DNA of 37,452 nt from Bacteroidales bacterium (GTDB lineage Bacteria; Bacteroidota; Bacteroidia; Bacteroidales; GCA-2748055): positions 1 through 37,452 of the forward strand of contig JAUUZQ010000030.1 of the NCBI GenBank assembly GCA_030589895.1, given 5' to 3'. The notes under the pieces were generated by a model. That model was not told where the DNA came from and did not search any database. It saw only the letters and a list, made by a program, of their open reading frames with translations. The position numbers and the translations under genes were made by a program. Below are positions 1 through 37,452 of this stretch, piece by piece. Every line of letters begins with the position of its first letter. Within the stretch, counting starts at the first letter, position 1.

Positions 1-1382
1 GGAATCATTAGTTTTTCAGTAATGAAATTTCCCTCCCCATAATTCTGAGTAAAGGCCAGATTCTTTTTATGTTTTAATCCTGTTGCAAGAGAAAAAATAT
101 GTCCCTTTAAGTAGAAAGATTTATCGATATTAACAGACATTACTAAATTCTCATATGCATCTTCGCGCGTTGGGACATAATATCCCTGTTCAAATCCATA
201 ATAATTCAGCGCAATATCGACTTCATAATTCTTCACATATTTCTCCTTCATCCTTAAGAATGAATATGACACTTCGGCATCAATCAGCATGGAATAATAC
301 TTTTCTTCTGTACCATAAGTAATCCAATTGGCGGCTCCCACATCCCCTACCGCTTCCAGTCGCTGAATAATTTCAGCTCCCAGCATACTGTTTAGTTTTG
401 AATAAGCATGAAAACGATGAATTGAAGAATTACCCCTGATAAGTGTCGTACTGAAATACTCGAATGTAATTCCGTCAAGTTCCGAATCGTTCTTTATGTA
501 TGACCATGAGGCATCTCCTGCTTTTCGGCCATCATTGGCAATTTCATTGATGTATAATAATTTAGCACTGATCAGACTGTTAAAAATTCCTGATTTATAA
601 CTTACCTGCGTTTCTCCACCATAACTATTTCGTTTGTATAAACGATTAAATGATTTTGCTATGTGATATGTATATGAGTCCATGCCATGAAGCTGGAAGA
701 ACGCCATCTGGGTGTTTTTTCTGATTATATCAATTTCAATGTCTTCGTTGTAATAGCTATAGAGAAAATTAAAGCCCATATTAAGTTTTGGATAGGAAAA
801 GAGAAAACCTTGAGACAGCGCCAGGTTCATGACTTTATTTTTAGGTCGTGGATCTCTATCCTGAGAGGCCAGTCCAACATTTAAGTCCGCGGAAAAACCC
901 CAGGTTATATTCCAGAACAAAGGTGTTGACATATCTCCCCTCAGCGTAAAAAATTCTCTGTCGTATGTATCGTTCCCAATGGTATCAACTATTAAGTATG
1001 GTGTTCCTCTATATGGATCGTTAACATTTGTATAATAAGTACCTCTCTCAAAACTCTTATCGTAACTGAAGTCTCCGTAGAAAAAAGTATTTTCAATTTT
1101 CTTATAACGCTTCATCCGAAATCTATAGTGATCAATACTGTCTCCCTGCTGAACCCGTTTATAATCACCTGTTTCCTTGTGGTAACCAAGATCCATCTTA
1201 CCCGGGAAAATATCAGGATTTAAGCTGAGTCCTGCCGGATTGCTACTTTCCAGCCATGGATTTATAAGTGGCATTAAATCGAATGAATTTAATGATACGG
1301 CATTTATACTGTCCGGGCCTTCAGCATTGACAAGCAGAAAATTCAGTAGTAATATGAGTGTAAGCAATACTTTACTCTTCAT
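1..1382 (-). CDS. DUF6850-like outer membrane beta-barrel protein (3' end outside window)
   Basis: My translation of the minus strand gives an open frame of about 460 codons from the ATG at 1382 to the left edge, with no stop inside the window. It starts with a clear signal peptide (MKSKVLLTLILLLNFLLVNA, then EGPDS). The rest is rich in alternating aromatic and polar strands (for example FFYGDFSYDKSFERG, and NYEVDIALNYYGFEQGYYV), as in an outer-membrane barrel. The mature start, with its 'NPWLESSNPAGL' phrase, and the neighbours fit the DUF6850 family, which sits beside DUF4876 and TonB receptor genes in Bacteroidota. The start codon overlaps the end of the DUF4876 gene by 11 bases, so translation is probably coupled. 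The function of the family is unknown; a porin-like or receptor-accessory role is inference. The family name is recalled, not searched. Confidence 0.75.
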   Translation of the reverse strand, partial: MKSKVLLTLILLLNFLLVNAEGPDSINAVSLNSFDLMPLINPWLESSNPAGLSLNPDIFPGKMDLGYHKETGDYKRVQQGDSIDHYRFRMKRYKKIENTFFYGDFSYDKSFERGTYYTNVNDPYRGTPYLIVDTIGNDTYDREFFTLRGDMSTPLFWNITWGFSADLNVGLASQDRDPRPKNKVMNLALSQGFLFSYPKLNMGFNFLYSYYNEDIEIDIIRKNTQMAFFQLHGMDSYTYHIAKSFNRLYKRNSYGGETQVSYKSGIFNSLISAKLLYINEIANDGRKAGDASWSYIKNDSELDGITFEYFSTTLIRGNSSIHRFHAYSKLNSMLGAEIIQRLEAVGDVGAANWITYGTEEKYYSMLIDAEVSYSFLRMKEKYVKNYEVDIALNYYGFEQGYYVPTREDAYENLVMSVNIDKSFYLKGHIFSLATGLKHKKNLAFTQNYGEGNFITEKLMI

Positions 1383-2556
1383 ATATCCATGGTTTAGGGA
1401 TGGCATCCTTAAAGAAATCTTCCGTAGAATTATTTGTATCCTGGTATACATATCTTCCATCAATCACTTCTTTCACTTTTCTTCTTACACATAAGCCAGA
1501 TTTGGAACCCGCTTCAACATAAGTATATCCGGCATCCAACTCAATAGGAAACCTCTTATAGATAGCATGGGCTTCATCCCATGTAACTTCCACTGCATCG
1601 AGAATATATTCATTGGGGACCTTCCCGTAATATCTCGTACTGGTTAACTCTTTGGTAATTAAATGATTCTCGATAAAAGTTTCACGTGCCTCCGCATCAC
1701 CGGGAATCATGGCAATAGCAATTGCACTTCCCCCGCGCGTGTGAAAAACAATATCTGATCCCCTGAAAGTAAAAAGGTTCTCAATCAGATTCACTGCAAA
1801 TGGCCCGTCAATATCGCCACCCGTAACTGATTTCACCCAAAATTCGAAATCAGCGTGAGAAAGATCCACTGGACTCAATGGATTTCCAAGGGAGTCGTCC
1901 TGATGATTTATTCCATCTCTGGCCAGCACAATACTGTGGCCTGGCTGAACAGGATAATCAGTCCCATTTCCGGGGATAGTCCAGATCATTCTGGCTACAA
2001 TAGTGTCTTCCAAAAAAGTCCAGTAATTCTCCTCTAATGAATAAGATTCATGCTCAATGAGAGAGATACCATCTGCATATTGAACCAAGGGAGAATTATT
2101 ATAGATCTCAACAAATTGATCAGATGAGTATTGATTTCCGGCTGGCGTTAAGCACGCACTATAATAATATTCTTTGATTACAAAGGCATTGGTCTCACTG
2201 GAAACTAATTCTATAGTATCGACTATCGGAGCGAAAATATCAATGAGTTTTAGTCCGTTTAAGAAAAACGCGCTGCCACTTTCGCTGTAAGAATGTACAA
2301 CCGTAGCGCTATAGAATCCGGGCTCTATATCAGTAAAAGTTACATTTCCTTCTGAAGAAGTATATTTCGTAAAAGAAAAATCCTTGCCAAGATTATTCAA
2401 TACAACCTTAGCTCCTTCTCTGAATTCTACAGGTATCTCATCACCAAAATTAATCCGTAGCTCAACAGAATAGCTATTGAAATCAGGACTCTGTTCTATG
2501 CATGATGTCAGCAATACAAAAATAGCTATGAAACTTAGGAAGCTTATTTTTCTCAT
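1372..2556 (-). CDS. DUF4876 domain lipoprotein
   Basis: This is a secreted lipoprotein. From the ATG at 2556 it begins MRKISFLSFIAIFVLLTSC, a signal peptide with lipobox LLTSC, so a lipid-anchored surface or periplasmic protein is predicted. An earlier in-frame ATG at 2583 would add nine residues (MSFQQKNID) before the signal and lies 2 bases after the TonB receptor stop; I prefer the shorter form for its normal signal peptide. Residues about 25-105 look like a carboxypeptidase-regulatory/Cna-B-like fold (VVLNNLGKDF, then FTDIEPGFYSATVV). The region 'YYYSACLTPAGNQYSSDQFV' followed by EIYNNS is the DUF4876/lamin-tail-like part. The gene sits between a TonB receptor and a DUF6850 barrel and overlaps the latter, so the three probably work as one outer-membrane assembly. 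The ligand is unknown. It is not a SusD homologue by any motif I can see. Confidence 0.8.
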   Translation of the reverse strand: MRKISFLSFIAIFVLLTSCIEQSPDFNSYSVELRINFGDEIPVEFREGAKVVLNNLGKDFSFTKYTSSEGNVTFTDIEPGFYSATVVHSYSESGSAFFLNGLKLIDIFAPIVDTIELVSSETNAFVIKEYYYSACLTPAGNQYSSDQFVEIYNNSPLVQYADGISLIEHESYSLEENYWTFLEDTIVARMIWTIPGNGTDYPVQPGHSIVLARDGINHQDDSLGNPLSPVDLSHADFEFWVKSVTGGDIDGPFAVNLIENLFTFRGSDIVFHTRGGSAIAIAMIPGDAEARETFIENHLITKELTSTRYYGKVPNEYILDAVEVTWDEAHAIYKRFPIELDAGYTYVEAGSKSGLCVRRKVKEVIDGRYVYQDTNNSTEDFFKDAIPKPWIYEE

Positions 2557-2585
2557 ATCTATATTTTTTTGTTGAAAGCTCATAA

Positions 2586-5327
2586 TTAGAGAATAAATGT
2601 AATTTCAGCACCAAAATATATAGATTGATTTCTCCTGGTATAGCTTTGTGACCTTGTATATTGATACATAGGTCTGTAATTGAGAAAATTATTCACAAAC
2701 AAGCTCAATTTCATTTTATCAGCTATCTCTTTTGAGAGTCTGAAATTGGCTAAAAACAGTGGTGGCATCTCCTCCTTCAGATAATAGTAGTCACTCTTCA
2801 CATTAACATATCTCATGAAATCAGGATCAGTCCTCATCTCCTGGGTAAACTCAATGATATTTCCATCTTTATCAAAAAGGAAAATTGGAGCCTCATCATA
2901 AAGTGGGTAGTAGTAATTATTGAACCATATTACCTGGAAGGTTGTTGATAGAATAATCCTTAGTTGTGGAATCTGGGTTACCATTCGTAAATTGGTATTC
3001 AGTCTTTCGCTAACTTTACTCTCACCTCCGGGATACATGCCTATATCAGGTAACGGCTCACTGGAAGCACTGCTTGGATGGTGCTCGTAATCCATTGTGC
3101 TATAATACCTTGTTGTTTTCAAGTACGCTCCATCCAGTGTGAATGAGGTATATAAAGACTTTATCTTACCGAAATTCAGGTTGAATTCGATTCCAGATTT
3201 ATTTGTTTGCTGGTTGTTTTTTGGAGATCTGTATCCGATGATATGGTTATAATATTCTACCGGCAAAGTAGAAATATCAGGCTTGACTCCAATGGGAATA
3301 CTATCGGTTATGTACTTATAACCATTGATAAATTCATATTTTGGTTCGAATTGAAAACCATTTGTCAGCTCCTCTTCAAAAGCAGTCACATTTCCTGAAA
3401 TCCGGCCAATTTTAAAATCCAATCCAATCTCTTTCTTCAAGTTTTCGTATGGCTTCAAATCCGGATTCTCAGTATTGAAATTCATGGAGTAGAAAACGGA
3501 TGATTGTGTAGCCGGATCACCGGTATAATAATCCAGGACAGGAAGATCATAGTAAGCTTTATCAGGGTACAAATAGATCAGTGAAGGCGATTTAAATGTT
3601 TTTCCCATTCCAAAACTGAAGGAGAGAAGGTCAAATACCTGGTTATTCATCTTATTAAGCAAGGTATATCGAATATTCAACCGAGGTTCAAGATAAAAGC
3701 CTATACTGCTTGAAAACAGATCAAAAGGCTGATAATTATTTAATCGTGCTCCTCCCTGGATATCCAGGCGTGTTTGCTTTATTGGAATGATAATCTTATT
3801 TTCCAGATATACAGAATAGTTTTGCAGGCTTGGTATATCACGAAAAGAGCGCGGACGACTACTGCTATTTGAGATAAATGGGGGATTGGTGATATCGTAT
3901 ATCTGTCCCTCCCCATAATTTCCACTCAGACGATATTCACCTCCAAATAATATTTTATTGATTATACCATTATCAAAATTTATAAACTTATCGTAGGTCA
4001 CCTGAGCAAAGACGTTTACAGGTTTGCCATCGACAGTTAATTCGGTAAGTTGTTCAGTGGGAAGATAAATCCCATAATTTTCGCCTTCCACCAGAGACAA
4101 TGATATGGGTTGAACACCACCACTGGAAGTACGATACTTTTTCTGATAGCTTTCCTGGTGCGTATAGGAAAGAGAGAAGGTATACTTCAAATTCGAAATT
4201 AATTTCTTCTTCAGGGCCCAGGAACCATACATATTCATTCTCACACCCTGATTTTCTGTTCGATACTCTTCATTTGCGACCATTGCATCAGGATCTGTCT
4301 TCTCATTGTCGATCGTTCCATAATAACTCAGCTTGGTATTAAAGGAGAGTGGTGTTGTAGCCTTCATGAATACTCTTGAATAAGCCATTTGTCCGGTTAC
4401 TCTCTTATACCCCTTGTACTTACTTGTGACATCAGAAAAAGAAGAGAGATAATCGAAATTTATATTTAAAAAATCATTGGTAGATGGAATCTTAAGACCC
4501 TTGTTAAATGCCATCTGCTTGATTTTAGGATCGGCCTTCAATTTAACAGATAAGGGACTGGCCCCTGCTTTTGTCTTCACTACCACGGCACCGGATGTCA
4601 GGTCTCCATATATTACGGATGGTATCCCTTTTATCACTTCAATAGATTCAATATTATCTGTTGATATTTGTCGCAGGTCAATACCTGTACCAACCACAGT
4701 ACTAAATTCTCCTTCTCTTGAGGAGGCGACAGACAGGGTTTGTAAGTTTGCGTCGTTTGAAACAGGAGCATTGTCAATGATAATAGCCGTTCCCATCGAG
4801 GTATTATCATCAGTACCAATCTCCCGGATAGAAATTTGCTGAGGCTTTGAGAGGTCAGGGTTTTCTGCAATATTCCCAGGCAATAACTGCATAATATCAC
4901 TGAGACTGGTAGCTTGAACATGTTCGATTGCTGCACTTCCTATATTCGTAGATGTGCTTATGTTATTGCCTTTTTTTGCAAGAACATTAACCTCCTTCAT
5001 GTCATAGGAAGTAGGCACCAGCTTAAGAATCAAATCATCAACAGTATTCCTGTTAATTACGGTAGTGGTTGTGAGGTTTTCAAAGCATAAACACCGCACA
5101 TGAATAGTATAAGTTTGGGGAATGATATTCTTAAATTCAAACTGGCCTTTTTCATTTGTTATAGTCCAAAGCTCAAGTTCCTCAAGCTGAACTGCAGCAC
5201 CAATAACTACCTCTCCGGTTTTCTTATTGAGAACTTTTCCTTTAAGATTCAGTCCATTTTGTGAATAAGCTGAAACAAAGATTCCGAATAGTAAAGCCGA
5301 AAGTAATATTGAAACTTTTTTAATCAT
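2586..5327 (-). CDS. TonB-dependent receptor with carboxypeptidase-regulatory domain
   Basis: This is an outer-membrane active transporter, energised by TonB-ExbBD. A signal peptide (ending SAYSQ, about residue 23) is followed by a CarboxypepD_reg-like domain (about 27-105: LKGKVLNKKTGEVVIGAAV), a plug domain (about 120-255, including GTAIIIDNAPVS and NIESIEVIKGIPSVIYGDLTSG read in pieces) and a long beta-barrel ending in FGAEITFIL with terminal hydrophobic residues. At 913 residues it has normal family length. The next gene (DUF4876 lipoprotein) begins 2 bases (or, with my preferred start, 29 bases) downstream, and a DUF6850 barrel follows, so it leads a three-gene operon. A 15-bp hairpin lies just upstream at 5354-5385. 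The absence of a SusD partner argues against a classical glycan-utilisation pair. Metal, siderophore, peptide or cofactor uptake are all open; proximity to a metal-sensor-like cluster makes a metal plausible, but that is inference. Confidence 0.93.
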   Translation of the reverse strand: MIKKVSILLSALLFGIFVSAYSQNGLNLKGKVLNKKTGEVVIGAAVQLEELELWTITNEKGQFEFKNIIPQTYTIHVRCLCFENLTTTTVINRNTVDDLILKLVPTSYDMKEVNVLAKKGNNISTSTNIGSAAIEHVQATSLSDIMQLLPGNIAENPDLSKPQQISIREIGTDDNTSMGTAIIIDNAPVSNDANLQTLSVASSREGEFSTVVGTGIDLRQISTDNIESIEVIKGIPSVIYGDLTSGAVVVKTKAGASPLSVKLKADPKIKQMAFNKGLKIPSTNDFLNINFDYLSSFSDVTSKYKGYKRVTGQMAYSRVFMKATTPLSFNTKLSYYGTIDNEKTDPDAMVANEEYRTENQGVRMNMYGSWALKKKLISNLKYTFSLSYTHQESYQKKYRTSSGGVQPISLSLVEGENYGIYLPTEQLTELTVDGKPVNVFAQVTYDKFINFDNGIINKILFGGEYRLSGNYGEGQIYDITNPPFISNSSSRPRSFRDIPSLQNYSVYLENKIIIPIKQTRLDIQGGARLNNYQPFDLFSSSIGFYLEPRLNIRYTLLNKMNNQVFDLLSFSFGMGKTFKSPSLIYLYPDKAYYDLPVLDYYTGDPATQSSVFYSMNFNTENPDLKPYENLKKEIGLDFKIGRISGNVTAFEEELTNGFQFEPKYEFINGYKYITDSIPIGVKPDISTLPVEYYNHIIGYRSPKNNQQTNKSGIEFNLNFGKIKSLYTSFTLDGAYLKTTRYYSTMDYEHHPSSASSEPLPDIGMYPGGESKVSERLNTNLRMVTQIPQLRIILSTTFQVIWFNNYYYPLYDEAPIFLFDKDGNIIEFTQEMRTDPDFMRYVNVKSDYYYLKEEMPPLFLANFRLSKEIADKMKLSLFVNNFLNYRPMYQYTRSQSYTRRNQSIYFGAEITFIL

Positions 5328-5353
5328 TCCTGGGTTTGAAAAGTCTTGTATAA

Positions 5354-5385
5354 ATAAGGCTGTCTTAAAATTAAGACAGCCTTAT
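5354..5385 (-). terminator. 15-bp perfect hairpin between T9SS gene and TonB operon
   Basis: ATAAGGCTGTCTTAA pairs exactly with TTAAGACAGCCTTAT across a 2-base centre (in practice a small AT loop). It lies 8 bases after the stop of the T9SS propeller gene and 26 bases before the TonB receptor start. On the minus strand it is followed by a T-rich stretch (TTATTTATA) rather than a pure U-tract. It probably ends the upstream transcript, or acts as an attenuator ahead of the TonB operon. Confidence 0.7.
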
Positions 5386-5393
5386 AATTTCAG

Positions 5394-8060
5394 CTACATT
5401 TTAACGAACTTCTTCGTTAATCTTTCGCCCTCTTCAACATCGAAGGAGATAAAATAGATGCCTTCTTCAAGCACTCCCATATCAATTTCCATGTCACTGT
5501 TTTCAGGTTCAAGATTAAGTATAGATTCTCCAACAATTGAATAAATTGTTATTCTCTCTACATTATCAAGATTCTTCAAATAGATCATATCCTTCACTGG
5601 ATTTGGATACATAGTGATATCACCTACCAGATTTTCAGGTATACCTACTAAAACAGTTACTGTTACAACCCAATCCTGTGTTGTATTTCCATCTTGCGCC
5701 GTTACAGTATAAGTAACAGGGTCTGTAAAATTCTGTGCTACTTCAGATGCAGGTGCAACTTTAGCAAAATCAGAGATGGTAATTGTTGGAGAGAGAGCAG
5801 TAACATCGGTGCCTTCAGGAACATCAATCGCAATTGTATATCCGTTTGCATCAATAACGGCATCACTATCCTGCTCATCCAGAACAAATGTAAGGATATC
5901 AGTTTCTGTACTAGGCGCTTCAAGGTTGGTCAGGGCAATTTTATAAAGTACGGATTTTGCCAATCCCACCAAAGAATCATTTAATACTCCACCTATATCC
6001 CAAACTGAGGAACCAGGATAAATATCGGTCCATGTAGCTCCGGTATCCCATGAAATTTTTGATTTGGTTGAATTGCCAAGAGCCACATAGGTCGTAGGAT
6101 CTGCTTTATAGAAATCATAAGCTCCACCTATACCATCCATCATGGTAAATGTTGTTCCGGCATCTTGTGTAGCAAAAATACCATTTAAGTTTGATACAAC
6201 ATAATACTCGTTCTCGTCTATATAATGAATTCCTCCCAAATACTTGGTACTATCCGAATCATCTGCCGCATAAATAGCAGGATACAAATCAATAAATGAA
6301 GCTCCACCATCAATAGTTTGCAAGAAAAGTGTATTACCGGTAATAAAACCTATGTCCTTAGTTATGAATTGGATTGAAGTTACGTTACTACTTCCAAAAT
6401 CTTCTGTGATTGGTGCCCATGAATCACCACCATCGATCGTTTTGAATACATATGAATGCTCATCTCTGTTGTCCGCTCCTGCAGTAGTATCTACCCAGTT
6501 AGCATATAGATAAACAATCGTATCATTCACGCATTCAAGTTCTGTGGGACTCAGTCCGTAACAACCATCTAAATGCGGATTCAATGCAGGATCAGTGCTT
6601 AATGCATCACCAATATCTCCAACATCGAGAAGATCCCATGTATTCCAGTAATCCATCGATTTATATAGCAAACCACGTGCATAAAAATCAGGATAAACAG
6701 AGCTGGAAGGAAGATCTATCATCTGGTGGCGTCGTGTACTGGCAAAGGATACTTCGCCTGATGTACTTACATCTGAGAAGTCATAATCTGCTCCACTGAC
6801 AAACAACTCAGGCAAATCAGCTTGATTCCAGGTTAATCCGGCATCTGTTGTCTCTTTAAAAGTACCACCATAACCAACAATAATTGCATTATCAGCATCG
6901 ATGATTTGCATTTTTTGCAGATTACTTCCATCGTTCAATTGCTTGGGTGTCCATGTAAAAACAGAGTCAAGTAAATCCGCAACAGCAATTTTATGAATAC
7001 TTGATTTTCCGAGTCCATAGAGTGAATCGTTCAGCACTCCGCCAATTTCATAGCAAGTTGCTCCGGGATAACAGCCTGCCCAATTCAAGCCTCCGTCAAG
7101 GGTGACTTTTGATTTGGTGGAAGTTCCTAGTATAAGCATAACCGTGTCGTTAACAACATACATGTCATTTCCTCCAGTAGGCATTCCTTCACCACCAAGT
7201 TTCAAAAATGAAGCGCCACGGTCAGTTGTTTTATACATCCCATTACCCGAAGTAACTACGTAGACCTCTTCTTCACTAATGATTGTAAAATCAAAAATGA
7301 AAATTGTAGCATCTCCACCGGCTGCTGTAACAAGATTAGGATAGATGTCTGTAACAACATCACTTCCATCAACAGCTTTAAACAAATGGTTTGAGCCTCC
7401 GAAATAGACGCTTGTATCAGCCACTTCGATTCCGTAGGGGTATTTCCCATTATCTGTAATGTCGATCCATGTAAGACCACCATCTGTGGTCTTAAAAGCT
7501 GCAGCATGAGATGCTCTTGCTCCTGTGACAGAAACATACTCATACCACTCAACGCCAAGAAAGGCAGTGTTGTCACCAAGTACCTCAACTGACCTGAAAT
7601 GTCTTCCATAACAAGCCGGGGCACTCGGATTAAATACAGGATCATCTCCCACACCAATTGTTGAGATATCAATGTGAGCCCAGTTCAGACCATTGTCTGA
7701 TGTTTTCAGCAGAAAACCATCAGCATAAACATCAGGTTCTCCACCGCTGGGATTATTGATAACCCTTTCATCTTCAGCACAGGCATAACCTACTCCATTC
7801 TCGTTAATACTAATATCAATAAAATCAAAAGTAGGAGTCAAAATTGGAACATTGTCCCATGTCAGGCCAAGATCCGCAGATTTAGAAAAAGTCTTACCAT
7901 AGCCAACAAGTATAGTAGTAGTGTCGTTTACAATATTCATCTCCCGTAGATTGTTATCAGGACTAATTGTTTGGGATTGCCAATCAAAAGTTACCTGCGC
8001 AAAAGCAGAAAATGAAAGAAAAACAAATAAAAAGAAAAATGTAGTAATTTTCATAAGCAT
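5394..8060 (-). CDS. T9SS-exported protein with two duplicated BNR/propeller-like halves
   Basis: This is a secreted protein of 888 residues with a signal peptide (FLSFSAFAQ, cleavage near 22). Residues about 23-362 and 367-712 are two copies of one unit. Both open with a phrase of the form NLxxMxIxxxxxxIxVGYGxTF, hold several 'KTTDGGLTW'-type BNR/YCF48 repeats with Asp-box-like signatures (TTDGGLTW, TIDGGDSW, TLDGGLNW), and close with IGGVLNDSLxGLxKS. Each copy is probably one beta-propeller. Residues about 720-803 resemble DUF5018-type immunoglobulin-like modules (AQDGNTTQDWVVTVTV). Residues 815-888 are a type A T9SS sorting domain (MYPNPVKDMIYLKN, ending GERLTKKFVKM), so export by T9SS and surface attachment or release is expected. 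A second Met (codon 3, at 8054) could be the start. The gene lies between the ferredoxin gene and the TonB operon, and its ligand is unknown. Confidence 0.88.
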   Translation of the reverse strand: MLMKITTFFFLFVFLSFSAFAQVTFDWQSQTISPDNNLREMNIVNDTTTILVGYGKTFSKSADLGLTWDNVPILTPTFDFIDISINENGVGYACAEDERVINNPSGGEPDVYADGFLLKTSDNGLNWAHIDISTIGVGDDPVFNPSAPACYGRHFRSVEVLGDNTAFLGVEWYEYVSVTGARASHAAAFKTTDGGLTWIDITDNGKYPYGIEVADTSVYFGGSNHLFKAVDGSDVVTDIYPNLVTAAGGDATIFIFDFTIISEEEVYVVTSGNGMYKTTDRGASFLKLGGEGMPTGGNDMYVVNDTVMLILGTSTKSKVTLDGGLNWAGCYPGATCYEIGGVLNDSLYGLGKSSIHKIAVADLLDSVFTWTPKQLNDGSNLQKMQIIDADNAIIVGYGGTFKETTDAGLTWNQADLPELFVSGADYDFSDVSTSGEVSFASTRRHQMIDLPSSSVYPDFYARGLLYKSMDYWNTWDLLDVGDIGDALSTDPALNPHLDGCYGLSPTELECVNDTIVYLYANWVDTTAGADNRDEHSYVFKTIDGGDSWAPITEDFGSSNVTSIQFITKDIGFITGNTLFLQTIDGGASFIDLYPAIYAADDSDSTKYLGGIHYIDENEYYVVSNLNGIFATQDAGTTFTMMDGIGGAYDFYKADPTTYVALGNSTKSKISWDTGATWTDIYPGSSVWDIGGVLNDSLVGLAKSVLYKIALTNLEAPSTETDILTFVLDEQDSDAVIDANGYTIAIDVPEGTDVTALSPTITISDFAKVAPASEVAQNFTDPVTYTVTAQDGNTTQDWVVTVTVLVGIPENLVGDITMYPNPVKDMIYLKNLDNVERITIYSIVGESILNLEPENSDMEIDMGVLEEGIYFISFDVEEGERLTKKFVKM

Positions 8061-8161
8061 CGATTTTAGTTAAACTTATCGTTTTGTTACAGCTTTTTAC
8101 AGCTTTTTATTCAGACTTGTTCGAATTATCAACTTCATATAAAACACTTCCTCCACGCTAT

Positions 8162-10105
8162 CTATTTCTCATCATCTACAATCATCCCTTCCTCATCGAA
8201 ATGGAACATATTCTCCACCATCGCTTTTGTTCCGTTTGTATATGATATGCTTAAACTATCACTATTTACCATTTGATAGATCTGTATAGAATTTGTCATT
8301 GTATCAACAAAAGATATATCCACCATTCTTTTGTAATCATCATCTAAAACTGTTTCCAGCATTATTATACCGTTATTATTTGAAATATGACTTACCAGAT
8401 AAGAGAATCGTTTACTGAATTTAATATTCTCACCCATTACCAGTCTGTAAGTGCTAACAACAGTGCTGTCGTAATTTGAATACTTATTAAATGCCTTTTT
8501 ATATGGTTTAAACAAGAGCGCAATGTACTCTCCCCTTGAAATTGATGCTGATGAAAGTTTTCCAATCACTTCATATTTCAATTCAACCTCTTTTGACTTC
8601 CCACCTGATTCGTAGGTAAGATGCTCAGATTCCAATATATCAGCTAATTCTTTATCATCCAACACTGCACCAGCCGGAAAATATAGTTTAGCAACAATCG
8701 GACAACCATACTCAGTGATTAGACCAATGGCTTCTGTTTTTTGTTGAAGAAGTCTGGCGAGATAAGTGAAATCATATGAGTCGAAGAAACTTTCTAATTG
8801 TACAGTCACTTCAGTAATATTCTGGATACCACTCTTCAATGAACGCAATGAAACACTGGAAGGAGTGAAAATTATCTGCTCAATTTCGGTTTCAGACAGC
8901 ACTGTAGGATCAAAATAGATATCCACTTTCTTATCTCCCACATAAGTTGCTACACCATAGACTCCCTTAACTTTTTTCATTTTTGAAGCGAACGCCTGGG
9001 AACTACCATAACATTTGATATTCTTCATTCCTGAACGGGAGTAGGTCTGAGAATTAACCATCTCTTCCGGAGTGAACCACTTCTGATCAATTGTAGGGAT
9101 CTCCCAAAAAGATTGCAAGATCAATCCAAGTCCAAATAACGCAACAATTGCAATTGGCGGAAGCCACTTTAAGTTTTTCTTTTTATTTATCTGCATGGTG
9201 TCTTTTTCCGGACAAACCACGATACACTCACTGCATAAATTACAATCAACATCCTTTACTACCTCCAGATTAGCAACATCAATACCTTGAGGACATTTAA
9301 TGGTACAGAGCTGACAATTGGTACAGCTGTCTACATTTCTTGTAATCTTTGCAAGAGGGAAAAAACTACCCTTCTTCCATAGAATTTCAAGCAAATATCC
9401 GCCAACACTTGCTATCCCCAGTGGCCATGTATAATGTATTTGTACTCCAAATAACAACAGCACAATATAAATCAGAAGCACTGCAATAAAGAAACCGGTA
9501 AATTTAAATATGTTTGAAATTGCTCCCAGGGGACAAAGATATTTACACCAGAATAATCTAACGAAAATTGATCCAAGTATTGTTATTGCAATAGCTATGG
9601 TTGCATAGAGTACTGTAACATCAACATCGTATCCTGAAGCTATGGCATAAAAAGGATCATATTCCTTGCAGAACAACTCGTTCGATTCAAATGTAAAATA
9701 TAATGTTATAAAAAGAAGAATATATTTTAGAGAGCGAAGCACTTTATCCAAAACGCCTTTAATTGTTATTCTGATCTTCAGTTTATCCCCCAACGTTCCA
9801 AGCCATTCGCTAAAGGTTCCTATGGGACATATGTATGAACAAAACAGCTTACTAAACAAGATGACCCCGACAACAAGCAGAGCTCCCATTACAATTTGCG
9901 TACTCGTCATGGTACATGCCAATGAATTGTTTAGCAAATAACTTCCAATGGCCTGCAAACCTCCAAAAGGACAATAAGCTTCAAAATCAGCTATAAAGCT
10001 ATCCTTAAAAAATGCAAGGATGGCCAAATACACCATAAACACAATAACTCCCCATTGTATAACTATCCTGGGCCAGTTTGCAAGTTTGTTTTTCTTCTTC
10101 TTCAT
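8162..10105 (-). CDS. Polytopic 4Fe-4S ferredoxin-type membrane protein (NapH/NosR-like) with C-terminal HMA-like domain
   Basis: This is an inner-membrane electron-transfer protein. Several transmembrane helices alternate with Fer4_5-type cysteine motifs: C45-PFGG, C89-SYI-C93-P, C146, and C187-KYL-C191-PLG. Two classical 4Fe-4S ferredoxin motifs follow: C261-x2-C264-x2-C267-x3-C271-P and C288-x2-C291-x2-C294-x3-C298-P. A final helix (about 314-332) leads to a large extra-membrane part. Residues about 360-418 read like a heavy-metal-associated (HMA) fold, but the usual CxxC is replaced by CYGSS, leaving one cysteine. The last about 225 residues are unrecognised. NapH, NosR and YccM relatives pass electrons from quinols or flavins to periplasmic partners. 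The gene starts 9 bases after the anti-sigma-like gene stops, so it belongs to the sigma-factor operon and is its likely effector. What it reduces is unknown. Confidence 0.88.
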   Translation of the reverse strand: MKKKKNKLANWPRIVIQWGVIVFMVYLAILAFFKDSFIADFEAYCPFGGLQAIGSYLLNNSLACTMTSTQIVMGALLVVGVILFSKLFCSYICPIGTFSEWLGTLGDKLKIRITIKGVLDKVLRSLKYILLFITLYFTFESNELFCKEYDPFYAIASGYDVDVTVLYATIAIAITILGSIFVRLFWCKYLCPLGAISNIFKFTGFFIAVLLIYIVLLLFGVQIHYTWPLGIASVGGYLLEILWKKGSFFPLAKITRNVDSCTNCQLCTIKCPQGIDVANLEVVKDVDCNLCSECIVVCPEKDTMQINKKKNLKWLPPIAIVALFGLGLILQSFWEIPTIDQKWFTPEEMVNSQTYSRSGMKNIKCYGSSQAFASKMKKVKGVYGVATYVGDKKVDIYFDPTVLSETEIEQIIFTPSSVSLRSLKSGIQNITEVTVQLESFFDSYDFTYLARLLQQKTEAIGLITEYGCPIVAKLYFPAGAVLDDKELADILESEHLTYESGGKSKEVELKYEVIGKLSSASISRGEYIALLFKPYKKAFNKYSNYDSTVVSTYRLVMGENIKFSKRFSYLVSHISNNNGIIMLETVLDDDYKRMVDISFVDTMTNSIQIYQMVNSDSLSISYTNGTKAMVENMFHFDEEGMIVDDEK

Positions 10106-10114
10106 ATTAGTATT

Positions 10115-10516
10115 TTATAACCAAAGAAAGTGGATATCAAATTCAGAATAATCATTATTTAAATGATGTGACTCATAATATTCAACTATTGGTTTATTCT
10201 TTTGTGAGATTACAGTAGCATTTGCATTTTTTCCAAACATATGTCCAATGAAAACTCCGAAAATAATCGCCGCGGCAAGTTGAAAATAACCCGATAAATT
10301 CAGTTTTTTGGTTTTAACATATTCACGCTCACCTTTCTTCATCAATATCGACTCAAGCAAACCTTCCGGGACATCTTCACTATGATCCAACAGTGACATT
10401 GCATCGTTAACTTTTGCATACAGCTCATTACACGCTGTACATTCGGCAAGATGATTTTCGAATTCTTTATTCGAAATATCAAAACATATATCCTGATGTA
10501 TTTGGCTACATTTCAT
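10115..10516 (-). CDS. Putative zinc-finger anti-sigma factor, one transmembrane segment
   Basis: This 133-residue protein has an N-terminal zinc-binding motif H22-x3-C26-x2-C29 (HLAECTACNELY) of the zf-HC2/ZAS anti-sigma class, with further cysteines at 3 and 11. A single membrane helix lies at about 74-95 (LSGYFQLAAAIIFGVFIGHM) and a short extracytoplasmic tail follows. ZAS proteins bind and silence ECF sigma factors until a signal arrives. Its place downstream of the ECF sigma gene and the CpxP-like sensor supports that role. It is separated from the sensor gene by 187 bases, which contain no clear gene or strong hairpin, so an internal promoter is possible. Sigma binding is inferred from family and context. 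Confidence 0.75.
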   Translation of the reverse strand: MKCSQIHQDICFDISNKEFENHLAECTACNELYAKVNDAMSLLDHSEDVPEGLLESILMKKGEREYVKTKKLNLSGYFQLAAAIIFGVFIGHMFGKNANATVISQKNKPIVEYYESHHLNNDYSEFDIHFLWL

Positions 10517-10703
10517 GCTCTTACTATTTATTTTTCAACCAGAATTAAAACCCAAACGGTGTTAATTTACTGAAGTATTGGAACTGAATGCTTCATCTGA
10601 CATAATAAAGACGTTATAAGTTTCAATATCTGGCGTTGTAAATGGGAGAAATTTGAAAATACTTTATATAGGTCTGAATACCTGCAGCTTGCAATCCATA
10701 TTA

Positions 10704-11222
10704 TTAACGATCACCTGATATCTGAGTACGTCTGTCGCAATCGGTTTTATTACAAAACTTGCACTGATCATTCATTTTCATCATATCGATTAAGAGTTGA
10801 TCCAGCAGAACTTTTTGTTCCTCATCAACAATACTTTTGATATTTAAGAAATGCTTAATTGTCTGGCGTTTAACTCCTGTATGCAGCTGTCCAATTTTGA
10901 CAGCAAGAGAGTCCAGCCTCCCCTGAGAAGGATCATCCAGTAATAGTTCATTAAGTAATTTAAATTGCTCCTCGCACTGCATATCCAGAATAGATTGATA
11001 GATTCTGAAAATTTTTGCATCCAGTTCTGAAATAGTCTTAAACTGATCATCTGTCAGATTCAATTCTTGTCTTAAGAATTCGTCAGAATTAAACTGACCC
11101 GTAATTACTTCAGGAGCGTCAACCTGATTCATCGCAATAATGGTGCTAATTGCGGAAATATTAATGACCAACAAAAATATATTGAGCCACTTTGTTATTC
11201 GTTGTCTTTTAATACGTTCCAT
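10704..11222 (-). CDS. Membrane-anchored CpxP/Spy-like periplasmic sensor (CnrX-like)
   Basis: This is a 172-residue protein with an N-terminal membrane anchor (about 12-31: WLNIFLLVINISAISTIIA) and an all-helical periplasmic part. Two LTxxQ-like phrases, LNLTDDQFKTI (54-64) and VDEEQKVLLDQLL (132-144), mark the CpxP/Spy/CnrX 'heavy-metal sensor' hooked-hairpin fold. The C-terminus carries a cysteine cluster, C154-x2-C157-x4-C162 (CKFCNKTDC), suited to binding a metal or a redox signal. The start lies 3 bases after the sigma gene stop, so the two are translated together. In CnrYXH systems, a membrane-bound CnrX sensor and an anti-sigma factor control the ECF sigma CnrH, and the order here fits that logic. 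The actual ligand is not determined by sequence. Confidence 0.82.
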   Translation of the reverse strand: MERIKRQRITKWLNIFLLVINISAISTIIAMNQVDAPEVITGQFNSDEFLRQELNLTDDQFKTISELDAKIFRIYQSILDMQCEEQFKLLNELLLDDPSQGRLDSLAVKIGQLHTGVKRQTIKHFLNIKSIVDEEQKVLLDQLLIDMMKMNDQCKFCNKTDCDRRTQISGDR

Positions 11223-11225
11223 ATT

Positions 11226-11798
11226 TCAATTATTTTCAAAATAAGTTATTAATGACTTACGCAATGTTACTTTAGCTCTGTAAATTAATGATTCAACTGA
11301 AGCTTGAGAAAGTTTCATTATTTCACAGATTTCCTTATGAGAATGACCTTCAAATTTATGAAGGAGTAGTGCCGTTTTCTGATTTTCAGGTAAGAGGTCG
11401 ATATTTTTAAACAACATAAAAGAAGCTTCCTTCCTCTCTAACCTTCTTTCAGGAGTATCTCTTTCAGTAAGTCTGAGGTTTTTTTCCAATTGATTAATTG
11501 AAACTTCAAAATCACTGTTCGGAGAAGCCTTTGCCGGGTTTTTCTTGCGAAGAAAACTGATGCATTTGCTATATGAAATCTTAAACAACCACCCCGACAT
11601 ATTATCAATGTTTCGAAGGTGGATAAGGGAACGATATACTTCAATGAATACATCCTGACTAAGATCCTCTGAATCTGCACGGTTTTTAAGAAGGCGATAA
11701 CAGGTATTAAAAACCAGGCTCTCGTACTTTTTAATCAAAAGTTCAAAAGCAGTATCATCATCTAAAAGAATTTTTTCAATTAATTCCTTATCGTTCAT
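11226..11798 (-). CDS. ECF-family RNA polymerase sigma factor
   Basis: This 190-residue sigma-70 factor has region 2 at about 17-83 (the -10 binding helix includes NRADSEDLSQDVFIEVYRSL) and region 4 at about 130-182 (LPENQKTALLLHKFEGHSHK, then the helix-turn-helix EICEIMKLSQASVESLIYRAK). There is no region 1 or 3, which defines an ECF factor. It directs RNA polymerase to a small set of envelope-stress or metal-response promoters. The CpxP-like sensor gene begins 3 bases downstream, followed by a zinc-finger anti-sigma candidate and a ferredoxin-type membrane protein, so the factor probably controls its own operon. I could not identify its target promoter motif with confidence. Confidence 0.95.
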   Translation of the reverse strand: MNDKELIEKILLDDDTAFELLIKKYESLVFNTCYRLLKNRADSEDLSQDVFIEVYRSLIHLRNIDNMSGWLFKISYSKCISFLRKKNPAKASPNSDFEVSINQLEKNLRLTERDTPERRLERKEASFMLFKNIDLLPENQKTALLLHKFEGHSHKEICEIMKLSQASVESLIYRAKVTLRKSLITYFENN

Positions 11799-11880
11799 TT
11801 GTACATCAATCGAAATGGGATACGCCTATAAAGACCGTCAATATACAATGATTGTCTCAATAATCGACTGTAACTAAATG

Positions 11881-12312
11881 CTAATTTGTAGCATCAATAA
11901 GTGCTTTTGCTAAAAATGCATCCGCAGATTCTTTGTCCAGGAAAAGATCACCTTCTGTTTCCCACCATGTCTCCCCCTTTGAAATTCCAAGTTTATCGCA
12001 ACCAACAACTTCCCGGAGATTAATGTTTTCAAGCGATTTCATTTTAACGCTATCACTCTTAATCCTCATTATTTTAGCCTTTATAACAGCTCCTTCCTGA
12101 AAAATACCATCTGTATCAATAAGGGCTAATATTCCATAACAGATTGCTCCATTTTCTCCCCAGTCACCCAGCCTCTCAGTCAATAAATCATTGAGATCAA
12201 TTGTTTCTTCTACATATTCATAGATTTCATCAGAATCTGATTTATTTCCGGAATTACAACTAATTAATAGGGCAAAAAAAGCCAGTACGATAAGTGAAAA
12301 TAGGTGTTTCAT
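11881..12312 (-). CDS. Hypothetical lipoprotein
   Basis: This 143-residue protein has a lipoprotein signal peptide: MKHLFSLIVLAFFALLISC with lipobox LLISC, then a polar SGNKSDSDE linker. The mature part holds 'ERLGDWGENGAICYGILALI' and a second cysteine in REVVGCDKLGIS. I do not recognise a family. It is co-directional with the sigma operon 82 bases downstream and could be part of the same regulon, but no shared promoter is visible. A run of 8-nt repeats lies upstream at 12385-12432. Confidence 0.7.
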   Translation of the reverse strand: MKHLFSLIVLAFFALLISCNSGNKSDSDEIYEYVEETIDLNDLLTERLGDWGENGAICYGILALIDTDGIFQEGAVIKAKIMRIKSDSVKMKSLENINLREVVGCDKLGISKGETWWETEGDLFLDKESADAFLAKALIDATN

Positions 12313-12384
12313 GGTAAAAAAAATATTTGTTCAATTATATAAGACGCACTTGAGCGGAAAAACTGGTGGTCTTTTTTGAGATTG

Positions 12385-12432
12385 TGACAATGTGACAATG
12401 CGATAATGTGATAATGTGATAATGCAACAATG
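12385..12432. repeat. Six tandem 8-nt units, (t/c)(g/a)a(c/t)aatg
   Basis: The units read tgacaatg, tgacaatg, cgataatg, tgataatg, tgataatg, caacaatg. They lie in the 272-base divergent gap between the lipoprotein gene (12312) and the small envelope protein gene (12585). The first two and the fourth and fifth units are identical. The array is a simple short tandem repeat, and no gene overlaps it. A regulatory effect through copy number is possible but not shown. Apart from this array I see only AT-rich DNA in the gap. Confidence 0.85.
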
Positions 12433-12584
12433 ATTATATGCATGATTTATTGATAGTTACAAACTTATAGATGAGTAAAGTCAAGTGACTATGCTTTAAG
12501 ACATAGAGATTAAAGTTAAACCAAACAACACCGGGATAGTCCAAAAAACAATAAAAATCAATTATTAATTTAACAAAATCAATC

Positions 12585-13073
12585 TTGAAAAAAGTATTTG
12601 TCAGTCTGTTTTTAGTAATGCTGGCTTTGGGGATCAAGGCTCAAATAAATGTTGAAAGCGAATCCCAAAAGCGAGAGACTAATGATCTCGGAATTGGGTT
12701 TGCGGGTGCCTACCTGGTCAACGAAAATGTTTGGGCACCCGGAATTCATCTTTGCTATGGTAAAAGTCTCGGTGAAAAACAACGTTTTTCATTAGGACTT
12801 GGAACTGAATTAATTATTGGCGATCATAGTCATGCTTCTGTGGCTCTTAGCCTTGGTTATAGTCTGACCCAGTCTCTGTCTATCGGCTATGGTCCGGGAG
12901 TTGAGTTCCACCTTGACAATATGGAGGAGAATAATGCAATTTTTGTGCAACACATTGAAATCATCTACGAGTTTGATTTAGATATTATCAAAATTGGTCC
13001 TATGATTGAGTATGGGTTCAATAGTGAAGATCAACATCTGATGGTCGGCATTCATGCAGGAATCGGGTTTTAG
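12585..13073 (+). CDS. Small predicted outer-membrane or secreted beta-rich protein, TTG start
   Basis: This is a 162-residue protein of unknown family. The likely start is TTG at 12585, because it gives a complete signal peptide (MKKVFVSLFLVMLALGIKAQ); the first in-frame ATG, at codon 12, would cut the signal in half. The mature part has alternating hydrophobic and polar strands (FSLGLGTELIIGDHSHASVA, SLSIGYGPGVEFHL) and ends in Phe, which suits a small outer-membrane barrel. It stands alone on the plus strand; a long hairpin 17 bases after its stop probably ends its transcript. No function can be assigned. Confidence 0.75.
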   Translation: MKKVFVSLFLVMLALGIKAQINVESESQKRETNDLGIGFAGAYLVNENVWAPGIHLCYGKSLGEKQRFSLGLGTELIIGDHSHASVALSLGYSLTQSLSIGYGPGVEFHLDNMEENNAIFVQHIEIIYEFDLDIIKIGPMIEYGFNSEDQHLMVGIHAGIGF

Positions 13074-13090
13074 TTTTGTATATCTCTTTA

Positions 13091-13124
13091 TAGTATATTT
13101 GGTTCTTAATAACCAAATATACTA
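13091..13124 (+). terminator. 14-bp perfect AT-rich hairpin after the small envelope gene
   Basis: TAGTATATTTGGTT pairs exactly with AACCAAATATACTA around a six-base loop (CTTAAT). It starts 17 bases after the stop of the 162-residue protein gene and lies about 120 bases before the GH127 gene. No U-tract follows, so it is a non-classical terminator or an mRNA-stabilising or regulatory structure. The left arm also contains TATATTTGG, which resembles a Bacteroidetes -7 element. Confidence 0.55.
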
Positions 13125-13245
13125 CTGTGAACTGGAAATGAAGTGTTTTAACAGTGCTGCGTCTAATGCTGACACAGTGTAAGTAAGGAGAACTTCACTA
13201 TTTTTATGGGCTATCTGTTAGATTTATACTATTAATACTCAGGTG

Positions 13246-15108
13246 ATGATCCAAAAAAAACTTTTTATCCCGGCTTTGGCAATTGTGTTCTTGTTCCAAA
13301 GTGCAATATTTGCCCAGACTTATTCCGTACAGCCTGTTCCTTTTAACAAGGTGAAAATTAATGATAATTTCTGGGCGCCAAGACTCGAATCCCATGCGCA
13401 TACAACCCTGCAAACCTGTATTGCACAAACAGAAGATTCAACCGAGCGGATCAATAATTTTGCCAAAGCAGCGGGTAGCATGGAGGGGAAGCACAAGGGT
13501 ATCTACTTTGATGATTCGGATGTCTATAAAGCAATGGAGGGGATTGCCTATTCACTTGTCAATAATCCAAATCCGGAGTATGAACTATTACTCGACAGAT
13601 GGATCGACCTGATTGCAAATTCGCAGCAAGCCGACGGATACCTGAATACATTCTACACCTTAAATGAGCCGGAGAATCGATGGACCGACATGGGGAAGCA
13701 TGAGATGTATTGCGGTGGCCATATGATTGAAGCGGCCATTGCCTACCACAGAGCTACCGGGAAAACTGTGTTTCTGAATGTGGCCATCAATTTTGCTGAC
13801 CACCTGATAGCTACATTCGGTCCCGACAAACGACATTGGGTGCCGGGTCATGAGGAAATTGAACTTGCACTGGTAAAACTCTACCACGAAACAGACGAAA
13901 TAAAATACCTGGATTTTGCACACTGGCTGCTGGAAGAGCGGGGAAAAGGAATTGGCATTGGGGGTGCTTGGAGCTATGAAGAGTATTGGCTTGACTATGT
14001 TCAAAATGATGCCCCCGTTTCTGAAATTACAGATATAAAAGGACATGCCGTGAGGGCCATGTACCTCTTTACCGGGATGGCTGATGTGGCTGCAGAGAAG
14101 GAATTGCCTCAGTATGTGGAGGCTCTTGAAAGGGTATGGGAAGATGTGGTCTACCGCAATATGTATGTTACCGGAGGGATAGGCAGCACGCGAACAAACG
14201 AAGGATTTACAGAAGACTATGATCTGCCCAATAAAACGGCATACTGTGAAACCTGCGCATCCATTGGAATGGTCTTGTGGAACAACCGAATGAACCTCTT
14301 CTCAAAAGATGCAAAATATGTAGACGTGATGGAACGCTCACTCTACAATGGTGTTCTGCCCGGAATCTCCCTCAGGGGCGATCTGTTTTTCTACGTTAAT
14401 CCACTCGAATCCGACGGTGATCACCACCGACAGCAATGGTACGGATGCGCGTGTTGTCCAAGCAACGTGGCCCGGTTTATTCCCTCAATAGGAAACTACA
14501 TCTACCTTGCCGGCGAAGAGGATATATTTGTCAACCTGTTTATTGGAAACAATGCCGAAATAGAACTTGGCAATACTACAGTGAACCTGGTTCAAAAAAC
14601 AAATTACCCATGGGATGGAAAGGTTGAATTAGAAGTGAATCCCCATACTCCATCAGAATTTACCATGAATATAAGAATTCCGGAATGGTGCAATGACTTT
14701 GATATTTCTGTAAAGGGAGATGATCTGGATTACTCTGACCCTGTAGATGGATATGTAAGTATTCGTCGCATCTGGAAAACCGGTGATAAAATTAAACTTA
14801 ACATGTTGATGCCTGTCGTCCTGGTTGCCGCGGATCCAAAGGTTAAGGAGAATATTGGGAAACGTGCCATACAAAGAGGTCCGATTGTTTACTGTCTGGA
14901 ACAGGCAGACCAGAAAGAAATTAACCTTGACAATGTTTCTGTAAGTTCATCCGCTTCTTTCAAAACAAAAAAAGCCAAAGGCGACTTAAGCGGAATGACT
15001 ATTATTGAGAGCAAGGATGCAGGTGAAAAACTCACTTTCATCCCCTATTTTTCATGGGACAATCGCAAAGCAGGAAAAATGAAGGTTTGGATCGATTATG
15101 CAGAGTAA
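13246..15108 (+). CDS. GH127-family beta-L-arabinofuranosidase (DUF1680)
   Basis: This is a secreted glycoside hydrolase that removes beta-L-arabinofuranose from glycans, by family (HypBA1-like). A signal peptide ends near AIFAQ (about residue 24). An (alpha/alpha)6 barrel follows with the family phrases MYCGGHMIEAAIAYHRATGK, GGIGSTRTNEGFTEDYDLP and MERSLYNGVLPG, then beta-sandwich domains. The zinc-cysteine active site of the family is intact: E335 and C337 in YCETCAS, and C403-C404 in GCACCPSN; C403 corresponds to the catalytic cysteine nucleophile of HypBA1. At 620 residues it fits GH127 better than the longer GH146 enzymes. I take ATG at 13246 as start; a GTG lies one codon earlier. No glycan-uptake genes flank it, so its substrate context is unclear. 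Confidence 0.92.
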   Translation: MIQKKLFIPALAIVFLFQSAIFAQTYSVQPVPFNKVKINDNFWAPRLESHAHTTLQTCIAQTEDSTERINNFAKAAGSMEGKHKGIYFDDSDVYKAMEGIAYSLVNNPNPEYELLLDRWIDLIANSQQADGYLNTFYTLNEPENRWTDMGKHEMYCGGHMIEAAIAYHRATGKTVFLNVAINFADHLIATFGPDKRHWVPGHEEIELALVKLYHETDEIKYLDFAHWLLEERGKGIGIGGAWSYEEYWLDYVQNDAPVSEITDIKGHAVRAMYLFTGMADVAAEKELPQYVEALERVWEDVVYRNMYVTGGIGSTRTNEGFTEDYDLPNKTAYCETCASIGMVLWNNRMNLFSKDAKYVDVMERSLYNGVLPGISLRGDLFFYVNPLESDGDHHRQQWYGCACCPSNVARFIPSIGNYIYLAGEEDIFVNLFIGNNAEIELGNTTVNLVQKTNYPWDGKVELEVNPHTPSEFTMNIRIPEWCNDFDISVKGDDLDYSDPVDGYVSIRRIWKTGDKIKLNMLMPVVLVAADPKVKENIGKRAIQRGPIVYCLEQADQKEINLDNVSVSSSASFKTKKAKGDLSGMTIIESKDAGEKLTFIPYFSWDNRKAGKMKVWIDYAE

Positions 15109-15142
15109 GCTTTCCAAATACTATTTCAAGCTCACTTCCCTC

Positions 15143-15736
15143 TCATTCATACGTCCCCTTTTCTATATTCCCCTTCTTCAAAAACCAAACCGGTCCATTT
15201 ATGGTCTTATCGAAAAATTCGTCGTATACCTCGAAACCAACATATTTATAAAGCTTGAGAACTTTTTCTACAGTTGTTTCAATGAGAATTGGAATATTAT
15301 GCTTCTTGGCGATGCTAAATAACTGGTCTCTGATATCAGCCAGTCCCCTCATACTTGTTATAGATGGATCGCTACCCAGAATCCACACATATACGTAATC
15401 ATCGAGCTTGGGTCTGTGTCCCTCAATAAATTTTTCACGTTTCAAAGTCTCAAAGAACTTATTGATCTGAATGGTACGGAGAAACAATCGCAAATACTTC
15501 AGGTAATCAAGAAATGAGCGTTTGAATTCACTGGTTCGCCAGTAAATCAATGCAGTGCTCTTGTCTTTTGAAAGGTATGCTCCATTAAATTTATTTGCAA
15601 GATCATAAGCATAGGCCGACATAAGCTTGATCCGCTTTTCTTTTTTCCCCGTCCTTAGAACTGCTTTCAAACGATCACTTTCATAAAATGCACCGGCAAA
15701 AATTTCCAGCAATATTTCCTTGTCACTTTTTTCCAT
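15143..15736 (-). CDS. GNAT-like acyl-CoA N-acyltransferase, substrate unknown
   Basis: This protein of about 197 residues resembles uncharacterised GNAT-fold acyltransferases of Bacteroidota: an N-terminal alpha-beta part (EIFAGAFYESDRLKAVLRTG, YLSKDKSTALIYW), a central strand VYVWILGSDPS, followed by RGLADIRDQLFSIAKKHNIP and ILIETTVEKVLKLYKYVGFE, the typical C-terminal GNAT strand-helix where a residue 'catches up' with cofactor. The start is ATG at 15736; a TTG three codons upstream is a weaker option. It converges with the GH127 gene, 34 bases apart. Function beyond acyl transfer cannot be assigned. Confidence 0.7.
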   Translation of the reverse strand: MEKSDKEILLEIFAGAFYESDRLKAVLRTGKKEKRIKLMSAYAYDLANKFNGAYLSKDKSTALIYWRTSEFKRSFLDYLKYLRLFLRTIQINKFFETLKREKFIEGHRPKLDDYVYVWILGSDPSITSMRGLADIRDQLFSIAKKHNIPILIETTVEKVLKLYKYVGFEVYDEFFDKTINGPVWFLKKGNIEKGTYE

Positions 15737-16011
15737 CTTATTCAATCTTTTGATTCTTGTATCTGCTAATATATCATTTCAAAAGGAAGAGACAAAATTT
15801 GCAGCATTATAAAAATGGAATTATGAGGATCTGTGAATACTTGCTTTTAAATTAAAAGGCATAAACCCCAGAGCAAGCCCTGTACCCTTATTTTCGGGGT
15901 AAGCCCCAGTGAATTTAACCAAAGTGATTAATAAGTGGGGGTCTCAAAAGTAATTTCACCCTCTAAGGATTGAATATTTGTTAAAACTCATCGAAGGGGA
16001 AGAGACTAATA
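15737..16011. other. Intergenic stretch without a gene
   Basis: Between the start of the GNAT-like gene and the terminator of the decayed cytochrome locus I see no plausible coding frame or tRNA. It holds a C-rich then G-rich segment (ACCCC near 15863, TTTTCGGGGTAAGCCCC near 15891-15907) that could fold weakly. A promoter for the GNAT-like gene must lie at its left side, but I cannot point to a clear -7 box. Confidence 0.5.
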
Positions 16012-16040
16012 AAAAGCCCCTGCTAATTACAGAGGCCTTT
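16012..16040 (-). terminator. Rho-independent terminator of the decayed cytochrome locus
   Basis: On the minus strand AAAGGCCTCTG, loop TAATTAG, CAGGGGCTTT form a stem with one bulged G and one G-T pair, followed at once by a T-run (TTTTTATT). It begins 29 bases after the cytochrome stop. The terminator has survived although the gene is broken. Confidence 0.75.
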
Positions 16041-16069
16041 CAAAAACTAAAGATTAACCTAAATACATA

Positions 16070-16583
16070 TTATATTACATGAAAAGTGGCAGCTTTTTCA
16101 GCCAGATCACTCATGGACTTTTCAGATTTAGAACCACCTTCCTGGTTCTCATCCTTATGACACTGATAGCAAACATAGTCAAGAGAAACTCCAAGCCCAT
16201 CAACATTAGCCAGACTTCCATCTTCATTAAACAATTTACCGTCAGCCGATGTATTATCAATATGAATATCATCAGCTGATTCTGTAATCTGGTGATTACT
16301 ACCCAATCCATGACACTGTTCACAATGTACACCCCCGGCATGAAACTCTCCGGCCATTCCCGGAAGTCCATCCTGGCGCGCACCTCCATCATCAATGCTT
16401 ACCCAACCAGTGGTGTGGCATTTTCAATAATAATATATCCATCGGAATCTAAAAAACGCGCCTTCCATCCATACCCACCGATCATATAGGTAATATCTCC
16501 CCTGTATTATCACAACTTATAAAGCTTATACTCAACACAAGAAAAGCAATAGCAGCCGAAATGATCCTTGGTAATTTTAACAT
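16070..16583 (-). pseudogene. Decayed multihaem cytochrome c (lipoprotein) gene with frame breaks and internal deletions
   Basis: The minus strand holds pieces of one cytochrome in three frames. A start with a good ribosome site (AGAAGGAATATT before ATG at 16583) gives MLKLPRIISA... with lipobox SFISC, then a stop after GEILPI. A second frame gives GDITYMIGGYGWKARFLDSD then GYIII, and stops at VG. A third gives CHTTGW, then DGLPGMAGEFHAGGVHCEQC with the next H, later VCYQCHKDEN, and ends at ATFHVI. YMIGGYGWKARF, CHTTG and GLPGM...CEQCH are, as I recall, consecutive segments of a multihaem cytochrome family. Between them the first haem site and the residues before CHTTG are missing, so at least two out-of-frame deletions are implied. 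Two complete CxxCH sites remain. It lies divergent from a Crp/Fnr regulator that may once have controlled it. Confidence 0.8.
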
Positions 16584-16672
16584 AATATTCCTTCTTTTTT
16601 ATGATTAGTAATAAAAATATTCCAATAACTTTAGCTCATTGAAATTACACTATCATAAAAGTAGTGTTAATC

Positions 16673-16715
16673 AAATAACGTTATATTTCATTTTGAAATT
16701 TTCAGAACGTTATTT
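16673..16715. promoter_or_regulatory. Nested inverted repeats in the cytochrome/Crp divergent promoter region
   Basis: The arms AAATAACGTT (16673-16682) and AACGTTATTT (16706-16715) are exact inverted repeats. Inside them lies ATTTCA-TTT-TGAAAT (16685-16699). The site is 65 bases ahead of the preferred Crp start and 90 bases from the cytochrome start. Dyads of this kind are typical operators of dimeric regulators; the adjacent Crp/Fnr protein is the obvious candidate. It does not match the E. coli FNR box. Confidence 0.5.
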
Positions 16716-16780
16716 CTAACGATTTAGATCGGAAAATAAACGATTTGTATGAATGGGAATTGATAAAAGATTACAATCAT

Positions 16781-17479
16781 ATGTTTGAAAAATCACAAAA
16801 TTGTAATAGCTGTCAGGAGTGCAATTCACGCTCACCACTGTTTAGTCTCCTGAAAAAAGAAGAGCTTGAATTACTGAATACTGAAAGGTATGAAGTGGTT
16901 TTTAATCCGGGAGAAAAAATCTTTAAGCAGGGATCTGCCGCTAATCACATCTTATCTCTTACTTCAGGAAAGGTTAAAATATATTTGGAAGGACTAAACA
17001 AATTCAAGCTATTGATCAGATATTCCACAGAATGGGACCTCTTGGGTAGTCCGGGTGTATTTATTGACAAGAGGCACCATTATTCTGCTGTCGCCATGGA
17101 AAATGCATCGATCTGCTACGTAGACGGGGTACAGTTCAAAACAGTTCTTAAAAAAAACGGAGAATTTGCTGAGGCCTACTGGAAACAAGAGAGTAAGGAA
17201 AAAGCACTGATGTATAGCAGGATATTAAGTCTTACTCAAAAGCAGACACACGGAAGGATTGCCGATGCATTGCTTTATTTATCTGATATCCACGCAAATG
17301 AAGGGAAATCAAATTTTTCAGTCACAAATCTGGAGCTTTCTGAATTTTCAAATATGACAAGAGACAGTGCAGTAAGAACCTTAAAATCCTTTCAAAAAGA
17401 TAAGATTATCCTTTTGAAACAGGACACGATTGAGATTCTGAATAATAAAAAACTCCAGGAATTATCGCGTATTGGATAG
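16781..17479 (+). CDS. Crp/Fnr-family transcription regulator
   Basis: This regulator has an N-terminal cyclic-nucleotide-binding-like beta-roll (phrases FNPGEKIFKQGSAANHILSL, SGKVKIYLEG, YSTEWDLLGSPGVF) and a C-terminal winged helix-turn-helix (ELSEFSNMTRDSAVRTLKSF). The very N-terminus carries a cysteine cluster, C8-x2-C11-x2-C14 (NCNSCQEC), with one more cysteine in the roll (ASICYVDG). That recalls oxygen-sensing FNR proteins, though the spacing differs from the FNR CX2CX5C. I chose ATG at 16781 (232 residues); a TTG at 16745 would add twelve residues. The gene diverges from a broken cytochrome gene and has an inverted repeat in the shared promoter region. Control of respiration or redox genes is inferred. 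Binding of a cluster or nucleotide is not shown by sequence. Confidence 0.9.
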   Translation: MFEKSQNCNSCQECNSRSPLFSLLKKEELELLNTERYEVVFNPGEKIFKQGSAANHILSLTSGKVKIYLEGLNKFKLLIRYSTEWDLLGSPGVFIDKRHHYSAVAMENASICYVDGVQFKTVLKKNGEFAEAYWKQESKEKALMYSRILSLTQKQTHGRIADALLYLSDIHANEGKSNFSVTNLELSEFSNMTRDSAVRTLKSFQKDKIILLKQDTIEILNNKKLQELSRIG

Positions 17480-17869
17480 TTGATTCAAGCTTTAGGCAAT
17501 AGATAGATTTGTCGTACGACACAGTTTATTTAACTCATTAAGACACCTGCACAACAAAAAATCCCCAATAATGAAAATTTTAAAAAGAGTATAACCTCGC
17601 ATCCCCTTTCTTCTTTTGATCTCAATAATAATTTCCTTTCCAAAATATTAATCCCTTGCATATCAATCCATGAAACCGGACAATGGTCACCTGTCCCAAC
17701 AGGAGGAAAAACTATTGAAGACAGGGATGCCAATTCGCTGAACAAAACACTTTGATTCCCCGACTCTTCCAGAATCAATAAGGGCTCAATAGCTATCCAG
17801 GTGGGGAAGGCTACGTCTCTATTTTTTTTAATCTGCTTTTATAGGATTCAGGCATATTTTAATCATTTC
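17480..17869. other. Long intergenic stretch, no convincing gene
   Basis: A 390-base gap between the Crp/Fnr gene and the ATPase promoter. A minus-strand frame at 17530-17778 (82 codons) has no recognisable domain and I do not accept it. The only clear structure is a perfect 12-base palindrome TGTCGTACGACA at 17510-17521, shortly after the Crp gene. The gap may hold remains of lost genes, but I cannot identify any. Confidence 0.55.
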
Positions 17870-17927
17870 TGTCATTTATAACAGACACTTTCCTGTTTTT
17901 ACGTATATTTGTCATATATAACAGACA
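17870..17927 (+). promoter_or_regulatory. Promoter with two 18-nt direct repeats ahead of the DUF4143 ATPase
   Basis: TGTCATTTATAACAGACA (17870-17887) and TGTCATATATAACAGACA (17910-17927) differ at one position and are spaced 40 bases, about four helical turns, so a regulator could sit on one face of the DNA. Each copy has TGTC...GACA ends. A Bacteroidetes -7 box, TATATTTG (17904-17911, consensus TAnnTTTG), abuts the second copy. The ATPase ATG lies only 3 bases after that copy, so the message has a short or no leader. Occupancy would block the promoter; self-repression is inferred. Confidence 0.65.
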
Positions 17928-17930
17928 TAT

Positions 17931-19139
17931 ATGAAAGAATACATTAAAAGAGATCGATATCTGGATCAAATAAGACCTTTTATAGGAAAGGACCTAATTA
18001 AGGTTTTTACAGGGCAAAGAAGGGTTGGAAAGTCTTATCTTGTATATCAAGTAATAGATGAGATAAAAATTAATAATCCTGATGCACGGATAATATATAT
18101 CAACAAAGAACTGCAGGAATTTTCTGAAATCAATACACATGCGGAGCTATATAATTATGTAAAAGTGTATTCAGAAAATCATCAAAAAAATTTCCTGTTT
18201 ATTGATGAAATACAAACTATAAGTGATTTTGAGCATGCAATAAAGAGTTTATTGGCTGAAGGTAATTATGACATCTATATTACTGGAAGCAATGCAGATC
18301 TTCTCTCAGGAGAGCTTGCGACTCACTTGGGTGGTAGATATATAGAAATTAACATACATCCACTATCTTTTAAGGAGTTTCTACTATTTAATAATTTGGA
18401 ATCAACTAATGAAAGCTTAATCTTATATTTGCGCTACGGAGGTCTTCCATACATAAAAAACTTAGCTCAAGATGCTGAAGTTATAGATGAATACCTTAGA
18501 AATATATACCAATCTATTTTATACAGGGATGTGATTAGCAGATTTGAAATTAGAAATGTTGCATTTTTAAATAGGCTGATATCATATCTGGCAAAAAACA
18601 CAAGCACACTTGTTTCTGCACGTAACATAAGTAATTATTTAAAATCTCAAAAGATATCAATTTCAATTACTACTGTCATATCCTACCTCGACTTCTTGAA
18701 CAAGGCATTTTTTACAATCAAGGTTAAGCGCTCAGACATTCAGGGAAAAAAGATTTTTGAGATTGGCGAGAAACATTATTTCAATGATCTTGGGATAAGA
18801 AATGCAATAGCAGGCTTTAGTCCGGCAGATATGGGGTTAATCATTGAAAATTGCGTTTTCAATCATTTAAACACTACTGGACATACTGTCTATACAGGTA
18901 AATCCGGGGATAAAGAAATTGACTTCATTGCAGAAATGAAAGGTGAAAAAGCATATTTTCAGGTATGCTTAATTCTGAACGATCAAAAAACGATTGACAG
19001 AGAATATGGAAACCTCATGGCCATAAGAGATCAATATCCCAAATATATTATTTCACTTGAGAAATCCCCAGCACCAAATAGTTATGAGGGGATTAGAAAT
19101 CTATCTTTATTGGAATTTCTAAATGCATCTGCTTATTAG
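17931..19139 (+). CDS. AAA-family ATPase with DUF4143 domain
   Basis: This is a 402-residue cytoplasmic protein with a P-loop ATPase domain (Walker A G28-QRRVGKS35; Walker B FLFIDE at about 88-93; sensor-like ITGSNADLLSGELATHLGGRY at 117-137 in pieces) and a C-terminal DUF4143 region. The last 90 residues include GDKEIDFIAE and AYFQV, the PD-(D/E)XK-like core seen in this family, with Gln in place of the usual acidic-x-Lys residues. The proteins are widespread in prokaryotes, often single genes with variable distribution, and their biological role is not established. The gene stands alone, is more AT-rich than its neighbours by eye, and has a repeat-bearing promoter, which is compatible with an acquired, self-regulated gene. 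Confidence 0.92.
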   Translation: MKEYIKRDRYLDQIRPFIGKDLIKVFTGQRRVGKSYLVYQVIDEIKINNPDARIIYINKELQEFSEINTHAELYNYVKVYSENHQKNFLFIDEIQTISDFEHAIKSLLAEGNYDIYITGSNADLLSGELATHLGGRYIEINIHPLSFKEFLLFNNLESTNESLILYLRYGGLPYIKNLAQDAEVIDEYLRNIYQSILYRDVISRFEIRNVAFLNRLISYLAKNTSTLVSARNISNYLKSQKISISITTVISYLDFLNKAFFTIKVKRSDIQGKKIFEIGEKHYFNDLGIRNAIAGFSPADMGLIIENCVFNHLNTTGHTVYTGKSGDKEIDFIAEMKGEKAYFQVCLILNDQKTIDREYGNLMAIRDQYPKYIISLEKSPAPNSYEGIRNLSLLEFLNASAY

Positions 19140-19161
19140 ATTGAATATGGGGTTTTTCCCT

Positions 19162-19180
19162 TCCTGAAATGAGTTCAGGA
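19162..19180. terminator. Hairpin between convergent genes
   Basis: TCCTGAA, loop ATGAG, TTCAGGA form a 7-bp stem in the 55-base gap between the ATPase gene and the zinc enzyme gene. On the plus strand it is followed by a T-rich tract (GGTTTTCTTTTTACTTTTT). The phrase TTCCTGAAATGAGTTCAGGA is a common interspersed hairpin in Bacteroidota genomes as I recall it. It probably serves the plus-strand transcript best. Confidence 0.65.
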
Positions 19181-19194
19181 TGACGGTTTTCTTT

Positions 19195-20622
19195 TTACTT
19201 TTTACTTTCCCCCTTTACCACCTGTCTCACAACGAGGCCCTCCCGATAGCTATCAGGACCCCTAATTTCTATCACTATAAAATAAACATCTGGTGTAGCG
19301 GCATCACTATCCCATATAAGATGGTGCTCACCTGCATTCATCTCTGCATTCATTAGCACTGTAACTGTTCTTCCTTGTGTATCCATAACTCTCACAGAGA
19401 TATCATCCTTTTTCTTAAGACTAAATGATATCCGGACAAATTCTGTAAATGGATTGGGATAGACCAGGATATTCTCAACTTCCATGTTTTCAACTCCTAC
19501 TCCGGTAACTGTGAAAGCAACAGGTTCGGATAACAATCCCTCGTAATCCCTGGCGTATAACCAATAGACTCCATTCTCCAATCCGGATACAGGAAAGTGA
19601 ACTACAAAATAGGCCAGTGCTGCAGTGGAGTCAATGCTAAGCTCTCTGATAACAGACAGGTCTGAAGCAGTATTCTCAGGCACTAAATAGATCATCCCAA
19701 CTTCTGTGCTGATCACATCAACAGTTCCCTCCTGGGAAGGAGTATCGGCATTCACAGTAAGCTCAGGTCCATATTCGAACGGTTCTGAATCACCAATAGC
19801 TGGTTTACCGGCTTCACTCCACGCGTTGTAGATCAAGTTTGCCAGGGCCTGAGAACCGGTTCTAAACAATTCAATTGTTACATCATCTGTTTTTTCCCAG
19901 AGCGACGAAAGGTATACGCTTCCTGAGGTACTTCCGGCTATCGCTTTTGCATAGTCATCAGCAAGGATCACAGAATCGACATACTGGTAATTGTGATAGA
20001 GATAATCAAATATATAAGTCCTGATATCATCTATATCCTCCACCGGCGATCCCGTATAATTTATCTCATCGATATATTCACCGATCATGTGCGATTCATA
20101 CCTGCTATGGATCCCATTATTCCCTGTATGCTGACCATCGTAATTGCGGGTAATATGTAAAGGCATATGTCCATCGGCCACATAATGTCCCAAATCTGCC
20201 GCAGCAATTTTAGCATTGCCCCAATCGCCCAGCTTAAGATATTTTACCAGATCCTCATAACTTGCCAGAGTGGCCCATGGAAGATATCCGTTGTTATCTA
20301 CAAAACTACTGCCATGATCATCTATGCATGAATCCAGTGTATGAGGGATTCTTCCGGATGCAATAAACTCAGGATAATTGTCAATGTCAATATAGTGTTT
20401 GGGTCCCTCCTCCGGATCATCACTTTTTCTATAATCAGCATCTGAAGCATGCTCAGTCAGAAAATCCACCCAGGTATTGAATTGCTCCATCTCACCGGTA
20501 AATGAACTGCTCACAGAAGAGCTTATCTTTTGATGACCCTGCCATCCCCAACTTGAGAGGAGGAGTGAGACTACGATAATAACAAATATTTGGAAAGGCT
20601 TATTTCGGAAATTCATTGGCAT
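19195..20622 (-). CDS. T9SS-exported zinc-dependent nuclease/phospholipase C-like enzyme
   Basis: This 475-residue protein has a signal peptide (VSLLLSS), then a mature end starting W25-GWQGH30, as in S1/P1 nucleases and zinc phospholipases C, whose first residue Trp binds zinc. The other trinuclear zinc ligands have the family spacing: D61, H76 (KHYIDI), H146-x3-D150-x5-H156 (LGHYVADGHMPLH) and H172-x3-E176 (IHSRYE). The last pair is HxxxE as in phospholipase C, rather than HxxxD as in P1 nuclease, so the substrate (nucleic acid or phospholipid) is open. The C-terminal about 80 residues (VYPNPFTEFVRISFSL to DVYFIVIEIRG) are a T9SS sorting domain. An inner ATG at 20616 is an equally good start. 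The start overlaps the end of the pirin relic by 23 bases. Confidence 0.88.
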   Translation of the reverse strand: MPMNFRNKPFQIFVIIVVSLLLSSWGWQGHQKISSSVSSSFTGEMEQFNTWVDFLTEHASDADYRKSDDPEEGPKHYIDIDNYPEFIASGRIPHTLDSCIDDHGSSFVDNNGYLPWATLASYEDLVKYLKLGDWGNAKIAAADLGHYVADGHMPLHITRNYDGQHTGNNGIHSRYESHMIGEYIDEINYTGSPVEDIDDIRTYIFDYLYHNYQYVDSVILADDYAKAIAGSTSGSVYLSSLWEKTDDVTIELFRTGSQALANLIYNAWSEAGKPAIGDSEPFEYGPELTVNADTPSQEGTVDVISTEVGMIYLVPENTASDLSVIRELSIDSTAALAYFVVHFPVSGLENGVYWLYARDYEGLLSEPVAFTVTGVGVENMEVENILVYPNPFTEFVRISFSLKKKDDISVRVMDTQGRTVTVLMNAEMNAGEHHLIWDSDAATPDVYFIVIEIRGPDSYREGLVVRQVVKGESKK

Positions 20623-21139
20623 TAAATATGATCCAAAGGTAAGGAAATAATATATTTACTGCGAACTGAATTCGGGCTCCTCCTCCCTCCATCTCCTCAA
20701 TAGTAATTGTAGCTCCCCTGTAATAATAGAGGGAACGATCTGCATTTTCAGATACCTCAGGTATATTAAACATAGCTCCAGGCTCCATTCTAATCAAGCA
20801 GATAGCTACTTCGTGTTCCTCATTTGCTGCCCAGGATTCCGGAGGTGGAGACAAGGCCTTTGTATCATTAAAATTACCGGCAATTATGGTAAGATTAGTC
20901 TCCTTTTTATTTGCATCCATGAGTGTGACTTTTGGAATATCTTCACTCCAGAACATCTTGTAATGTGGATCTGCAAATTTATCTTTCGCCGGAAGATTAA
21001 GCCAGATCTGAAAAAGTTCTATCGCCAATACCTTCAAGCGTGTTGATTCAACTTTCCCTGTATTATCAAATGATCCAATCGGTACAGCTATGTTACAAGC
21101 TATGGGGGCGGTGTAGGGCAATTTAAATATGCTAAACAT
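20600..21139 (-). pseudogene. Pirin-family relic lacking both ends
   Basis: Codons about 38-148 (20693-21028) match the middle and C-terminal part of bacterial pirins (cupin-type): ELFQIWLNLPAKDKFADPHY, MFWSEDIPKV, TIIAGNFND, PPPESWAANEEHEVAI, RMEPGAMFNIPEV and RSLYYYRGATITIE are family phrases. The N-terminal cupin (metal-binding HxH...E...H part, about 100 residues) is absent; the frame starts with unrelated MFSIFKLPYTAPIACNIAVP instead. After ITIEE the family sequence also stops, and about 30 unrelated codons run into the zinc enzyme gene. The open frame is therefore a remnant, not a working pirin. A short expressed peptide cannot be excluded. It sits between the Rrf2 regulator and the zinc enzyme. 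Confidence 0.7.
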
Positions 21140-21216
21140 ATTTAATTTGCCAATGGATGAACACGAACACCCGAACTATTCTCCATTCCTTTCCATCTTC
21201 CACAATAAATACTAAT

Positions 21217-21233
21217 TTTACATGAAGTGTAAA
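21217..21233. promoter_or_regulatory. Palindromic operator candidate upstream of the Rrf2 gene
   Basis: TTTACA-TGAAG-TGTAAA is a perfect 6-bp inverted repeat 17 bases ahead of the Rrf2 start codon and about 80 bases ahead of the divergent pirin relic. Rrf2 proteins often repress their own promoters through such dyads. The position makes an autoregulatory site likely; binding is inferred. Confidence 0.5.
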
Positions 21234-21250
21234 CTAAAGAATCCATAGTT

Positions 21251-21670
21251 TTGAAATTCAACACCAAAGTACGATACGGTATTAGGGCGATGCTCGAAAT
21301 TTCACTTTCTGACCAGGAGACTGGCATACACCAGAAAGACATCGCCAAAAATCAGGAGATCTCATTTAAGTATCTCGATCCTATTATTGCATCATTAAAA
21401 TCTGCAGATCTGATCACCAATGTATCAGGGAAGAAGAGTGGTTACAAGCTCGCACGCAAAGCGGAAGAAATCAATATGCTCCATATTTATGAAGCATTTG
21501 ATTCTCGCCTACAGGTAAACGTTTGTCTATCAGAGGAATTTGATTGCAACAGAAGAAATATTTGCTCTGTTAAAGATTTTTGGGGAGACTTGAATAGTTT
21601 AATAATTGAACATTTTGAGTCAACAAGCCTTGCTGATATACGGGAGAAGAGTGAGAAGCCGAGAGGGTGA
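21251..21670 (+). CDS. Rrf2-family transcription regulator, TTG start
   Basis: This 139-residue winged-helix regulator starts MKFNTKVRYGIRAMLEISLS, the canonical Rrf2 opening, so the TTG at 21251 is the true start. The DNA-binding helix lies at about 27-50 (HQKDIAKNQEISFKYLDPII) and the wing follows (SGKKSGYKLARKAEEI). Three cysteines, C-x7-C-x5-C in the segment VCLSEEFDCNRRNICSVKDF, sit where IscR, NsrR and RirA hold their iron-sulfur cluster, so redox, nitric oxide or iron sensing is plausible. A palindrome precedes the gene. It converges on the CotH gene with a 10-base gap. The regulated genes cannot be told from sequence. Confidence 0.93.
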   Translation: MKFNTKVRYGIRAMLEISLSDQETGIHQKDIAKNQEISFKYLDPIIASLKSADLITNVSGKKSGYKLARKAEEINMLHIYEAFDSRLQVNVCLSEEFDCNRRNICSVKDFWGDLNSLIIEHFESTSLADIREKSEKPRG

Positions 21671-21680
21671 TGCAAGTAAA

Positions 21681-24600
21681 CTACAGCACTATTATTCTTT
21701 TCTCAAACACATCCTCTCCTACCCTTATCTGTACCAGGTACAATCCTGCAGGATCATCTGTGAGCGATAACTCAATCATCTCAGAAGAGCGATGCTTTGT
21801 CATGGACACAAGCCTGCCAGTCATGGAATAGATGTAAATCTCCAAAGGAAGATCTGAATTAGCAATGGTCTCATTGAATTTTATAAACAGCGGTCCCTCT
21901 GTTGGAACCGGATAGACATTTACTTCGGCCATGAACCTGCTTAGAGCAACTGATGTTGTATCCAGAGGCTCCCAGAAATTAGCCGCCCATGGCGTAATCA
22001 CCGGCATATACTCCCAGTTATCCGAGCCATCGGGATATCTTCCCCAGGCTACATTTCCGTATTGCTCGTTAAAAACAACATGATCTATCATCGTGGTATC
22101 TTCCCCTAAAATCTTAAACAGCGCTACTTCTTCTCCCAGACCGCTAAGTCTGAATCCGGCATGCAATATCCCCTGCTCAATTTGATTGTCGGCATAAACT
22201 ACCAGGTAATCACCCGGCATAATCATTGTTAAGTCAGGATATCCCTTGGGTATTCGCCATGGTTTTGTTGCGGGTATTGAATCGGAAAGATATACTCCTG
22301 CCATGTCAACCGGATCAGATCCGGCATTATACAGCTCAATCCAGTCTTCATATTCACCAAATTCATCAGGATATTTATCCAGATTGAGTGTCATTATCTC
22401 ATTGATAAATACATTCTCAAAATTGCTTGTATCGGCTATAAAAACTACTTCAACTTTTACCATTCCACTAAGCGCTATCTGAACTTGTTGTTCGTAAGAT
22501 ATCTCCGACGTTCCATCACCCTCTCCAACTGTCAGCAGCTCCATATCAAAACTGATGTCTGAACTGCCGGCTGAAGCCTGGTGAATTTCGACAGCCATCA
22601 CATTTTCCCCATTTATAAAGAACTCAGGATTGATATGCAGGGTATGAAAGATTTGTTCATCCGCTCCGCTTACTGCCATCTCAGCTGTGGCATTTAATCC
22701 GGTAGACCAGCGCTGCATATTGTCACGAATTACCTCATTCCCATTAAGATATATCTTGGCGCCATCGTCTCTCAACAGATGAACCGTGAATCGCCTCACC
22801 ATGCCGGCATCTTCAATTGTAAATTTCTTTCTGAAAAGGGTAGTGATAATCTTATTGTTGCTGTCACCCCCATAAGAAATTACCGTAGCTTCATCACCAT
22901 CTCCATAGCCCAGTTCAGCATCACCCGATTCCCACAGGCTATCATCAAAGTCTATTGTTTTCCAATCTCCCACCGGAGGATCAAAAGATGCATAGTATTT
23001 CCAATGATCACCTAAGTTTATCAATGCACTGTCTTTAGCGGCATAATGGCTAATCTTCCAGTGCGAAAGAAGGTAACCATCATTTGCAATAGCTGATATA
23101 TCGAGCACCTCACCAGCACTGAAATCACTCCGAAATATTGAATCGCTAAGCTCAACACTGCCGATCTTCACTATTCCGGCATTGCCGGGAATGGCAGCTG
23201 CTTCAAATCCGTAAAGACCTGACAATCCAAAATAATCCTGCACATGCTTCAGGGCCATCTCATGTCTGCGATCTGTAAAATCCCTCATTACCTGAACATT
23301 ACTTCTCCACTTTTCCAGAGAGCCAAAGATTGGCGACATCCAGGTATTATCAGGCAGGTCTACCTTTTGTCCTCCCCATCGTGCAGCATGACGAGGGATC
23401 TCAGGTGCCAGTACCGCTTCCATCTCATTTATAAATGTGTGGATTCTTTCCCTCGAAAAGTAGCTGTCTGAATAGATAGAGAAGCGCTGAATAAACTCAT
23501 GTTTGAACTCCTCATTCTCCAGCAAGGTCCTGAAAAGGTAGGTTGACCAGGGCGGGTTGGGCCATCCACAACCGCAATCAAGTTCTGTAGCTTCATCCAT
23601 AATATCTGATGAGTATTCTTTGAACATATGGTCGAGGTCGTACAATATCCATCTCCACTTATTGTATGGAGCTTCTCTGCTTCTCCAGAATTTAATATTA
23701 TTCCCGGGCCAGTCCCTTCCACCGAAAAATATCTGTATGATCTGATAATTAATATATTCATCCATATCCATTTGGGCTGATACATAGTTGTAGTGCACAT
23801 TCTGTGTAATGTCATTGCTTCTGATATAATCCATCATGGCATTATAATGATCTGCACTTCCTGAAATAACATTCCATGAATCTTCAGGATTTCTTTTGAC
23901 CATGTCTATGGAATCCGGGCTCAGTCCATAGTTATCATTTGGATAATGCTCATTGATCTTTTCCCGCATATTGTGAATTCCCCAATACGCACCATTTATA
24001 TAGAGGACTACGGGCCTGTATGCCTGCATATCCACATCAATAACATCCTTAACCAGCATGTGCGTGAGCGGTTCCCGGAGTAGCGTAAAAGGCTGGTCAT
24101 CTGCTCCTGCCCTTATAATAAAAGTTTCATATTCAACACTCTCCTTGTCGGGAAATAAGCGATAGCTGAAAGCAGATGTTTCATACTCCTTCCTCGCATA
24201 CAAACCCAATGATTTAATCGGGTAACGGACACGCGAGCAGCCCCCAAATATTTTAGCCCCAACAACTTGATTTAATCCGATCGTACCATCTTTTTCAAAT
24301 AGCTCGATGTTTACCGGACGCTCCCAATCCTGGTTCACATTATGGGGTACACTTGTACAATAGCCTGATACACCGGCAGTTCCTTCGACATAAATACCTG
24401 TTTCGTCACTAAAAAAATGATCAGGATCAGTAACCAGGGAAATAACAGGCAAATTCTGTGGTTCATTAATGAAATAAGAGTGAGTAGCTGTAAGTCCCGG
24501 AATTGTACCTGCCTCGAATGTTTTAGCGCGGACTACAGTTGTTGTCAATAAGGAAATTGGAGCGCTATACTGCAAAGAGCTCTCTTTCGGATCAGTTCCA

Positions 24601-25238
24601 TCGAGTGTATAATAAATAGTTGCTGCAGGATTAGAACTGCTTATTTCAAGTGATTGTGCCCCGGTATAAAATCCGCCCAAAATGGAGTAAACCGGCAAGG
24701 CTGAAATACTATCTGTTGCCTGATCAGAATTCACCCCTCCCGGAGTAGGAGATTCAAAAAATCCCAGCCTTTGTAAATCATCCGATTCTCTGCCGTAGGA
24801 AACATCAGTCATCTGGTAAGGAAACACGATAGTTTGAACAATCTGTGACTGTCCGTTAACAAGCATTATCTGTTCTCCTTCCTTGGACAGACTAAAATTG
24901 GTATGCAGACCATTTCCTGTTCCATCAGCATACACCAGGAGATAGCCCTTTGCCTGTATCGCAGTTCCCATGGGGAAATTCCACATAGACAAATTCAAAG
25001 AATCCTCTGAAAGAAAGTAAGTGCTAAGATCTATGCTTACATCAGAACTATTGTACAACTCGATCCAGTCGGTGTAATTTCCAAAATCAACATCTGCATG
25101 AACAGTGGCATTAGACGCCATGATCTCATTGATATATATTTGTCCGGATACACGGGCTGACAAAGCAAAAGTAAAAAACATCAGCCCCAAAAAGAGGCTG
25201 CATGTTCTGAGCAATATTGATTTCGAGAGAAATGTCAT
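21681..25238 (-). CDS. Large secreted CotH-kinase protein with two lamin-tail domains and T9SS signal
   Basis: This protein of about 1,185 residues has a signal peptide (ending ARVSGQ), a lamin-tail domain (about 35-150: INEIMASNATVHADVDFGNY, DWIELYNSSDV), a chitobiase-type C-terminal module (about 190-250: IYYTLDGTDPKESSLQYSAP), and a CotH protein-kinase-like domain (about 265-560: DWERPVNIELFEKDG, VVLYINGAYWGIHNMREKI, WRWILYDLDHMF). A galactose-binding-like segment (about 740-890) follows, then a second lamin-tail domain (about 950-1065) and a T9SS sorting domain (VYPVPTEGPLFIKF to the end). CotH kinases phosphorylate spore-coat proteins in Bacillus; in secreted Bacteroidota proteins their substrate is unknown. 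The start is ATG at 25238; a GTG at 25244 would overlap the upstream peptidase stop as GTGA. It follows the S9 peptidase gene directly, so they form one transcript. Confidence 0.9.
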   Translation of the reverse strand: MTFLSKSILLRTCSLFLGLMFFTFALSARVSGQIYINEIMASNATVHADVDFGNYTDWIELYNSSDVSIDLSTYFLSEDSLNLSMWNFPMGTAIQAKGYLLVYADGTGNGLHTNFSLSKEGEQIMLVNGQSQIVQTIVFPYQMTDVSYGRESDDLQRLGFFESPTPGGVNSDQATDSISALPVYSILGGFYTGAQSLEISSSNPAATIYYTLDGTDPKESSLQYSAPISLLTTTVVRAKTFEAGTIPGLTATHSYFINEPQNLPVISLVTDPDHFFSDETGIYVEGTAGVSGYCTSVPHNVNQDWERPVNIELFEKDGTIGLNQVVGAKIFGGCSRVRYPIKSLGLYARKEYETSAFSYRLFPDKESVEYETFIIRAGADDQPFTLLREPLTHMLVKDVIDVDMQAYRPVVLYINGAYWGIHNMREKINEHYPNDNYGLSPDSIDMVKRNPEDSWNVISGSADHYNAMMDYIRSNDITQNVHYNYVSAQMDMDEYINYQIIQIFFGGRDWPGNNIKFWRSREAPYNKWRWILYDLDHMFKEYSSDIMDEATELDCGCGWPNPPWSTYLFRTLLENEEFKHEFIQRFSIYSDSYFSRERIHTFINEMEAVLAPEIPRHAARWGGQKVDLPDNTWMSPIFGSLEKWRSNVQVMRDFTDRRHEMALKHVQDYFGLSGLYGFEAAAIPGNAGIVKIGSVELSDSIFRSDFSAGEVLDISAIANDGYLLSHWKISHYAAKDSALINLGDHWKYYASFDPPVGDWKTIDFDDSLWESGDAELGYGDGDEATVISYGGDSNNKIITTLFRKKFTIEDAGMVRRFTVHLLRDDGAKIYLNGNEVIRDNMQRWSTGLNATAEMAVSGADEQIFHTLHINPEFFINGENVMAVEIHQASAGSSDISFDMELLTVGEGDGTSEISYEQQVQIALSGMVKVEVVFIADTSNFENVFINEIMTLNLDKYPDEFGEYEDWIELYNAGSDPVDMAGVYLSDSIPATKPWRIPKGYPDLTMIMPGDYLVVYADNQIEQGILHAGFRLSGLGEEVALFKILGEDTTMIDHVVFNEQYGNVAWGRYPDGSDNWEYMPVITPWAANFWEPLDTTSVALSRFMAEVNVYPVPTEGPLFIKFNETIANSDLPLEIYIYSMTGRLVSMTKHRSSEMIELSLTDDPAGLYLVQIRVGEDVFEKRIIVL

Positions 25239-25240
25239 TT

Positions 25241-27340
25241 TCACTTGAGATACTTATCCAACCAGCCACGGAACTCACGTTGCCAGAGAATCGCATTTTG
25301 TGGTTTAACGACAAAATGTGTCTCTTCGGGGAAAATAAGCAGTTTGCTGGGAACTCCTCTCAGCTGCGCAGCATTGAATGCCTGCATGCTCTGCGTGTAA
25401 GGAATTCTGAAATCATACTCGCCTGAGATGATGAGAATAGGAGTATCCCAATTGTCAACTTTCAGGTGTGGGGAATAGGAGTAATTTACAGGCTTTGGAT
25501 CATCCCATGGAGCACCTCCATTGTCGTGGTGCACAAAAAATATCTCCTCTGTTTCTGCATACATACTCTCCATATTATAAATTCCACAATGTGAAATAAA
25601 GGCCTTGAATCGTCCTTCATGAATACCGGCAAGATAGAATACTGAGTATCCACCATAGCTGGCACCTAAAGCAGCAAGGCGATCTTCATCCACATAAGGC
25701 TCCTTGCTCAGTTCATCAATTGCCGTCAGATAATCTTTCATATTCTGTCCGCCATAGTCTCCTGAAATCTGGTCATTCCACTCCTGACCGAATGTAGGTA
25801 ATCCCCTTCTGTTAGGAGCTACCACGATATAATCGCCCGCCACCATCATCTGAAAATTCCATCTGAATGAGAAAAACTGGCTAACCGCACTTTGGGGTCC
25901 GCCGTTACAATAAAGAATGGTTGCGTATTCTTTCGACTCATCAAATCCGGGAGGATAAATAACCCAAACCAACATCTCTTTTCCATCTGTTGTTTCAATC
26001 CATCTCGACTTCACTTCGCCCATTTCAATGTTATCGTAAATGTGTTTATTGACAAAGCTGATCTGCTTCTCATCTCCACTAACAGGATCCACTGTGAAGA
26101 TCTCTGTAGCCATTCTCATCGACATCTTTGTAGCAGAGATCAGTCCTTCAGTCATCTCGAATGAAGTGTAATCGTGAACGCCATTAGTCAATTGTGTAAC
26201 TTCATAAGTATCCACATCGATACTGAATATCTGATATGTGGCATGGAGACCACTGATAAACCGAATAGTTTTACTGTCATCAGACCATAGCAATCCTGAT
26301 ACATTCTGATCCAAATCTTTCGTGAGATATGAAATATCCCCTGATTCAAGATCCATCACCAACAAGCGATCTTTATCAGCCTCATATCCTGGAGCTTCCA
26401 TACTCTGCCATGCCATCTTTTTACCATCAGGAGAGAAAGAAGGATATTTATCATATCCGGGCATTCCTTCAGTTAAATTGACTGTTAACTTGCTCTCAAG
26501 ATCATACAGATAGATATCGGAATTGGTACTGACTGCATACTCAGTCCCTCCCATTTTCTTACATGTATAGGCTATCTTGCTGCCATCGGCATTCCATGAA
26601 ATCTCTGCCTGATCGAAATAAGCTGAGAGTGGAGCATCAAAAGGTTCACCTTCCATGATGTCGGTATCATTTGTCAAACCAGCACCTGAAAGATCTGCTA
26701 CAATAATATGCGATCTGGATTCATCTTCCCAATGGTTCCAGTGCCTGTACATAAGTTCTTCTGCGATCATAACTTTTGCCAGCGGAAGATCCGCATAGGT
26801 TTCTCCAACAGTCTCTTTAAATTTAACATCTTTCAGATAGAAAATTTTTGATCCATCCGGTGAATACTCAAATCCGTTGATTCCCTCTTCAACAGATGAT
26901 ATCATCATTTTTGCAGATCCATCTTCATTCATTTCCCAAAGCTGTACTGAGCCGGAAACATCTGCCAGGTATCCAATAGTTTGTCCTTCACCCTTCCATC
27001 TCGCATTAAAATACGATCCATCCGAATCCGAAAGTTTCACCGGATCACCTCCTGCTGATGACAAAATATAAATATCTGTAATACTGCCATTGATCTCATA
27101 ATCATATCTGGAAACTGTATAGAGCACTGTTTTGCTGTCAGGAGAAAGTTTCTGCTCCCCTACTCTGCCAAATTTCCACATGATCTCAGGAGTGAGAATT
27201 CCATTTTCAATCTCCTCTGCAGTGAGCTGACCTGAGAAATCTCCTTTGATCTCATTTTCAACGGGATTGCAGGCAATCATGCCTGTTATTAGCACAAATA
27301 GCACCGGTATTACACGGGTATTTAATATCCAACTTTTCAT
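25241..27340 (-). CDS. S9-family prolyl-oligopeptidase-like peptidase lipoprotein
   Basis: This 699-residue exported serine peptidase has a lipoprotein signal with lipobox TGMIAC24. Residues about 55-430 contain WD/TolB-like beta-propeller repeats (LSPDSKTVLYTVSR, YSPDGSKIFYL, FSPDGKKMAWQS). The alpha/beta-hydrolase domain holds the triad: S561 in GASYGGYS, D643 in SGEYDFRIP and H675 in EETHFV. It belongs to the DPP4/acylaminoacyl-peptidase branch and presumably trims short peptides in the periplasm or at the surface. The CotH gene follows within 2 bases, so the two are probably cotranscribed. The gene diverges from the SBF transporter. Confidence 0.93.
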   Translation of the reverse strand: MKSWILNTRVIPVLFVLITGMIACNPVENEIKGDFSGQLTAEEIENGILTPEIMWKFGRVGEQKLSPDSKTVLYTVSRYDYEINGSITDIYILSSAGGDPVKLSDSDGSYFNARWKGEGQTIGYLADVSGSVQLWEMNEDGSAKMMISSVEEGINGFEYSPDGSKIFYLKDVKFKETVGETYADLPLAKVMIAEELMYRHWNHWEDESRSHIIVADLSGAGLTNDTDIMEGEPFDAPLSAYFDQAEISWNADGSKIAYTCKKMGGTEYAVSTNSDIYLYDLESKLTVNLTEGMPGYDKYPSFSPDGKKMAWQSMEAPGYEADKDRLLVMDLESGDISYLTKDLDQNVSGLLWSDDSKTIRFISGLHATYQIFSIDVDTYEVTQLTNGVHDYTSFEMTEGLISATKMSMRMATEIFTVDPVSGDEKQISFVNKHIYDNIEMGEVKSRWIETTDGKEMLVWVIYPPGFDESKEYATILYCNGGPQSAVSQFFSFRWNFQMMVAGDYIVVAPNRRGLPTFGQEWNDQISGDYGGQNMKDYLTAIDELSKEPYVDEDRLAALGASYGGYSVFYLAGIHEGRFKAFISHCGIYNMESMYAETEEIFFVHHDNGGAPWDDPKPVNYSYSPHLKVDNWDTPILIISGEYDFRIPYTQSMQAFNAAQLRGVPSKLLIFPEETHFVVKPQNAILWQREFRGWLDKYLK

Positions 27341-27439
27341 AACGATAATTTTTTGATTCCGAGAATGTTCGAAGATATGAATTTATTGCTGATCAAGAAT
27401 GATTGATGCGGATGTTTTTAAGAAGGCCCACGCTCAAAC

Positions 27440-27469
27440 TTTGAACTCCGAACTTTTTATTTATCTTGC
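27440..27469 (+). promoter_or_regulatory. Candidate Bacteroidetes-type promoter for the SBF transporter
   Basis: TTTG at 27440-27443 and TATCTTG at 27462-27468 are spaced 18 bases, close to the -33 TTTG and -7 TAnnTTTG arrangement of Bacteroidetes sigma-ABfr promoters, although the -7 box is imperfect. The ATG of the transporter is about 20 bases downstream. The S9 peptidase promoter must lie on the other side of this 149-base divergent gap. Confidence 0.4.
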
Positions 27470-27489
27470 ATAAACTAAACCAAGCAGCT

Positions 27490-28458
27490 ATGTATGAATT
27501 ATTAAAAGGAATTGATGGAATTTCTCTGAATTTCAGTGATGGTGGATTGTTATATATGAATATAACCCTCGCCGTAATTATGTTTGGTGTTGCACTTGAA
27601 ATTAAGATCGATAATTTCAGGAAACTGTTTAAAAAACCTAAATCAGCATTTCTCGGAATCTTTTCACAGTTTTTTTTATTGCCTGCCTTAACGTTTTCAT
27701 TGGTGCTCTTATTAAAACCACCCTCTTCTGTTGCAATGGGAATGATACTAATTGCCTCATGTCCAGGTGGAAACGTTTCAAATTTCATTTCTTCACTGGC
27801 AAAAGCCAACATAGAGCTTTCTGTTAGTCTGACGGCATTTGCAACCCTTGCAGCCACTTTCCTCACCCCTCTTAATTTTGCTTTTTGGGGTGGTTTGTAT
27901 GTAAAATTGAATTCACAGGCAATGGGTCTGGATCAACCTCTGGAAATCGGAATTTTACAAACAGGTAAAATTGTATTTATCTTATTGGGAATTCCCCTGA
28001 TTCTTGGAATGTTATTTTCATATCATTTTCCAAAAACCACAAAAAAGATTTTAAAGACTGTAAAGATCACTTCCCTGGTTCTTTATGCCAGTTTCATAGT
28101 TGGAGCTCTGCTTGCCAATCTTGAGCATTTCCCGGGTTATATATGGCCTATTGCACTGATGGTTCTCTTCCTGAATTCCCAGACTCTGTTTACCGGGTAT
28201 ATTGTGGGTACGATTGCCAAAGTTCCTATTCGAGACAGGAGAACGCTGACAATTGAAACAGGTATACAAAATTCAGGACTTGCGCTGGCTCTTATCCTCA
28301 ATGATGAGATCTTAAAGAACTATGGAGGCATGGCGTTTATGGCAGCATGGTGGGGAATCTGGCAAATGGCCTCCGGATTGGGAATTGCCTGGATACTCTC
28401 AGCAGTTAAAGTGGTGGAAGGAGCCAGGGCAGGATTCTTTAAAAGGAAAACTACTTAA
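27490..28458 (+). CDS. Bile acid:sodium symporter family (SBF/ASBT-like) transporter
   Basis: This inner-membrane protein of 322 residues has about ten transmembrane helices. It carries the family signatures ASCPGGNVSNF (about 89-99) and ETGIQNSGLAL, the broken-helix crossover that holds the sodium sites in ASBT structures. It moves an organic anion with sodium; bile acids are only the name-giving substrates, and steroid-like acids, pantoate or other keto acids are carried by relatives. I chose ATG at 27490; a TTG at 27466 would add eight residues. It stands alone between a divergent peptidase and a convergent MG2-domain gene, which it overlaps by 8 bases at the stops. Confidence 0.92.
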   Translation: MYELLKGIDGISLNFSDGGLLYMNITLAVIMFGVALEIKIDNFRKLFKKPKSAFLGIFSQFFLLPALTFSLVLLLKPPSSVAMGMILIASCPGGNVSNFISSLAKANIELSVSLTAFATLAATFLTPLNFAFWGGLYVKLNSQAMGLDQPLEIGILQTGKIVFILLGIPLILGMLFSYHFPKTTKKILKTVKITSLVLYASFIVGALLANLEHFPGYIWPIALMVLFLNSQTLFTGYIVGTIAKVPIRDRRTLTIETGIQNSGLALALILNDEILKNYGGMAFMAAWWGIWQMASGLGIAWILSAVKVVEGARAGFFKRKTT

Positions 28459-30793
28459 TTTCGAAAACCACTTGCTTAGCCACAGGATGTGTTCCGACCA
28501 TCCCCTGAACTGTCAGCACATATTTCCCCTTTGTATCAGAGGTGTAGAACTCAATCTTCTGTGTGTTATTTTCATCCAGGATTAAATCCGGCTTCCAGAA
28601 TAGCAGTGTACGATCATCAAGCAAAACACTTTTTGCATCTTCCTCTTTGGAATAATTGGGATATCCGTCTAAATACGCTCCATTTGCCTCCTCTATATCT
28701 TTATCCCGCTGGGTTGTTACTGACAGCCTGCTCTCATTACCGGAACCTTTCAGGCTTATCTCAATTACGCCAACAACATTTAGTCCTGTATACTGATGGA
28801 TATCTCCCGGACTGGTAGAAACAAAGATTTTTTCTACTTGTGAAGGTGCAATAGTGCTCAGAACAGAGGCATCCTCCCCCATTTGTTGACCATCTATGAC
28901 AATCAGGGCACCCTGTTGATTGTTTATCGAATTATTGCTACCAGCAAATACGATTCTACTTCCATACATGGTATATGGCTTAATACCCTTGATCACATCA
29001 AGAACAGACACCCCGCTTTCCAGTTGCTTTATGTAATGCTCGTCTCCAACACCCGGATGTCGCTTATCTGCTATACCATTGGACAGATCCCATAAAGATG
29101 AAGCTTTGATCACATCCGGATAGAATTTCATTGTTGAAAAGACAGTACTTTGTTCATTTTTGATGTCCCCTTCATTCCATACTTTTTCATCTGTCTCCTT
29201 GCCCAACACACGATCCCAGCTATAACCATTCCACTGAAAGGTCAATAACACCGCATCTAATATCTCAGGAGTATTTTCAGCGATCTCTGATTCCTGTAAA
29301 ATTGACTGAGTATTCTCCTGAAGATCAGCATCAAGCATCATGTAATTGTCAAGTAAGAGACTTTTTCCCATGAGCAAATCTTCCGGCACCACAGATACCG
29401 ACAAGGAAATTCTCTCTGCATTACCTGGCACAGGGCCAAGCAGTGAGATACTTGCCTCAACTCTCTTTCGAGAACCATATTCAAGTTTCTTCATGGAAAT
29501 TTCCATTTTAGGAGTTGATTGGTTTTTATGGTAAAACATACGTTCGGAGAGGAGTTGTCCATCCCTTGAAAACATGGCTACTTTAGATATCCCTGAGGGC
29601 ATCCTTTTTAATGGAATAGTCAAGCGTCCGGTTTGTCCCAGGGTTCCGGGAGCAGACCAATACAAAAGTCCCTTTCTGAAAACGGCAACAATAACCATCT
29701 TGTCAGCAGGATAGTCTGAACCACAATAAGCAGTGATAAGATTCAGTTTTTCATCTCTTAGTGACTCAATTTTTATAGCCACACCATTCGTGCTTGCTGC
29801 GGGAAGATCAAATACCAATTGTCCTGTGCTTCCAATTCTCAATTGATATTTTTTTCCCTCCTGATGCGAAAATGTGAATATGCCAATCCCTTCGCCAATG
29901 GAAGAGACATCCATTAATTTCTGATCATCCTCATAAAGTCCCCCAACAAAATCAACTGGCAATCCCATGGCATCATAAGCCCTGAATGCTATTTTTCCTG
30001 AAATTCCTGTAACAAGTAAACCACCTTCAGGATAAAACTCAATGCTCTCAACTGTTTTTTCTATTGGAATACTGATCATTATCGACTGCTCACTTCTTTT
30101 CTTAACAGCCTTAATTTCCATATTTACAGACACGTTCGATGTGATATCAAAATGAATAACAGCCTCCCCCTCCTTGTCCGTTTTCAAATTATCCTCCATT
30201 TTAATTTCACTGGTATCAGAGAATTTATAATAGATCTTTAAATTTTTCAAAGGCCGGCTGGCATAAGACTTTATCTTCAGTTCAACATTATCCCCGGGTT
30301 CAAACACCTTTTTATTCATGGCATATTCCAGAAAAAATCCTTGTGAAGGATCGATTATAAAAAGTGACTTATTAAATACTTTATTTGCAGTAATGGAATT
30401 TTTATTCAAGGCAAATCCTATGAGGTGATAGGCTCCCTGTTCCATATTCTCAGGCACCTGGAATTTTCCCCATGATTCTCCTTTAATAATTTTTATCGTT
30501 GAACTATATACCTCATTACCCTGATTATCAACCATCAATAACGTAAACTGATTGCTCCTGTTTGATGGGAGCATTGTAGCTGCATCTGTAACATAAGCCT
30601 TAAAGAATATCTCATCACCAGGAAAATAAAATGACCGGTCGATATGCAAAAACAGATTATCATGTGCCTTCTCCTGGAAGTAGGAATTAATACCACGGTT
30701 CAATGTATTTAAAAAATCATCTGAATTTTGTCCGTTCAGCGTTACGCTCAAAATAATACAGACTAAACCAGTGAGATATATTTTACGCTTCAT
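28451..30793 (-). CDS. MG2-domain protein with TonB-plug-like C-terminal domain, no barrel
   Basis: This is a secreted protein of about 780 residues. From ATG at 30793 a signal peptide (IYLTGLVCIILSVTLNGQ) is followed by a macroglobulin MG2-type region (AHDNLFLHIDRSFYFPGDEI, KAYVTD). Several beta-sandwich modules follow. A plug-like domain appears near residues 600-690 (SGVSVLDVIKGIKPYTMYGS, GALIVIDGQQM, SQVEKIFVSTSPGDIHQYTG, VVGVIEISLKG). No beta-barrel follows; the end (LTVQGMVGTHPVAKQVVFEI) is a short beta-rich domain. Such proteins are common in Bacteroidota and their function is unknown; envelope binding or partner docking is inference. A TTG at 30820 could add nine residues but spoils the signal peptide. 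It converges with the SBF gene. Confidence 0.85.
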   Translation of the reverse strand: MKRKIYLTGLVCIILSVTLNGQNSDDFLNTLNRGINSYFQEKAHDNLFLHIDRSFYFPGDEIFFKAYVTDAATMLPSNRSNQFTLLMVDNQGNEVYSSTIKIIKGESWGKFQVPENMEQGAYHLIGFALNKNSITANKVFNKSLFIIDPSQGFFLEYAMNKKVFEPGDNVELKIKSYASRPLKNLKIYYKFSDTSEIKMEDNLKTDKEGEAVIHFDITSNVSVNMEIKAVKKRSEQSIMISIPIEKTVESIEFYPEGGLLVTGISGKIAFRAYDAMGLPVDFVGGLYEDDQKLMDVSSIGEGIGIFTFSHQEGKKYQLRIGSTGQLVFDLPAASTNGVAIKIESLRDEKLNLITAYCGSDYPADKMVIVAVFRKGLLYWSAPGTLGQTGRLTIPLKRMPSGISKVAMFSRDGQLLSERMFYHKNQSTPKMEISMKKLEYGSRKRVEASISLLGPVPGNAERISLSVSVVPEDLLMGKSLLLDNYMMLDADLQENTQSILQESEIAENTPEILDAVLLTFQWNGYSWDRVLGKETDEKVWNEGDIKNEQSTVFSTMKFYPDVIKASSLWDLSNGIADKRHPGVGDEHYIKQLESGVSVLDVIKGIKPYTMYGSRIVFAGSNNSINNQQGALIVIDGQQMGEDASVLSTIAPSQVEKIFVSTSPGDIHQYTGLNVVGVIEISLKGSGNESRLSVTTQRDKDIEEANGAYLDGYPNYSKEEDAKSVLLDDRTLLFWKPDLILDENNTQKIEFYTSDTKGKYVLTVQGMVGTHPVAKQVVFEIK

Positions 30794-30870
30794 ACGGGTA
30801 TTTTTAATCGTGAGATGCAATTTAGTTCAATTACGGGAAACTGTGAAATTTACAAGGTGCCTCAAACTAG

Positions 30871-30885
30871 TTAGAATCATTCTAA
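30871..30885. promoter_or_regulatory. Perfect 7-1-7 palindrome resembling Fur/PerR boxes
   Basis: TTAGAAT-C-ATTCTAA lies in the 207-base divergent gap between the MG2-domain gene (start 30793) and the SatD-like gene (start 31001). It has the 7-1-7 layout of Fur-superfamily sites and differs from the Bacillus PerR box TTATAATnATTATAA at one symmetric position; it also resembles rhizobial ICE boxes. It sits 78 bases from the MG2 gene start, so iron or peroxide control of that gene is a possibility. Rest of the gap: AT-rich, with a TATATGTTTA element about 65 bases before SatD. Confidence 0.5.
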
Positions 30886-31000
30886 ATATAGCCTAATAAG
30901 ATTATGTATTAAATTATAACGTTTTTATTTTATATGTTTACCTTCTAATTTTTTCCCTTAATAAAAAAAGGAATAAAGAAATAAAATTAATTCGCCTGCT

Positions 31001-31651
31001 ATGTCCAATAAACCCTATTATTCAATCATTGCCGGAGAGCTTGCTGACAGTCATAAAATCTCACAGGAAAAGCTCGCCAGGATACCCGATATAATAAGAT
31101 CATCACTCCAGGCAGTAAATAAACAAAAGGAGCCGGCTGACAGAATAGAGTTTGAAATCATACGCATGGATGAATTTCTGGCCAAGATTGAATCTCCCAA
31201 CGGTGCACTTCATTCGCTACTGATGTTTGTCAGTCGCTTTCGCTACGAAACATACAAGGAGCTTAAAATCAGAGCAGAGTTACAGATTTCAATGGGAATT
31301 GGCCCTATTGAGTACTCTCAGAAAGAGCTTCGCGAATCTGATGGCACTGCATTCAGAGAGGCTGCATCAGGACTCAATGGCATGAAAAGGAATCAGAGAC
31401 TCCTTATTAAAACGCAGGATAAATCGCTTAACGATGAGTTCAAGGTGACCTGTGGATTTATGGATATTCTAATTCATAACTGGTCTGACGAACAAGCTGA
31501 AGCACTGTTTTATAGTCTTAGCGGAAAGAACCAGGTTAAGATCAGCGAGGAGCTGAACATTTCACAGCCGGCAGTAAACCGAAGGCTTAAAGCTGCACAT
31601 TGGGATGCAACAGACAGGTTTATAAAAAGATACGAATCTCTAGTAAAATAA
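31001..31651 (+). CDS. SatD-family protein with C-terminal helix-turn-helix
   Basis: This 216-residue cytoplasmic protein has an N-terminal SatD-like part (YYSIIAGELADSHKISQEKL, then LKIRAELQISMGIGPIEYSQ and SDGTAFREAASGLN, which match the family's 'GIGiG.I...DG.A...A' pattern). The C-terminal about 50 residues (EQAEALFYSLSGKNQVKISE, ELNISQPAVNRRLKAA) form a helix-turn-helix, like the sigma-4/LuxR-type domains. SatD was named from a streptococcal acid-tolerance operon, and its function is not known. The GH2-like gene follows 21 bases downstream on the same strand, so it may be the regulator of that gene or simply a cotranscribed neighbour. No SatE-like membrane partner is seen. Confidence 0.8.
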   Translation: MSNKPYYSIIAGELADSHKISQEKLARIPDIIRSSLQAVNKQKEPADRIEFEIIRMDEFLAKIESPNGALHSLLMFVSRFRYETYKELKIRAELQISMGIGPIEYSQKELRESDGTAFREAASGLNGMKRNQRLLIKTQDKSLNDEFKVTCGFMDILIHNWSDEQAEALFYSLSGKNQVKISEELNISQPAVNRRLKAAHWDATDRFIKRYESLVK

Positions 31652-31672
31652 TCACTGACAGTTTAGCCAGGA

Positions 31673-33856
31673 ATGAAACTCTACCATTGGACTATATTAG
31701 CCATAATTATCTCTATCGCCGCCTGGGCGATACTAAAGAGCAATGATACAGATCCACGTGCGGAAGTAAATATAGACCTCAACTGGAGATTTTTATTGGG
31801 AGATGTAAAAGAGGCGAGCGAAATTGCCTATGATGATTCTGACTGGAAAATAGTATCGCTGCCCCATGACTGGATGATTGAGCAAGCGGTTTCAAAAGAT
31901 AATCCATCAGGAACAGCAACAGGATACTATCCGGAAGGAGTGGGCTGGTATAGAAAGCATATTGATTTATCTCAATACAATTCAAAAAAACAGTTCTATC
32001 TGATCTTTGACGGTGTATATATGAATTCCGATGTATGGATCAATGGGACCCATGTTGGAAATCATATCTACGGCTATATTGGGTTTCAATATGATATCAC
32101 CGAATATATCCGCTTAGATACCATCAACATCATTGCAGTAAAAACCGACTGCAGTCAACTGCCTGTTGACAGATGGTATTCAGGAGCCGGTATCTACCGC
32201 CATGTAAGATTAATAGCCGCAGAAAAACTACATTTTCCAGAATACAATACCCATATAACAACCAGGGAGGAGAATAACAAAGCGACTGTGACGGCTGAGA
32301 TTTCAGTTTCCAATTTTGACAATAAAGCAAAAAGAGTTAAGATAAAATCAGACCTTCTGGGGCCTGAAGGTAAGCTGATAGCAAGTGTAATCAGCTCAAG
32401 GATTATTGAAGCGGGAGAAGTTGCTGTGATCAGGGAAAAGCATACCATTCAAAACCCAAAACACTGGTCGCCTGACAATCCTGAGCTGTATGAACTTCGC
32501 AGTTTCCTTATCTATAAGAAAGAAGTAACAGACAATCAATTAGTAACATTTGGAGTCCGGACTGCCGAATTTAATCCGGATAGCGGATTCATTCTCAATG
32601 GAAAAAAGCTATGGCTCAAAGGAGTATACATTCATCATGATGGAGGTGAACTTGGCGCTGCCATTCCCGATATTACATGGGAATACAGATTAAAAGCATT
32701 GAAGAAACTAGGCGTAAATGCACTTCGTCTTGCTCATAATCCTCATGCTCCGGAAATACTGGATATATGCGACAGAATGGGATTTCTGGTTATCAATGAA
32801 ATGTACGATAAGTGGGACGACGAATGGTCAGTTGCTGCGAGGGAGATTGACATAGAAACAAGCTGGAAAAAGGACCTTGAATTCTTCATTCAACGCGATA
32901 TCAACCATCCATCAGTTATTCTGTGGAATATAAGAAATGACACCATAGTGCAGTTGAGAGATTCGAAAGAGGATATTAAATGGTATTCGGAGATAAATAT
33001 GTTGAACAGAGAAATAGATACTCTAATAGCCGGGCAATTTATCCAGGCTGGTATCGATTACCTGCGGGAAGCAATCTATTGGCCGAACAGGGGTAAGAGA
33101 AATGGCCTTTTACAAACAAATGGATTTATTAAACCATATGCTTATTATACGCAGAGTATATATTCTGATGAACCAATGGTAAAAATGGTTGTGGTGGATA
33201 AAACAATTATCGACTCCCTTAACGAGAGCCATAGCTGGCAGCTAAGCTGGGCAGGAGCTCCGGTGGTTCGACACTGGACATTTCCGATTGATTCTGAAGA
33301 TAAGATGCTGCTTGTATACACCAATTGCGAGCAGGTTGAGCTAAAACTCAACTCCAGGATCATTCATACGCTGGAGCGATCAGATTTCGAAGACAAGGTC
33401 ATCAAGGCAGAGGTTCCCTACGAGCCCGGAATATTAATTGCCTCAGCTAAAACATTAAACAGCGATGGTAAATTTATTACAATAAGCGACACACTAAAAA
33501 CAGCAGGTGCTCCGGCAATGATTATAATGAAGCCAGATAAATTAATGCTTATTGCTGATGGCCATGATGTCTTACATATTAAAACAAGCGTAACTGACAC
33601 CAAAGGTATTGTTAACCCAACTGCCAATCATTTAATTAGTTATACTTTAGATGGGCCCGGGAAAATAAGTGTAATTGACAATGGAGACCTGGCCGATCAA
33701 ACGCCGGCTTATTCGAAGTTCAAGCGTGTTGTATCGGGAAGACATTTGGTCATAGTAAAATCGTCTATCCTGCCAGGTGATCTTACAATAAGTGCAAGTG
33801 CTGAAGGTCTGATCCCTGCTTCAATCAAAGTAAAATCTATTAAACCCACTGAATAG
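31673..33856 (+). CDS. GH2-family protein missing its catalytic segment (probable pseudoenzyme)
   Basis: This 727-residue protein starts with a single membrane or signal helix (TILAIIISIAAWAI). It has the GH2 sugar-binding domain (about 30-185: DSDWKIVSLPHDWMIE, WYSGAGIYRHVRL), an immunoglobulin-like domain (about 190-300) and the start of the TIM barrel (LWLKGVYIHHDGGELGAAIP, NALRLAHNPHAPEILDICDR, MGFLVINEMYDKWDDEW). The catalytic acid/base site reads WNIRND (D423) where relatives have WSIGNE. Only about 30 residues separate it from AGQFIQAGIDYL (452-463), where relatives have well over 100, so the nucleophile glutamate and barrel strands are gone. The reading frame is intact. It cannot hydrolyse by the GH2 mechanism; a binding role, or ongoing decay, is inferred. 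It lies 21 bases after the SatD-like gene. Confidence 0.85.
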   Translation: MKLYHWTILAIIISIAAWAILKSNDTDPRAEVNIDLNWRFLLGDVKEASEIAYDDSDWKIVSLPHDWMIEQAVSKDNPSGTATGYYPEGVGWYRKHIDLSQYNSKKQFYLIFDGVYMNSDVWINGTHVGNHIYGYIGFQYDITEYIRLDTINIIAVKTDCSQLPVDRWYSGAGIYRHVRLIAAEKLHFPEYNTHITTREENNKATVTAEISVSNFDNKAKRVKIKSDLLGPEGKLIASVISSRIIEAGEVAVIREKHTIQNPKHWSPDNPELYELRSFLIYKKEVTDNQLVTFGVRTAEFNPDSGFILNGKKLWLKGVYIHHDGGELGAAIPDITWEYRLKALKKLGVNALRLAHNPHAPEILDICDRMGFLVINEMYDKWDDEWSVAAREIDIETSWKKDLEFFIQRDINHPSVILWNIRNDTIVQLRDSKEDIKWYSEINMLNREIDTLIAGQFIQAGIDYLREAIYWPNRGKRNGLLQTNGFIKPYAYYTQSIYSDEPMVKMVVVDKTIIDSLNESHSWQLSWAGAPVVRHWTFPIDSEDKMLLVYTNCEQVELKLNSRIIHTLERSDFEDKVIKAEVPYEPGILIASAKTLNSDGKFITISDTLKTAGAPAMIIMKPDKLMLIADGHDVLHIKTSVTDTKGIVNPTANHLISYTLDGPGKISVIDNGDLADQTPAYSKFKRVVSGRHLVIVKSSILPGDLTISASAEGLIPASIKVKSIKPTE

Positions 33857-33866
33857 AAGCAACTGA

Positions 33867-35915
33867 CTAGCGGCTAATGCTAACTGGTAATCCAAATGTA
33901 AAAACAGATCCTTCTCCTGTTTTGCTTTTCAATTTGATCCATCCATTGTTGAGTTCCAGAACCTCCTTACAAATCTTCAAACCTATACCTGATCCTTTTT
34001 CTTTATTGGTACCTTCAGTAGATCTAAGCTCATCAGATTTAAATATGCTATTAATCAGTATACTTGGAATTCCTACACCTGTATCAGAGACCTCAAAGAT
34101 AGTTTCATCTCCTTGCTCAGAAAGAGTTGCCAAAATCTCCACTTTTCCTTTGACACCAGTAAATTTGATCGCATTGCTAAGAAGGTTGCGAAGCACTATT
34201 TTAAATTGTTCTTTGTCTGAATATACTTTCAGTTTCGCATCCACATTAATTTTCAGATCGATTTTCTTTTCCTTTACGGCAAAAGTAAAGAGATCTGCTG
34301 TCTCATTCACAATGGAATGAACCTTGAAGAGTTCACTGTTTGCAGCAAGATTTCCAATTTTTGATCTACCCCAAACCAATAAATTTTCAAGAAGGTTCAT
34401 GGTTGCTTTTGATGAATTCATAAGCAAGGTCAATATTTCCTTCTCCTCTTTCTTGCTCATCTTTTCTGTAAGTAATAGCTCCAGCATCTGACTCGTGTAA
34501 CCCACAGGTCCCCTGATATCGTGTCCTATAACTGTGATAAACATACTCCTGATACTGTTCATCTGCTGAAGACCTTTGTTACTCTCCTCCAACTGATGTT
34601 GATGTCTTTCAAGTTCACTTGACTTCAGTTTCAATTCAGCTGTTCTGTCTTCTACAATACTCTCCAGATTGTCATTTACGACAGATATCTCCTCAGCAAG
34701 CTTTTCTGACTGCCGAACCAAATGATTTGACTTCAGAGAAAAGATTATTGCATATACCAGTAAGTAGGCAAACATTGTCAGATGAGATACTTTAGCACTT
34801 GAAATAATATCAAAATAGTATAAAACATCATTTAAAGCTCCAGCAACAACTATGAGAATTCCAATTGCAAAACCCAGGGCATAGGCTCGTCCCCGAACCC
34901 AGGCTCTGATCAGGACGAGAATTACTGTAACGGAGATGAAAAGAAAGAAAATTGCATAGTAAAGTAAAGCTCCGGTGAAAAAACTTACAGGAGTAATTAT
35001 GACAATAATAATCATAAACAAACATACCCAGACAATTATTCTAATAAATAACTTTGGAAAATCATTGGGAAACACAAACCTGATCATGATTACGAATAAA
35101 GGTACCAACAAGCTAAATGTCAGATAATTTATTCGAGTATATTCAATACCATTCATCCAATCCAAATTCAAAATCCCTCCCTCGCTCAAAAAAATTATTC
35201 GAATTGCCATGATCAGGCAGATCAGCGAGAAGAATAGTTTATCAAAATCAGTATGAATTAAAAACATCCCCAGGAAGAAAAACCCAGCGAATAAAAATGC
35301 ACCAATAAGAAAAAAATCGAAACTTTGCCGATCAGCTCTCTCTCCCATTATTTGCATTGGAAATCCAAGTTCCATACCACCCCGGATCCCTCCTATTCTG
35401 TGATCAAAATTCGAAACATGAATTACCAGATTAACCACAGAATCACTTATTGAACTCGTGTGTAATGAGGGCATTGAACTGAATACCGATTGGTATCGAT
35501 TTGTTCCGGGAAAGCCATTAAATCCAATAATTTTTCCATTGATATAGTATCCGGAACCTGAATAAACACCTGTAAATCTGAATGCGAGGCGCTGTACATT
35601 ATCAGGCATAAGAATCGTAAGCTGATAGGAGGCATAACCTTTTGACTCAATACCGGGAACCAGGGCCTCCAAACTGCCCCAGGAAGATGGCACAGGAATG
35701 ATCGTACCTCCGGCATTGGAATATGTAACCGGATCAATAACTTCATTCCAATAGAATATCCACTCACCCTTCACGTTTAATATCCCGTCTTCAAAAAAAT
35801 TATAATCGCGCAAGTCAAGTACTCCCTGGATTGCTTCCGGAGAATCTTTAGCTGACACTGATTGGAATAACAGTAAAAAACTTCCTGCTAAAAGTAAATT
35901 CCTATTGAAAAACAT
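33867..35915 (-). CDS. Sensor histidine kinase with 7TMR-DISM input domains
   Basis: This 682-residue kinase starts at ATG 35915 with a signal peptide (LLLAGSFLLLFQSVSAK). The periplasmic part (about 20-190) resembles 7TMR-DISMED2-type carbohydrate-binding sandwiches (SSWGSLEALVPGIESKGYA, INGKIIGFNGFPG). Seven transmembrane helices follow (about 200-390), then a coiled coil (EEISVVNDNLESIVEDRTAE), HisKA with the phospho-acceptor H455 (VIGHDIRGPV), and HATPase_c (RNLLSNAIKFTG, SDTGVGIP, GSGIGLKIC). The ATP-lid phrases are intact, so it should be active. No response regulator is adjacent. It converges with the GH2-like gene at a 10-base distance. The ligand is unknown. A TTG at 35957 could extend the start by 14 residues. 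Confidence 0.93.
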   Translation of the reverse strand: MFFNRNLLLAGSFLLLFQSVSAKDSPEAIQGVLDLRDYNFFEDGILNVKGEWIFYWNEVIDPVTYSNAGGTIIPVPSSWGSLEALVPGIESKGYASYQLTILMPDNVQRLAFRFTGVYSGSGYYINGKIIGFNGFPGTNRYQSVFSSMPSLHTSSISDSVVNLVIHVSNFDHRIGGIRGGMELGFPMQIMGERADRQSFDFFLIGAFLFAGFFFLGMFLIHTDFDKLFFSLICLIMAIRIIFLSEGGILNLDWMNGIEYTRINYLTFSLLVPLFVIMIRFVFPNDFPKLFIRIIVWVCLFMIIIVIITPVSFFTGALLYYAIFFLFISVTVILVLIRAWVRGRAYALGFAIGILIVVAGALNDVLYYFDIISSAKVSHLTMFAYLLVYAIIFSLKSNHLVRQSEKLAEEISVVNDNLESIVEDRTAELKLKSSELERHQHQLEESNKGLQQMNSIRSMFITVIGHDIRGPVGYTSQMLELLLTEKMSKKEEKEILTLLMNSSKATMNLLENLLVWGRSKIGNLAANSELFKVHSIVNETADLFTFAVKEKKIDLKINVDAKLKVYSDKEQFKIVLRNLLSNAIKFTGVKGKVEILATLSEQGDETIFEVSDTGVGIPSILINSIFKSDELRSTEGTNKEKGSGIGLKICKEVLELNNGWIKLKSKTGEGSVFTFGLPVSISR

Positions 35916-35967
35916 AGCTGATCTATATTGAGTAAAAATAACAGATATATCTATCAATTCAGACTAT

Positions 35968-36885
35968 TCAACAGTTTTTTTTAATCCCCTTGCCTCTATT
36001 CAGTAAATTAAGCAATATTAGTGCAGCACCGGTAATTAACATCCCACTAACAGAAATCCAATCCGGAGTTTCATCAGGCAAAACAAGCCACGCAAGAAAC
36101 GCTCCAAAAACAGGAATAATAAATTTCCAAAGGTTCAAATCTGATACCACAATATTTGGTCTCTTTAGCAATGTGACCCATATTGTAATCGCAACAGCCG
36201 ACAACATGCTAAGCCATGTCAGTGACAAATAGTATTGAATTGGTTTTGGAGAAAAATCAAAGCCCTCAAGCGGTATTGAAAAAAGGAAGAGAAGCAAGCC
36301 TCCAAATATCATTGATCCTGAGCTCAATACCATTGGAGGTATTTTCTTTTTTTCCAAGGCGATAATCACGTTTGTAAATCCGGAAATTATATTGTTCCCG
36401 ATAAGTATCAGGATACCAATTAATTGAATAGCCCCTTCACTGCCATGACCTCTTCCCAAACTTACAAGAGCAACCCCGGATATACCAAACAGGATAATGG
36501 AGCCCTTCTTCCAGCTAATCTTATCATCGGGCATAAAATAATGTGCTACCAAAGCAATAAACAGAGGTCCTGAACCAATTACGATTGCGGCTACAGATCC
36601 TGGGACCTTACTTATTCCAGTATAAAAAAGGGCATATTGAAGAAAAGTTTGAAGAAGTCCAAGAGATAGAATAAACTTAATATTCTCTCTAAAAAAAATT
36701 AGAAATTTCGGATTATAATATATCGCAACAGGAAGCACCAATAAGCCGGATATAAAAAACCTGATACCCGCAAACTGAAGCGGTGTAGTATAAGGCAATC
36801 CAAGCTTAATCCCCACAAAAGCTGAGGACCACAAGAGGCAGGCTAGGACAGCAGGAAGAGTGATATTGAGTTTATAACCATCCAT
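35968..36885 (-). CDS. EamA/DMT-family transporter
   Basis: This 305-residue inner-membrane protein has about ten transmembrane helices in two EamA repeats. The first has LACLLWSSAFVGIKLGLPYT and GISKVPGSVAAIVIGSGPLF, with the conserved proline and glycine pattern of the family; the second runs from IGILILIGNNIISGFTNVII to LITGAALILLNLL. Relatives export amino acids, nucleobases or other small metabolites, and the substrate here is unknown. The gene lies 34 bases after the beta-galactosidase stop and is followed by the histidine kinase gene after 52 bases, so all three may share a transcript. Confidence 0.93.
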   Translation of the reverse strand: MDGYKLNITLPAVLACLLWSSAFVGIKLGLPYTTPLQFAGIRFFISGLLVLPVAIYYNPKFLIFFRENIKFILSLGLLQTFLQYALFYTGISKVPGSVAAIVIGSGPLFIALVAHYFMPDDKISWKKGSIILFGISGVALVSLGRGHGSEGAIQLIGILILIGNNIISGFTNVIIALEKKKIPPMVLSSGSMIFGGLLLFLFSIPLEGFDFSPKPIQYYLSLTWLSMLSAVAITIWVTLLKRPNIVVSDLNLWKFIIPVFGAFLAWLVLPDETPDWISVSGMLITGAALILLNLLNRGKGIKKNC

Positions 36886-36919
36886 TGAAGGGCGAAGGTA
36901 TTAAAAGTCAGTAGTCTGC

Positions 36920-37452
36920 TTACTTATATGATTCCCAATACCCATCTCCGGGTTCAAGTGGTGAAATTATAAACTCAAAATGCATTGACTTCGCCGGGAT
37001 GCTATATCTGGCATGTGTCCTGGCACCCCAGGAATTATCCCCGCCAACACCCATCTGCTTATAATTCAATGTAAGGTAAATCTCCTCTCCTTTTATAAGA
37101 TCCGTTGTATGTTTTTGGCTCTTTTTCTTGCGGGATAACATCTCTCTGCTGTAATTAAGTGCCGAGAACTCAAAAGTGGGTAGTCCCTGAATCATAATTC
37201 CGAATCCATCCTCATCCCTCAGAACGAGCCATCTCACATCTGTTTTGTTTCCATTTTCCTGTGGTGCAGGATAGGGAACAAATTGTTCTTCAACAGTACT
37301 TATGTATTGACCAACAAGTGCCGACTTGTTCCTGTCGATATAGTTCTCGTGTGGCCCTCTTCCAAAATACTCTAATTGAGAAAACTCCTGTGGAATTTTC
37401 AGTTCCAAACCAAAGGCCGGAAGCTCGGGATAACTATTGTCCTTTGCAGGCA
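36920..37452 (-). CDS. LacZ-type GH2 beta-galactosidase, C-terminal part only (5' end outside window)
   Basis: The frame is open to the right edge of the window (about 177 codons seen), so the start and catalytic barrel are not in view. The visible part is the beta-galactosidase small-chain/domain 5 fold: LEYFGRGPHENYIDRNKSAL, PYPAPQENGNKTDVRWL, FSALNYSREML and MGVGGDNSWGARTHARYSIP align with the C-terminal LacZ phrases WLGLGPQENYPDR, SENG...R and MGIGGDDSW. It presumably hydrolyses beta-galactosides as an extracellular or periplasmic enzyme. Because the active site lies outside the window, activity cannot be judged. It precedes the EamA gene in transcription order. Confidence 0.9.
   Translation of the reverse strand, partial: PAKDNSYPELPAFGLELKIPQEFSQLEYFGRGPHENYIDRNKSALVGQYISTVEEQFVPYPAPQENGNKTDVRWLVLRDEDGFGIMIQGLPTFEFSALNYSREMLSRKKKSQKHTTDLIKGEEIYLTLNYKQMGVGGDNSWGARTHARYSIPAKSMHFEFIISPLEPGDGYWESYK

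Follow-up and report, generated by a model that had tools for sequence, protein, structure and literature searches.

The question raised by this locus is whether a GH2 gene that has lost its active site in frame was damaged only recently, on its way out of the genome, or whether its product has been kept as a protein without catalysis, perhaps as a partner of the SatD-HTH gene that precedes it. The window analysed here is the whole 37,452 nucleotide stretch of contig JAUUZQ010000030.1 (assembly GCA_030589895.1) from a member of the Bacteroidales.

The shortened GH2 protein and its active site

The gene and the parts of its product that bear on this question are as follows (coordinates, strand, feature and basis).

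31673..33856 (+), GH2 protein, probably without catalysis, 727 aa (open reading frame, Pfam, orthologues in same-family genomes)
31679..31747 (+), N-terminal hydrophobic helix, residues 3-25 (sequence, alignment, predicted helix 3-25)
31775..32215 (+), GH2 sugar-binding jelly-roll, residues 35-181 (Pfam PF02837)
32246..32560 (+), GH2 Ig-like domain, residues 192-296 (Pfam PF00703; model pLDDT mostly 84-95)
32579..33016 (+), retained front of the TIM barrel, strands and helices 1-4, residues 303-448 (PF02836, predicted structure)
32924..32941 (+), altered acid/base motif WNIRND, residues 418-423, WSxGNE in orthologues (alignment)
33017..33031 (+), deletion junction, residues 449-453 (length comparison, intact control model)
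33029..33070 (+), remnant of barrel strand 8, AGQFIQAGIDYLRE, carrying W458Q and G465R (alignment)
33305..33829 (+), C-terminal beta domains DUF4982 and GH2_C5, residues 545-719 (Pfam PF16355, PF18565)

The domain order is therefore N-terminal hydrophobic helix, jelly-roll, Ig-like domain, partial barrel, DUF4982 and GH2_C5, and the 727-codon frame that encodes it is open, with zero stops or frameshifts in the translation, as the original prediction had stated. PF02837, PF00703 and PF02836 each match the protein above cut-off, and the PF02836 barrel match stops at profile position 137 of 302. The protein is a member of the GH2 sequence family, probably membrane-anchored, and the local orthologue of a GalA-like beta-glycosidase. 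Its hydrophobic helix is kept in the aligned orthologues and, with no cleavage site evident, is likely to be an uncleaved membrane anchor. GH2 beta-galactosidases of the GalA/GalB type (NF041462, NF041463) have the same domain order, with three N-terminal domains, DUF4982 and C5, and the solved relatives that match the window protein best in sequence and fold are 7RSK/6B6L (Bacteroides cellulosilyticus) and BuGH2A (5T98/5T99). Intact orthologues align to this type over their full length, whereas in the window protein the nucleophile and barrel strands 5-7 are missing, as are the Glu of the acid/base motif and the Trp of strand 8. Against the GalA profile (NF041462) the window protein scores 508 bits and intact orthologues 523 and 547, all of them below the curated cut-off of 900.

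WNIRND does stand in place of WSIGNE, and the linker that follows is shortened as had been claimed: 29 residues (424-452) separate WNIRND from AGQFIQAGIDYL (residues 453-464), compared with approximately 111 in orthologues. The in-frame deletion amounts to 81-82 codons, and to exactly 82 when measured against 12 of the 14 intact orthologues, and it has removed barrel units 5-7, three of the eight, including the nucleophile Glu. In the predicted structure of the window protein, strands at 316-321, 350-354, 372-378 and 415-420 and a helix at 431-448 are followed by the strand 8 remnant; an intact orthologue, modelled likewise, has strands at 454-459, 480-484 and 501-505 where the window protein has its gap. 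By these models and the length comparison, the deletion ends between helix 4 and strand 8 and the boundaries of the elements are preserved. Model confidence is low at residues 452-488. We rejected this as proof of a misfolded barrel, as the corresponding stretch of the intact control model scores just as low, and a shallow alignment is the likelier cause.

The damage extends further than was first noticed, since S419N, G421R, E426V, P431S, G434D, W458Q and G465R all alter residues that are invariant in the 14 intact orthologues. Hydrolysis by the retaining mechanism of GH2 enzymes needs both a nucleophile and an acid/base Glu. The window protein has neither the Glu of WSxGNE nor the strand-7 nucleophile nor an eight-stranded barrel, and because both catalytic residues are absent it is probably unable to hydrolyse glycosides by this mechanism and, judged by its sequence, catalytically dead. 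It combines homology to a glycoside hydrolase with the loss of catalytic residues, one of the features of a pseudoglycosidase.

Orthologues, rates of change and loss of the gene

An orthologue is present in 18 of the 27 other genomes of the same family, with 48-60% identity over the best segment. A few of the orthologues are truncated at contig ends; NE is conserved wherever the acid/base site is covered, and the (A/S)xETxxY nucleophile wherever the deleted segment is, so that neither the altered motif nor the missing nucleophile of the window protein is a matter of chance. The genes that flank GH2 in the window are listed below.

31001..31651 (+), SatD-HTH gene, 21 bp upstream of GH2 and its conserved partner across the family
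33867..35957 (-), 7TMR-DISM histidine kinase, convergent, conserved neighbour (Pfam, synteny)
35968..36885 (-), EamA transporter, conserved neighbour (Pfam, synteny)
36920-37450 (-), C-terminal part of a LacZ-type beta-galactosidase (Bgal_small_N) that runs off the window end

Across the family the order is SatD-HTH (approximately 10-30 bp upstream), GH2, 7TMR-DISM kinase and EamA, followed downstream by a LacZ-type gene on contigs that extend so far. Since its neighbours are conserved in relatives, the window GH2 is, as judged from gene order, a true orthologue in its ancestral place. Elsewhere in the window are a complete GH127 beta-L-arabinofuranosidase-like gene (13243-15108, +) and a gene (21681-25244, -) whose secreted product of 1187 residues combines a CotH kinase domain with Lamin tail domains and carries a Por secretion tail.

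Only a single genome, a MAG of 89% completeness in 200 contigs, represents the window lineage, and a contig search for a closer relative returned best relatives at approximately 52% identity or less. The original prediction had proposed looking for other shortened GH2 proteins; when the junction was searched for in 393 genomes of the order, no protein aligned across the same deletion. It had also held that close relatives with a full catalytic segment and the same flanks would point to a recent deletion rather than to function. Such relatives literally exist, but they are only 45-60% identical, and the pattern of rates speaks against a recent event.

Among the sites invariant in the 14 intact orthologues, the window protein has changed 8 of 25 in residues 412-470 (the seven substitutions above and E423D) compared with 9 of 183 elsewhere (Fisher p = 1.7e-4), whereas intact orthologues at the same distance differ at 1-2 sites in 412-470 and at 14/197, 19/202 and 15/198 elsewhere. 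This region was picked after inspection of the data, and a free-location scan, used as a correction, gives p = 0.007 for the cluster in the window protein and a cluster in 0 of 3 control orthologues. Branch lengths follow the same division: in 412-470 the window branch measures 1.28 against 0.28 and 0.35 for its sisters, while in the jelly-roll (0.379 against 0.361 and 0.394), and likewise in the Ig-like domain, barrel residues 300-411 and the C-terminal part, it equals theirs. The comparison of synonymous and non-synonymous change suggested earlier is informative as a contrast between regions, which we used instead of absolute dN/dS as synonymous sites are saturated on the window branch, a branch that also spans time before the catalytic loss. 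In the codon model omega is raised on this branch solely in 412-470 (2dlnL 7.97); elsewhere it equals the background (2dlnL 0.45) and is non-neutral (2dlnL 44.1). Simulated neutral drift that changes approximately 30% of the invariant sites would be expected to leave some 12-15 stops in the frame, in which 0 are observed. Together, the cluster of invariant sites, the branch lengths, the codon model and the absence of stops argue for a catalytic pocket that has been drifting for some time in a protein otherwise under constraint, and for a loss that is not recent. A cluster of mutations arising from the deletion event itself, or local structural relaxation, would look similar near the junction.

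Our preferred reading, to which we give a probability of about 0.58, is that the window protein is a non-catalytic, membrane-anchored GH2 pseudoglycosidase that is still constrained. The main rival is that a dispensable enzyme gene is being lost, its catalysis removed in phase and its frame open by chance or because little time has passed, with no remaining function. Two other genomes of the family lend weight to this. In one, from another genus (G011), the syntenic GH2 between SatD and the kinase (L059, 6937-8481, -) is an open 515-aa frame with several internal in-frame deletions, in which invariant sites are hit in the jelly-roll as well. On its sequence this is an independent loss of catalysis, and it illustrates that the GH2 of a SatD pair can simply decay. 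In the other (G024) SatD-HTH is kept and no GH2 stands beside it. SatD there is followed by a 116-residue ORF (L060, 1346-1693, +) with a hydrophobic N-terminal stretch, which we rejected as a GH2 remnant as its similarity was no better than that of shuffles. Rates of SatD and the kinase are ordinary in lineages where GH2 is damaged or missing. Taken with the losses in G011 and G024, this makes catalytic function dispensable and SatD independent of GH2 catalysis. The window genome also encodes many other GH2 proteins, which implies redundancy. Against decay, uniform neutrality is rejected for the window protein, which has normal constraint outside 412-470 and 0 stops, and even the G011 branch is on average non-neutral, being mildly relaxed (omega 0.175 versus 0.10) with omega = 1 rejected (2dlnL 57). 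We regard decay without function as rather unlikely.

The SatD-HTH pairing

The original prediction left a recent in-phase deletion and a retained pseudoenzyme side by side. The second fits the data better, as the changes cluster at the lost site, but the sensory role that was read from the SatD-HTH pairing is unsupported. According to this proposal the shortened GH2 would be a sensor for the SatD-HTH regulator or for the 7TMR-DISM kinase, catalysis having been traded for the reporting of a ligand. The operon is tight (21 bp), and the adjoining kinase has a 7TM sensor region. However, the same arrangement is found with intact enzymes in the family, SatD persists beside the decayed GH2 of G011 and beside none in G024, and neither SatD nor the kinase has undergone special change in the window lineage. 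Since SatD adjoins intact GH2 genes throughout the family, the pairing appears to be ancestral and to accompany intact enzymes, and it provides no evidence for the shortened form as a sensor, a role that we consider very improbable.

Outside the family SatD-HTH has a different partner, the gene that typically follows it elsewhere in the order encoding a DUF3307-like membrane protein (Pfam-confirmed for two); within the order, the pairing with GH2 is seen only in the family of the window protein. Both arrangements consist of a SatD-HTH gene and then a membrane-protein gene. They differ in that the partner in this family is a membrane-anchored GH2, and in a SatD motif that reads R(M/L)DEF in GH2-paired proteins and RGDSF in most of the DUF3307-paired proteins of the order. 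By sequence, the GH2-paired SatD-HTH proteins form a subfamily of their own, in which the partner gene has been swapped. A literature search of limited scope found no description of an association between SatD-HTH and GH2 genes, and nothing of use on SatD, DUF3307 or BuGH2A.

An assembly or binning artefact, with the deletion not present in the organism, is scarcely credible even for a MAG in 200 contigs, as the junction is exactly in phase and several invariant residues have been substituted along with it, the acid/base Glu and the Trp of strand 8 among them, none of which a misjoin explains.

A putative role without catalysis

The history of the window protein begins with a GalA-like, membrane-anchored GH2 beta-glycosidase in an ancestral SatD-HTH/GH2 pair. 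One in-frame deletion of 82 codons took barrel units 5-7 and the nucleophile, and the acid/base and neighbouring pocket residues were substituted. If the protein is indeed a constrained pseudoglycosidase, the N-terminal helix would serve as a tether, with the body of the protein in the periplasm, where the jelly-roll, Ig-like and C-terminal beta domains are expected to fold, possibly with the half barrel packed against them. The shortened, non-catalytic protein would still be made and kept in the periplasm, and its likeliest remaining role may be that of a tethered binder or scaffold for galactoside-type ligands, acting through the jelly-roll and beta domains. A bolder proposal joins three elements: that a single in-phase deletion gave a stable, tethered half-barrel protein, that a similar loss occurred independently in G011, and that a non-catalytic role of the SatD-GH2 pair outlasts its activity. 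We hold this proposal to be doubtful.

The pseudoglycosidases klotho, YKL-39 and CyRPA retain the whole catalytic fold with point changes. In contrast, the window protein is without three of its eight barrel units, and ligand binding by it is putative; it resembles them in having a glycoside hydrolase fold from which catalysis has been lost, in a protein that is apparently retained. These known examples are GH1-like, GH18-like and GH33-like, respectively (review PMC7828330). A literature search of limited scope found no pseudoglycosidase based on GH2, and bacterial pseudoglycosidases are seldom documented. The SatD-HTH/GH2 pair, which extends across the family, merits testing. If our preferred reading is true, a multi-domain glycosidase can shed three-eighths of its barrel and remain kept, and annotation based on GH2 domain hits overestimates catalytic capacity.
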